From the NCBI GenBank assembly GCA_963669155.1, contig OZ022581.1, positions 11,505,997 to 11,569,996 of the forward strand: DNA of 64,000 nucleotides. Direction: 5' to 3'. Position 1 is the stretch's first letter. Every line of letters starts with the position of its first letter. The stretch is from Arbacia lixula (Eukaryota; Echinodermata; Echinoidea; Arbacioida; Arbaciidae). This document shows, one piece after another, positions 1 through 64,000 of the stretch. Under the pieces are notes generated by a model. It was given only the letters and a program-made list of their open reading frames with translations, made no database searches and was not told the DNA's origin. The translations under genes were made by a program, and so were the position numbers.

Positions 1-2986
1 CTGAGGCTGAGGCTGTGGCTGACCCATCATCATAATACACTATGTTTTCCTTTTTTTTATATGCCCAAAACAGACAGTTCTCAGTTTACATTGTAGTCTA
101 GATCTTTTTTTAGGAATGAATTTGAGATGGTGATGAATAGATGTTGTGCCAGTGGCAATGCTTCTGATTTTGTTTTCAATCTTTTCCCTATATTTTTTTT
201 TAGCCTGTCTGTACTCTATGGTTATTACCTAAAGGTTTAAGTCACTGGATACTTAATTTCCTCTCTTTCTTATCTTAAATATATATACATTTCTTTAACT
301 TGTCTTGGTTGTCTGTTACTCAATTATATTTCTCCATGCAATGTGAAGTACACATAGAATTGTTTTTCCTTTCATTGCGTAATTTCTGCCACAAAATGTG
401 GAGGATGATTTTTCTTCCATCCTTTCACTTCCTTTTTTTCCTGCGCAAAATATGTCTGGGCATTGATATCCCTTTTTGAATTTCTTAGAAAGTACAAAAA
501 CAGCATGTTTTCTCCATTGTTGTTTGACCTCTTTCTAATGCAAAACTTGGGTATTTCTTTCCTTTTGAATGGAAATAAGAGAAGATGTTTGCATCAAGTG
601 CATTACTTTATAGTACTAATTGAAGAAGTTAAGAGCTGGATGAAAACACTTTCTCTTATTTTGTTTTAAAGAAGATATTAAAGAAAGAGAAACATCTGCC
701 CACATCTCCTGCTAGAAATACAATCAAAAGAAGACTGGAGAAAATATCATTTTTGTTGAAGAAATGAAAGAAAGAAAAGAAGTATCTAGCCATGTTGCTC
801 TTTAGAATAAAGTAGATACATGCATAGGAAATTGCTTTTAGATCTAAACATATCGCATATTGTTTGCAGCAATTTCCCATCTATGTGGAAGAAATAGAAG
901 AAAGGAAAATAAGTATTAACTGGTTTGAAGAGAAAACCAGTCTACATGTACGTTCTTTGAACATTTACATGACTTCTACAGTATACATGTGTAATGCAGC
1001 AGTACTGTATGCATCTTTTTTGGTTAAAAAAAAAACAGAGTACAGTGGGCAGAATGGAGCTCCAGATCCAGAAGTAAGTTGGCATGTACTCACAAAAGTC
1101 TTGTGTAAAATGCTGCTGGTCTGTGTATTTGTTTTGCTGCATGGTTAATGAACACTAACACAAATGCAGCGGACTGTACGAGCCTGTGATGTGCTGATTT
1201 GTTTTAGATATGTTTTGTTTGATTTTTGTTTTGATTTTAAGTCATCCATTAAATGTTTTTATTTTTAACCTTTTCCTTTGATATTTTACTTTCAAAGAGG
1301 TGGCTGGCGACCTTCTCTCGAAATATCTATTGGGATCATTAACTGAATACATGTACATGTATTCCATATATTGCAATTTACGTATAATGTTGCAAACATC
1401 TATGTATCAAACAAAAACAACATTTACAAAGTGTTTTATTACTACACACAGTACAGTGTAAATTTAACATGGCAACTATATTGGGTGATGCTTAGTGTTG
1501 CTATTTGATAATTTTGGAGTGCTTCAGAAAATATTTTAGAATTATGAATGAAAATACTGTAAAATGTTAAAGACACAAGAGGTACATTTCTGAATTTTTG
1601 CCAATTCATAGAATTGATTTCATGTTGAAAAAAAAATCAAATGCAATAGCACACAAGTAACATGTGAATGAACTTGTGCATATATTCTTGCTCTTTTATT
1701 TAATTGACGTTTTGTATCAAAATTAAAAGCCTCAAACCACAAATGATGGCTGATTCCAAATGTGTTAAAAGTCACTAGTATGAATGTGACTGTTGGTATT
1801 ATTCCATGATTAATTATCTTTCAGAATAATCAGTCAACATTCCCCAGTATTCAGTCCAAGCTGGGGATAAATAAACAACTTCATCGCCGCACAGAAAGAT
1901 GTATATGTACGCTTGATGTACACAAGTTTTCGTCATGAAAACCACAGTAAACAAACCATTGTTGATACTGGCCAAAGCTCTTGTTAACAGTCATAATGGC
2001 ACTGGGTCACTCTACTGTACATGTACATGTATTTGTATGCAGTATGCAAGGAAAATACATACAGTAAGTGTACTGTTATATGTATTGTATTTCACACATT
2101 GACATGCTCACCTACATTATAAACATGGGCACATATTTCTAACAACTGATCTGGATAAGTGGGTAACTTCTTCTGTGTTATACAGTGTGAGGTAGTATTA
2201 ATTTCCCAAATTAATTTTGTAAGCTACTCCATGCATATATTTTCTCTTTAAATCAACTGATTTGGTTATAGTTCAGTTCATTTATGTCTTTATCGATTTT
2301 ATTGTATGTTTGTGTTAGGTTGCTTGAAGTAATAACCATGGATATGCAAGATCAGCATTTACTTTCTTACTGTTCTTACACTTATGTGTACTGAAATGTA
2401 CATGTGCATGTACTCAATATTTGCTTTTGTTTTGTACAGTAAATGTATAAATATTCTAACAATTTCTTGCATGACTGTTACATGTACTTACAAATATCAT
2501 GCATGTGTGGAAATTGTCACCTCAGTCAGTGCATTTTTAGTCTTGAGCTAAATTGGGTATCAATTTTTGCAGTGCATATGATACACATATTTGATCTTTT
2601 ATTGACTTAATATTGTTTCTTAACAATTATTGTTTGATATGTTAAGCTTGTTGCCTGAGTGTTGTTTAGCAAGGCAGTTTAGAAAACATCAACAAATGGA
2701 ATAAACATACACTACACAGTACACTACACTGTAGACCAAAAACTGTGTGTACATAACTTACCTGTTTACATAATTAAACCTCCATAGTTCCAAGTTTTGA
2801 AGTCATTCACACAGTGAAAAAGTGCTTGGTGGCTCAGTGATTTAGCCTCTGAAAATAATAAAATCATTGTAGAAAACAAAAATGTCAGTGAGTATGATAC
2901 ATGAGGTAATGTACATACATGTCCATGTATAGCATGGTTCAGTCTTTCAGAGTGTTTGTTTAATGACGTACATGTAAGTTGGCTAT
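1..2986. other. Non-coding sequence upstream of NDRG, no gene seen
   Basis: No open frame here resembles a known protein and no exon could be supported. The sequence is AT-rich and contains frequent alternating TACATG/CATGTA palindromes, for example 1348-1361 and 2017-2031. The NDRG coding exon at 6023 begins with a splice acceptor, so this stretch could hold a 5' non-coding exon or be part of a first intron, but I cannot place one. Confidence 0.5.
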
Positions 2987-3729
2987 TTAAAGACAGCCCG
3001 TCCCTTTTTCAGATCACCACAAAACCATCGGAACATTGGCAAAACATAAAGAGAAGTGTTAGCAAATAATGGACATAAACAACGTCTTATTAATAGTCTT
3101 TACCTCACAAAACCATCGAAACATTGGCAAAACATATAGAGAAGTGTTAGCAAGCTGTATATTCATAATTTGAAACCGATACATGGTGTAAAATAAAAAA
3201 AACAACGTCTGATTAATAGTCTTTACCTCAGGCTCTTAGCAGTTTGTGTTGAAATATCTGCTTTATTGATTAATCTGTTTATTAAATTATAAAACACATT
3301 ATAAAAAAAAAAATTCTATAGAAGGAATCATCTCCAAAGTTTGTTTATTACTCATAAATTAGGATTTCACACATGCATAATAACCACATAGATACTGGAA
3401 CAAAGACTAATACTTTTTTTGTAGTACGAAAAAAGTCGGTTTGAAATTTAACGGCTGAAATTTTTACATATACAGAAAGCTTCAACATGCTATATTCTTC
3501 GAAATGGTCTTGAATCACACTTTCTTCAATTTACGATCGTGATAGACGATTTAAAATTTTAGGCTTGCAAAAGGGACGGACAATCTTTAACGGCTGAAAT
3601 TTTTACATACACAGAAAGCTTCGACATGCTTTATTCTTAGAAATGGTCTTGAATCACACTTTCTTCAATTTATGATTGTGATAGGCGATTTCAAATTTTA
3701 AGCTTGCAAAAGGGACGGACAATCTTTAA
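2987..3729. mobile_element. Non-autonomous element with ~22-bp TIRs and internal duplications
   Basis: The left end (about 2987-3008, TTAAAGACAGCCCGTCCC) is matched by the inverted right end (about 3707-3729, reading TTAAAGATTGTCCGTCCC on the other strand). Inside, a segment beginning with ACAAAACCATCG is repeated at about 3020 and 3110. The right-hand ~140 bp is tandemly duplicated (about 3450-3589 and 3591-3729), so the terminal GGGACGGACAATCTTT occurs twice. There is no coding capacity, so it is a MITE-like element whose superfamily I do not recognise. Confidence 0.75.
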
Positions 3730-4436
3730 GGAGCCTATACATTGTACATACTGTATGTGTGCAACTGCACATACTTGTACTGTATGAAGAGTACCATGCA
3801 CATCTAATGTATCTCATGTACTTGTACATGTGGGAGCTGTGGAGGCAACTGTGAATTCAAATCTAATTTCCGTCTAACTCAATAACACCCTGTCCCCTCA
3901 AATCCACAATGAATAAAGACGTCTGGCAGGTAAGCTGACGTTGACATAAAATTTGCAAGGAATGGGTGCTACTCAACTCAAAGTTTGGTGCAGGGTCTAT
4001 TACATGTATTTCATTATGTACAATGTACATTGGTTACTTAATGGCCAGCCATTCCTGAGCTGTATATTGTACACACAGTACTCAAATTGTATTTACAAAT
4101 TTACAAATTGAGTACATAAATATAAGCATGAATAATCGTTTTGCATGAGCAATCGACTACTTTTCAAGTCTGATGTGTTAGCCTAGTGTTAGGGTGTATT
4201 TAAGGATCACTATCTATCATTAAAAATGAATTAGTTCCTAAATGTACTGTACAATACATGTACATGTAATTGTACACTGTACTGCAAATGTACTAGATAA
4301 AGATTTATCCCAGTACTTCTTCACTGATTTAAACAAACAATAAAATCATATTTATGAATACCTAGACAGATACCCAGTACTGCATTCATGATTAATATCG
4401 TAAACAAAGGCAACCTAAACACAACAAAAAAAAGTA
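3730..4436. other. Intergenic or intronic sequence, nothing recognised
   Basis: AT-rich spacer between two inverted-repeat elements. It contains TACATG/CATGTA palindromes, for example 4255-4268. No coding, RNA or regulatory feature could be supported. Confidence 0.4.
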
Positions 4437-5142
4437 AGTCCCCCCCCCCCCCTAAGCAATATAGCATAACTTTTTATCGAAGAGGTTTTGGGCAAAATAA
4501 TTTGGCAGGATTGTTCCTTAACTTATTGACTAATTCATGTGTGAAAATCACATTAATCCAATTAGTCATGCATGAGTGGGCAAATTTTTTAAGGCAAAAA
4601 TGTCACTTTTCAAAAGTCACAAGGGTAATTTGGGGATTCTGTCACATGAAATTTTGATGAATTCCATTTCTGGTGCATAATTTGTCCTTTCAATGTTTAT
4701 TATCCATCTCTCGATGCACTAACACCTATCCCAGCACTTAAACCATTGTTCTGGTTGAGTGAGCACAAATACTCATCCTTCTTGAGTTTGAAACTTTTAA
4801 AAACCCTCTATTTTGGTGAAAAGATGAAACTGGATATTTTAACAAAGATGTAACATGACCTCTTATTTTAATATAAGAAATCATTTTTGTGCCATGGTTG
4901 AGTGAAAACGCTTTAAAAATCACACAAGAAATGCCAAAATGTATTGTTAAAACGGCATAAACAATTACCCTTGTGACTTTTGAAAAGTGACATTTTGCCT
5001 TTAAAATTTGCCCACTCATGCATGACTAATTGGATCAATGTGATTTTCTCATTAGTCAATAAGTTACGGAACAATCCTGCCAAATTATTTTGCCCCAAAA
5101 CTCATTGATAAAAAGTTATGCTACTTTGCTTAGGGGGCCAGG
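4437..5142. mobile_element. Foldback element with ~180-bp inverted arms and C/G-tract ends
   Basis: The left arm (about 4441-4637) starts with a C homopolymer followed by CTAAGCAATATAGCATAAC. The right arm (about 4966-5139) is its inverted copy, ending TTATGCTACTTTGCTTAGGGGG. Both arms include the matched segments AAGTCACAAGGGTAATT and AATTACCCTTGTGACTT. The spacer is about 330 bp and non-coding. The short frames over the arms are mirror translations of the same repeat, not genes. Confidence 0.8.
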
Positions 5143-6022
5143 AGGAGGGGGGGGGGGGGGGGGGGGGGGTTGGGGGTGAGGACTTTTTTGTTGTGTTTAG
5201 AAGTGTAGTGGTTGAGTGTGTGGCAATGAAATCAACATCTACCAGGATATACACATGCCTGAATGATGCTATTGTTTATGATAATATTGTTTACATTTAT
5301 GAATAATACAAATTTTATTTTGTGACTAATATTTGTCCACATGAAAGGCCTCTGAAATTTGTCATAAGTTTATGGTTACACAGCTTACAACCACTGCATG
5401 CCCCAATGAGCATGCAATTGTATTTTGTTGTTCTTCTAAAACATACACAATGTGTCATACAGTACCAGTAGCAATCAGTATTTGTGACTCATACTGTATG
5501 CATGCAGCAGATACGTCAGATAGTTTTCCATGATTGGTTTGTGGTTGCCTTGCCTACCAGGGACTATAATTCATGAAACTGTCCCAAGCCTACCGGTAGT
5601 TACATGTAGTTACTAAAGTGCATTCAGCTACTTGCATGTTTAGTCATTGTAACTACACTGTAAGTTTATTAGGGTAGTAAGGCCCCAATGCCCAGCCAAT
5701 GCTCTTATTTTGTTCTTGAAATGACCACTCTTTGTGGTTCTTTATTTATTTCTATCCATCATCAATTGGAATAATGGCAAAGGGATCATTTAATGTTTTT
5801 TTTTAATTATTTGATATTTATGATTGTCTGAAATTGACTGTACCGGTTTGAAATGTCCCTTCTGCCCAAAGTTTGTGACCTCATGACTAATATGAATTGT
5901 GAAAAAGTGCTTATTCTTTTTGCTTCTATTGTAAAATGTGTTTCTCCTAAGGACCAAGACAAAATCCATCCATGATAAAAGGATTGCTTTATGAATTAAT
6001 TTTTGACATCCTTGTCTTGCAG
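5143..6022. other. G-tract and spacer leading to the NDRG splice acceptor
   Basis: It begins with a long interrupted G homopolymer (about 5148-5169), then plain AT-rich sequence with no recognisable gene. It ends with a pyrimidine-rich tract and the acceptor AG at 6021-6022 that precedes the first NDRG coding exon. Confidence 0.5.
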
Positions 6023-6041
6023 TGAGCGAGAGCTGGATAAG

Positions 6042-9000
6042 ATGTCGTACAGCAAGCTAGGAGCGGAAGACGTAGAGCTTCCGGATGTGGATGAGAGTCA
6101 GGGCTTGACCGGTGGTTTGCTGGAAGATAGCAACAAAGGGGGTCAAGGTGACCAGGTCAAGGGTCAGGATGGGAGCCAGCCGGTCAGGGCCAAGAGCTTT
6201 GATGGCTTTGAGGACCCTAGCCAGCCTCTCCTGCTGTCCGGGAACGCTGTGTCCGTTAATTATGAGGTGATTAGATTTGCGATTTAACCCTCGTAGTCCC
6301 ATAGGCAATAAAGGGTGTTGTAATTGACGTGGGATTATCATTGCATTTTAAGTAATGAGAGGGTTGAAAAGTGAATATCGTTGATTGCAGTGGTAGGTAA
6401 CTTGTGATACACACAAACTGCAATTGCAAATAGTGCATGTATGTGGAGTCATTTTCTAGGTTCTAGGTTTCTGTTCTTGTGAAATATACTATTGAATTCA
6501 AATTATGGGTCTTTGTGATTTGTGGCAATGATGGAGGTTAACCCTTTGTGTGCCAGATAAAATGCTGCGCTATGGGTTAACTTGTGCAAAAATGCATCAC
6601 GAGTACTTGAAGGGTTGAATATATGCCATTTTTTTTACTACTTCATCATTTGACTGCATTTGTGGGATTGTCATTTGCAGCTTGACTTTGTGGAGACAGA
6701 GTGGGGGAACATTCTGGTGGCCATCCAAGGCGACCGCACCAAGCCTGCCATTGTCACCTACCACGATATCGGACTGAACCGTAAGTTTGCATGACATGTA
6801 ACTAAACATCTGATACCTTCGACCCTAAGTTTATACCAGGAAATGAATGTATTTATTTTTGGGGTAAACTTTTTTTTTTTTACCTGCTTTGCCCTGCTTA
6901 CAACATATAAAACAAGACCATTTCCATAATTTGTGTTCGTCGCTTTCACTGATCCCTCAAATGCATGCTGCATTCAATTTGAACTCATACTTTGATTGTG
7001 GCACGTGTAGTCATAGTGTGTGAATTTTCCATGGCACATTGAGTCCAGTAGTAAACTCAAGGTAGTGAACAGGAAGACTTGTTTACAATCTCAAAGGAAA
7101 TGGGGCAGGTGAGAGTCATTGTCTGCTTACGAGATACTTCCCATTCCAATAAAAGAGTGTCTTCTCCAATTCCTTTTTACTCATAGAATGCTGTATTGTG
7201 CTGTGTCTTTATCCTTCTAATGTACATTACTATAGACATTTTTGCCCTGTGAGTCACTTTCACCGCCCATTACTAGTCTACAAGGTACATGTGCACTCAC
7301 TATAAGAAACATACAGACCTACATGTACATGTGTGAAATGCAGACATTTATTTATCGAAGCACTTCCAAAGACGATCTAGAGTTCTAAATTCAACCTGGT
7401 AATAGACATGTACATGAAGGTACATTTATCACTTGTAGCTTCAAAATTATACATATGTATGATATGCTTCAATTCACAAAATGAGAAATAGAGGTACAGA
7501 AATTATGATACATACAAAAAAATGGAAAGAGATGCTGATAGAAAGAGTGTATCAATAGATGAAAGCAATCAATGTCCTGGGGCCATATTCATGAAAGTTT
7601 ACTAGCCTAGTTGCTTACTACAACGCATGCTATTTTTTGCGCTTTATTAACTAACTAGGCTTAGTAAGGTTTCGTGAATATGGCCTGACTGGTAACAATA
7701 GTACCAGCACATTATAAGTAACAAGAGACTGAAGTAGATGGAGAGCTTTGATGCCAGTGTCATTAACATACATTGCATCAAACAAACAAGCAAGATGTTC
7801 TGCATTTTGGAAATATTCTCATTTGTTTGAATTTGAGTGTGAATTCAAAATTGTCACCAAATGTTAGCATTTGCAGTTTTGTGCAATAATATGTACCGGT
7901 GCTGGTTGCTGAATTGTTTCAACCACAGTATTTCATGTAAATATGTATTTTTCAAATGTATTTTGAATGTGAAAGGTAGGCATCTGTGTATTAACCCTTT
8001 AAACTCTTTGCTTTTCTCCTCCTTCTGCCATTGTGGACTTAGATGTGTCATGTTTCCAGGGGTTCTTCAACTTCCCTGACATGCAGCCCATCCTCAAGCA
8101 CTTCTGTGTGTTCCACATCAACGCACCAGGGCAGGAGCAGGGTGCAGCACAACTGCCTGAAAAGTGAGTTTCTGGGGTTAGTTTGTCTGTCCGTCTATGT
8201 GTCTGTGTGTGTGTGTGTGTGCTACATCAATGGCAGGAGCAGGGTGCAGCACAACTGCCTGAAAAGTGAGTTTCTGGGGATAGCATGTGTGTTTGTCCGT
8301 ATGTCTGTCTGTCAGTCTATCTCTCTCTTTGTGAGTGTCCCACATCAATGCGCCTGGCCAGGAGCACAGTGCAGCATTACATGCTCTTTTAGTCCTTATG
8401 GAATAATCTGTCTGTCTATCTCTCTCTATGCATATGTGAATAATTGATTTGCTACTAGCAATCCCCTCTATGATCATATTCATAATACATGTGGCAGACT
8501 ATATTGTCATATTTGTGTCTTTCAATATTTCTTCCATCAGCTTTGAATACCCAGACATGGACAACCTATCGGAAACGCTCATCAGTGTCCTCAACCATTT
8601 TAGGTAAGTGGTTAAGACTCTGAAACATATGAGCATCTTTCAATTTCTTTGGAACGCTTGTTTTCATCGTAACACAGAACAACTGATTGACTAGTTCTTG
8701 AATAGAATGGAGAGAAGTGCTGTTATCTTGCAGTTGAATGAAAGTGATATACAAAAACAGTTGTAAATAATGTTTAGTTAAAGGACTTGTTTCTAATATA
8801 CATGTGTAGTTGTGAAAAGAGATATTCTACTGGTTTTAGAAACTGCTAAATTATTGATATGCTGAATATTCTACTGATATCACATATATGGTATATTTTG
8901 ATGGTGGGAAGCATAAATACATGAGGAGAAATGAACTAACCGTTATTATTGTTATTGTTCAGTATGATTTGTTATCACTAAAGCAAAATCAGGCAAACAG

Positions 9001-12000
9001 CAAGTTAAAAAGCTGTGTGACTTTCCCCCTAAACAGAGAGTTAATACTTTAATTTGTGTACATGTAGGGTCCATGCATTTGTATACATTTTTATCTAAAT
9101 TGTGTGTGAAAATCTTTCTGACAGATTACAATTAATACATTTAAATATGTTCAATATGAAATTAAAGTGATGCATATTTATTTACAGTATCAAGAAGTTC
9201 ATTGGCTTTGGAGTTGGAGCTGGTGCTAACATCCTTGCAAGATTTGAGGTAATGATTATGATTCTCTATTTCGTTCCTTTAACTCCTGATGTGTCACTTA
9301 GACATTAACACTGGTCCCATTAGGCAGCAGTTTACATGTCATACAAATGGTTCAATGTGGTGTGGTCAAATATCTAAAAGGATAATCAAATGACATGCCT
9401 ACAGTGGAATCCAATTAAAAGATGTCTGATCTAGATGAAAGCAGGACTATGTTTACACGTTCATGCAATGCACAAGCTAGGTATTGTCTGATCTAGTTCA
9501 AAGCAGGGCCATACACATTTATGCAATGCACAAGCTAGATATTTTGAAAGTTATAGTTCAGCTCCACTTAATGTGAATTTTTCCTCATTCTCCCTCCAGC
9601 TCTCTCATCCCACGTATGTTGAAGCGCTCATTCTGGTCAACTGCGTCTCAACACAGTCAAGTTGGGGCGAGTGGCTGCAACAGAAGGTAAGAAAAAAGAA
9701 ACCTGTTCTTTTGTGACTATGACTCAGTTTAGTGATAGTGAATGGTGGTGGCAGGTTCATACTTCACTCGATTTCTCCTGCTTTCCCTTAAAGTTAAAGT
9801 TAAGGGAAAGAAATGGTCATGATTATGGGCTTTAATATTAGCAGAACCATTCTGTTGTCAGTAATGGGTCTGGAATTTGCTTTATTTTAGTTATTCTACA
9901 TTTTGAGATGATTACTTCCTAGTATTCCAGAAATCAAAGAAGAATTAAAGTCATGTTCATGGTAGACTGGCATTCAATGCATCATGGGATCTTAAGTCTT
10001 TACTGCTATTATTCCATACCGTAAATTGTATAAATGGGTACTTTGTAGGGAGTGCATGACTATGTGAATGATCTTTACCCCACCCCAGTAATTGTGCGTG
10101 GGCAAAGATTACTCCCCGCGAGTAGCGATAGTGCAAACCACCAAAATGATCTTGAGTATTTCAGCATGTATGCACATTATTTTCACAGTAATGCCATAGA
10201 AAGCATTAATGATCTAAAACAACATGTTAAATGTATTTGATTCATCTTATTCAAATCCTTTAGCTCTCAGCATACTACCTAAGAAAGAACGGCATGACGA
10301 ACTACACCCAAGAGTACCTTCTGTGGCACTACTTTGGAAAGGTCAGTTTATGATTCTCTGAAGCTGCATTGAAATAGGCAGTTCACCAACGTCACTCTCT
10401 GCCTGCTGTTTTACACCATCTATTTCCAATTATCCCTATCGCATATAGCCGATATCAAGCTATATTACCTTGATATCTGATTGATTGCTCTTGGGACATA
10501 TACTTCCGGTAAGAGTTTGGTACATATTCGATTCATGCAATAACGCACAGAATCTGTAATTTTGACCCTTGTAAACCTTGTAATGTTAATACCGTTCGTG
10601 ACCTAAATGGATGGGTTGTTACATGGACGAAGGACTTGAAAAAAAATACCACCAATCACTCACGGCGATGTTTTTGCCTACCTCAACATTGATTGTGGAT
10701 GGACTAATGAAAGGATGAAAAGACACAAGCAATATGATGGCTATAGAATGTTCGTGGACCAGAAGTTCATATCCCAAGAATTAAAGATAAAAGAATTAGA
10801 GCACCACACACGTTTAGATTCCTTGTCTCTTGCTTGTGATGCAGAAATACATTCAATGATGAATAAAGGATATTAAACCTGGGAGTGTTTTAAAGTGCCA
10901 CAACTTATACAATATTGCTATGTATGTGTAGTTATATTTTTGAAACCAAATGTAATTTTTATCAGCTCTCTCTAAGAGAAAGGGTTTTGACTGGCAATGC
11001 AAATGATCCCTTTGAAAGAGTATTGCACCCATTGTAGGTAAAAGCATTTAAATCTAAACATTTCAAATACTGCAGAAAATAGTGCATTGTGGGTTAGAAT
11101 ATACTAGTGCACAAACTAGCCTCGTTTTACACAAAGTGCTGGCTCAAAGATCACAGCTATGTTCCAACAATTGCGCTTAGTGAGATTTTGACCAAAGTTG
11201 AAGAATCAGTGTTTAAATCTCACTTATTTTGGTGTACTCAATGTGTTCGTACAATAAGCTGCTTGTTGCACACTGTACATGTATACTTAGAGTTTGATGA
11301 ACTTGTTTACTCCAAAGATTTTTTTTACAGGTGCATGGTGTACATTTCAAATTCCCCATTCCATCTATTGCACTTCCTGAAATGTACTCAGAATAATCCC
11401 AAGATTGAAATCTACAGGCCATCATGGTTGATTTCACCAGATGATAAATGGAGTCTAGATTCCGAAAGAGACATGAAGTACATTTCTGCCAATCATAGTG
11501 AATTTCAAAATTGTGTGTTTCTTTTTTATTTTATGTGATTGTAGCAAGATAAATATCATGTTTGTTTTTAGCCATAGCTTGTATTAATTAATCTCTCCCT
11601 CCACACTTTTTGTCGTGACAAAGATTATTAAAAAATGGTTGTTACTAAATTAATTACTAGTATATTAAAATAATGTGTGTATACTGTATCTTATTTTAAT
11701 GACATATTTTGTAATAAAAAAACTGAAAGTGATAGGTGAGCTAGTCTTCAAATAAATTAATTTATTCTTCTGCAGAGGACGATGGAGACACATCACGAGT
11801 TGGTGGCGCTGTTTAGGGAGAACTTGGCCAAGAATGTCAATGCCTACAACCTCTCACTGTTTGTCAACTCATACATCAGGTGAGAGTTTTGTTCCTTTTT
11901 TTGACAAACAATAGAAGAAATTATCTTCATAATTAAACTGAAAGAGGGTATGGGGAGGGGCGGGGGGGGGGGGGGGGGGATGGAATGTCCCCTTTTGAAT

Positions 12001-15000
12001 GGTTGGTGTCTGGTTTGTTGTATCCATGGTACACTAAACAATAAATGCATTTTTCAAGTGTCTCTGCTCAACCTGTAAAAAGAGAGTGTAGCCCATTTAC
12101 AAACTCCTGTAAAGCATTGCATGAAAAACAAGAACAGGTTTTAAAACATGGAATGTCACAGAAATGGAAATTCCAATAATGCTTGAAAAATGTTTGACTT
12201 TTGTAATTTCTCTCCCAGGCTCAACTGCCTTTTTAAATACAAATGAAGGTTTGGATTAACAGCTATATGATTCATTTCTCTACTTGATTATGTCTCATCA
12301 AAACGCTGTTAAGAAATGTCTCTGTGTTCATCATTCATTTTTTTGAGATGCTGAGACTGTGATGTTGAAGATGAAATGCATCTGTTTGAATGCAGCTTTT
12401 TACACTGTAACTGCTTATTCTTGATCATTCTTTCCGTATTGTCTTGTGTGCAGGCGGACAGACCTGAACATCCGCCGTGAGTTGGACCCCTTCAAGCAGA
12501 AGGCAGTGCGGTGTATCAATGCCAACACTATGCTCATTGTGGGAGCCAACTCACCGCACGTCAATGATTCAGTGAGTTCAGGGGTAGACTGACACTCAGC
12601 GATGGATGCCAGCTTTCAGGCAGACAGCTTGATTGTAGGGGCTGACACATGAGTATTTGCCACACAGACTTTAAAAAAAAGCAAATTGCAGGGTTTCTTT
12701 CAAGCCTGATGTCATGAAAAAAATGCCCATAATGATAGTTTGCATTTTGCCCTGTGAGGATATAAAAATATTCCAAGGGCCTCTTTTTTGCCTCACTGGT
12801 CCTCATTTGCCCTGACCTTGGTGTAATTTTTTTCGTGATTTGTCTTTTCATTTGCATTTTTTTTCCCTAGTTTGAAGAGAACTCTAACCAGTGTTGATTA
12901 CATGTAATATAAACACCCATCCAATTTTTTTTCTCATGAGTAATACCACATGCAATTTTTTTAAAGCCATTTCCAGTCATTTATACAGAAAAAAAAATCA
13001 TACAACTCAAGCAAATTAGTCCTTTCTTTGCTGAGGAGTCTTTATTTCACATGATGCAGGATCGTTGAATAAACATGTTTTTTCCGCTTTTCCACAGGTG
13101 GAGATGAACGGCCGTATGATGCCTGAGCGCAGCCAGTGGATCAAGATGGCTGACTCTGGGGGCATGATCCTTGAGGAGCAGCCAGCCAAGCTCGCTGAGG
13201 CCATGAGGCTCTTCCTCCAGGGCCTGGGATACGGTAAGCTCTCATACTCCTCAACCCTCTCATTACCATCGGCATGACGATGTGTAGTGTGCCAATGGCG
13301 TTTGCAAGGTCTGGTACTGATGGGGTTAACCCCTCTCCGGTGCCAGGCGGAATGCTGCTCTTCCATAGAATTTAAAGGGATATTTCACCCTGAAAATAAG
13401 TTGGTTGCAATAAAGCAGAAACATAAAAGAAACATAATAGTGAAAGTTTGACGAAAATCCGTCAAAGGATAAGAGAGATATGATCTTTTGTGACGTCACG
13501 TGTGTGGTGCCCTCCCATATGTTGCGTACATAATAATTCCACAAAATCAAAACTTTAAATGATCGTAAATTTCTTGTCCTTTGATGGATTTTCATCAAAC
13601 CTTCACTAATATGTTTCTTTCATGCGTCTTCTTTTATTGGAACCAAATAAATTGCAAGGTAAACTAATTACAACAAAAATATATGCGCATTCCTCAAAAA
13701 ATCGTGGCTATTCACGAAAAAATCACATTTTTGCGTTCACCAGACAAAAATGTGAGAATGCGACCGAGGTCGAAACTCTGATGTTTAAATCTCACTGAGT
13801 TTAGTGTGTTTTGAATGCCTCTAATGAAGTCAACTTCTCATTCAGAGAAAGATGTTGTTTTATAGGATTAAATCTTTCTGTGCTTAATTTTTGAAGATAT
13901 GATTAACATCCTGTGATGAAAACTGGTTCATGCAAACAAATCATCAAGTGGACTTGAATAGCGTAAGGGGATTAACAGCACCTCAATCCTTTCCATTGAC
14001 TGCCTGCTCTTTGGGAAAAAAAATCACATTGGGTCATTAGTCCAAACTATGAGAGTGCCACTTTTAGAGTTAACTCCTTATACATGTATGCCAGTGAAAA
14101 ATCAAGATTTCATTGATGAACTGTTCTGTCAGGCTGTTAGAAAAAGGGTCTCCTTCATGCTTCATTCAAAAGCCTGGCATGACTCTAGTGTAGTAGGTGA
14201 AACATTTTGTAACTGCATAACTTTGCTAACCTCAGATGAAATACTAATGAAGCTCCATTATATCATGTGTTGCTACAGGATAATATATTACTGTGCATAT
14301 CTTGTTTGCAGGCAAAAACAGAAAAACATTTCACTCGTAGTAGCAGATCTAGTGATAGAATGCCAATGTGTTTTACTTTTTCATCATGTTTGAAATGTAA
14401 TTCTATAATCAGCTGCAAATTCATTCCATGTTTTATGAGTATAGCCAAGAAAAAAAAACATGAAAGATAGCAATTGCAAAATTTAGTCTATATCAGCTGA
14501 GTTGAGATGGAGGCAGTTTTCTAATTTCTTGATGTTAAACTGTTCTTGCGATTTAAAAGAAAGGAAGGGAAAGAAATGCTCTGCTGTCAAGCTTTCATTG
14601 CTGCTCCACCCATCCATCTATCTGTCTATTTTCTTTCTCCAATCTTGTTCCCACATGAGCCTACACTGAAAGTCGTATGTTTGTTTTTGAAGACACCTAT
14701 AATGAGTAGTGAGAAATGCAACAGAAAGCTTTTAAGAATGCCCCCAAAAGAGATAAGCATGGAACAAAACACAACCCTTCCTTTAAGACTTTTGAGTTTC
14801 TCCTTCCTCACGGCCTGTCATCTCACAAGTTCTCACTGTCCTTATGTACTTCAAAAAGTGATTAAACTCTATTTCTTTCCTCCAACACCTCATGGAATGC
14901 ATGGGACTGCACTAACAGTTCCCTGGGTGAAATCGTAAATACTTGAGTGTTTGTCTATGAGATTAGCTTGAAATGCATGTGCCTACACTGTACATAGTGG

Positions 15001-17659
15001 AATGAAATCTTGTAGAATTCCTTCTTTTTCCCCTTTTTTTAAATGTTTTTCTTTTTATTTCCAAATTAGGACCTGTATTTTGATATGTGATTAGAAGTCA
15101 TTCAATTACAAGTTAGAAAAGAGTTATTCAGCTAACCATACTGTATCGTTTTGGGGTGAGGGTGGGGGTGGTCTGAAACAGCCAAGGTAAATACCTTGTT
15201 CAATTCAGATCTATGGGAATCCATAGCAAATAGAAAATTGTAGCTTGTGCATGTTTTCCATTTATTGCTTTTTCATTGCCTCCCTTAAAAAAAATAAATA
15301 AAAAAAATTCAGCCGCACCCTCTGCGACCCTCGCCCATAAGCTCACATCAATCATCTAGGTCTATTTCATAAGTTCAACCAAGGTATATCATATTTACTG
15401 AAACTGCACATCAAAATATAAATGATTCATGTTTTTTATGTAAATCATGATATTATCCTGAAATTGGCAATAGACGATCATTGGCTCAATAAAGCTTTAT
15501 AGTTTTAGGATGTATACATATATGTAATGGTATAAATGTGTCCATAAAGTGTTAAATTTCTCACTGAAATGGATACATATCTGCACATGCTGGTACTATA
15601 TATCAGTAGAAGAAGTACTTACAACTACTCTGTATGTAAAAAATTGTGAGTGTAGATGTAGAAACCTTTGCTAGACTAGCGATTGTTGTTATCCTGAATG
15701 GAAATTGTACCTAACTCCATCAGATGCTCACATTAACATACATGTAGGGATTAATTGTTTCTAGTGTAAAAGGGCTTAATATTGCAGTATATTCCTTCAT
15801 TTACAATAAACAATCATCGCAATGTCCAGTCCTAAGATCATGATTGTTTCATCATTGGAACAAGGATTTGTCTCTTCAAATCTGTCAGAAAAAATACCTA
15901 TTAATTATACAAATAAAGTTAAGCAAAATGATTTGCTGGTTGATGCATCCCTTGTTCCTGCAATATTGAAAGAATTATCTGAATAAGTTGGCTATATCTT
16001 GTGGTGTATACATTCTTGAACAAGGAGGATGAAGAATGAAATTATAGTCATATCCTCGGAAAACCTTTATTGTTAACTTTCATGAATAGTTTGTTTTAAA
16101 GAGGTTAGATAGTCAAGATTAAAGTACATGAATTGTTCATAGCTTTTGCTGCAAGCAGGATTGCTTTTGCCTTAGCATGAAAAGCAAACAAGTACATGCA
16201 TGTTGATCATAAACGTCCAATACTGTGTACGCTATTTATGTCACGGATGTTGAATCTTCACAAATTTTGCAAACGCATCCCAGACTGTAAGAGCGCCTAT
16301 ATACACACACTTCATAGCATGTCTGAAGGGATACATGGGCCGCAAATTTAGCTACTCACATATAATCTGTCAAGTCTGAAATCGCCCAAATATGGAAATA
16401 TGGCGTATACAGTATGAGAATGTGTCATCCAGAGCTTAGCAAACCGAAGTGTAAGATATGAATGAGACAAGTTAATCATGTTTTCTGGATCTTCTCTCAT
16501 TTTCTTCTCTCTTTTTTTGATCTGTTTTTGTTCGACGTTGATGGTTGATTAGTTGATCGTAAGTGTTTAAAGTTGTAGAGTCATCGAGAATGTTGGACTG
16601 GTGCATCTTGTTCATGTGATTGATTTTAAAAACTCTGATATTGACTGATTTCTGTTATGTAAGTGTTGCATTAATGTATGTATTTTCTAGTGTGTTTACT
16701 CATTTTATGCATGATTGTGTGATATTGTATTCTAAAACAGTTTGATGCATTCTAATAACTATTAACTCACTTATGATTTCTCCCAGAGATTATGTAAATG
16801 GATAATACTACAATGACAAACATGTACATGTAGATATAAAGAATTATATGAAAAACAATCTTACATTATAGAAAGCATTGAAAAAGAGTTTACGTACCTA
16901 TATACCAGTATTACCATTTATTACATACTTGTACTGTGAGAGTGTAATTGTCAACATACTCTACAAAATATTCATGTGCCCCACCCCTGCATTATTTTGT
17001 GAGTAAATATTTGGTGATACCATACACGTATATGTATGTTGCATTGTATAAATTCTCAAAACAAAAGTCAAATTTAACCTTGTTTAAATCTTTGAGCTTC
17101 ATGTAACGCCATGCCTGTCCCCGCTTCTTGTTTTCAAAGCACAATTCAAGAACACCTGCAATAATTAAACAAACCTCTCGCTTTGTCAAAGAATAAGGTT
17201 AATGTGACATCTGAGGTAAAAAAATCAAAACAAATATGCATTTGAGCATATAATTTGTCCCTATTCTGTAGACTTTGCACAAACTGTTTTTGTGGTGAAA
17301 TATTTATGTTCACATTTCAGCAAAGTCAAGTCAGATGGTACAAGCAATAGCCTTAACAATAAATAGAGGAAGAACTGTGTCTGCATTAAGTATCTATATT
17401 TTGCCACTGCCTACAGCTGTATCTTTATTTATTTGCACTGAACTGCATATCATCATTATTTCTTTCGAATGTGCATGGCCACAATTATGTTTTAGTTGTC
17501 GACATGACTTTATTTTGCATTGCATTGTTATTGGTAAGTGGCATGTGAATGATTATTGATTCCATATGAGGCTAAATTGACATGGAATAACGATTTAGAA
17601 GATATAAAAGAGTCATCAATGTAGAAAAACAATGATAGATATTACATGCTACTACTACG

Positions 17660-17747
<88 letters not shown>

Positions 17748-17825
17748 TTACTACTACTACTACTACTATTCCTACTGCTACTACGACGATGACGACTACT
17801 ACTACTACTACTGCTACTACTACTA

Positions 17826-17876
<51 letters not shown>

Positions 17877-17954
17877 TTACTACTACTACTACTACTATTC
17901 CTACTGCTACTACGACGATGACGACTACTACTACTACTACTGCTACTACTACTA

Positions 17955-18005
<51 letters not shown>

Positions 18006-18009
18006 TTAT

Positions 18010-18076
<67 letters not shown>

Positions 18077-18102
18077 GCTACTACTACTACTACCACTACT
18101 AT

Positions 18103-18167
<65 letters not shown>

Positions 18168-18168
18168 T

Positions 18169-18244
<76 letters not shown>

Positions 18245-18845
18245 ACTACTACTTATTCTTATAACAAATATTTATTATATAATGATATTATAGGAGCCAC
18301 TAATATTCTTCCTGATATTTCAACCAGTACTACTAATAAACACTACCACTGACATTGATACAAATAGAGCATACAAAGAAGATCTAACAGATTTTAGGTC
18401 ATGCAATTTTATTCATCTTCTGAATATCAGTCATAGAAAAATTGCAGTGCATAGATTGTTTTAAATTCTTCTCTACATCAACTAAAATGTGAACTCTATT
18501 TTGTTTCAAGTCTATTTTTAGGAAATTAATTGTAATTGTCCTGTTTATTGCCTTACATTTACTGTAAAGATATGTTCCATCAGCAGACGATACACCTGTA
18601 TGGAATACTGATTCTGGCCCACCGTAATCCTATCCCATAATTTCTTCAATGCTTTCCCACCCTTATTCCTCATCCTCCCTTTAAACAGTGTTCATATTGA
18701 CTAGTAATCCTGCATATTGGTATTGATGACCCTGTCATGCTTTCTTCTCACAGTGCTAAAGGTGCGAATCAATCGGCCAGCCCGGAGTATGGAGATCCCG
18801 GAACCCACAAACAAGAGCGGTGCCCCCGAACCAGTGATGGTGTAA
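6042..18845 (+). CDS. NDRG: NDRG family protein (N-myc downstream-regulated), 11 coding exons, 394 aa
   Basis: Exons with GT-AG boundaries and continuous phase: 6042-6266, 6681-6780, 8043-8163, 8541-8603, 9188-9248, 9600-9686, 10264-10341, 11776-11879, 12454-12571, 13098-13233 and 18754-18845 (TAA). Their sum is 1185 nt, within the family's usual length. Hallmarks in order: VTYHDIGLN, a cysteine-containing FFNFPDMQ block, the APGQEQGA loop, GFGVGAGANILARF, LILVNC and LQGLGY near the C-terminus. NDRG proteins have the alpha/beta-hydrolase fold but lack the catalytic triad. Here the nucleophile-elbow position is also glycine-rich without serine, so a non-enzymatic, probably cytosolic or membrane-associated role is expected. 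The first ~75 residues are an acidic, Gly/Gln-rich leader that I cannot align. The frame stays open from ATG 6042 back to the acceptor, so an upstream coding exon is possible. It could be the single invertebrate counterpart of NDRG1-4. Confidence 0.95.
7581..7685. mobile_element. Short MITE, TIR GGCCATATTCATGAAA
   Basis: A 105-bp element in NDRG intron 2. Its left terminus GGCCATATTCATGAAAGTTT is mirrored by TTTCGTGAATATGGCC at the right end. The similarity extends about 30 bp inward, through CTAGCCTAGTT and AACTAGGCTTAG. It is non-coding. Confidence 0.8.
8130..8385 (+). repeat. Three tandem copies of the NDRG exon 4 donor boundary
   Basis: The 48 bp at 8130-8177, covering the last 34 nt of exon 4, the GTGAGT donor and 14 nt of intron, are repeated without mismatch at 8232-8279 (offset 102). 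A third, more diverged copy of the exon 4 coding part lies at about 8339-8383 (CACATCAATGCGCC). The copies are separated by TG and TCTG/TCTA simple repeats. The second copy keeps an intact donor but would shift the frame if exonised. Confidence 0.9.
9423..9543 (+). repeat. Tandem duplication (~60 bp, two copies) in an NDRG intron
   Basis: GTCTGATCTAGATGAAAGCA at 9423 recurs as GTCTGATCTAGTTCAAAGCA at about 9486. Both units continue to CAATGCACAAGCTAG. This intronic minisatellite has no coding potential. Confidence 0.75.
9687..13097. other. NDRG introns 7-10, no further gene seen
   Basis: The sequence between the listed exons is AT-rich. It includes a G homopolymer at about 11958-11980 and an open frame of 143 codons at 11107-11538 with no recognisable similarity, which I consider chance. 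No embedded gene or RNA was recognised. Confidence 0.5.
13376..13650. mobile_element. Foldback repeat of the GTTTGACGAAAATCCGTC type
   Basis: The segment 13421-13476 (GTTTGACGAAAATCCGTC with flanks) is present in inverted form at about 13575-13629 (GATGGATTTTCATCAAAC). The hairpin arms are ~55 bp. Between them lies TGACGTCACGTGTGTGGTGC. A family with this structure is widespread in marine deuterostome genomes as far as I recall; the exact boundaries are uncertain. It lies in the last NDRG intron. Confidence 0.65.
13651..17645. other. Last NDRG intron, mostly unremarkable
   Basis: The 5.5-kb intron (13234-18753) between the two last NDRG coding exons. Open frames such as 14546-14938 show no recognisable protein features. 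An alternative C-terminal exon, as vertebrate NDRG genes use, could lie here, but none could be supported from splice sites plus similarity. Confidence 0.4.
17646..18256. repeat. ~600-bp TAC/GTA trinucleotide array with a 129-bp higher-order unit
   Basis: An almost unbroken (TAC)n array with occasional TAT, TGC, CAC and GAC variants. A distinctive block with ATTCCTACTGCTACTACGAC starts at 17768 and recurs at 17897, so part of the array is a 129-bp (43-triplet) duplicated unit. Because the period is three and no stop is created, several frames on both strands stay open and encode homopolymers of Tyr, Thr, Ser or Val. These are artefacts. The array lies within the last NDRG intron. Confidence 0.95.
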
Positions 18846-18964
18846 CAGTGGTCGTGTAGACAGCCCCCCCTAGCCCCCCTTCCTTCATACTTTTCCCCCG
18901 CCTTAGTATGGAGTTTCCAGAGCCCTTAAGCAAGTGCAGTGCCCCTGAACCAGTAATGGAATAA
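18786..18964 (+). repeat. Tandem copy of the NDRG terminal coding segment and start of 3' UTR
   Basis: The last 20 codons of NDRG (18786-18845, ending in TAA) are followed 119 bp later by a diverged copy (18905-18964). It has no indel and again ends in TAA. The copy would encode SMEFPEPLSKCSAPEPVME against SMEIPEPTNKSGAPEPVMV. The similarity continues past both stops into GTGTAGACAGC. In the annotated transcript the second copy is 3' UTR. Confidence 0.88.
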
Positions 18965-21900
18965 AAGTTGTTGTGTAGACAGCACCCTTCCCCCATACCC
19001 GCATCCCCAACTGCCGTACTCGGAGCAATGACTTACATGTTCGTGTGAACAGCCTTTTGACAGTGCTTTTCCAGTTGCAGCCAGAATCTTAGCATTATTG
19101 CATTATGATTGAAAATAAGAACAGCTTGTCTCCCTCCGCATTCCATCTGCTGCTCCACTGCAAGGGGATTGCATCCTATGTTCCTGTAGCAATCATGGAT
19201 CTGTAGAATAGCATTTTACAAGCCACCAGCCCCCCCCCCCCTTCCTCTGTCTAACCGTTGATTCCTGAAAGTGATATGTGTGGTTTCTGTTTAATCTTGC
19301 AGTGATCTTCTCATATAATGATCAGATTATGAAAGTGTTCTGACAATGTGTTCAATAGAATAATCTGATGAGGTTGTGCGCTAATCGTTTTCTAAATCAC
19401 ACATTTTTCTTGGGCATTATGACCATTCTTACTTTTTATCAACCATGATATACATTCATTTATTAAAGTAGGGATAAAATTAATCCAAATATGTCTCCAA
19501 AAATATCAAGCTATGGCGACACAGTAACTCTTGTTTTTAGTCCTAATTATGCAAAATATTGGACTGGAATGATCAATTGCAGTACGTTATTTATTAAAGC
19601 AAGACATGAATATTTAGTGATATTAGTATTTAAGTAAATTGGAGCCAGGAATTGTACATTAAGAGAGACAACTAAAGGATGCGTATGGTATATATAATGC
19701 ATCTATTTCATCTAAAAAAAACACTGCAAAAATTGTATTCTACAACAAGGTAGCTCACATGAAATAATGTTTTTCATTTGTGGTCTTATACAAAATGATG
19801 GTGATTTTTTAGTAAATTTATTGTTAATGTATTTTTATGAATTGTTCAATTTACATGAAACTAACTTAGGAATTAAAATAATGTGGTAAATGTTAATTAT
19901 GGTAAGTTTCTTAATTCATTTCAGAGGCGTAGACTTACATATATCCCAAAATGTCTCTGTAAACATTTTAAGTTGTTTTGTGAATGTATAGTTCAATTGG
20001 AATTGTATTTCCTGATACTGTGCTTGAGAGCTTTAAGGGTTTCATGCCAGGCAGGGCAGATAAGTGATCATTTTTCTTTTAATAGTAAATACAATAATTA
20101 GGGCTAGATGTTCTGTGGTCACAAGCATGTTGTTTTGTAAAAGGTAATGATTTTTCTTGTATTGCATAAGAGATGATGTCTTATTGTAGTGCACTGATAC
20201 AACGCTTTTAATTTCATTTAATTTCATGTGGATGTGAACAAAAAATTGTTTACAATATCTGTTTTAAAGTTGTTTGAGATAAGAGTTTGAGAAAGCTGAT
20301 AAGTGTGGTCATTCAAAATCTGTAGTAATGTTGAAAAGCTTTGAGAGTGGATTAAGAACCATAAGGGATAAACAAACTGTTCCTTGTGACAGCGTAAATG
20401 GTCTTGGGAATTTGAGTGTTATGTTATGTTGTGTTTTGATATGCTTTGAGTTAATTTCATATGTACAAATAATATGAGCTTCCCTCGCATGCATGTCAAG
20501 AATTATGTTACTCAAGTGATTGAAGGGCAGCTTATTGATAATAATTTTCATTTTCAAGCCATATTTGTAAATAGTCAAATCAACACATAAATTGTTTATA
20601 AGATTTGTATATAGCAATGATTTATTATGCATATTTGTATGTTGCCAGTGTCAATTTGTCCTGTTTATGTTTTGCTGTAAACTGTTGTCAGTAAATCATA
20701 TTTGTCACCAAAAAATATATTTGCACCTTCTTATCATACAATATGACCATATGATTGTATTCATGTTCAAATATGGCACCAACCAAATACTATGTCCCGT
20801 ATTCGCAACGGTGGTTGAACTTGAAACATTAATTATTGATTTAATATGATTGATTTTGTCCACATAATAATTACAGCGAATGATTGAAATCACTGTTGTG
20901 ATTCTGTGATGAAAATCAATGATTTTGTGACAGCATCAGATGAAAGATTTTGCTCGCCATAGAGTCGGCGTATGTTTAGAAAGTGGTCTAAGTTAAACCA
21001 CTGTTGTGTTGTGAATACGGGGCAATATGTATTGGTGAGTGTAGAAAAGGAAAAAATGTTCAGCGTGATTGGTTGTAACATATGTGTACCTCTTGTCTTG
21101 TATTCTTTCTCCCATTAACATGCTGATCTTATGTATTTATTGCTGCTCCACCTTCCTTCGTGATCAGCATTTGTTATTCATTGCTTTAACCCTTACATGA
21201 TCAGGCCTGGGAAGCCACATTGGCTTATAGTACACATCTTCATGCTGATGGTGATGAGGGGGTTAGGTCTCTGTAAATAACACATGGTTTGGGTACCCTG
21301 TGCACTTGTGCATTACCTTGCAAGCTGGCATATTTGTGCAGAATTGAATCGTTTTGCTCATTGTCACTGATTTGACACTTTCATACGTAATTGATTCAAT
21401 GTCATGTTAAAATTAAGCTTATCATGGTTTTTGGACATAAGCCGCCTGATTTGAGATTGAAGAATTGAGCTAATAAGCTGTATTAATGTGTGCTTTTATG
21501 TCATTGTTATTATGTGTATTTAAAATTTGGAAAGCAGGTTAAGTTCGTAAGGTATACTCAAATTTATAATTGAATACATCCATTGATGAATTTAATCAAG
21601 CCATATGCAAAATTGCACTTTGAGAATGCTATTCTGTGATTTGGGATTTGGTGCAGAGATCTTAGCAGAACTCTGGACTGTCTGTAAAACTTCACTTCTT
21701 ATCCCTTATCATATAATACTCTGTGTTCAAGTGTTGTTTCAAAGGTGTTCATTGACTACATGTACTTGTGAATTATGAAGTTCTTTCTCATTAATTTGAT
21801 GCCAAAATGATATGTATGTGTACATGTATTTTAATGCAAATGCATTTCTCTAAAAGTTCAGTATTGTAATTGTGAGTACAGCCTGTATATGACAGAGAAA

Positions 21901-23040
21901 TGTGTTTACTCATGTGACACAAGCTTATGGAAGCAGAAAATAGTTGTTTTCTTAGTTCTGATTTGGAAAGGTGTAAATATACAGATGTGTACATGAATCA
22001 TTGGAGAAAGTGTGTGAACTTGGTATCAGAATGAAATAATGAGTCAAAAATAGAGTAACTTCTCTAATTCTAATTTAGATCTTCTGCCAATAGACTTGAC
22101 TTGATAATTAACTGTAAAATGAGTATGGTAGAAAAAAAGGATAGGAAGGCTTGTAAAAGCATTGTTATGTTTAATAGATGAGTTTAATTAATTGTTCAAT
22201 TCTCAATTCTTGTCAGAAAGGATGTTGTTGCACACTATGCAATGCAATAGCCTGTAGTGTACAACTTTTGTTAATAGCTCTTAAACATTTTGTGTGGGAA
22301 GGCTGTGTTTTTTCACAAGCATTGCACATAAACTACCATAGAGTAGCATTTTTTTCTGCACTCAAAGATTCAATGTGCCATGTGTGCATGTTTTTTTTTC
22401 ACCACAGATGCTCATAAATCTCTTTGAGCTTCAGTTTACGAGGGACAAAAGGGTAACAGAACTTTGATTTCAGAATGTAAATTTTCAAGGGAGATTTGTC
22501 CTGTGTGATTACAAGATAGAATGCTCAAACTTGGGGATGTACATTGCAGTCAGTGTAACAGTGTGCAGGAAGAGTGATGCATATGTCATATGACCTTATT
22601 TGAAAATGATAATGAATGGGGAATCATCAGGGACACAGGCAATCTTTTATGGCACATGTAAACTTCGTTAAATAATCAATGTCTCAATCAAAGATGGTGT
22701 CATTCTCGGCTGTTTAGAAGCAGTGGTGTTGAGTGAAATGCGTAATTTCTTGTCTACAATTGAAAAACAAAAATTATACTCTGAGGTGAATATGTGTCGA
22801 AGGTGTGGAACTAAATAATCATATAGTGATATGTCCTATATCTATATACATATATTACATCTCATAGATTTGATACCCCAATGCATATAATGTCAGAATT
22901 GCAATCTACTATTTGCCACTTCAATCTGTGATGTCAACTGGAATTTCTTCTAGTAGAATCTATGTGTAAAGAGAGATTGAGCAATATGTGATATTGAAAT
23001 AGAGTATATAAAATAAATGTTCACTATTTCATTCAGACTT
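18846..23040 (+). other. NDRG: Probable long NDRG 3' UTR and downstream sequence
   Basis: No coding exon follows the NDRG stop. A canonical AATAAA at 23012-23017, followed by a T/G-rich stretch, could be the poly(A) signal and would give a ~4.2-kb 3' UTR. An earlier end cannot be excluded. The stretch contains one MITE (20793-21024) and a C tract at about 19231-19241. Confidence 0.35.
20793..21024. mobile_element. MITE with CCCGTATTC(A/G)CAA termini
   Basis: The left end TGTCCCGTATTCGCAACGG is mirrored at the right end, which reads TGCCCCGTATTCACAAC on the opposite strand. Subterminal GGTGGTTGAACTT and AAGTTAAACCAC also pair. The element is ~230 bp and non-coding, probably within the NDRG 3' UTR or just downstream. 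Confidence 0.75.
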
Positions 23041-23892
23041 CAACTTTGTCTCGTTCATTTTTGTTTAATGTCCTCGAATAATTATGTAAGGCAAGGCAAT
23101 TATGAGCATAACAATATTACAAATTCACTTTTTTTTTACTCTTTTCTCTTACCATCTCACTCAAATTCTTCAAGATAAACCACCGTGATCAAATCATATG
23201 CTCTGCATACACAAGTTATAATCACAGAGTAGATTGTTGGAAGTTGGACAATTAATTTTCCAGTAAAATGTTAATATGGAAAGATAGGGGTTTCAACACA
23301 GACACACACACACACGCACATGATCACATATGCATACACACCAGCTCACAATCCCTTCATAGGGAGGGGTACGATTTTGCTTCATCATTCAATTACTCCC
23401 ACGATATTATTTCCTTGTATCCACACAATGTTGATGTAATAAAAGCTGTTTTGTGGTATAGTTGAAGACCCCCCTCAATGCACATCTTGTAAGAACAGGC
23501 GCACACATAAATTTCCAAACTACACATTCTCCGCACAACAGACATACAACACACATACCTGATACAGGAATGGTATAGAATATAGTAACACAGACACGCA
23601 AGCACACTAGATCCAGGACACATAGACTATCAAATTAAAAACACCATAACATTCCAATGGAGTGCATCCATCTTCTCTTTTAATGTTAGTGCATTGACAA
23701 GGCATAAAGTTACGGCTCAAAACTGACTACAAAATACACTTTAGATGCTTCCACCAACTCTAGAATAAAAAAATAGAGGCCATAATTCACCTAATGGTGC
23801 TTCTCTTGAGTAGATACACACACAAAAGAAAACACCTTTAAATAAGTAGCACTGGGAATGAAGGTACAATTCTTCATACAGCATGTACAGGA

Positions 23893-24207
23893 AGAGTTGT
23901 CCCATGATGCATCATGCACACCCATTCGCATTTTGTTTGCAGTCGTGTCCACTTCCAGTCTCCTACAGGAGTGCACTAGACCGGAAGCGGACATGACTGC
24001 AAACAAAATCTGGACCCGTTGCATAAAACTCACCATTAATTGTAACTATGCTACCAATGGCAATTTCTATGGAAACCTTGAATTTGATTGGCTGTCAAAC
24101 TGTGTTGCCATGGTAGTTACCATTGATGGCAGAGTTGCCATTAATGGTAAATTTTATGCAACAGGGCCCTTAATGTGGCCACGCAGTGCATCATGGGACG
24201 ACTTTTC
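23893..24207. mobile_element. Foldback element containing a second, nested MITE
   Basis: Outer arms: GTTGTCCCATGATGCATC near 23897 pairs with GTGCATCATGGGACGAC near 24186. An inner hairpin pairs ATTTTGTTTGCAGTCGTGTC (about 23932) with GACATGACTGCAAACAAAAT (about 23990). Directly after it, at 24012-24169, sits an independent foldback with ends GGACCCGTTGCATAAAA and TTTTATGCAACAGGGCCC. The structure is a MITE inserted into a MITE. Confidence 0.7.
24012..24169. mobile_element. Nested MITE, termini GG(A/G)CCCGTTGCATAAAA
   Basis: A near-complete inverted repeat of ~158 bp. The left arm CCCGTTGCATAAAACTCACC and the right arm GGTAAATTTTATGCAACAGG pair, as do internal ACCAATGGCAA and TTACCATTGATGG motifs. 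A distantly similar element lies at 31420-31573. Confidence 0.75.
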
Positions 24208-26730
24208 CTCATGGTGTCTAGAGAATAATGTTGCACCACATTCTGCAGCTCTCATGGAAATGTGAGTGTAACAGATGCAAATATATATCAACGACATAAG
24301 GAATTAATGCTGTTGTATAAAGGACAAACACCCTCTTGTGGTCAATGCTCACTTATAACTTTGGCGGCTGACCGATTGTCTATCCAATGAATTTATCAGT
24401 TCCATCATGCCTGGACCGATTTCTAGATACATGTCCCAGTGGCCGCATCATACAGCATCAGCAGATACAAAAGTGGCTAATACCATATGTGATTTTTATC
24501 TTTCTCATCATTTCTTTGATATTCCTCAAGCTATCACCAATGTGCTTCTCTCATTTTTCTGCGTAATAAAATATCAACTAGCTCACAGGGTTACTTTCCC
24601 TTCTTTTATTGTCTTTACCATGGATCTCCTAGTACTTGGAGATCCATGTCTAAGTAGTGCTGATTGGCATGTGTTTTCATATCAGTAATAATAATAATAC
24701 TCAAAATATAATGCTTTTTCATCTTTCATAAGGACATTGTTTAGTATTGGTACATTCACTTCACATTTCTAACTCACAAGAATTGCTTTCTTCTTGAAAT
24801 TAATATACAGTGTACTTCAGTTTCAAGGTTTTTAGATATATTATTTGGTACCTCATTTGAATAGACTAATCCTTATGAACAAACTTCCCCTATGATAACA
24901 ATATTATTTCATGTTTTCAGCATTCAGTTTATATGTTTCTTGATCCATCGTTTCCATTCACATAAAAAATAATGAAAAGATTCTCACTTTCATGCAATAA
25001 CCCACTTGCATTTGAAATCATAATATTTCCCCACTTATCCCCTTAGTACCATATGTGCATGAAATGTGTAAAAATTCAATGGGTTTTCCTGGTTTGGTAC
25101 AGAGAGAGTAAATACACATATAGCATTGTTTTTTTCAAAACTCTTACGACTAATTCAAACCACTGACACTAAAACTGACAGGAGCTGTAAAAAAATAAAC
25201 AAATACTGATGGTTTCAAGATAAAATTCAATGTGGTCCAGAATAAATCTCATAAAACAGTACTCTACAAATGTATAAAAATATTTGAGACAGATATTCTT
25301 TGACAGCCTGTTGGAACAAGTAGCTCTCAGATAATCACATGGACAACAAACAGTTTAATGAGGGAATTATTAAAAAAAGAAACTCAAAAGAGATATGCAT
25401 ATTTCTTATTATTGACATTTCTGTGAACTACATACTTTTGCTATGTACCATGTCCTTATGGGCTTTAAAATGTTATGTATACATAAAATACAAGATTGGC
25501 TCTTCACTCTAGTGAATGCATAAGCACTTGAAACGTATTGTTTGAGCTAGCTTACCAAGCATAACACCACATTATGTGATCAAATGATCACACACATCTA
25601 GCTCTTTTGCATTTAACACATGTTATTAAGTACCACTGTGTGTTGTATGACTTCAAAACCCAATGAACATGAAGCCAATTAACTCACTAAACAATGAATA
25701 TTGGCTGAACCAGATGAAATGCTGTATGAAATATACACTGATAGCAAAATATTTTCTCTCATTGACACTGTTTAAGTTGTCTGAATGATCAATGCCATGA
25801 AATTGAACGCCGTGAAATTGAAATTGCCTAAAAACGAATACACTGTGCAGTGGGTATAATTTGAATTTGAACACATTGGTAGCTATAAAACATGTTATTT
25901 TTTTTTAATGATTAGACCTCAGTACTTTTCACATGTCTTGCACTAAATACTCCATACCTTGTCTTCTTTATTTGATACTAGATTTCTCGACCAATCTAAT
26001 AAGAAACAGCCCATACCAAAGAGATATGTGAGCTATTGGAGAACTGTCATTATTTGAACACATGGAATACACAAGGGTATTACTAGTAATGAGAACAGTT
26101 GCAACTCCCTGCGGTAGAGGAGTAGGAATGAATAGATTTATGGGTCTCTGTTTTTCCAATTAAGGGAAGGGTAAGGATTTTAATAAGCCGTGGAATCACT
26201 GACAAAAGCTTCCTACAGCTTTATTTTAACTCCTTCCGTGTTTTGTCTGTTAATCCCCACTCAAGTTTTAACAGAAGTGTTACTTCTATGCTTGGGAACG
26301 TTTCGTAAAATCTTGCTTTCCCATTTAGCCGTAGAAGTAGAAACAATAGAACATTAAAAAAATACAAAATTATAATGCAACAATTTCTCTAATGTATCAT
26401 TATCTCTCAAAGAAAAAAACACTATTTTATGTTTGTATCATGATATACTCATGAAACTGATGCAAACAATTTGCAGCTTCTATTCGATATTTATTCTTAC
26501 AAGTAGCTAAACCTTATTACTTGGTGTCTTTTTTCTCTTCACACTTCCTCTTTCCTCTACAGGAGTGATGATACTATAAATGACCTCACAGCAATGTTAA
26601 TACTACAATGAGGTTTGCACACACGTATGCCAAAGTAAACATAACTACATACAAGTCCCTGTAGAACTTTTTGAAATGCCATTTCAAGCAAACATTACAT
26701 TGCACAATGGAACATGATGACAAAGACATA

Positions 26731-27331
26731 CAGTTGAGGCCAAAAGTTTACATACACTTATGGAATTTCGTGAAATTTGTTCCCTTGCTAAACATCGTAA
26801 AATTTACAACATCTTCAGAAATATAAATACTACCATGACGAATCTGGTATCAAACAAAAGAGCGTATTAAGCTCTTTCACATGATTGGAATGCTGTTGGG
26901 ATTGAATTATATTTCAGGTGGAATTTTCTTTGATTTGATATCATATTTCAAACATCATTTTATAGAAATATATAAATGTCAAATCTATGATTTACAATAC
27001 ATTTTCTGTCATGATATGTCACCACTGAACTAAAAAGTGTAATCTGAAATGTTTGTGTTGAAGTAACTAGCACAAATATGAAATGTTTGTGTCAAGTTTT
27101 TATGTTTAATTTGTCTAAAATATGAAGACTTTTGGGGAAAACGTGACACCTAAATATTTTTCAGCTCCCGATGACAATGCAATGTGATGAAGGGGCAACT
27201 CATTTGTTTGATATCAAATTCATCATGATAGCTCAATTTGTTTTATAAGATACAATAACTTTAATGATGTTTGGCAAGTGTAAATTTTTCTTTGAGTTTC
27301 CTGGGTGTATGTAAACTTCTGGCCTCAACTG
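26731..27331. mobile_element. Non-autonomous Tc1/mariner-type element with TA target duplication
   Basis: The left terminus CAGTTGAGGCCAAAAGTTTA (26731) and the inverted right terminus (27312-27331) form TIRs ending in CATACAC/GTGTATG. TA dinucleotides flank both ends (26729-26730 and 27332-27333). The terminal motif CAGTTGAnG...GTTTACATACAC is typical of Tc1-like elements, including the fish lineage from which Sleeping Beauty was built. The 601-bp body has no transposase frame, so it is a deletion derivative or MITE. Confidence 0.9.
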
Positions 27332-28397
27332 TACATATAATAGTACATTCAAAACATGTCTACAAAGACAGCTTTCTATAAAGACCACCTGTCTGTACAG
27401 ACCACTCAAGTTGAGTCTCTTCAAAGCAGTTTGCCTGTAATACAGTAGACCATTTCCGTTGTGTATGCAAACGTTATGCACTTCTTTCAAACAATGTTAC
27501 TGTTGGTGACCCCAAAGCTTGTCCGAAGTTTGGCTGAGGAGTAACAATTAATATATTCAAGGTGCATTCCACCCGTTGATACTGAATCACTAGATGCAGG
27601 TGATTGTTAAAATGTGTTACTATGTCATTAGGGAGAATGTTGTGTTCCGGTATACCTTACGAAAATGGTCTATTGCACCAGTATAAAAAAAACCTTTTTT
27701 TTTTTTTTCTTTTTCCGGTTTCCCTTGAGATAGTCTTCACAGAACATTTGTCTGTACAACTATCACTGGTTTTACACTCAACTCTATCACTGGACACACA
27801 TTACATTACAATACTGAAATTAATTGTAAATTGAACAGCACACATTTTACATGAGCAACTGCACAATAAGACTTTGTTAATCTTGCAGCACTACAGTCCA
27901 TTAGAGTAATTAAATAATCAACAGTAACGGACAATTGTTGTGTATAATACATGTCATTGAGGATCGATTTCATAAGAATCACTGCAGCTGCATAAATAAT
28001 CTTCTTTCAAGGAACATCTGTTTATATAGAAATGTACTGGATCATGATCAATAAAGTACAAACTGGTTAGTACAAAATACATATATATATAAAATTCTGA
28101 TTCAAATATAAAGTTCCTATATCTAATATAAATTGACATACATGTATCTTTCACACATCATGATTTCAGCAAATTATTCTTTTTTTCTGTTTTTCAATCC
28201 TTTTGTTTACAAGGACACACCAAACAGATTTTACCATCAAACTAACGTTTGTTTTCATCTGGCAGCAACGCACATTTCTAGATGTGCAAGCATTTGACAC
28301 ACACACTATTTTGGTACTGCACCATGTGCAAGTACAACATTCCACTGTCCCATATTCCAATGAAATATTCTTTTGTAATAGAACAGGCTAAAATACA

Positions 28398-28750
28398 ACA
28401 AGGAGTATACATTGTGTTTAAAAGTAAATCAAACAATACTGCTATTTCCTTATCTAAAAGAATAAGTTCTGTTACATTTGGCTATTAAGGTTGAACTTAA
28501 AGTCCAGCTAGTAAAGACAAGGAGTATACCTGTGTGTTTAAGAGTAAATCTAACAATACTGCTATTTCTTTTTCTGAAAGAATAAGTTATTTTACATTTG
28601 GCTATTAAGGTTGAACTTAAAGTCCAGGTAGTAAAGTACAACAAGGAGTATGCATGTGTGTTTAAGAGTAAATCTAACAATACCGCCTATTTCTTTTTCT
28701 AAAAGAATAAGTTCTCTTACATTCGGCTAAGGTTGAACCTCAAGTTCAGG
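28398..28750. repeat. Tandem repeat, three ~120-bp units
   Basis: AACAAGGAGTATACATTGTG (about 28398), ACAAGGAGTATACCTGTGTG (about 28517) and AACAAGGAGTATGCATGTGT (about 28641) begin successive units. Each continues through AAAGAATAAGTT and GGTTGAACTTAAAGTCCAG. The units differ by scattered substitutions. The array lies between the NDRG and TMEM64 coding regions. Confidence 0.88.
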
Positions 28751-29045
28751 TTCAGTGTTCCCGAATGATACATGCATTCATGGCACATCCATTGCACATA
28801 CCACGTGGAGTGACAGCATTGCACTGAGCATGCTGAGTGGGCTATGTTGTTCAATCCACTCTTTACTGCGCCCGCATATATGCGAGCTGGCTTTTAACCA
28901 CTCAGACACTGAGCAGGGCAACTCCTGCATAATCTGCCAATAGACAACAGGTGATGAAAAAGTTCAAAATATAAAGGGGATGATTAAGCCACATCCATTT
29001 GGTTACTGCAGTTCTATGGCAAGTTTGAAGATCCTAACTGGACCA

Positions 29046-29229
29046 GACGGGTGTTTCACAAAGCTGTTCGTAAGTCACGAACGGCTTTATGAGCGACTGG
29101 TGATCCCTTCTTGTGCTACATGTGATACCACACTTTGTTCATTAAGAATCTGATTTAGCACAAGAAAGGATCACTAGTCGTTCGTAGAGTCATTCGTAAC
29201 TTATGAACAGCTTGGTGAAACACCCCCCA
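29046..29229. mobile_element. MITE with GGGTGTTTCAC termini, copy 1
   Basis: An inverted repeat of ~184 bp. GGGTGTTTCACAAAGCTGTT at the left pairs with CAGCTTGGTGAAACACCCCC at the right. The internal segments TTCTTGTGCTACATGTG and GCACAAGAAAGGATCAC also pair. The same family occurs at 45116-45431. Confidence 0.8.
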
Positions 29230-29775
29230 GGATTCACAATGCCAGAAAATCTAACCATGAGCAGCATGTGCCTTTTAGAGGTGATGACCCAGAGACAAAA
29301 CGTAAATGAGTTCTTTGTAAGATAAACACACATATCTTCAATATTCACTAATAAAGAAAAACAAGTTTGGTCAAAAGGTTTGCAAATCCTGAATATCATC
29401 CCTGAATCATGTATCATGATTTTATCCTCAGTGGGATACAATGAGGACAAAAGGTAGTGAGAGACAACCTGCAAATGCAGCCAGACACCCTAAATACCAG
29501 GTGTTACTGAATACCAGCAGCTTACAAAGAGAGCTAGTCTATAATAATAGTTCCCTGCTATACCATACTATACAGACAGACAGACACAGACAGACAGACA
29601 AACAGACAATAAGAAATCAAAGTTTACAGCCATTGCAAAATTATGAGAAAAATATTCACACAAAACTCCAAAAAGGGTCACCAAGTCATAAACTCTTCAT
29701 GTCCTCAAGTTCTTTCCACCGTTTCAAATCTGATGCTCTGTAGAAGTATTGCTCATACTGTTTGCTGACTCCCAG

Positions 29776-32700
29776 TCATACGACATATACTCCATGGCAC
29801 GGATGTTCACTGCAAGTGGAATCTATGTGCTTACACGCATTCCCATTCATCAATCCGTGTTCAGTGTCTTTAAGACGGGGCGAGGTTGGTTCTTGTGTTA
29901 TTGGTGTGTCTCCCTCGTGTGGTGCAGAGTCAGACAGCTCCACATGATGTTTATCCAGCTTTCTGTGCAGCGCCCTCTGTGCCACCTTAATCACGTAGAC
30001 CGAGAGGAAAAAGCTGATGAATACCTGGGAAGGGAGACAGGAGGATAAAGAGGAATAAGAGAAAAATAAATATCATAAGCAAATCGGAACAATATAAAAT
30101 CAAACGAGACATACTTGTGGACAAGTATAAGGTGGTCTTGCAGGTAAACTTTAACGTATGACCTCAAATGACCTTTGACCTTATCCTGTGACCTCCAACG
30201 GTACCATAACATGAAGGTACCCCCAGTGCATCTATGACCCAAGTTAGGTTGTAATCCAAGCAACCCATGTGAAGTTATTTGTCAAAAGAGAGTCTTGCAG
30301 GTAAACTTTAACGTATGACCTCAAATGACCTTTGACCTTATCCTGTGACCTCCAACGGTACCATAACATGAAGGTACCCCCAGTGCATCTATGACCCAAG
30401 TTAGGTTGTAATCCAAGCAACCTATGTGAAGTTATTTGTCAAAAGAGAGTCTTGCAGGTAAACTTTAACATAGAAAAAGAGAGTCTTGCACATACTCTTT
30501 AATATATGACCTCAAATGACCTTTGACATCATCACATGACCTCTGACAACACCATAACATGAAGATACCCCTAGTGCTTCTATCAACCAAGTGTGGCTGC
30601 CATTGCTGTAACAGTTGCCAAGTTATGGATCATAAGAGAGTCTTGCAGGTAAACTTTAACATTTGTGACGGACGACGGACGGACGACGGACGGACGACGG
30701 ACGGACGCCATTTGGATCCCTTAGTCTCGCCTTCACCTCCGGTAGGCGAGACAAAAATTGAGAAATTAGAAAAATCGCGGAGTTAGGGGACAAGGACAAT
30801 AGGACCATTTGGCTTTTGGTACGGTTGCTAGGTAACTTTCACCCTAACTTCGCGATTTTTTAAGCCCAATGAGAATGGCACTTATTTTTAAACTTGGATA
30901 AAAAAAAGCCTGGAAGCCAGCCAATCAGTGTTCTGTAGGAGGGGTTAGCACACCTGAGCAATGAGAAAGGCTGATGAAGACTGCTGTTCCTTGATGTCCT
31001 GGACGGAGCGCAGCGTTGACCCCATGTAGGAGTTCAGGAACTGGGTCGGTATTAGGCCTATAAATGATGCCATCATGAACGTTGGCGCTGGCACTTTGGA
31101 CAGCTACACAAGAAACATAAATAGGGGGAAAACAAGGGTGATACACATCTATCTTGGATAAAAAGTCTAGTATCAACCAGGGCCATGTTCAAGATTCATT
31201 TAATTGTCTATATAAAAATACAGAAAATTGGCCTCCACTTGCAAGAAGATACAAAAGAATGACATAAATTGACACAAAATAACACAAAATGTAATCAGTG
31301 CATTGAATAACAAAAATGTACATAATTACACAAAATACAGAAGGAGGAAAACCTTATTAAATCTCATGAAATACCTGCATGGCTGGCTAGTTCCCAAGAG
31401 CACAATTTGACTATGTTGCATATGTTGCATATAGGTTTTCAATTATTGTGACTTACCATCAATGGTAAATACCATGGGAACAGCCAATGAGCTCTCATTA
31501 TTGCATATATTGCCATGGGAGGTATCATTAATGGGAAGTTACAATAACTGAAAAACTATATGCAATGGGGCCCAGTGCTGGCATATAGGTGTCATGAGTT
31601 GACCAGGCAATGCACTATTCCAAGCACTTAAATGGTATAAAGAGCTTTTAAGAGACTTGAGTTTTCTCATTGAAAATATCATCTCATTTGTTTTGTTATG
31701 TATCAATATCACATTTTTTTAATATTACAGGGTATTTTTCATCCAATCCTCTCAAGCCGTTTTTTAAGTGACTCTGCTACTTTGTCAGTTTTTGGTTGCT
31801 TCTTATGAAGTGGAAATGAAACAAATGTACTCACTGCGAAAACTCCATTTTGGATGCCGAATGGGATGGGAGTCAATCTCGTCAGCGCGATCACCTGGAA
31901 CCCGTGCTCACTCTCCACCACCTGCACAATCACCTCCAGCTTGTCGTTCATCAACTTGTTCCGGATCACCGAGCTCAGCAGTGTCCTGCACACGAGGAAC
32001 GCGCAGGCCGAGCCGATCGCCACGGAGATGACGACGACGCAGGTGCCGAAGGCGGGGCCGAAGCGGTATCCTGCGACGATGTTGACCAGGATGTAGCCCC
32101 AGGTCATGGGGAAGGAGAGGAAGGTGAAGAGGATGAGGAAGACCAGGAAGCTCTCGGCATCCCCGGACTCCAACAGCCACCCAAGAATCAGCTCCACCTG
32201 GTTCAATGGGAGGAAACAAATCAAATATAAAAATAAATAACCTCCCTCTATACATGTGCGTGTGTGTGGGGGGGGGGGTACATTTAGCTCCACTTGGTTT
32301 AATGGAAGGAAACGATTCATCATTTTGTGAGTGGAATGAAAAAAAGAGGCTCAAAATCAGGTATGCAAATAATTAACTATTTGTGGGTGTGCCACAAGAA
32401 ATAGCTCCATCTGGTGTAATGTAACAAAGGGGAACTACATGTATCTTATCATGATAGAAGTGAAGAGAGATGCAAATAAGAAAGCTCTGATACCCTGTCA
32501 TACAGAAGAACATTAAACAAATTTGTGGAAAGAGTAAAAGTTACCATTCTCCTATGTAACTTCACAAGTACGATCAGAAACTAGTTACTACCAAAACCCT
32601 AAGAAAATAACTATGAGGGGAAATTAAGCTTCAAAGAGCTGGGCCCTACATGCGTTCACACCCATCTTTTCAATTGTCTTTGGTTGTGCATATATTGAAA

Positions 32701-33661
32701 AAATAAACACTGCTAATGGGTCATTATTGATAAAATCCAGCTTACTATCATAATGCAACATAACATGCTAAAACCTATATGATTTCCTTATTTTGAACCA
32801 GCCCCACAACTATGGCACATGTTTTGAATCACAATATTCATCAGGTCACATGGGTGCCAATGCATTTCCTTTTATTCCTTTATGTGCCATGTAAGAGTTA
32901 CAGTGTAAGCATAAATACCAACCTTAGCCCCCCCCCCCCCCCCCCCAAAAAAAAAAGGAGAAGAAAACAGAAAGATATAGAACAAAGTACACCAGTGAGT
33001 TGAAAACAAATGTGTAACAAGAGAATCAATGCAATATCAATTTGAATCCCTCAAAAATCAAATTAAAAACTTTTTTTTTTCCATCTAACTTTTAATAGAA
33101 GGGAAGGAGCCAAAGAGAGTTGATAAAAAGCTTGCAATAATTGCATACCACATTGAGCATAAAACAAAGAAATACTGTATTGCTTCATTCCATCAATTAT
33201 ATCCCATTGGTTGGCAGTTCTGTAATGGTAATATCATTTGTATGTTTATAACTATACAATAATTGATAACATCTGATATGGCATATGTAGTGAAGTCTCA
33301 CCTCTTGTTGAAATAGCAGGAAGGTGGTGAGCCCAATAAGAGAGATTGCTGAATACGTTGTAATCCTAGGGCACACTTTACAGCATGGCAGCTTCCCCAG
33401 AGTCAGCGAGACACACGATCCTTGACCCCCACCCCCAGCACCCACCACGCCCCTCGAGCAGCAACACATCAGCCGCCGGCAACAGGCCACGCCCCCGCAC
33501 AACTGTCCCATGCTCCCCACGGTTGTAGTTGTTGTCCCTGTGGCAGTGGTGGTGGCTGTGGCCGCAACTCCGCCAGTCTGTAGGCAACTATGGCAGCAAC
33601 CACACGTATGGGCGCCTTGCCTTGCTGCCCCGATGCACAGACACACTCCCTTCAGAACCAT
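29776..33661 (-). CDS. TMEM64: TMEM64-like VTT/DedA-domain membrane protein, 4 coding exons, 373 aa
   Basis: Minus-strand exons, all phase 0 with GT-AG sites: 33661-33302, 32197-31835, 31103-30954 and 30024-29776 (TGA). Start: the first in-frame ATG, at 33661. The N-terminal ~100 residues are Cys- and Gly/Thr-rich with CC clusters, which might be lipidated (inference). Family hallmarks follow: a hydrophobic FLSFPMTWGYILVNI segment, GYRFGPAFG, then ARLTPIPF-like LTRLTPIPFGIQNGVF, and IGLIPTQFLNSYMGSTLR, closely matching vertebrate TMEM64 (about 380 aa). A last membrane segment (FISFFLSVYVIKV) precedes a polar tail. The VTT family includes TMEM41B and VMP1, ER membrane proteins involved in lipid scrambling and autophagy. 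TMEM64 itself has been linked to ER calcium handling and Wnt signalling. The exon 2 acceptor is tandemly duplicated in the upstream intron. Confidence 0.93.
30105..30756. mobile_element. Composite element: tandem ~157-bp repeats, ACGG minisatellite, terminal hairpins
   Basis: It starts with a hairpin-capable ATACTTGTGGACAAGTAT (about 30111) and AGGTGGTCT. Units beginning GTCTTGCAGGTAAACTTTAA then repeat at 30135, 30292 and 30449, with diverged starts at 30483 and 30638. Each full unit holds ATGACCTTTGACCT. The right end is a (GACGGAC)n minisatellite at about 30664-30705, then the hairpin GTCTCGCC...GGCGAGAC (30724-30752). It lies in the last TMEM64 intron. The start motif is shared with the element at 38277. 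Confidence 0.8.
30757..30888. mobile_element. Truncated MITE of the CCATTCTCATTGGGC family
   Basis: It matches the full copy at 34841-35010 from AAATTGAGAAATTAGAAAAA to TTTTTTAAGCCCAATGAGAA. It lacks the left terminal CCATTCTCATTGGGC, which is replaced by the end of the neighbouring composite element. The junction suggests that the composite element inserted into or deleted part of this MITE. Confidence 0.7.
31420..31573. mobile_element. MITE with TTGCATATAG...CTATATGCAA termini
   Basis: The left arm TTGCATATAGGTTTTCAATT and the right arm AACTGAAAAACTATATGCAA pair, as do internal CATCAATGG and CATTAATGG segments. It is ~154 bp, lies in the TMEM64 intron next to exon 2, and is distantly similar to the nested element at 24012-24169. 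Confidence 0.7.
32189..32430 (-). repeat. Three tandem copies of the TMEM64 exon 2 acceptor boundary
   Basis: On the plus strand, AGCTCCACCTGGTTCAATGG (32190, the real exon 2 start plus acceptor) is followed by AGCTCCACTTGGTTTAATGG (about 32286) and AGCTCCATCTGGTGTAATG (about 32403). Read on the minus strand, the first extra copy still encodes LPLNQVEL and retains an AG at the equivalent acceptor position. Spacing is about 97 and 117 bp. A G homopolymer and TG repeats lie between copies. Confidence 0.82.
32431..33301. other. First TMEM64 intron, remainder
   Basis: AT-rich intron sequence with a C homopolymer at about 32927-32946 followed by an A tract. Nothing else recognised. Confidence 0.5.
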
Positions 33662-35940
33662 CGTCTGGCAAATCACAGACACACTGCCACATGCGAAGGC
33701 TAGATTACTCAATTACGCTATTGTCTTAGGTCTCTGGCTGCTTATCCTTTATCTCCACTCGCTATCACATTTTACAAACAAAAGTTTGTACACTTTTGAC
33801 ATTAGATCTTAAAAAAACAACAGACAGTAAGGCTCAGACTTATATTCCAGTCCACTCCTGTCGAATTTCAGATTAATGTGAATCGCAGAGCTCAAAGGTC
33901 CATCTTGGTTGAATGATCCACATGCATCATCAATTGTTCATTGTGAAGAATAGATAAGAGATGTTCCTTCAAAGCACAATCACAAAGAGAGTGCAGAGGC
34001 AAACTTTACACACATGTACACAGAGCAGTCAGCTGTTTAGAGTAATGCCACAAGCCACTCGGTATAAACAGCATACTTGGGAGGACAGGGAGAGTGAAGC
34101 TATCCTGTCATCAGAAATTGTGCCACGTGAACCCAACGGCCTTGTTCTCTTGATCTTGGCATTAGACAGTTGTTTCATGCTGAGCTCCTCCTCCAACTTT
34201 CCAGGCAAAAAAAAAAAAGTGTCCATGCAAAACAAAGAATGTTGAGTAAGTTCTGTGGCACACAGAATCAGGAGAAAATCTGCAAAGAATAGTGCATATG
34301 GAAAGAATGAAAGGAGTCATTGCAAAATCAAATATACGTTTCATTTGCCATTTGTTTATTGAGTATAAATATGAAGGGGTGAGTATTTTTTTGCAAACAA
34401 TAGTAACTGACAGGGCTAGCACAATTTACAGAGTGACATGATGGACTACCTCTATTTTAGAAACAATTAGTGATATAAATAACTTTAATAGATTGCTTTA
34501 ACTTAAATAATGCTTAAATTTCAAGTTGTGTCTATATTTTTTCCAACAATCTACCATATAATGCTTAAAGGGAATATACTGTACAGGGAAGAAAAAAAAA
34601 GCCTTTAAAAAGGTGATCGTGAGCAATCTTCTTGCCAATGGTCTTAAATTCATGTACTGTCCATTTTAGAAACTTGCTGAAAGTTATTTGCTCTCAGATG
34701 ATCTACATTTGGAGAAATTAGTGATTAAACCACAAATCCTCAAATTGTTCGGCCAAAACATTCGGCGGATTTGGGATTTAATCAATAAGGGCATACACAT
34801 TCAAACACGGGCAGCTGCTACACGTAAGAGACATAAAAGTACCATTCTCATTGGGCTTTAAAAAATTGTGAAGTTAGAAAAATCGTGAAGTTAGGGGACA
34901 GGGACAAAAGAACCATTCGGTTTTTGGTACAGTTGCTAGGCAATGTTCACCCTAACTTCATGATTTTTCTAACTTTGTGATTTTTTAAGCCTAATGAGAA
35001 TGGCACTATTGGGTATATTATGCATAACAATATGATTGACATACTTCATTTGTTAAACAACAAGTCATGAATGTTATAGTAGAGAAGCAATAATTCATGG
35101 GTGATTACTTCAATTATATGTATTACAGGAGCTTACAGAAAATGTCCCTGAACATCCATTCTAGAAACCCCACAGCTGTTCACACTATGTGTAATCACAT
35201 AACACAGCCCACTGCAGTGTGTTTTTAATATAAAGAGTACTAATATGGTTAAGTGCAATTTACATTTAGATTGTAGAGTAATTGTATTGCATGTATATAC
35301 TACATAGCATTCAAGTTTGCTACCAGCATAAAAAGAGGACATCTGACAAATGGCTGAAATATTATAAACCTGTGGAGTCATATAAGTACTTTGACCTAAA
35401 ATGTAATTTTTAAAAACATTTCAGTTCAATTCAAATGGTTGATTGCAATTCGTGACCTGGTGTCTGGTATGAAATTGGTGTACAGGTACGCTAATGGCTA
35501 TGAGATTGATACCCACATGAATTGTTACAAGGTCATTTTGAGTTTTCTGCAATGTTTTTGCACTACATACAAGGTTATTTACAGGTAAATCAAAGTGTTT
35601 TAGCAATACATATAAATCAGTCTCACTATGCAGCATATGCATAAAACTTCAGGGTTCTTGCCAATGAGTATCGCCAGTGTCTATAGCAGATTATTTGTTC
35701 ACCATTTTTCACAAGTAATATTTAAGGAAGCTGTTATTGGATATTTCAAGTACGGATATTAATGGTCAAGAGATATGTCACGCAGCCACCTAAACAACTT
35801 TTTTCATTGCATTTCCTTCTCTTAAAAAACACATTCTATTCATTTAATACATCAAATTTAATCACAATTTTCTCCTGTATATCCAAACCAGTGACACTGA
35901 CATGAAATCCATTCTGGGGCTGTGAAAGGGAGACACTACA
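33662..35940. other. TMEM64 5' flank and intergenic sequence
   Basis: It contains the presumed 5' UTR and promoter of TMEM64 (minus strand). The frame is open upstream of the chosen ATG to about 33712 but without another ATG. No core promoter element could be supported. The rest is AT-rich with one MITE at 34841-35010. Confidence 0.4.
34841..35010. mobile_element. Full-length MITE, termini CCATTCTCATTGGGCTT
   Basis: A ~170-bp inverted repeat. The left end ACCATTCTCATTGGGCTTTA is mirrored by TTAAGCCTAATGAGAATGG at the right. Inner pairs are GAAGTTAGAAAAATCGTGAA and TTCATGATTTTTCTAAC. A truncated relative lies at 30757-30888. Confidence 0.85.
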
Positions 35941-36161
35941 CACACTACAGCTCAAAGGAATTGGCATAGGGAAAGGGAAAGGGAAAGGGTAGAAAGGGAA
36001 GGAACCACAGTTTTAAACCGCGGTATATTTTGTCCAGTTCAGCATGAAACATGACGCTTTTAAGGCTGAACTGGACAAAATAAACCGCGGTTTAAAACTG
36101 AGGCTCCTTCCCTTTCTTCCCTTTCCCTTTCCCTATGCCAATTCCTTTGAGCTATAGTGTG
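35941..36161. mobile_element. Foldback MITE, GGGAAA-rich, copy 1 of 3
   Basis: A near-perfect ~221-bp palindrome. It starts CACACTACAGCTCAAAGGAA and ends with its inverse, TTCCTTTGAGCTATAGTGTG. The arms carry (GGGAAA)n/(TTTCCC)n, AAACCGCGGT and GTCCAGTTCAGCATG. The loop is only a few bases near 36060. Confidence 0.93.
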
Positions 36162-36390
36162 CAAGCTGTATAAACAGTTGGGGAGATGGTAAACAAACTG
36201 CTATACCATGAATAATACATATCAATTGTGCAAAAATGTATTGACTAGCTGGCATACAAACTGAGCAGTACCCACAGACCACACAGCACCTGAATCAATC
36301 AATCTTTATAACAAGGCAATAGGCTTGTTGCATGAGCACCTGGGAGCTACATGTACATTGTACACACAGTGTGTATGGTATACTTTATAC

Positions 36391-36498
36391 TGTAAATTAT
36401 TCACATGGCATGGTACATTGTAAATTATTCACAGTGTGGTACATTGTAAATTATTCACAGTGTGGTACATTGTAAATTATTCACACGGTATGGTACAC
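36391..36498. repeat. Tandem 26-bp repeat, about four units
   Basis: TGTAAATTATTCACAGTGTG and GTACAT recur about four times at 26-32-bp spacing, ending exactly where foldback copy 2 begins (GGTACAC). Confidence 0.85.
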
Positions 36499-36726
36499 AA
36501 CAGCTCAAAGAAATTGGCATAGGGAAAGGGAAGAAAGGGAAGGACCCGCAGTTGTAAACCGCAGTATATTTTGTCCAGTTCAGCATGAAACACGATGCTT
36601 TAGCCTAAAAAGCATGCTTCATGCTGAACTGGACAAAATATACCACGGTTCAAAACTGCGGCTCCTTCCCTTTCTTCCCTTTCCCTTTCCCTTTCCCTAT
36701 GCCAATTCCTTTGAGCTGTAGTGTAC
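36493..36726. mobile_element. Foldback MITE, GGGAAA-rich, copy 2 of 3
   Basis: The same palindromic family as at 35941, with ends GTACACAACAGCTCAAAG and CTTTGAGCTGTAGTGTAC. Both arms are complete, with GTCCAGTTCAGCATGAA and TTCATGCTGAACTGGAC meeting near 36610. Confidence 0.93.
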
Positions 36727-37180
36727 ATACCAATACTATGCAGCATGTGCATGGAACTTCACATACACTGTACCCTGTTCGATCATTCCGAGGCTCCGAG
36801 CCACCAGGAAGGAATCTACATGTAAATTCCACACAATCAATCAATATTGGCTGTTAATCACTGGCCCTTCGAGGTGTCAATATGTTTCTAAATATGTCTT
36901 TGTTAACTGCTCAAGCACAAACACCATACCTAATAACAATTTATAAGCTATAGTTCATACTCCTTTTAAAAATGTATTGCAGTACCAGTATTTGAAGAAA
37001 CATGCAAAGTGTAATTTTTTTAAATTAACTTTTTCAAACCCAAAGGACCTCTTTAAATCAACAGTCTGATTGTAGTATCTTCCTTGATGTATGCTTGTAT
37101 CTAGTAGCTAAAATTATGATTATTAAGTTACTTGATGTAATAAAGAATAGCAAAAGGTTAAAGGACTTATCTCAATATAT
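36727..37180. other. Spacer between foldback copies
   Basis: AT-rich sequence between copies 2 and 3 of the foldback. Nothing recognised. Confidence 0.5.
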
Positions 37181-37330
37181 ACTACAGCTCAAAGGAATTG
37201 GCATAGGGAAAGGGAAAGGGAAGAAAGGGAAGGACCCACAGTTTTGAACCACGGCTTATTTTGTCCAGTTCAGCATGAAACATGATGCTTTTGAGGCTAA
37301 TGCATCGTGTTTCATGCTGAACTGGACAAA
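37181..37330. mobile_element. Foldback MITE, GGGAAA-rich, copy 3 of 3, right arm truncated
   Basis: It starts ACTACAGCTCAAAGGAATTG like the other copies and reaches the palindrome centre. It stops in the right arm after CTGAACTGGACAAA at 37330. The outer (TTTCCC)n half of the right arm is missing. Confidence 0.88.
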
Positions 37331-38276
37331 GTGTATGCAACTGAAAGCACTAAAAATTGTTTTTAATTCCTTTCTGCTTTTGAGTTTAACATTTCTAATT
37401 TATTTCTTATTGTTTAATCTAAAAATATAGTATTTTACATTATATGCATCCTAACATGCACTGACAATGTTGTTTTTAACATCATAATCTAATCAAGCTA
37501 TCATTTTCAGATATTTGTGTTGCATTTGAAAAATATAGTTTTAGAGGACTTCTTGCTAGACTACAAAGTGGGATATATCTAATTTGATGTTGATCTCAAA
37601 ATTCATATTTTATAAACTATTTGCTCTAAATCTTGCAGTTTTTGAGCTCCAAGCAATGGGAAATAGGATTTTCAAGTGTGATCACTAAAAAGAATGTGTA
37701 TACACTTATTTTAACAAGCACTTAAATTTATGGTATATTCTTTCATAAAATATCATTAACACTCTCAGTGTCATGTCATGCAAAGACCACATTCTTACTC
37801 ACTTGTCTGAAAAAGGAAATACACAGAGGATTAAATAACAAAGGTCCTTTGTGTAGACATGATCAAATTCTGAAGATGACAAAATTGCACAAACCACAAG
37901 AACAGTACATTTTTGTGAAGTGTGAAATTGTGCAAAAATTGTACAAAAAATACACGCAATGCAACCAACATTGAAATTAAACAATCAGAAAGATTTGTGG
38001 AAATTTCATCAGCAATCAGGGAGATGTCTATCAAATGCATGTCACAACCTAATGACAATCATCTCTCAATAATCAGGGAGATTGGGTGATGTGATGAAAT
38101 GCATCATCATTAGTGGGATAAAAAAAACATGGATTTTAGTAAATAAAGTAATTGTTAGTTCTCTCAAAATTGCTTAAAAAGTGCCAAGAGAATGAAGTGT
38201 GCCAGTAAACATGATGTACATGTATATATTAACAATGGACTGTTAATGCCAGTTTTGACCTGATTCAAATTTATAC
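37331..38276. other. Intergenic sequence, nothing recognised
   Basis: AT-rich sequence between two mobile elements. Short open frames near 37768-38058 overlap on both strands and show no recognisable protein feature. Confidence 0.45.
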
Positions 38277-40045
38277 GAGAAATACTTGTGTACAAGTATG
38301 AGGTGGTCTGTCAATGCAAATTCATGCTAAGGTCTGACAGATGTACGGTGATATTATCTAGTCATTAAAATTCAGGGGCAACGATGATGAAAGGTCAAAG
38401 CGCACATGCAACATACTAACATGTCAGAGATTTGTCTGAAATAGTCACGTTTAATGTGCTAACAACATGTTAATAATAGTCACTTATAAAAAAAAAGTTC
38501 GTCAGAAAAAAAAAATGGTGAAGAGACTATTAAATAGAAGGACAAAGTAAAGTAAAGAATAGGAGAAGGAGGCAAAAACCACTTTGCAAAAGGAATGAAG
38601 TAATGACCCTACCCACTCCAGAAAATACCATGAAAATGATTTGCACCATCGTTGATAACATCTTTTCATGGCAAAAACACAAAATGCCACCTAGATGACG
38701 TCACGACTGACTGTTCACGTTAAAATCAAATCATTTTGTACAAGTCTATGAAACAAAGATACTGTGAAATTTTCATTATAGATTCAATCAGCGTTTTTAT
38801 TATAACTATAATGCTTTAAACTGTAGATGGCGTTATTCTACGAAAGCTTACGTGTTTATCTCGTTTCGATTTTGATACCACAATTTCAAGTTTCAATGGA
38901 AATTTCGGCATCATCCCGACATCTGATTAAAAAACGGCGGCAACCATCCCGAAAGTTAGTAGACTCAGCTACAAAATACTGAAATTTCAGAGTGAAAGCT
39001 TGACACATTAGTGAGATACAGCCCCTAGAAGCTCGTCATGTCATTTCATAAATACCCCTTCCATTGACATAACACGGAAGTGCGATTTTGACATTCATGC
39101 CTATAATGAAATTTACACCGTGAAGACGTCATCAAAATGAAAAATGAAGGCAACTCCTACTATGAAGCGAGGTCTCAGCTACAACATACTGAAATTTGGG
39201 AGAAAATTGACCATGGATTACTGAGATACACAAAAGCGGGTAAAAAAGTTCATGACGTCATACATGCAAAATCATCTTTTCGATTCTTATGGCAATACAA
39301 TGACGTTAAACTAAATGTAAGGGCTAGATTGGACATGAAATCACATCTACATTTCCCACTCTTTCAGAATATTAAAAAAAAATTGGGGGTCACCAGCCAT
39401 TCTGAAGAGCTATGGCCGATTGAAGGTAGTCATGTTTTTTGCTATATTTGCACACAAAAACGTATTGACGCACGCGCAGACTTTCAACTTTGACGCACCC
39501 GCACGACCTTGTTCTTGCATGGAAATGACTCAAAATTGCAGGATGTGATCTATGTAGTGTCAGAAACATGAAACCAGTAAAAAAACGGAACTTTGATGCT
39601 GCGTTCGCGTAACGCACGGAAAAAAGCGCGAACGCGATTTAGAGCATTTTAAAATTTTGCACGCTTGTAAATGCAATAACGTACGCGTACGCGCGCGTTT
39701 TTTTGTTATGAAATCAATTGTCTACTTGTTAAATTTATTCATGTCAAATTTCATTTTGATCCAACTATCCGTTCTACAGTAGGATGAAGTAATAGTTTTT
39801 CATTAAATTGCTCGTTGATGACGTCACGATCATGTGATAACCTTGAAAAGCTTATTCCTAAAAGATTACATTAATACCAAGTAGTGACGAAAGTTTCGAT
39901 AAAAATGATGGAAGCAATTTTGAGTTATGCGCGGCACAAAAAAGTGGGGGTGAAAGAATAAAAATAAAGAAGAAGAAGAAGAAGATAAAGAAAATTCTAA
40001 CGAAATTAAGAGGTGATCTGTCGTTGGCGACAGACCACCTAATAA
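38277..40045. mobile_element. ~1.8-kb composite element with AGGTGGTCTGTC TIR and terminal hairpin
   Basis: The left end has the ATACTTGTGTACAAGTAT hairpin, then AGGTGGTCTGTC (38304-38315). The right end is GTCTGTC-type hairpin sequence ending GACAGACCACCT (40029-40040), a perfect 12-bp inverted match. The start is shared with the element at 30105. The interior is non-repetitive, with several TGACGTCA-like sites and a GAA tract at about 39968-39985. The open frame 39137-39493 has no recognisable similarity to a transposase. Confidence 0.7.
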
Positions 40046-40460
40046 GAATCGATAAGCACAAAAGAGCAACATTCCGAAGTTCTCACTTAGTACATGTATG
40101 TGTAATGTATAGCTGCACCACGATCTACATCCTGTAGCACCATCTAGCTGTTGGTAGATCTGTCAACTTACCAACTTCTCATGGTGATTATCAATTAAAT
40201 ATGCCTACATGTACGTGACCCGACATGTTGCAAAAATGGAAGAATAATGACATTTCAGCTCTTGAGCCAGATTTTGGGCTTACCACTAATACTCCTATCC
40301 TAATTAAACCTTGCCTTGAAACCATCCTCTAACCACGATAATCTGCTATATCTCTGTCGATCCGGTGAGTTCATGTTGTGACAATATATCAGTCTGCATT
40401 TGTACATCATGTTCTTTTGAGCATTTTGACAAGAAACTTTGTATGAGGAATGGGAAAGAA

Positions 40461-40903
40461 CCCGGGGGGCACTCAAATTATATTTTGATTGGGGTGTGCC
40501 TCACGAAACCCTGAAATGGGGGTCTAAGGAACTGACTACAAGGGTAAAATCCGCATAAAATGTGGGGTCTTAGGAACTAAAAATATACCGGCATTGTGAA
40601 AAACAGGGTCTACAGAACGATCCTCGCTGCACATGCGACGTGTTGTGTTTACGTCAGGGTTTTCTTGCAGCTCGCTCGGCCGGCGGGTCGGGCGGCCGGG
40701 TTGATGTTGAAGCGTACGCGTAGCAAGCTGCACGCAAGCCGCGGACCTGGGGAACGGAGGGATGGGCACAGCGGAACTTTCGCGGAACTTTCACCATGCG
40801 TAGGATATAGAGGATCTAAAGAACTGATATCGAGGTCTCAAAAAGGGGGTCTTCAAAGCGGCACGTCCCCGTACCACCAATGTATGTGAGTGCCCCTCCC
40901 GGG
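40461..40903. mobile_element. GC-rich MITE with CCCGGGGGGCACTCA termini
   Basis: The left end CCCGGGGGGCACTCA and the right end TGAGTGCCCCTCCCGGG are inverted repeats bounding ~443 bp. The interior contains repeated GGGGTCTnAGGAACT-like segments and a CpG-rich core near 40670-40750, far above the surrounding GC content. No transposase is encoded. Confidence 0.8.
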
Positions 40904-42918
40904 GGAAAGAATTTTATGTTAAGTTTGAAAACAAAAATTTTGATGAGAATGTGTCCAAAAAATCAATTTGATTTTGTCAATCTAAGTATTTGCCTATTTT
41001 TTTTTTCTGAAAATCTAGCATTTTTTATGATTGCATGAAAACACAACATTTTTCGTGGACTCAAGCTCATCCAATGTTTAATAATGTGCATTTGAAGCAG
41101 AAATAGAAGTCTAAGGGGGCTGGTTTCATGGGAAGGGGCCGCTGGCTTGTGAGGCAACCAGGTACTCAATACCAGTTATCAAGCCAAGGCTCAAATTATT
41201 GCAAACCATTTTGACCATCGTGTCTACAATTGCAGAATCAAGGACTAAAATCTAAAGAATAATCATAAATCAATCCTGTAATTGTTGTCAATGTGAAAAG
41301 CACTGATACTTAAGCAATCACACAGGGACGTGAATATGCTAGACAGGAATAACCGTCTATTTCAAGGCATTCTTTAATCAAAATTACATTTTTGGACATA
41401 TCCCCAAATAGATACGGCGTTTAGAGGAGCCAGATGCAATCTCAGCTCAGCGGATCCAACGTCCTACAGAGACTGATTTTTCAGCCTATGATAATGCATA
41501 CAGTATGCACTTTTATAATAGTATGATTGCAGAAATTGTCTTGCTTGTAAAGTTTGGCCTTGGCTAGGAAAAAACAGCAAAAACGCTTGAGAGTCGTGAC
41601 ACAAAACTGATAGCTCACCATTACTAGCTCACCGTCGCAGTTTCACACCTTTCACCTCGTCAACAACGATCATCATCATGATCATCATCATCACACATCA
41701 GTCATCAGTGACCGTTGTCCTGCAGACTAGACTAGATTATATTTCACAAATCAAAGCACAAGTGTTTGCTGTTCTCACCTCTTATGCACTGTCCATGCTA
41801 TATGGTGCCGTTGATCGTTGATTTGATTAAATAAGAGTGAGCTCGGTATTGATTAAACTTGTTTGGATGATTCTCTTTGGATGCCCCTTCCCTTGCCTTG
41901 GCCTAGCACGCATCTTTTCAGCTCAAGTGACATGTCGAGCTTGTGTACTAGTACGGTGAATACGAGATGTACTGTATACAAAAAGGGGTCAGCTGCATAG
42001 TCTTATTCCTATCGTGATGTGTGTATTACTCTGAATTAATAGAAATATTTATCAACATAATTCAGCTAGAAAGTATAAACGTGCATATAATTGAAATATC
42101 AATTTTTTCATGGCACAAAAATTAACAATATTAGTTAGTTTATTATCTTTTGAGCTATTTAGGACTAAACAGAATAATTATAATGATATTGTTACCTGGA
42201 TAACAGGTTACAGATTGGGCCTCGGAAAGAATGCAACAAGCATCCGACCGTAGCACTCAGCTGTATGTCGAAGTGCAACTTGTAAGTTCGATATTATGAG
42301 TCATGACTGAGCATTTCTCCTGCCTTGACCCCATAACATGCCGGTAGCAGTACTCAGTAGCACTCTTCCAGCAGGTCCTCGTGATGAAGCTTGAACAGTG
42401 AGTGATTAAGATAGGGAAATCCGGTACGGATTTTTCACGTTTCATTTGTTGAATTCGCCATTGTTTTGCTAATGACAAGACAAGTTAATGACTGTAGTGT
42501 TGACTTTCAACACGACTATTGTTACAATGTCAATGACATGTCAATGCTATTTAACTTAAATAAGTGTGAATCTCACTGCATGCATGACTCCTATGTGTGT
42601 TTGACTTGCGACATGTTTAAACACTAATAACGGAGGCATGCAGGCAGATCTTTAGACAGGAATAAACATGATCTGATACTGGAGAATTGTTCAGCCAGTC
42701 CAGAAATGATTGAATTTGTCATGTTGGCTGATATTTCAATGCATCATGTCTGTTCTAAAAACTATGAAATTACAAACTTGACATGCATGGAAGACAAGAT
42801 ATTGACAATCAACATGTAAATATTTATCATGGCTAGTTAGATCTTTGTGATAAATTCCATCAAATGTAGCATCACAAATATGTAATGTGTTATTATCAAT
42901 TGTTTGCATTTTGTTCAG
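40904..42918. other. Upstream region of FBXL8
   Basis: No coding exon could be supported. A short ATC-rich tract lies at about 41667-41695. Because the FBXL8 exon starts with a splice acceptor at 42917-42918, at least one 5' non-coding exon and the promoter must lie upstream, perhaps here. Confidence 0.4.
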
Positions 42919-42930
42919 ATGACTGGATAA
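42919..42930 (+). promoter_or_regulatory. Minimal upstream ORF in the FBXL8 5' UTR
   Basis: If the acceptor TTGTTCAG at 42911-42918 is used, the exon begins directly with ATG ACT GGA TAA. This is a three-codon uORF ending 15 nt before the FBXL8 start codon. It could reduce initiation at the main ATG. The acceptor is inferred from sequence only. Confidence 0.45.
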
Positions 42931-42945
42931 CTTTATATATTCATC

Positions 42946-44145
42946 ATGGAGTCAAATTGCCTTGTTCCAGAGGATATGTGGACTAGCTTACCAGATCACA
43001 TTGTGGTGCATATCTTCTCATACCTTGAACTGAAGGATCGTTTCCAAGCCGCGCTCTCGTGCAGTGTTTGGTACGAGAACTTTCTTACTCCAACGCTCTG
43101 GAGGAAGTTTAAGTTCACCTTCTTCTCCGAAGCGGACTCGTGCCAGCTGAAGTGTATTGAACTCTACGGCAATCAGCTCAGGGATGTGTCCGTGATCCTG
43201 AATCAGAAGGAAGAGGTCAACCGCAACAATACTTACGAGGTCATCAAATGTTTGGCGGAATGCGGAGAGAGGAGACTGCAGGATATCAGTGTCCAGTTCA
43301 CAACAGACAACCCACTGTTTTTCAAGGGGGGCGAGTTTCTCAACAGTCTGGCACTCCTGTTCGGCCCACCGGCGCCCAGCGTTACCATGTACCACCACCT
43401 CCGCAAGGTTGACCTCAGCCGGTTGTCAGTATCGATTAATGATCTCCTCCTTTCTCTCCTCGCCAACAATCACCCAACGTTAGAGAGCCTCAACATCCAG
43501 AACCTCTCTCTCATGTGTCACATCAGCGCCCATAACTTGCTAGAGCTGGTGCAGAAGTGCAAGAAGCTCAAAGAACTCAGCACGTTCTACAAGTCCGTCT
43601 CAGAAGATGTCTTCCGAGCCTTCGCCAGCAAGGACCATGCGCCGCTGGAATACCTCTCCCTGGCCTGTCGGCGGGAGGAGAAATACCACAAGCCACTGTC
43701 GTCGGAGTCATGGGATATCCTGGTGGCGTCGGCTCCCAAACTCCGGGTGACGCTCCAGTTCGACCACACGATTGAGCGCCACCAGATCCAGCACATCCTG
43801 CACCCACAGATCCCGATCACGGAGCTCGGCATGCGCACCATGTCGGAGCTGCACCACGAGGTGGGCATTGTGGCCACCTTCTACTCCCAGACGCTGGAGA
43901 ACTTTGTCGTGGTTACCAAGGGTTCTGATCTCTTCAAGGAGCAGCTGATGCGGCTGGTGTCGTCGGCGCCCAAGCTCCGTGTGCTCCACTGCTTCTGTGG
44001 GCTGGACCCAGACACCATTGAGAAAATCAAGACGCTCAAGCCAGACCTGGTGAACTATACCCTCAAGACGGAGGACGACTTCAACGAGATGCAGAGGGTA
44101 TTCGTGGGTAGGGCAGCCAGGAATACTGTCATGTCAGGCCGGTAA
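42946..44145 (+). CDS. FBXL8: F-box/LRR-repeat protein 8 (FBXL8-like), single coding exon, 399 aa
   Basis: F-box at residues ~12-55 (LPDHIVVHIFSYL, then W...F..P.LWR), followed by irregular leucine-rich repeats to the C-terminus. F-box proteins are substrate receptors of SCF (SKP1-CUL1) ubiquitin ligases. The F-box binds SKP1 and the LRRs choose the substrate. Among F-box proteins the best match I can recall is vertebrate FBXL8 (about 374 aa). Shared blocks are KPLF-like NPLFFKGG, the L-DL-RLS segment, LLELVQKCKKL, and near the C-terminus LRVLHCFC and NYTLK. FBXL3 and FBXO33 are more distant relatives. The stop TAA overlaps a possible splice donor (CCG|GTAAAAG at 44141/44142). Splicing to an acceptor at 45569 would join CG to A then TGA, giving the same last residues. 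Confidence 0.9.
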   Translation: MESNCLVPEDMWTSLPDHIVVHIFSYLELKDRFQAALSCSVWYENFLTPTLWRKFKFTFFSEADSCQLKCIELYGNQLRDVSVILNQKEEVNRNNTYEVIKCLAECGERRLQDISVQFTTDNPLFFKGGEFLNSLALLFGPPAPSVTMYHHLRKVDLSRLSVSINDLLLSLLANNHPTLESLNIQNLSLMCHISAHNLLELVQKCKKLKELSTFYKSVSEDVFRAFASKDHAPLEYLSLACRREEKYHKPLSSESWDILVASAPKLRVTLQFDHTIERHQIQHILHPQIPITELGMRTMSELHHEVGIVATFYSQTLENFVVVTKGSDLFKEQLMRLVSSAPKLRVLHCFCGLDPDTIEKIKTLKPDLVNYTLKTEDDFNEMQRVFVGRAARNTVMSGR

Positions 44146-44405
44146 AAGATCTTTGTTTTATCTCTCATCTTTTACCTTGACCTGTCTCTCTCAATGATCA
44201 GCATTCCTCTATGCCACTTATCTTTTTACATCTTTTTCATTCATTGAGAAAAATTCATCAATCACTTGGCCTGTTAAAATTACTTGACAATAATTGTAAT
44301 TGGGGTAGAAAGGAATGCAATCATTATAGGTCAGTAAAAAAATCTTATGTCTCTATCTCTTACCTTGATCTGTCCCTCTCATTCTCAATACCACTGTCCT
44401 TTCCA
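44133..44405 (+). repeat. Tandem duplication of the FBXL8 exon end / donor region
   Basis: The segment from 44133 (GGTAAAAGATCTTTG, then TTTTACCTTGACCTGTCTCT) reappears at about 44328-44405 (CAGTAAAAAAATCTTATG, then CTTACCTTGATCTGTCCCTC). The copy lies ~190 bp downstream, with scattered differences, and retains a GTAAAA donor-like site. Confidence 0.65.
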
Positions 44406-45569
44406 ATACCTCTGTATTTGTTCCTAAATGAAGGAAGATCTCTAAATCAGTCATCAAAATTGATAAACTTTTGGACAGTAAGTAGCACATTAAAAGAAAT
44501 GGGAAGGTTATCGAATATCAAGCTTCTTTATCATGTGAGATGAACAATGCAAACGGCACAAACCAATTATATTCTGACTGATCAGTGAATGATCACACAC
44601 TTTGAATTCACACACATTGGACTGTAGTGTATACAGCATCAAGGGGGGGGGGGGGGGGAGTCCTTTCACTCACACTTGCAGCTTCTTGCTTATTACTTCA
44701 CCAATTCATGAAAAGGAATAGAAATGGGAAGGCCATTAATTGCAGCAGACCAATTGATTATCTTAAAATACATTTCATCCTCCACCATCTGATCTTTATT
44801 TCTACATGCAATGAATTTCTATAAAAGTCATGATTGATTTAAAATTTCTATTTACAATTAGTTTTACTTGATAACCAAAAGAAGTTGAATTTATAAATTT
44901 GATGAGACATATTTGAAAATGCTTAAATACAATGAATAATTTAAATTTTCACAGAGGAAATTGAGCTCCATGCATGTTGAAGCCAAATTTGTCTTCAAAG
45001 GCCACCTGTCTGTAAAAACTAAATGTGAATCCCCGTAGAGCAAGTTTCATGTCTAAAAAAAATGTTGTTCTTGGAATGGTCTTTTGATGTTTGACTGGAT
45101 ATCTGTCATACTACCCAGGGGGGTGTTTCTCCAAGCTGTTAATAAGGTACGAATTATTTTACGCATGACTGGTGACCTGTCCTTGTGCTAAAGCAGATTC
45201 TCAATGATTTTGATTCCCATCGGCTAAAGTTGAAGTTTGATCTTTATAAATTAAAATTCTTGTTAAGAAGTGTCTAAATGCTCAGCTCATGATTTTTCAA
45301 ATTTGATTGGGATTCTTGGAAATTAACTCCCACTATATTAAATTAGGAACACGTTGGGGGTATCTCATTTAGCACAAGAAAGGGTCACCAGTCATATGTA
45401 GCTTACGAACAGCTAGGTGAAACACCCCCAGTACTGATAAGTTACAATATCATAGTAAAAATCATATTGAATCTGTTTTTCTTTAGTGTGAATTTTGTTT
45501 CTAATTCAGAAGAATAAATTATATGTATCCCAACTTCATTCGCGTTTCTTCATTTCTCTCCTCCTGCAG
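44406..45569. other. Probable FBXL8 3' intron
   Basis: Non-coding. It holds a G homopolymer at about 44643-44660 and a MITE at 45116-45431. It ends with a pyrimidine-rich tract and CTGCAG at 45564-45569, which fits a splice acceptor. Confidence 0.45.
45116..45431. mobile_element. MITE with GGGTGTTTC termini, copy 2
   Basis: GGGGGGTGTTTCTCCAAGCT at the left and AGCTAGGTGAAACACCCCC at the right are inverted. Internal CTTGTGCTAAAGCAGATTCT pairs with TTAGCACAAGAAAG. It is related to 29046-29229 but has a longer ~130-bp centre. Confidence 0.8.
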
Positions 45570-45900
45570 ATGATTATAGGTGCCCGTGGTGACAGGATCC
45601 GACTTGTCCAAGAACCAAGCTTCTAAGAGGATATTGCATCTCATCACTGAAAGCTAAACCCAATCACCAACACATTGCTTATTATATGACCTATAGGATT
45701 TACTCTGAGACTGCTCAAACATCATGGAGAAAATAGAACATACATATATTAACCTAAGGATTTCAACTTTGTTTTGAATTTTTAAACGTTGCATAAAAAG
45801 CCTTGCAGATTTATACTGAAAAGTTAAGAACATTGATTTGTTTCTGTCATATATTCGTTAAGTCTGTGTAATAAATGCCTTAAAATATCTGTGTTATGAA
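45570..45900 (+). other. FBXL8: Probable FBXL8 3' UTR exon with poly(A) signal
   Basis: It starts after the acceptor CTGCAG and begins ATGA, supplying the stop codon if spliced to 44141. A canonical AATAAA at 45870-45875 is a plausible poly(A) signal. No coding frame. Both the splice and the 3' end are inferred from sequence alone. Confidence 0.45.
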
Positions 45901-48900
45901 TTAATAATTAGACTATTATAGACAAATAGGAGTTTCAGCCAGAGTAGAGAAACCGTTTTAAATGTCCTATAGGAATTCAATTTCTAAGGCAAGCATTATC
46001 CGCAAACCAATTTTGTATTACCCATGTACTCTTTCAGAAAGTACTACATTGAAAATTCTGATGGTTGGATGACTTTCTTAGCTTTCTGGTGAGTGACTTT
46101 CAGTGAATGAGGTTTCTTGTAGCCATATATTTTAGTGCATCTAAGCTTTCTAACACATTGTGCTGCATTTTCTAATCACCACAGTGTATTTGTTACAATG
46201 TGCCTTGTTGAATCAAAGAATACTATCTTGGCTGCTATTTCATAATCAAAGTGAATGGTGAATTCATTTTTATGTCGCTAAAATGGTTGATGTGTTTGAT
46301 TTGTAGTGAAAACACTTTTTTGAAGTTGAATGTTCTATGCCAACCTTTCATGCAAAGCAATATCACAGTTCAAAAATGTGCAAAGAGCTGCCATTTATGG
46401 TGTAATTATTCTGATAATGCATGGATACTTGTGAATATTGATGTTTAATATTATCTTTCATGTTACATTTGCAAACAAAGTCAATCCATAAAAAATTCAT
46501 AATATATATGTACTTGAAAAAAGACAGTTAAATGCAACTTATTGAGGTTCTATGTACTGTATCTATGAATTGACTTTGCTTGTGCAAACATCCAAATGTT
46601 GCATAATATGGAAGGTTTATCATGCTAATCCAGAGATGCTAAACAGTTGAGTTTGGCAGATTTATTATGATATTAACATTGAAATGATAATATATTTTAT
46701 TTTCTTTTAGTCTATCAGGGTTGACTATCAACTCTCATTAAAAATATATTTTGTAAAAAAATATATGGCTTTGTATTCATACACACACGCAGTAATGTAT
46801 ATTATAATCATCACATGATAATTCATGCCACTTTGTATAGATGATGACAAGAGCCTGTGCAAACCATACATTTACTTTCAAGCAGGTAAAGAGGTAAAAA
46901 AACAAGTTAGAAAATAGTTTAAATGCTGGGAGCCAACTATTTGAATAGTTGATTGACAAAAGGAGGAACAAAGGGAGAACAAGGTTATAGGAAAGATCCT
47001 ATATTGTGAGAATCAGTCAGGTTTACATTTAAAATAAGGTTCCATTGTGCACCACGAGTGATTCAGAAAAGAACTGTTATTATGTTGTGAATAATTCTGA
47101 AAAGCCACTCAGTGAGCAAAATGGGGAAGGAAAAGGAGGTGGAGTATAGGCTAAAGACAAGAGCAGAGATGTGAATATTCTTGTGTAAAGGTTAGCCAAT
47201 GGGAAGAATCATTGTTGAACGTTTCAATCAAAAAGGTGGAAAGTTCATTGTCAAAAACATTTAAAGATCTAAAACAGGTTTGTTACTTATCATTGAATAT
47301 TGATACTTATAGAATACTGATCATGAATCACATTGATAAAGTGACAAAGTTCGACCTCAATCAGTATTTATAAGAAAATTTGTGACGTTTGATGCATGTT
47401 AAATACCTGGAAAATATAGAGCTTTGGAATATATTAAGTGTACATGTATATGGAAACATACAGTACTACTATCAAGAACAGATGCAAGGTGCAAGCAATA
47501 CATAAAATATCTTTATTATAAGTCAGTCACAGTCAAATTTGTAAAATTGATTTACAATTAGACAAAATATTCAATAGCTGCAATAACGATAGTCACTGAT
47601 ATGTGTAATTTTAAATTATTTTGTACTGTAGATAGTAAATCTTTATATTTTAGAGTGTTTTATTTGAAAGTCACTTTTCATTGCAAAAGAAACATATATT
47701 TAGAGAAAATTAAGATTTTTCACAAACAAGTGGTCAATCAAATGAATGAATTATTGTTGTTGCATGTACATGTACTAGGTTTGTTGCTTGAATATATAGG
47801 TAGTTTAAAAATGAGTGCAATCACTGTTTGAATTGATTAAGTTTTGTCTTCCAAACTTTATGATATATTCGAGCAGATTGAAACATGAATACAGCTCAAC
47901 AAAACTTTTAAATCGTGTATAAGTTAAATAGTGTCTTGCCTTTAATTCAAGCATATCATTAGTTTATGGTCTTCCTTTGTTTAGAAGATGTAAAATAAGT
48001 TCTTAGTTTGATGTGTTGATTATATATAAAATCTATTATTGTTTACACCAAGATTTGATTTGATAGGTGACTAGCCTATGTACTTATATATTTATTACAC
48101 ATTCAATAATTTGTGAAAATAAGACACATTTGTTGAATAAAATCAGAGGGATTTTTCCCCTAGCCATGAAGTCATTGAGTGATCCTTACTACATGTATTT
48201 GAATGTTTGAAGTGTATGAGGTGAAGTGTATTTATGTTAGGCAGTCAAGTGTGTTGAACATTCAGTACTACAGGGAGTGTGGGAACATATTGGTGTGTTG
48301 CATTGACGCCTATACACACACAAACACACACCATCACTAATACAAAGATGGACAGACACACACACCACACTTCCTCATACACATAAAAACACAATTTTCC
48401 ATTGTGCTGTGACAGGACCTCCCGGTTCACTATGACCTACAATCATGACCCCCAACTGGTGACATATCGCATAAATTACCAAATTTGACTGCTGAAGTTG
48501 ACTACAAGATAAATGCAATCAATCAATCAATCAAGACATATATGTGTATACACACAAAACACCTTCAAATCCTTCAAATACAAAGCTTTTAAATACACGC
48601 CCTCACAATAACACAGGCACATAGACAATCCACCCCCACCCCTCCTCCCCACAAATACAAATCAAATAAATGCACATATACATGTACCACATACCCTCAC
48701 AGGCACACATACGTACACCAGAAAAACATGTTAACAACGCCCACCCTCTCACACCAACAGAAGAAAGTAAAGTTTTGTAAGGATTTGCCATGTTTATTCA
48801 TCTAAAATTCCACAGCAAGCATTTATAGTTCTGATTTTGTGTAGTCTCACATCATATTTTTGCATTCTTCTCATTTTTGTGAGGACATAACTATTACTGA

Positions 48901-51319
48901 GCTGGGCAATGGCACACATTGGATGTTCTATAATAGAAACTTTCTCTCTGGGCAACTACTACAGTAATACATGTAGCTGTAACTTAAGACTAAGTTTCTC
49001 TGGCAGCTTCCAATGGTGGTAAGTTTACAAGAATTGGAAATCTACATTGAACTGTGAATAGAAAACTGCCGTGTTACAGATCAGAAAGATATCGAGCACA
49101 ACTTTTTATCCAGTCTTCTCGAGCTTTGAAAATGTAAAAAAATCGGTCAGTAAAATTCAGAATGTGCCAATTGGCAGAAATAACCCATTTTTCTAAAATT
49201 CTCCAATGTGCACAAGCTATAAAGTTACTTGCTAAAAATCAACACATAGGAATGGATGATGTAGGGCTTTACATAGTGTTTTAAGGTTACACACAAAAAC
49301 AATTTGAATGTCTGCGCTTACAAAATATACACAATTTCTATCTTACAAATATTGTTACAGAGCCAAGTGAGCTTACAATATGGAGTGTTACACGTACATG
49401 TACACATCAAAGTTCATATACCTGGTCATACTTGTTACTGTACACAAATGATTAAAGGGAGATTACCTCTGAAAGCATTTCCATACTGTACTCTACACAT
49501 GACTGGATACTTTAAATTCATTCAAGCTCGTCATTGTATATAGCTACATCTTGCTTTTCACATTGTTCCAGCCAAGTCCTTACATTGCATTGCCTTGGCT
49601 TTAATAACCTCATCAATTTCAATTTGCAGAAGGGATTAATTCACATAAAAATAAAGAATCTCCATGTACTATACTACTCGTCACTCAAGTGAGTATACTA
49701 CGCCTCGTCCTAATTGAGAACAACACATAAACTGAGTTGTAGACATTCAAACTTTCACTTCTGAAACGCCACGTGGCAATATTGTAAGGAACTGAGGCGT
49801 TACATGTAAAAACAAACAACAGTGTACTTGTAATTAACATATAAATGCAAGTTAGTTGATTACGATTTAGAAAACTCGCTGTAAAGCTAGGTGCGCAACC
49901 AACTCCTGGCAAAAAATATAATTTGACCCCTTTTTATACTTGACATTGCAAAACATGTATATTTCTTCAGAAACAAAGAATGTACCGGTATACAAGTGTA
50001 CGTGAACATGGGATGAAGAAACAAACAGTACTTCTATTTAGTCTCTGTCATACACTTTTAAGTGGAGGGGGGGGGGGGGGTTACAATCTGTGAAGTTCAC
50101 TGATGTGATCTGATGTTATCTTGCAGACTGAGCAGTCCATAAAAAGCGAGATCAAATCAGGTAGTGAATATACATGTACTGTACATGTAGTACCTACATG
50201 TATTCTGTACTGCATATGAGAAGCAAGAGGAAACTATTTCTCAATGCATGCATCATTTCAAGGCAAGAACAATAAAGATTTGTTGTATCTTCATCTCCAC
50301 TTCACACATTGGTTACAATATATACTTCATCTGAATATTCTCTGGTGTCTTGAATGTAAAGAGTTTACTCTGCAGTATCCATATTTACACTACTAACACC
50401 TCCTGAATATGTAACTAAATTTCACTCAGAGGACTAATAATAAGGAAGCTTTGTGAGATAACAGTAAATACATCCATTAAAGTAAAAAAGCAAATAGAAG
50501 CAAGACAAAACATAACAAATGGAAGCAATACTTGATATCACTGGTAGTTCTTAAAAACAGCAGGATGTTATGACCATTACTATTTCAAAGAGAACCCCAT
50601 GGCCATGGATACTGCAGTTTTACATAAGGTTACATACAAAAATAGAGGGGGGGGGGGACCTTGCAGATGTCTTCGGCTGGCTATGACATCAACTTTCAGT
50701 GAAGAGCAGAGAAATGGGTCACCAAAATATGTTACAAAATATACATCTTTTTATATCAATTAAACAAGCCTCAAAATAACAAATAAGCAGAATAACATGA
50801 ACTTCTCTTTCTCCCGAGTCATACATTGTGTCATGAAAAACTGATATAAAGTAATGGAACTTTTCATAAGATGATATGTTTCAGGTACCGTCAATAAAGC
50901 AAATACTCCAGTAGATAAGAATTACTTTTTTGGAAAAAGATTGATCCACTTTCTAGACATTGCGATATTCCATTCTTACAAAGGAAATGATTGTTAACTT
51001 TTTGAACGTCTCTCTAATGGTTGCTGAAGATTATAGTATGCATACCGGTAACTGGTTGTTGAACCATGTAAATTTTGCCTTGTGGGTTATTCTTAATAAA
51101 CAATTCATTATATCCCCACTATCCAAAACACCATACATAAAAGCCTAACCACTAGAGTACATTATGTTTAACAGGCATTCCTCAACGTTCCAAAAATATA
51201 TCTACAAATCACATTTAAAACAAAGTCATGGCCATTATCCTTTTGAGAGATATGCATGTTAGACGAGATAAAGGACGCCATTGCATTATACAGGTATATC
51301 TAAAAAGTGTAGGTTGTGC
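45901..51319. other. Region between the FBXL8 and CTCF 3' ends
   Basis: No coding exon could be supported. It holds CA-rich stretches near 48300-48380, AATC repeats near 48515-48535 and G homopolymers at about 50064-50080 and 50646-50655. The right part must contain the 3' UTR of the minus-strand CTCF-like gene, whose end I cannot place. Confidence 0.45.
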
Positions 51320-54300
51320 CTATTGCTCCTCAACGAAGAGATATATCGTGCCATCTCCCGTGCCATCATCATCCTCCTCCATGGCTGCGATGACTGATCC
51401 CTCTGAGATGATTCCTTGGTTGACCATCTGCTGTTGGAGTGCCACAGCCTGCTCCTGGGTGATGGTCTGGGTTTCGTGTGGTGCAGGGGTCTCCTGGATC
51501 TGGCCCTCCTGCTCCAGGACGGGTGGCTGAGGTTCTTCCGCTGCCTCGGCGGCGATCTGGAGCTGGTCCCCCTGCCCCTGCTGGACTGACATCATCATTT
51601 GGCCGTCCTGACCTCCCTGGACGGCGGCCAGGCTGCCGTTCATCATCTGCAGGGCCTCGTCCACGTTCTGGCCGTCGCCGCCCACGGTCAGGATGACGGG
51701 CATGGTGCCGTCACTGGTCTGCACCAGCTGCACGGTGCCCTCCGTGCCCTGCTGGACCGCCACCTGAATGGTGCTGCCGTCAGCCGTGGTCAGGGTTTGC
51801 GCCTCGCTTACTACCACTTCTTCAGCAGCAGCCTGCTCCTGCATCTGCATGCGCTGCCGGCGGGTGATCCGCTTGTTGGGGCTGCTGATCTCCTCCGATG
51901 CCTTGCGCTTCTTGCCACTGCCATCAGTCTCCTGGATTAGGTTGTGCTTACTGCGCTGGTGGTTGATCAGGGTCTGCTTGTGTTTGAAGGTCTCATGGCA
52001 TTCCTCGCATTCATATGGCCTCTCGCCCGTATGCACCCTCATGTGAATCACCAGATGGCGCTTCTGAGGTGCGGAGTAGCCGCACTCCCCACACTTATAG
52101 ATCTTCTCCCCTCTGTGGCCCCGGACATGTTGCATGTAGGAGAAGCGGTCGGTGAAGGCATTCTCGCAGATCTTGCACACGAGAGGCTCACCTGCTGTGT
52201 GCATCTTACGGACGTGGGTCTTCATGTCTGCGAACCGTCCAAAAGTGGTGTCGCAGTGGTCGCACTTGTGGGAGGGGCGGTTGCCTACGTGCTTCCACTC
52301 ATGCTCCTTGAGGCTGCTCTTCTGTGAGAAGGACTGGTCACACTGGGAGCAATTGAACGGCCGCTCCCCCGTGTGAACTCTCATGTGACGCTTCAGCTTG
52401 TAGTTGTCAGTACTGGCATACTCACACAGGGTGCATTTGTAGGGCTTCTCTCCTGTATGGGAGCGCATGTGCCTCTTGATCTTGGAGGCCTCCACACTTA
52501 GATAGTCGCAGAGGGGGCACTTGTGCGGCTTCTCGTGAGTGTGCATGTACTTCATGTGGCGGCCCAGCTCCCCGGACGTCCCAAAGGCCTTTGGGCACAG
52601 CTCGCACTTGTAAGGCTTGGTTCCGGAATGGGTGTTCTCGTGGTTGCGGAGCAGCGTGGACGTGCGGAATATCCGTCCACACAGCTGGCATTCGTGCACC
52701 TTGGGTCTCCTCCCGGGCCCTCCCTTCTTAGCGCGATTCAGAACCTGATCCAGGAGACGACCATCGTCGAATTTGGGCACCACGTATCTGGTCCTCTTCT
52801 TGGTCACTGCAGCCTCCACTGGGACCTTCTCGTCGCCCCCGACAGCCACAGGTGTTGTGTCATCCTCGCCGGCGTAGAAGTCGTACACTGATGGGTCGTG
52901 GCCATCCTCTCCATCCACCACTTCACGGACGATGACGATCTGCGTCTGCATCTTAGCTGCCTCGTCCTTGCGTGGCCGGCCACGCTTTCGACGGACAGGC
53001 TTTTGCACCACCACGGCCAACTCTTCACTCTCAGCGGCCGCCATCTGAAGAGCGCCCTCTTCTTGCTGGCCTGCCTCCCCCTCCACCTGGTGTAACTCTG
53101 CATAAGCAGACTGGTCCCCAGACGACCCTGCCTCGGCTGTGGAGGTGGAGATCACCTGTGGCTGGTCACCCTGGGCCTCAGACACTACTACTGTCGTGGG
53201 AGTTGAGTCAGATCCATTGACAGTCTGCAGGATGGTGAATACCTCCGTTCCGGGTTCTGTACCAGGCTGTGGAGAATAAGATTCAGTTACAGAGTTATGC
53301 AAAATAACACATGTAAAACACCATACCATGAATACTACACACAAATGAATGACCCTAAAAATATTTAAAATCATTTATGCTACGGAGAACCACACATCTA
53401 CAAATGGTCTATGTGTGACAGGCGCTTAACATGGCTTTCAATATCTTACCTATTAAGCAGGCTAATATGTCCTGAAAATCTAACATCAATACACTAGGGA
53501 ACATACCCTGAAAAGAGTTAAAACGCCCACAGCTTCATTATAAATATGAATATATCTGATATTAGTTGAATAAATCTATTTTATATTTTAAAAATTCTAC
53601 ACAATTAATGATGGTACGAGGAGTATTGCCTCATTGTCATTAATATTATAGGCAAACCCTTCCCATTTCCCCTAGATGTGAGATAGTCCACATCCTCTTA
53701 CCTGCGACATTGCCAGCTGTGTGGTGCCGTTGTGTGAGACGGGTATGAGCTGGGCGTTCTGGTTGGTCTGGTAGACGATGTTATCTCCTACCATGCTGAC
53801 GGGCGCCCCTGAGAAGGAGATCTGTGCCACGCCCTGGTCCATGGGGAGCTGGTTGTTATCTGGCATAGCAACCATCAGCACCTAGGACAGCAAGGAATGT
53901 GAATATAGTTAACCCTCTCATTATGTATGATGTATGATTACTCAATATGCTTTTTATGACATGGTAGTGGGAGGCTTAAACATGTCCATTAAGACCACTC
54001 TTCTTGAATTCCTCCAAAGCAGTAAGACAGCTTACTCTTCGAAAGAGCTGTAGTACGATATGGGCGCCATTTTAGGAAGCAAGTTCCCGGATGAAGTTTA
54101 AAGTTTATTTATTATTTCTTTCGACCCCTTTCGAGGTATGAGAAATACATAATTAATTGTAAAATAAAGTTTATAATACACACATATGTTTTCTTTAACT
54201 CTTAAGCTGCTCCTCCTGCAACACACAAGTGCCAGTGCACTCAACCCTTAACTGCCAGCCACCAATCTCCCCATTGCCAAGTTTATTTTGGGTACTGATC

Positions 54301-57300
54301 ATTAGGGTGTCTATTACTCTCTATGTTTGAGCCACCATAACTCTCCATTAGTAGGTTACATGAAAATATGTTGTACATGAAAGTTGTCGGGAATTTTATA
54401 ATCTCTCTATTGATACCACATCAGTTGATGACTTTCTATCTTTACAGCTGCAAATTAGCAATATTCACATGTATAGTCCACTGGCTGTTGGCCTGCAAAG
54501 TTTTGTGTATGTGCTGTGTCTATGTACAGTCCTATAATTAATGTACACTAAAGGCATGTAGTACTGAAATGGTGGTTTTATTGATTTTTCTCATCCTGTA
54601 GGCCTATATTTCATTGGGTTATCCTGACCCTAGATATTTCACGGAAAAGCTAGTAATCTCCTGTAATCCCCTGACTTCTTTATCACTTTCTCTCCATTGT
54701 TCAATTTAGACACCTCCCCCTAAAAAGAGGTGACAGAGCATCCTAATTCCCAAAACAATGTATTGATTTTTGCAGTGATTTTCCTAGTCACTTGTGGTGT
54801 CTGATTCCTTGTTTATGCACACATATAGCACTTTAGAATTCCTGCCTAGTAATGATCACATTTACAACTATTGCATTACAATAAATCATTATTTCATCAA
54901 TATTGTAGTACATTCTCACTTCACAGATTGTTATGAAGATGGGGGGAGACCTGTGGCTGTACATCCCTTAACACCACTGCCCTGGCTTCGTCTGGATCAT
55001 AAAATCTTTGCCTCTTCCTCTGTGGTGGCGCCATGATACTAATAAAATCCGGCAAATACTCGAAAAATTTCAATGTACGTCGTAGTAGCAAACGCAATGT
55101 TGTGATAGCTCAATTCAAACGCCGTACAATAAAAGCTATTTCCGTGCATGTGCGATTCACAATACAATGCAATCTGTGTGAACAATGAGCAACCTTCCGT
55201 TTGTGCGCAGTCATGTATGAAGCAGTTGATTGATCGCGCGCTTGCCTGCATGAAGCAGTGGAGAGTCGGCTCGCATGCAAGACCATGGCAGGCTATGAGT
55301 TAAGGAAAAGAAAAGAAAACAAGATGAAAACTAGAGCAATGCGACTGCCACGCAGTCGATAAATATGCCTCCGCCTCTTTGCTATTCTCAGAAAATGTGT
55401 ATGTTTGGTGGGCAATGTACCATTGCTTCTATGTGAAATGAAAATATCACATTATGTTTTTCCAAGTTTAGCCAAGTTTGGCAATGTTCAATGACTTTTG
55501 ACCTCTTACTTCTTTGACTTCCAATCTAACCAGTCTGTCTAAATCCATCCTTGTATCAAGTTTGTTTAAAATTAGCCAATTTTGGGGTGAAGTTCATTGA
55601 CCTTTGACCTTTCAGGAATTTTACCCATACTTCACCAGTCTACCTCCATGAAGTAATACATCTCTGTACTACTATGTTTGGTTTGAATTGGATCATTAGT
55701 ATTGGATTCAATGTGAAAAATATCTATTTGGGGGCAATTTTTCGCCAATTCTGGCAAAGTTCATTGACCTTTGATCTCTGACCTTTGAGAAATTTCATCA
55801 AAAATGTCATGCAGTCTACCCCCAAGTAGTGATCCATCTTTGCACCATGTTTGGTTGGTATTGCATCATTGGATTTTGATACACCTTGAAAATTATCACT
55901 TTGCAGTCAATCGGCAGCGCTCGCTCGTTCTATAGAAATCGTGAGCGTTTTATTTTTCGTCTCGCGAAATCTCACGCGCGGATTTTGCTGCGCCTAGATT
56001 ATGAAGGAATTCGACATGCTCGCAAGATCTTTTGCTGGTGTCTTCTGTAAGCATACTAATCAGGAATTTTTTAGACAGGGATTGAGATTATATGTTTCTT
56101 AATAAATATGTTCATTTTTTTTCGAAATCCGCAAAGGAGTTTTTATGTTATTTGTTTTCAAAAACAGGCCTCAATTTTTTTTTGAAATATGTAAGCTCTC
56201 AGACCTTGCTGGATCCTGACCCTTCTATGGATTGTACGGCAACGACAGTTACGGCTCTAAAAAGCCAATACTTCAGCGGAGATATGGATTCCAATATTGT
56301 TTGGGCTCAAAAATAAAACATTTGTGCTATTCGTCTTCAAAGTGACGCGAGATTTCAGAAATCGTACGGACTTCGCAACCGATATATAGGTAAGCTCTCA
56401 GACTTTGCTGGATCCTGACCCTTCTACAAATTGGACGGCAACACCAGTTACAGCTTTGGAAAGCCAGTACTCTAGCGGAGAATTTGATTCCAGTTTTGTT
56501 TGGTCTAAAGAATAAAAAATTTGTGCTATTCGTCTTCAAAGTGACGAGAATTTTCAGAAATCATACGGACTGCGCAACCGATATTCGTCCGCAGGCAGCA
56601 GAAAACACGCGATTTTATTTTCAGCTCGGTAGTCGTGACCTAGTTCACTTGACCTCTCGAGCCGCGAAAAGGGTCTCCTTTTCAAACTGCGATATCTCTA
56701 TGAATAAACCATATTTTTGTACACTTTCTTTTGCAACTGTATGTTGGAGGTTCAAATTTACCAAGTATGAAAAAACATTCAATTAAAACAGGAAGAAAAA
56801 TATTGCAAAATCGAGATAAATATGTGGTACTAATTAAATAAAGAAAAATGAAAATAAACTCTATATTTCAATGTCAATCGCTTTTGAGCCCCCAACACTT
56901 ATAGATCATCTGAAGCGAAATTTATTGTACTTTGTGATCATACCATTTTTATTCAACCTCTCCTTGTAGAAGGGTCAGGATCCAGCAAAATATCCACCAT
57001 GTTCAAATCCACACTGCATGAGACATGGCGATGTTGTGAGCGATTCTAACCAGCCAATCATAGTCCGCGACCCTTGGATCGCCGGTAGCATTTCGCTATT
57101 ATCGTGGACTATGATTGGCTGATTAGGATCGTTCACAACTTCGTCACATCTCGCTCATTTTGGATTTGAACATGGTTGATGTTTTGCTGGATCCTGACCC
57201 TTCTATGGGGGGAGAGTGAAAAATAATGGTATCTCCATAAAGTACAATAAATTCCGGTTCAGATGACCTCTAAATGTTAGGGGCTCAAAAGCGATTGACA

Positions 57301-60300
57301 TTGAAATATAGAGTTTATTTTCATTTTTTAAATTTTTATTAGAACCACATATTTATCTCGAATTTGCAATATTTTTCTGCCTGTTTTAGTGAAATGTTTT
57401 TTCACACTTGGTAAATTTCGACCTCCAACATACAGTTACAAAAGGAAGCGTACGAAAATATGGCATATTCATGAAGATATCGCAGTTTGAAAAGGAGACG
57501 TTTCCCGCGGTTTGAGAGGTCAAGTGAGGGTCACGACTACCTCGCTGAAAATAAAATAAGCGTATTTTCCGGTGCCTGCCATTTGGCTGTTTGGGGGCAA
57601 TTTTAGCTAATTTTTGGCAAAGTTCATTGACCTTTGACCTTTGAACTCTCAGGAATTTTACCCAAACTTTCACCAGTCTACCTCCATGAAGTGATGCATC
57701 TCTGTACCATGTTTGGTTAGAATTGCGCCATTGGATTTGGATTTGGGTTCATTGTGAAAAATATCAATTTTTGCAAAGTTCATTGACCTTTGACATTCCA
57801 GCAATTTCACCAACAATGTCACCAGTCCAACCTCAAGAAGTGATCCATCGTTTCACTATTTGGTTGGAATTACACCATTGGATTTGGATTTATTGTGAAA
57901 ATTTTAAAGTTTGGGGCAATTTCTAGCCAATTTTGGCAAAGTTCATTGACCTTTGACCTCTGAACTTTCAGGAATTTACCAAAAATGTCACCAGTCTATC
58001 CCCAAGTAGTGATCTATCTTTGTACCATGTTTAATGAGAATTGCATCCTTGGAATTAGATTTATTGTGAAAAAGGTGAATTTTTGGCAAATTTTCACAAA
58101 TTTCATTGACCTTTGACCTCTGACCTTTCAGGAATTTTACCAATAATGTTACCAGTCTATCCCCAAGTAGTGATCCATCTTTGTACCATGTTTAATGAGA
58201 ACTGCATCCTTGGATTTGGATTTATTGTGAAAAAGGTCAATTTTGGGCAATTTTTACAGAGTTCATTGACCTTTGACCTTTGACCTCGATCAGATTTGAC
58301 CCCAATTTTACACACTTCATTAGTTTTATGCAATACATACATGTACCAAGTTTGAAGCAAATCTGCTTAACGGTTCTCAAGATATTGCCAAAACGGATTC
58401 GGGACGGACGGACGGACGGACGGACGGACGGACAACCCGAAAACATAATGCCTCCGGCCACTTCGTGGCGGAGGCATAACAAATATCAACGCAGGCAATT
58501 TTGGCTATGTCGTCTGTTTTTTACTAGTTTGCAGGAGTAAGTAAGTATGGGCCTGGATGTGTGAGAGCAAAAGAGGGGGGGGGGGGATGAGAGATGGGGG
58601 TGGGGGATCAGTTTATATATGGTAGTATACATTTCTAGAAATATTCCTGGATTCACCCATCATTTTTTTGTTATTCTCTAAAACAAATTATAATCGCAGT
58701 GCATGCTGCCAGCGTGCTGCTTTGCAGTCTAAAATGGCAGCGGTATCGCCCCATGGCATACTTCACTTTCTTGTGTGCAAATGCGAGAGAGTAATTAGTC
58801 TTGCGCTGCTTTGCAGCGCTCTACGGCCTTTGCTTACAATAGAACAATGAAAAACCTAATTCGTATCTGTTTGAAACTTTCCACAATATATTTTGATATA
58901 CAAACAGGTGGACTGAAATCAATTCTGCAAAAGTGCTCAACCAAATGAGAATGCACTTACCTGTTGTTGCTGACCGCCATCTTCCATATTGTGAACCATC
59001 ACCACCTGCTCTCCGTTCACCGTCTGGATCCCAGCGATGCCTGTCATTTAAGGGAAGACAAAAAAAAAATCAATAAATAACCAGAGTTCTCTTTGTTCAG
59101 TCAAACCTGACTACAAAGGCTACTGCCATGAAGCTCACCTGTCTATAAAGACCACGAAAATTATATCCCTTCAGAGGAGTCTGAATGTAATGGCATTTAT
59201 ACACGCACCACATTTCCATTAAGATATTTTTCCATTTTTTTTTAGTATACAGGTTTGATTGAAAGCCTTTGCATATTGGAAGTATCATACAGTGATATGT
59301 TCCAGTGCACAAGGCAAAGAGCTTCATATAGAGCACAGTGAAAAAGTGAAAACTTACAACAATATTAGCACTCTATTATATAGTAGGCCTATTATATAGT
59401 ATAAGAAAGATACAACAAAAGATAAAAGACAATTTCCAGAATACCAGTGTTCATTTGAGATTTAAGATGGATGAAATGAATACTTACGGCTAGGATCCAC
59501 CTTGGCTCCATTCTCATCAACCAAGTTTGCGGTATCCAGATGTTGTAATAATTGAGATTCTGCACTGATTTCACCCTGCACACACAAACAATGAAGCACA
59601 AAACAAATGACAGTGTCAGAATCATACTCTTTCCTGAATCATTGACATGCCTTCTACTGATAAGTAAATTAATCTATAAAGAAATAATTCATTCATTTGA
59701 TTATTTTGTCTTTAAACTCATGGTACCTTTTCCAACAATCTTTGCTTCTAATAATTGTACATAGTCATTTAGTTGCCACAGCTACATGTATATCAGAAAC
59801 TTTTTCCTTTCAAATTCAGCGTTCCATTTCACAAACATTTTGGGAGAAGCAACATATGATCTACAGAGTCTGATCATTTACAAATAAACATTATCATGCC
59901 CATGCACAATACACTTGTAAACATTCAAATCTGTTTGCTGTCATTTTATTTACTTAATGCAGTTTGTTCACTCATAAATACATGTATGTATGGGGTCAAC
60001 CACAAAACAGAGACAAGCTATTGGCTATTTATATATGTATGGTAAACTCTTCTTTAGCAATCACCTGTATAGAAAGATCATCTGTCTATAAAGACCACAT
60101 TTTTTTACCAACCTCAGTGGTCTTTATACACAGGTTTTACTGTATTGCTGTGTATCGCTGTATGACACTAACCTCTTGGGTGACCTGTGGGGCGTTCTGG
60201 TTGTTGATATTGGCTGAGGCATTGGCAAGCAGCTGCAGAGTGTGGGTGATGTCAATGGTGGCTTGGTCAGGCACTTGTTCTGGCGGCTCCACCCCCTCCC

Positions 60301-62416
60301 CTTCCACCTCCTCTGTCTCTTCTTTCACAATGGCTGATGGACAAAACATGGAGAAATAGTAAAAAAGAATAGTCATTATCAATATTGACTTTAGCCTTAA
60401 GATACAGTGAACTGCACTGTTGTGAATGTTGAGTTCTGCATGATATACTGATTGACATCACAATTATAGCAGGCAATTTATACATCTTTATACATGTGCA
60501 TGCATCAGATAAAGCACGAACAAGGAGTATTTTGCACATTGCGCATTGTAACAATAACTGCCTGTGTTAACATTAAGTGCAGACTGTTCATTATCATTAT
60601 ATATCCAGTAAATCAAATTGTTAATTTTCTTTTGTAAATGTACTTTGTGAATTATGCCCTGTATTTTGTTGAAAAACATGTATCCTGGGCTCTGTGTTAC
60701 CTTGTGTTCTATATATCTATGTATTTGAATAAAAGGATTAAAAAAAACCCCAATGCAACATATCAGGTTTACTGATTATATTATCTCTCAAACACTTACA
60801 TACTAGTAACAATTACCTTGCTATCCCTTTTTTGCTTCTGGTATACTACATGTACTAGGGTTATGTCCTCTTTTAAGTAATATTCATGAATTGTTTTTAT
60901 GCAGCCTTACCAGATATATGTTCTTCCCCATCTGTGACTGGTACGTTCTCCTCATTTGCTTCCTCTGCTGGAGTCTCCCCCTCCCCGTCTGCTGCTGCTT
61001 CTGTTGTTGCTGCTTCTGATTCACTCACTCCAGCAGCTACATGTCACAATGAGGACAGGAAGAAGTTCTTATACTGGTAATAAATCCTCAAGGGTTAGTG
61101 CTATTGTTATAAATGCTCTACAAACATACATTTAGCATGTTAGAATACTGTAAAACCGGTAATTTTTGCAGGGGTTAAGTTTGGCAGCACACCTACAACA
61201 TATTCGCCGGATATTTTCACACACATGAATTTTTTTCACCCAAAAAAGTCCACCCGATACATTAAAATAATTAACAAAGCACTGGCATGAACGTTTTTAA
61301 CGCCTGCTAAAAAGAAGTATTCTGGTTTTATAATCGTGGTGGTGTTAAATTTGTGCTTGCTCTGTGTTGCGCAAAACGTGTGAAAATAAATTTAATATGA
61401 AAATAACCAGTTTTACAGTATACATTAATGATTCATGATACAGCACTAACATGTGGTGAAGTTTTTTCTGTGTTGCGCGAAACGTGTGGAAATAAATTTC
61501 ACATGAAAATTACTGGTTTATAGTATTAATGATAAAACACTGACATAGGGTGAAGGTTTAAAGTGAACCACCAATTGACTATAAGCTGACTTCAGCATAT
61601 GCCTAAGCTCTGAGCACTTTTCAAACAGCAGAGGGGAGGGACTTCATGGGTGTGTTAGGCAACCTTCAGCTGGGGCCATGACGCAAGGTAAATAAACCCA
61701 ATAAAATATCCATACAGCTGATTTTGTCTGGGTGGCATGGCGTCAGTTGCATTGACATGCAAACTGCTTTGAAGGGATTTAACTTGAACGGTTTTTACAA
61801 AGAGTTATCTTGGTAGACAGGTATGATGGTATGAGCAAATATACTTAATGCGGCGAATATCCTTAAGAGGGGGCTTATGAATCCCATTCGCCACCAAATG
61901 ATCACAAGTTGATTGCCAAAAAAAAAAAACAACAACAACTGTGTAACTTGTGTTGTGAATATAGAAAGCATGATCGTTACATTTGCAAAGGAAACATATT
62001 CTCATTGTTTTCACAACATTTTCATAACATTCTTATACATGGCACTATATTCCAAATCGTAGTAAAATATTTTGAAGGATCAGCTAGAATTCTCTTTTTG
62101 ACTAACAAGTGAAATTAACCCATTTAGAAGAGAATTGTTTGATGTAGTTGCATGCCTTACTGTCAGATTGATTATGTTAGAAAATAAAGCCAGACACTGT
62201 ACCTGGTGCTTGCTGAGCAGCCCCCTGGGCCGCAGTAGTAGCAGGCCCAGACGAAAGCTCTTCATTAAAGTTCTGGAGGTAGGTCTCCAGGACATTCATG
62301 GAAGGGCCTTCTCCCTCCTCTCCCTCCCCACCGGCTCCTCCTGCGGTGTCCTCCTGGGCCGCTTGGCTGGTGGGCTCCTCTGGCTGGTCACCTGGCTGGT
62401 CCACACTGGTCTCCAT
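51320..62416 (-). CDS. CTCF: CTCF-family zinc-finger protein, 7 coding exons, 931 aa
   Basis: Minus-strand exons with GT-AG sites and consistent phases: 62416-62203 (ATG), 61036-60911, 60333-60173, 59575-59488, 59040-58961, 53881-53702 and 53266-51320 (TAG). The N-terminal half is acidic/Gln-rich. An AT-hook (RRKRGRPRK) is at ~375-383. SVYDF at 409-413 matches the cohesin-docking segment of vertebrate CTCF. Nine C2H2 fingers (474-724) align in order with human fingers 2-10, most clearly LCGRIFRTSTLLRNH, TSGELGRH, MHTHEKP and YKLKRHMR. Human finger 1 is replaced by a basic, finger-less stretch, and finger 11 by a Lys/Arg-rich segment. The C-terminal ~200 residues are low-complexity, Gln/Glu-rich. 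CTCF binds DNA in the nucleus and stops loop-extruding cohesin. Human CTCF is 727 aa with 11 fingers. A 5' non-coding exon is expected upstream (acceptor before 62428). A lineage-specific CTCF paralogue remains possible. Confidence 0.88.
51944..52696 (-). other. Nine-finger C2H2 DNA-binding array within CTCF-like exon 7
   Basis: Each finger has the Cys2-His2 pattern, joined by TGEKP-type linkers (TGEKP, TGERP, HEKP). By order and linkers they correspond to human CTCF fingers 2-10. Helix residues in the counterparts of fingers 3 (TSGELGRH), 4 (SVEASKIKRH) and 5 (STDNYKLKRH) are close to human. Those of 6 (SQKSSLKEH) and 7 (GRFADMKTH) differ. The whole array is intronless. Confidence 0.88.
52877..52891 (-). 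other. SVYDF cohesin-docking motif (codons)
   Basis: Encodes SVYDF preceded by Asp-Pro and followed by an acidic run. In human CTCF the equivalent DVSVYDFEE segment (Y226, F228) binds the composite SA2-SCC1 surface of cohesin. The motif lies ~60 residues before the first finger, a similar place to that in vertebrates. Confidence 0.8.
53267..55330. other. CTCF-like introns flanking exon 6
   Basis: Apart from the coding exon at 53702-53881, this is AT-rich intron sequence in which I recognise nothing. The acceptor for exon 7 is TTCTCCACAG on the minus strand at 53267-53276. Confidence 0.5.
55331..58480. mobile_element. Composite element with (A)TATGCCTCCGCC TIR, tandem GACCTTTGACCT units and GGAC minisatellite
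   Basis: The left end has the hairpin CGACTGCCACGCAGTCG (55342-55358), then AAATATGCCTCCGCC (55361). The right end is a (GGAC)n minisatellite (about 58403-58431), then the hairpin TGCCTCCGGCCAC/GTGGCGGAGGCA (58449-58476), whose end is the inverse of TATGCCTCCGCC. Between them run monomers of roughly 120-165 bp, each with TTCATTGACCTTTGACCT, TTTCACCAGTCTA-like and ATTGGATTTGGATT segments. No protein is encoded. A separate foldback is nested at 55904-57589. The element lies in the 4.9-kb CTCF-like intron between exons 5 and 6. Confidence 0.82.
55904..57589. mobile_element. Nested foldback element with TIR and 4-bp TTTG target duplication
   Basis: Termini CAGTCAATCGGCAG and the inverse of CTGCCATTTGGCTG form ~14-bp imperfect TIRs. 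TTTG flanks both sides (55900-55903 and 57590-57593). Removing the element restores the interrupted monomer sequence CACTTTGGGGGCAATTTT. Inside are two ~500-bp inverted arms (about 56592-57060 and 57110-57585). The left part also carries a ~200-bp tandem duplication (about 56191-56387 and 56393-56588). TGGATCCTGACCCTTCTA occurs four times in both orientations. Mirror-image short frames over the arms are artefacts of the palindrome. Confidence 0.85.
58481..60910. other. CTCF-like introns between exons 2 and 5
   Basis: Besides the exons at 58961-59040, 59488-59575 and 60173-60333, this is AT-rich intron with a G tract at about 58575-58585. Short dispersed repeats containing TCTATAAAGACCAC occur at 59142 and 60085. 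The latter is a small foldback with GTGGTCTTTATACACAGG. Confidence 0.5.
61146..61420. mobile_element. MITE with TACTGTAAAACCGGT termini, right end locally duplicated
   Basis: The left end TACTGTAAAACCGGTAATTT pairs with AAAATAACCAGTTTTACAGTA at the right. The right end, from TGTTGCGCAAAACGTGTG, is repeated ~100 bp downstream (about 61470-61525) as TGTTGCGCGAAACGTGTG through ATTACTGGTTTATAGTA. It lies in the first intron between CTCF-like coding exons. Confidence 0.8.
61421..62202. other. CTCF-like first coding-exon intron, remainder
   Basis: AT-rich intron. Apart from the duplicated MITE end, nothing else was recognised. Confidence 0.45.
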
Positions 62417-64000
62417 GATAAAGCTGGGCTGTTAGCAACTGCTAGTGAATGAGGAAAAAATAATTTTGACTGACTTGCTGGTACATTATATACTGTATTT
62501 CAAGTGACATGTACATGTACACCCTTTGGATGGCAAAGATCAATGAAAAAGCTGGAGACAGTAAGAACAATTACATGCATGTAGGGGCTCAGAGTCACCT
62601 TGTAAAAACAAGAAAGTACCTGTGAAAATGTTAAAAGTAATAGAATTGTGACCAGCTAGGAGGCTTGCAATCTGTAACAATCTAAGCAATGGTGACAAAA
62701 CCAAGTAAAGTCAGAAGATAAAACGTTGAACAGGAATGTAACTGAAAATGATTCCTTGACCCAAGCCTTGCAAGCCAAACTAAGCCAAGATTAGAAGGCA
62801 TCATGTACATAATTTCTAAAATGAGAAGCTTCAATACATTTTACACACTACAAAAAGAGAGACCTGTAGGCAAAAGTGCCAAAACTTGAAATAACAGCAG
62901 TTGGCATTATTTGTGCATTTTGGGATTGTGACAAATTTCTGAGCAGGGGTAAGAGGGGTAAGTGAGTGGGGGTGGGGAGGGGGAGGCTAGTTTTCTGCAA
63001 ATGAATTGAAGAAAAAGTTTAATTGTATCAGCTTGGGGAGTTGGGAATAATTGCAACCTTTGGTGTTCCAAAAAGCCGAGCAATGACAAGATTTTTATTC
63101 ACATACCGTACATGTATTCATGTTGACTAGCCAATCTATATTGCACTTGGAAAAATAGTTTGGATGAAATATAAAACTGCCCCAAAACATATTCATCCCC
63201 ATACAGTATGTCACATACAGGTGTGGTACACATAAATAGCCCTACAAGTTTCATATAAATTAATCAAACTTTTTCTTGAATAAGCACACTAAATGCAATG
63301 CAATGATGGACGTCAAATCTTCAGCTGTATGCGCTCACTAAAAGACCTGGTAGCCCTTTTGCAGGTCCAAAAAAATATAATTTTGTTTAAAAAAAAGGAG
63401 AAATATTGCACAGCTTCCCTCACAATAATAGCATTGCAAACTGACTTTGAGTGGAATTAGATTGCTAGGTAAACAAGTCTTTTTTTTTTTTCTTTTTTTT
63501 TTTACTTTTCCTGAAAAACTTCAAAAAGTTTTCAGTTTAAAGTGAAAAGAGAAGACTTTGGTTTTTCACAAAGGCATGCCATTGTAATTTGTTAGGGACT
63601 GAGCCATGCATTTTTATGCCTCTACTCTAGAAAGGGCCATCCTACCTTTAATGTTGGTTAACAATTTACTAAGATGTATTTTGTAATACCAATGATTTTA
63701 TCTTCATTAAGAAAGGAAGGTAACAATTGTGATTGTGAAATTTCCTACTCCCCTGCCCTGGCCCTGTGCTGCAACTCAGACTCAGACTCAGAGTCAAACT
63801 GGCTGAATCTGAGCTACAAGTTCTACAACACAGGTTTCCGTATGCAAGCCATACTCAATCAATGTGTCTGATGAAGTATAAATTCTTCCTAAGTAGCATT
63901 TAGCAAGGTCCATGTTCTGCTTTATGCAGGCAAGTGACCACGGCCAAGGCTCGAGCAGCTAGCAGCAGGCACGCTACACACTGCATTAGATTGACTAAGC
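62417..64000. other. Upstream of the CTCF-like start codon
   Basis: The minus-strand sequence CTAACAG ending at 62429 is a good splice acceptor 12 nt before the ATG, so a 5' non-coding exon should lie upstream. I could not place it or a promoter. There is an interrupted T tract at about 63480-63504. The short frame at 63674-63871 has no recognisable similarity. Confidence 0.4.

What the first reader, a model, noticed from the sequence alone, without database searches (positions are those of the whole stretch)
51320..62416. CTCF-like protein with nine recognisable fingers (human ZF2-10) and no recognisable ZF1 or ZF11
The order, linkers and helices match human CTCF fingers 2-10. The ZF1 position is a finger-less basic stretch (KKRTRYVVPKF...) and ZF11 is replaced by a Lys/Arg-rich segment. 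Human ZF11 helps read the upstream motif, and ZF1 and ZF10 take part in RNA binding. The architecture could mean altered target choice in this lineage.
Basis: partly seen in the sequence, partly recalled or inferred. Interest (0 to 1): 0.78.

Follow-up and report, generated by a model that had tools for sequence, protein, structure and literature searches.

The report
Nine-finger CTCF of an echinoderm
This is the ordinary copy, in an echinoderm that is probably a sea star, of the genome-folding protein CTCF; it has nine of the usual eleven zinc fingers, a loss already described for echinoderms, and it keeps the short motif that in other animals grips cohesin.

Summary
A seven-exon gene on the minus strand (62416 to 51320, 931 aa) encodes nine C2H2 fingers corresponding to human CTCF ZF2-10. 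They lie in one uninterrupted last exon with the ZF1 position and the whole C-terminus, so no separate exon could restore ZF1 or ZF11. Searched with human CTCF, the same 607 Mb genome gives this locus first (299 bits); the next hit has 168 bits. No second CTCF appeared, though only part of the candidates was scored.

The genome is an echinoderm's (mitochondrial code; 22 large contigs, fitting a sea star). The headline is in print: Magri et al. [quoted passage not shown]

The sequence adds: the cohesin-binding YDF motif is retained; ZF2-5 reading residues are unchanged; ZF6 looks like an ordinary Kruppel finger; ZF8 and ZF10 are largely rewritten.

Best reading: a working CTCF ortholog that reads the core motif through ZF3-7, contacts cohesin through YDF, and probably sits on DNA for less time. 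Published sea urchin work that suggests a mitotic rather than interphase role speaks against part of this reading.

The parts
62203..62416 (-). exon 1, start ATG at 62416; donor CCAG|gtacag
60911..61036 (-). exon 2 (acidic N-terminal region)
60173..60333 (-). exon 3
   Evidence: an alternative in-frame donor (CCCCACAG|GTCACC) lies 12 bases upstream in the sequence printed
59488..59575 (-). exon 4
58961..59040 (-). exon 5
53702..53881 (-). exon 6
51320..53266 (-). exon 7: YDF motif, ZF1 position, nine fingers and whole C-terminus in one open frame
52877..52894 (-). PSVYDF, counterpart of the human cohesin-binding motif (Y226/F228)
   Evidence: human residue numbers from PMC7645679 (passages)
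52700..52801 (-). ZF1 position: KKRTRYVVPKF...GRRPK, basic, no Cys
   Evidence: weak residual similarity to human ZF1, 34 of 5000 shuffles as good
51944..52696 (-). nine C2H2 fingers, counterparts of human ZF2-10
52289..52357 (-). finger at the ZF6 position, closest to human ZF10 rather than ZF6; Kruppel-like in look
51842..51913 (-). Lys/Arg-rich segment where ZF11 would be (KKRKASEE...ITRRQRMQM)
   Evidence: weak residual similarity to human ZF11, 104 of 5000 shuffles as good

Best explanation
This is the CTCF ortholog, as far as seen the only one, of an echinoderm that is probably a sea star. Shown: nine fingers in the ZF2-10 register, unchanged reading helices in ZF2-5, ZF1 and ZF11 gone within a continuous exon, and a YDF motif at about the human distance before the fingers. 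Inferred: it binds the core CTCF motif through ZF3-7 and halts or stabilises cohesin through YDF on SA-SCC1. Having lost ZF1 and ZF11, and with ZF10 rewritten, it grips the flanks of its sites less. That gives shorter residence and weaker, less directional boundaries than in vertebrates.
For: Human CTCF is the best PDB match (7w1m, 1.5e-86). The ZF2-10 register scores 315 against about 100 for its neighbours. Human CTCF ZF1-10 searched in the own genome gives this locus at 299 bits, 52% identity, from the last residues of ZF1 on, and then 168 bits for the next. YDF lies 65 residues before the first finger Cys here; in human the distance is 226 to 296, i.e. 70 (numbers). CTCFL lacks YDF (PMC7471279, passage). 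Fly CTCF has the motif and binds SA-Vtd through it (PMC7880997, passages). Echinoderm CTCFs lost two fingers, and their boundaries are enriched for CTCF motifs without orientation bias (PMC13317027). [quoted passage not shown] Deletion around ZF1 or mutation of ZF1 weakens insulation in the study of PMC7645679 (passage).
Against: ZF6, ZF8 and ZF10 keep only 1 of 4 reading residues each, so site choice could differ even within the core. PMC13317027 finds CTCF motif enrichment at echinoderm boundaries much lower than in zebrafish and none at loop anchors, and concludes that CTCF functions differently there. PMC11457506 cites Watanabe et al. 2023 for the suggestion that sea urchin CTCF acts in mitosis rather than interphase (passage; the cited paper is not held). 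Binding, expression and cohesin contact were not measured here. Orthology rests on comparison with human; no other animal CTCF was fetched for a tree.
Confidence: 0.8

Rival explanations
1. A diverged paralogue of CTCF (BORIS-like), with a canonical 11-finger CTCF elsewhere in the genome.
For: 52% identity to human over ZF2-10 is modest for a CTCF. Not all candidates were scored (65 of 733, 137 of 859) and both match lists were cut.
Against: Two searches of the own genome list no other CTCF-like hit: next are 196 bits at 41% with the window protein and 168 bits at 49% with human. Twelve loci read besides the locus itself show no CTCF finger order (L002 and L008 are one gene, L010 and L014 overlap); their best run against the human fingers is 213 over 11 fingers, against 315 over 9 here. 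YDF is present, whereas CTCFL lacks it.
Confidence: 0.04
2. Gene-model or assembly artefact: ZF1 or ZF11 is supplied by an unseen exon or was lost by a sequence error.
For: No transcript data were available.
Against: The ZF1 position, the fingers and the C-terminus share one open frame of 1947 bases with no intron between them. The window holds no further finger by the strict pattern. Two missing fingers agree with published echinoderm CTCFs.
Confidence: 0.02
3. The protein has changed its target sites (rewired specificity) rather than only its residence time.
For: ZF6, ZF8 and ZF10 helices differ from human at 3 of 4 reading positions each, ZF7 at 2 of 4. CTCF motifs are absent at nearly half of sea urchin boundaries and not enriched at loop anchors (PMC13317027).
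Against: ZF3-5 are unchanged at the four reading positions, and the vertebrate CTCF motif is the top-ranked motif of non-dynamic open chromatin in sea star and sea urchin (PMC13317027, passage).
Confidence: 0.2
4. The ortholog works mainly on mitotic chromosomes and not as an interphase boundary protein.
For: PMC11457506 cites Watanabe et al. 2023 for sea urchin CTCF functioning during mitosis rather than interphase (passage); the title of that paper, seen in reference lists, speaks of mitotic progression.
Against: CTCF motifs are enriched at interphase boundaries and in non-dynamic open chromatin of echinoderms (PMC13317027). The cited paper itself could not be read.
Confidence: 0.12

Closest known systems
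CTCF of echinoderms (Patiria miniata, Strongylocentrotus purpuratus, Hemicentrotus pulcherrimus)
   Same: Eleven ancestral fingers reduced by two, as stated in the text of PMC13317027
   Different: Which two are lost is in a figure I could not see; here they are ZF1 and ZF11. Watanabe et al. 2023 (H. pulcherrimus) is not held.
Human CTCF (PDB 7w1m, 8ssq, 5yef)
   Same: Finger order ZF2-10, reading helices of ZF2-5, YDF before the fingers
   Different: No ZF1, no ZF11; ZF6, ZF8 and ZF10 diverged; no significant phmmer alignment outside the fingers with 7w1m, and none for a 119-residue stretch with YDF
Human CTCF deletion mutant lacking ZF1, ZF10, ZF11 and the RNA-binding region (PMC11194110)
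   Same: Outer fingers absent
   Different: The natural protein keeps a ZF10, with a changed helix
Drosophila CTCF (PMC7880997)
   Same: Cohesin-binding motif before the fingers; [quoted passage not shown]
   Different: Finger complement of the fly protein was not compared here

Membership tests
CTCF | Fingers in the CTCF order with best similarity to the finger of the same rank | tested here: met
   8 of 9, register ZF2-10
CTCF | Core reading helices ZF3-7 conserved | tested here: inconclusive
   15 of 20 positions (-1, 2, 3, 6) identical; ZF3-5 all, ZF6 1/4, ZF7 2/4
CTCF | Eleven fingers (usual number, not universal) | tested here: not met
   Nine; echinoderm orthologs are published with two fewer
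CTCF | YDF cohesin motif N-terminal to the fingers | tested here: met
   PSVYDF, 65 residues before the first finger Cys
CTCF | Best CTCF match in its genome, no second one | tested here: met
   within the 65 of 733 and 137 of 859 candidates that were scored
CTCF | Binds the CTCF motif and stalls cohesin | not testable with these tools
   No binding or contact data for this protein
CTCFL/BORIS | YDF absent | tested here: not met
   YDF present; feature from PMC7471279 (passage)

The most novel reading that the evidence does not exclude
Echinoderm CTCF is a natural separation-of-function protein. It keeps the core-reading fingers ZF3-5 and the YDF cohesin grip, but has lost ZF1 and ZF11 and rewritten ZF6, ZF8 and ZF10. 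The published absence of orientation bias at echinoderm boundaries would then be due to the finger array (short residence, no ZF1) and not to loss of the YDF contact.
Probability: 0.25. Interest if true: 0.6.

Novelty: already known. Interest (0 to 1): 0.3.

Why it matters
CTCF is the best-known boundary protein of vertebrate genomes, and echinoderms are a test of which of its features are ancestral. That YDF is kept while two outer fingers are gone makes a clean prediction about which part of the protein underlies directional loops. My one search for CTCF, YDF and sea urchin together returned 0 papers; that is a narrow search of one library, so the YDF point may be in print elsewhere.

Tried and rejected
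AlphaFold of residues 181-520 of the open frame without relatives gave mean pLDDT 37 and was not used. A PDB search with 119 residues including YDF found nothing at E up to 10. One translation was set in the wrong frame. Rfam and tRNA scans of the window were empty. Considered and rejected: a generic Kruppel array (finger order); BORIS-like paralogue (YDF); missing exon. A possible identity with the P. miniata v3.0 assembly was weighed: that assembly is 608 Mb with N50 23.1 Mb and no clear set of chromosome scaffolds.

The similarity of the ZF1 and ZF11 positions to the human fingers (34 and 104 of 5000 shuffles as good) hints at decay in place but is weak, and was tested on two stretches chosen by me.

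Full report
What was checked. The minus strand of 62416-51320 holds a gene of seven exons; the six introns begin with GT and end with AG, and the joined coding sequence of 2796 bases has one stop, at its end. The last exon (53266-51320) is 59% G+C with 74% at third positions, in a window of 37.5% G+C. It contains, without interruption, the stretch PSVYDF, a basic finger-less stretch, nine C2H2 fingers, a Lys/Arg-rich stretch and the C-terminus. Since no intron lies between these parts, a missed exon cannot restore ZF1 or ZF11. A six-frame scan of the window with a strict finger pattern finds these nine fingers and no others.

Identity. Human CTCF is the best match among solved structures (7w1m, E 1.5e-86, best stretch residues 293-546, i.e. 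ZF2-10). Compared finger by finger without the zinc ligands, 8 of 9 fingers match best the human finger of the same rank in the register ZF2-10. The register total is 315, against 99 (ZF1-9) and 102 (ZF3-11); none of 100,000 random orders reaches 315, the highest being 309. The exception is the ZF6 position, whose finger resembles human ZF10 more and has only 6 of 23 residues in common with human ZF6. Reading positions -1, 2, 3 and 6 are identical in ZF2, ZF3, ZF4 and ZF5. One of four is kept in ZF6, ZF8 and ZF10, two of four in ZF7, and three of four in ZF9.

A second CTCF. The window lies in a 607 Mb genome of 590 contigs. Searched with the window protein, the locus itself matches over all 684 residues of the open frame; the other listed matches stay within residues 213-478, the fingers and their edge, and the best of them has 196 bits at 41% identity (65 of 733 candidates scored, list cut). 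Searched with human CTCF ZF1-10, the locus is first (299 bits, 52%, query residues 22-282 of 284, i.e. from the end of ZF1 on) and the next place has 168 bits (137 of 859 candidates scored, list cut). The fingers of L002-L008 and L010-L014 show no CTCF order; their best run against the human fingers is 213 over 11 fingers, against 315 over 9 here (several of these loci overlap). A second CTCF is thus unlikely but not formally excluded.

Which animal. Contig C590 carries a mitochondrial COX1 gene. Aligned with the best PDB match (8ugh, a mammalian enzyme by recall; 923 bits), both of 2 AAA codons stand at Asn. Of 4 AGA codons one stands at Ser and the others at Asn, Ala and Lys, none at Arg. 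Of 10 ATA codons 9 are aligned, 6 of them at Ile, two at Leu, one at Val, none at Met. Twelve TGA codons lie inside the match. This is NCBI code 9, used by echinoderms and flatworms; so close a match to the mammalian protein speaks against a flatworm, on general knowledge. Twenty-two contigs of 18.2 to 55.6 Mb add up to about 587 of 607 Mb, and C23 has 0.6 Mb (sum made by hand). n=22 is the number given for the sea star Patiria pectinifera in PMC13317027, and n=21 for the purple sea urchin. A sea star is therefore likely.

What is in print. Magri et al. (PMC13317027; abstract, sections 5 and 6, and passages seen) state that echinoderm CTCFs lost two and hemichordate CTCFs one of eleven fingers, as noted before in Hemicentrotus. 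They report that CTCF motifs are enriched, much less than in zebrafish and without orientation, at sea star and sea urchin boundaries, and not at loop anchors. The headline of the finding is therefore known. Which two fingers are lost is not in the text I saw. A passage of PMC11457506 cites Watanabe et al. 2023 for a mitotic rather than interphase role of sea urchin CTCF; that paper is not held.

Mechanism. In PMC7645679 (passages), the CTCF N-terminus is said to bind RAD21-SA2 through residues 226-230; Y226A/F228A alone gives Hi-C defects like deletion of the whole N-terminus, and a deletion around ZF1 or a ZF1 mutation (H288R) weakens insulation. The window protein has YDF 65 residues before its first finger Cys, against 70 in human. 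The human sequence around YDF was recalled and not retrieved. [quoted passage not shown] From this I infer core-site recognition and a cohesin contact, with weaker holding. RNA binding, which has been attributed to ZF1 and ZF10 (PMC11194110; PMC8084297), may be reduced or taken over by the basic stretches; that was not tested.

Limits. No other animal CTCF was fetched, so orthology rests on human alone. No expression or binding data were available, and the SA subunit search did not complete. The resemblance of the ZF1 and ZF11 positions to the human fingers is weak.

Noticed in passing
window 42931-44145 (+): Open frame of 404 codons with an F-box (Pfam F-box-like, 3.1e-12).
   Followed up: no
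window 31739-32350 (-): Open frame with a VTT domain (Pfam VTT_dom 5.5e-10); TMEM64-like by recall.
   Followed up: no
window 17572-18352: Long low-complexity repeat of trinucleotide type, judging by its translations, open in several frames on both strands.
   Followed up: no
G000 C12 14.94-15.04 Mb, C7 8.33-8.40 Mb, C11, C17, C21: Clusters of multi-finger zinc-finger genes, some with equal or nearly equal match scores and frame lengths, which may mean recent tandem expansion.
   Followed up: partly
literature, PMC3784565: A 2013 paper says that a gene annotated as CTCF-related in S. purpuratus really encodes MBF1, the histone H2A enhancer activator, and that CTCF may be lost in some echinoderms (passages). 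MBF1 is recalled, not retrieved, as a nine-finger protein. If it is the same gene, a long-studied activator would be the echinoderm CTCF.
   Followed up: partly
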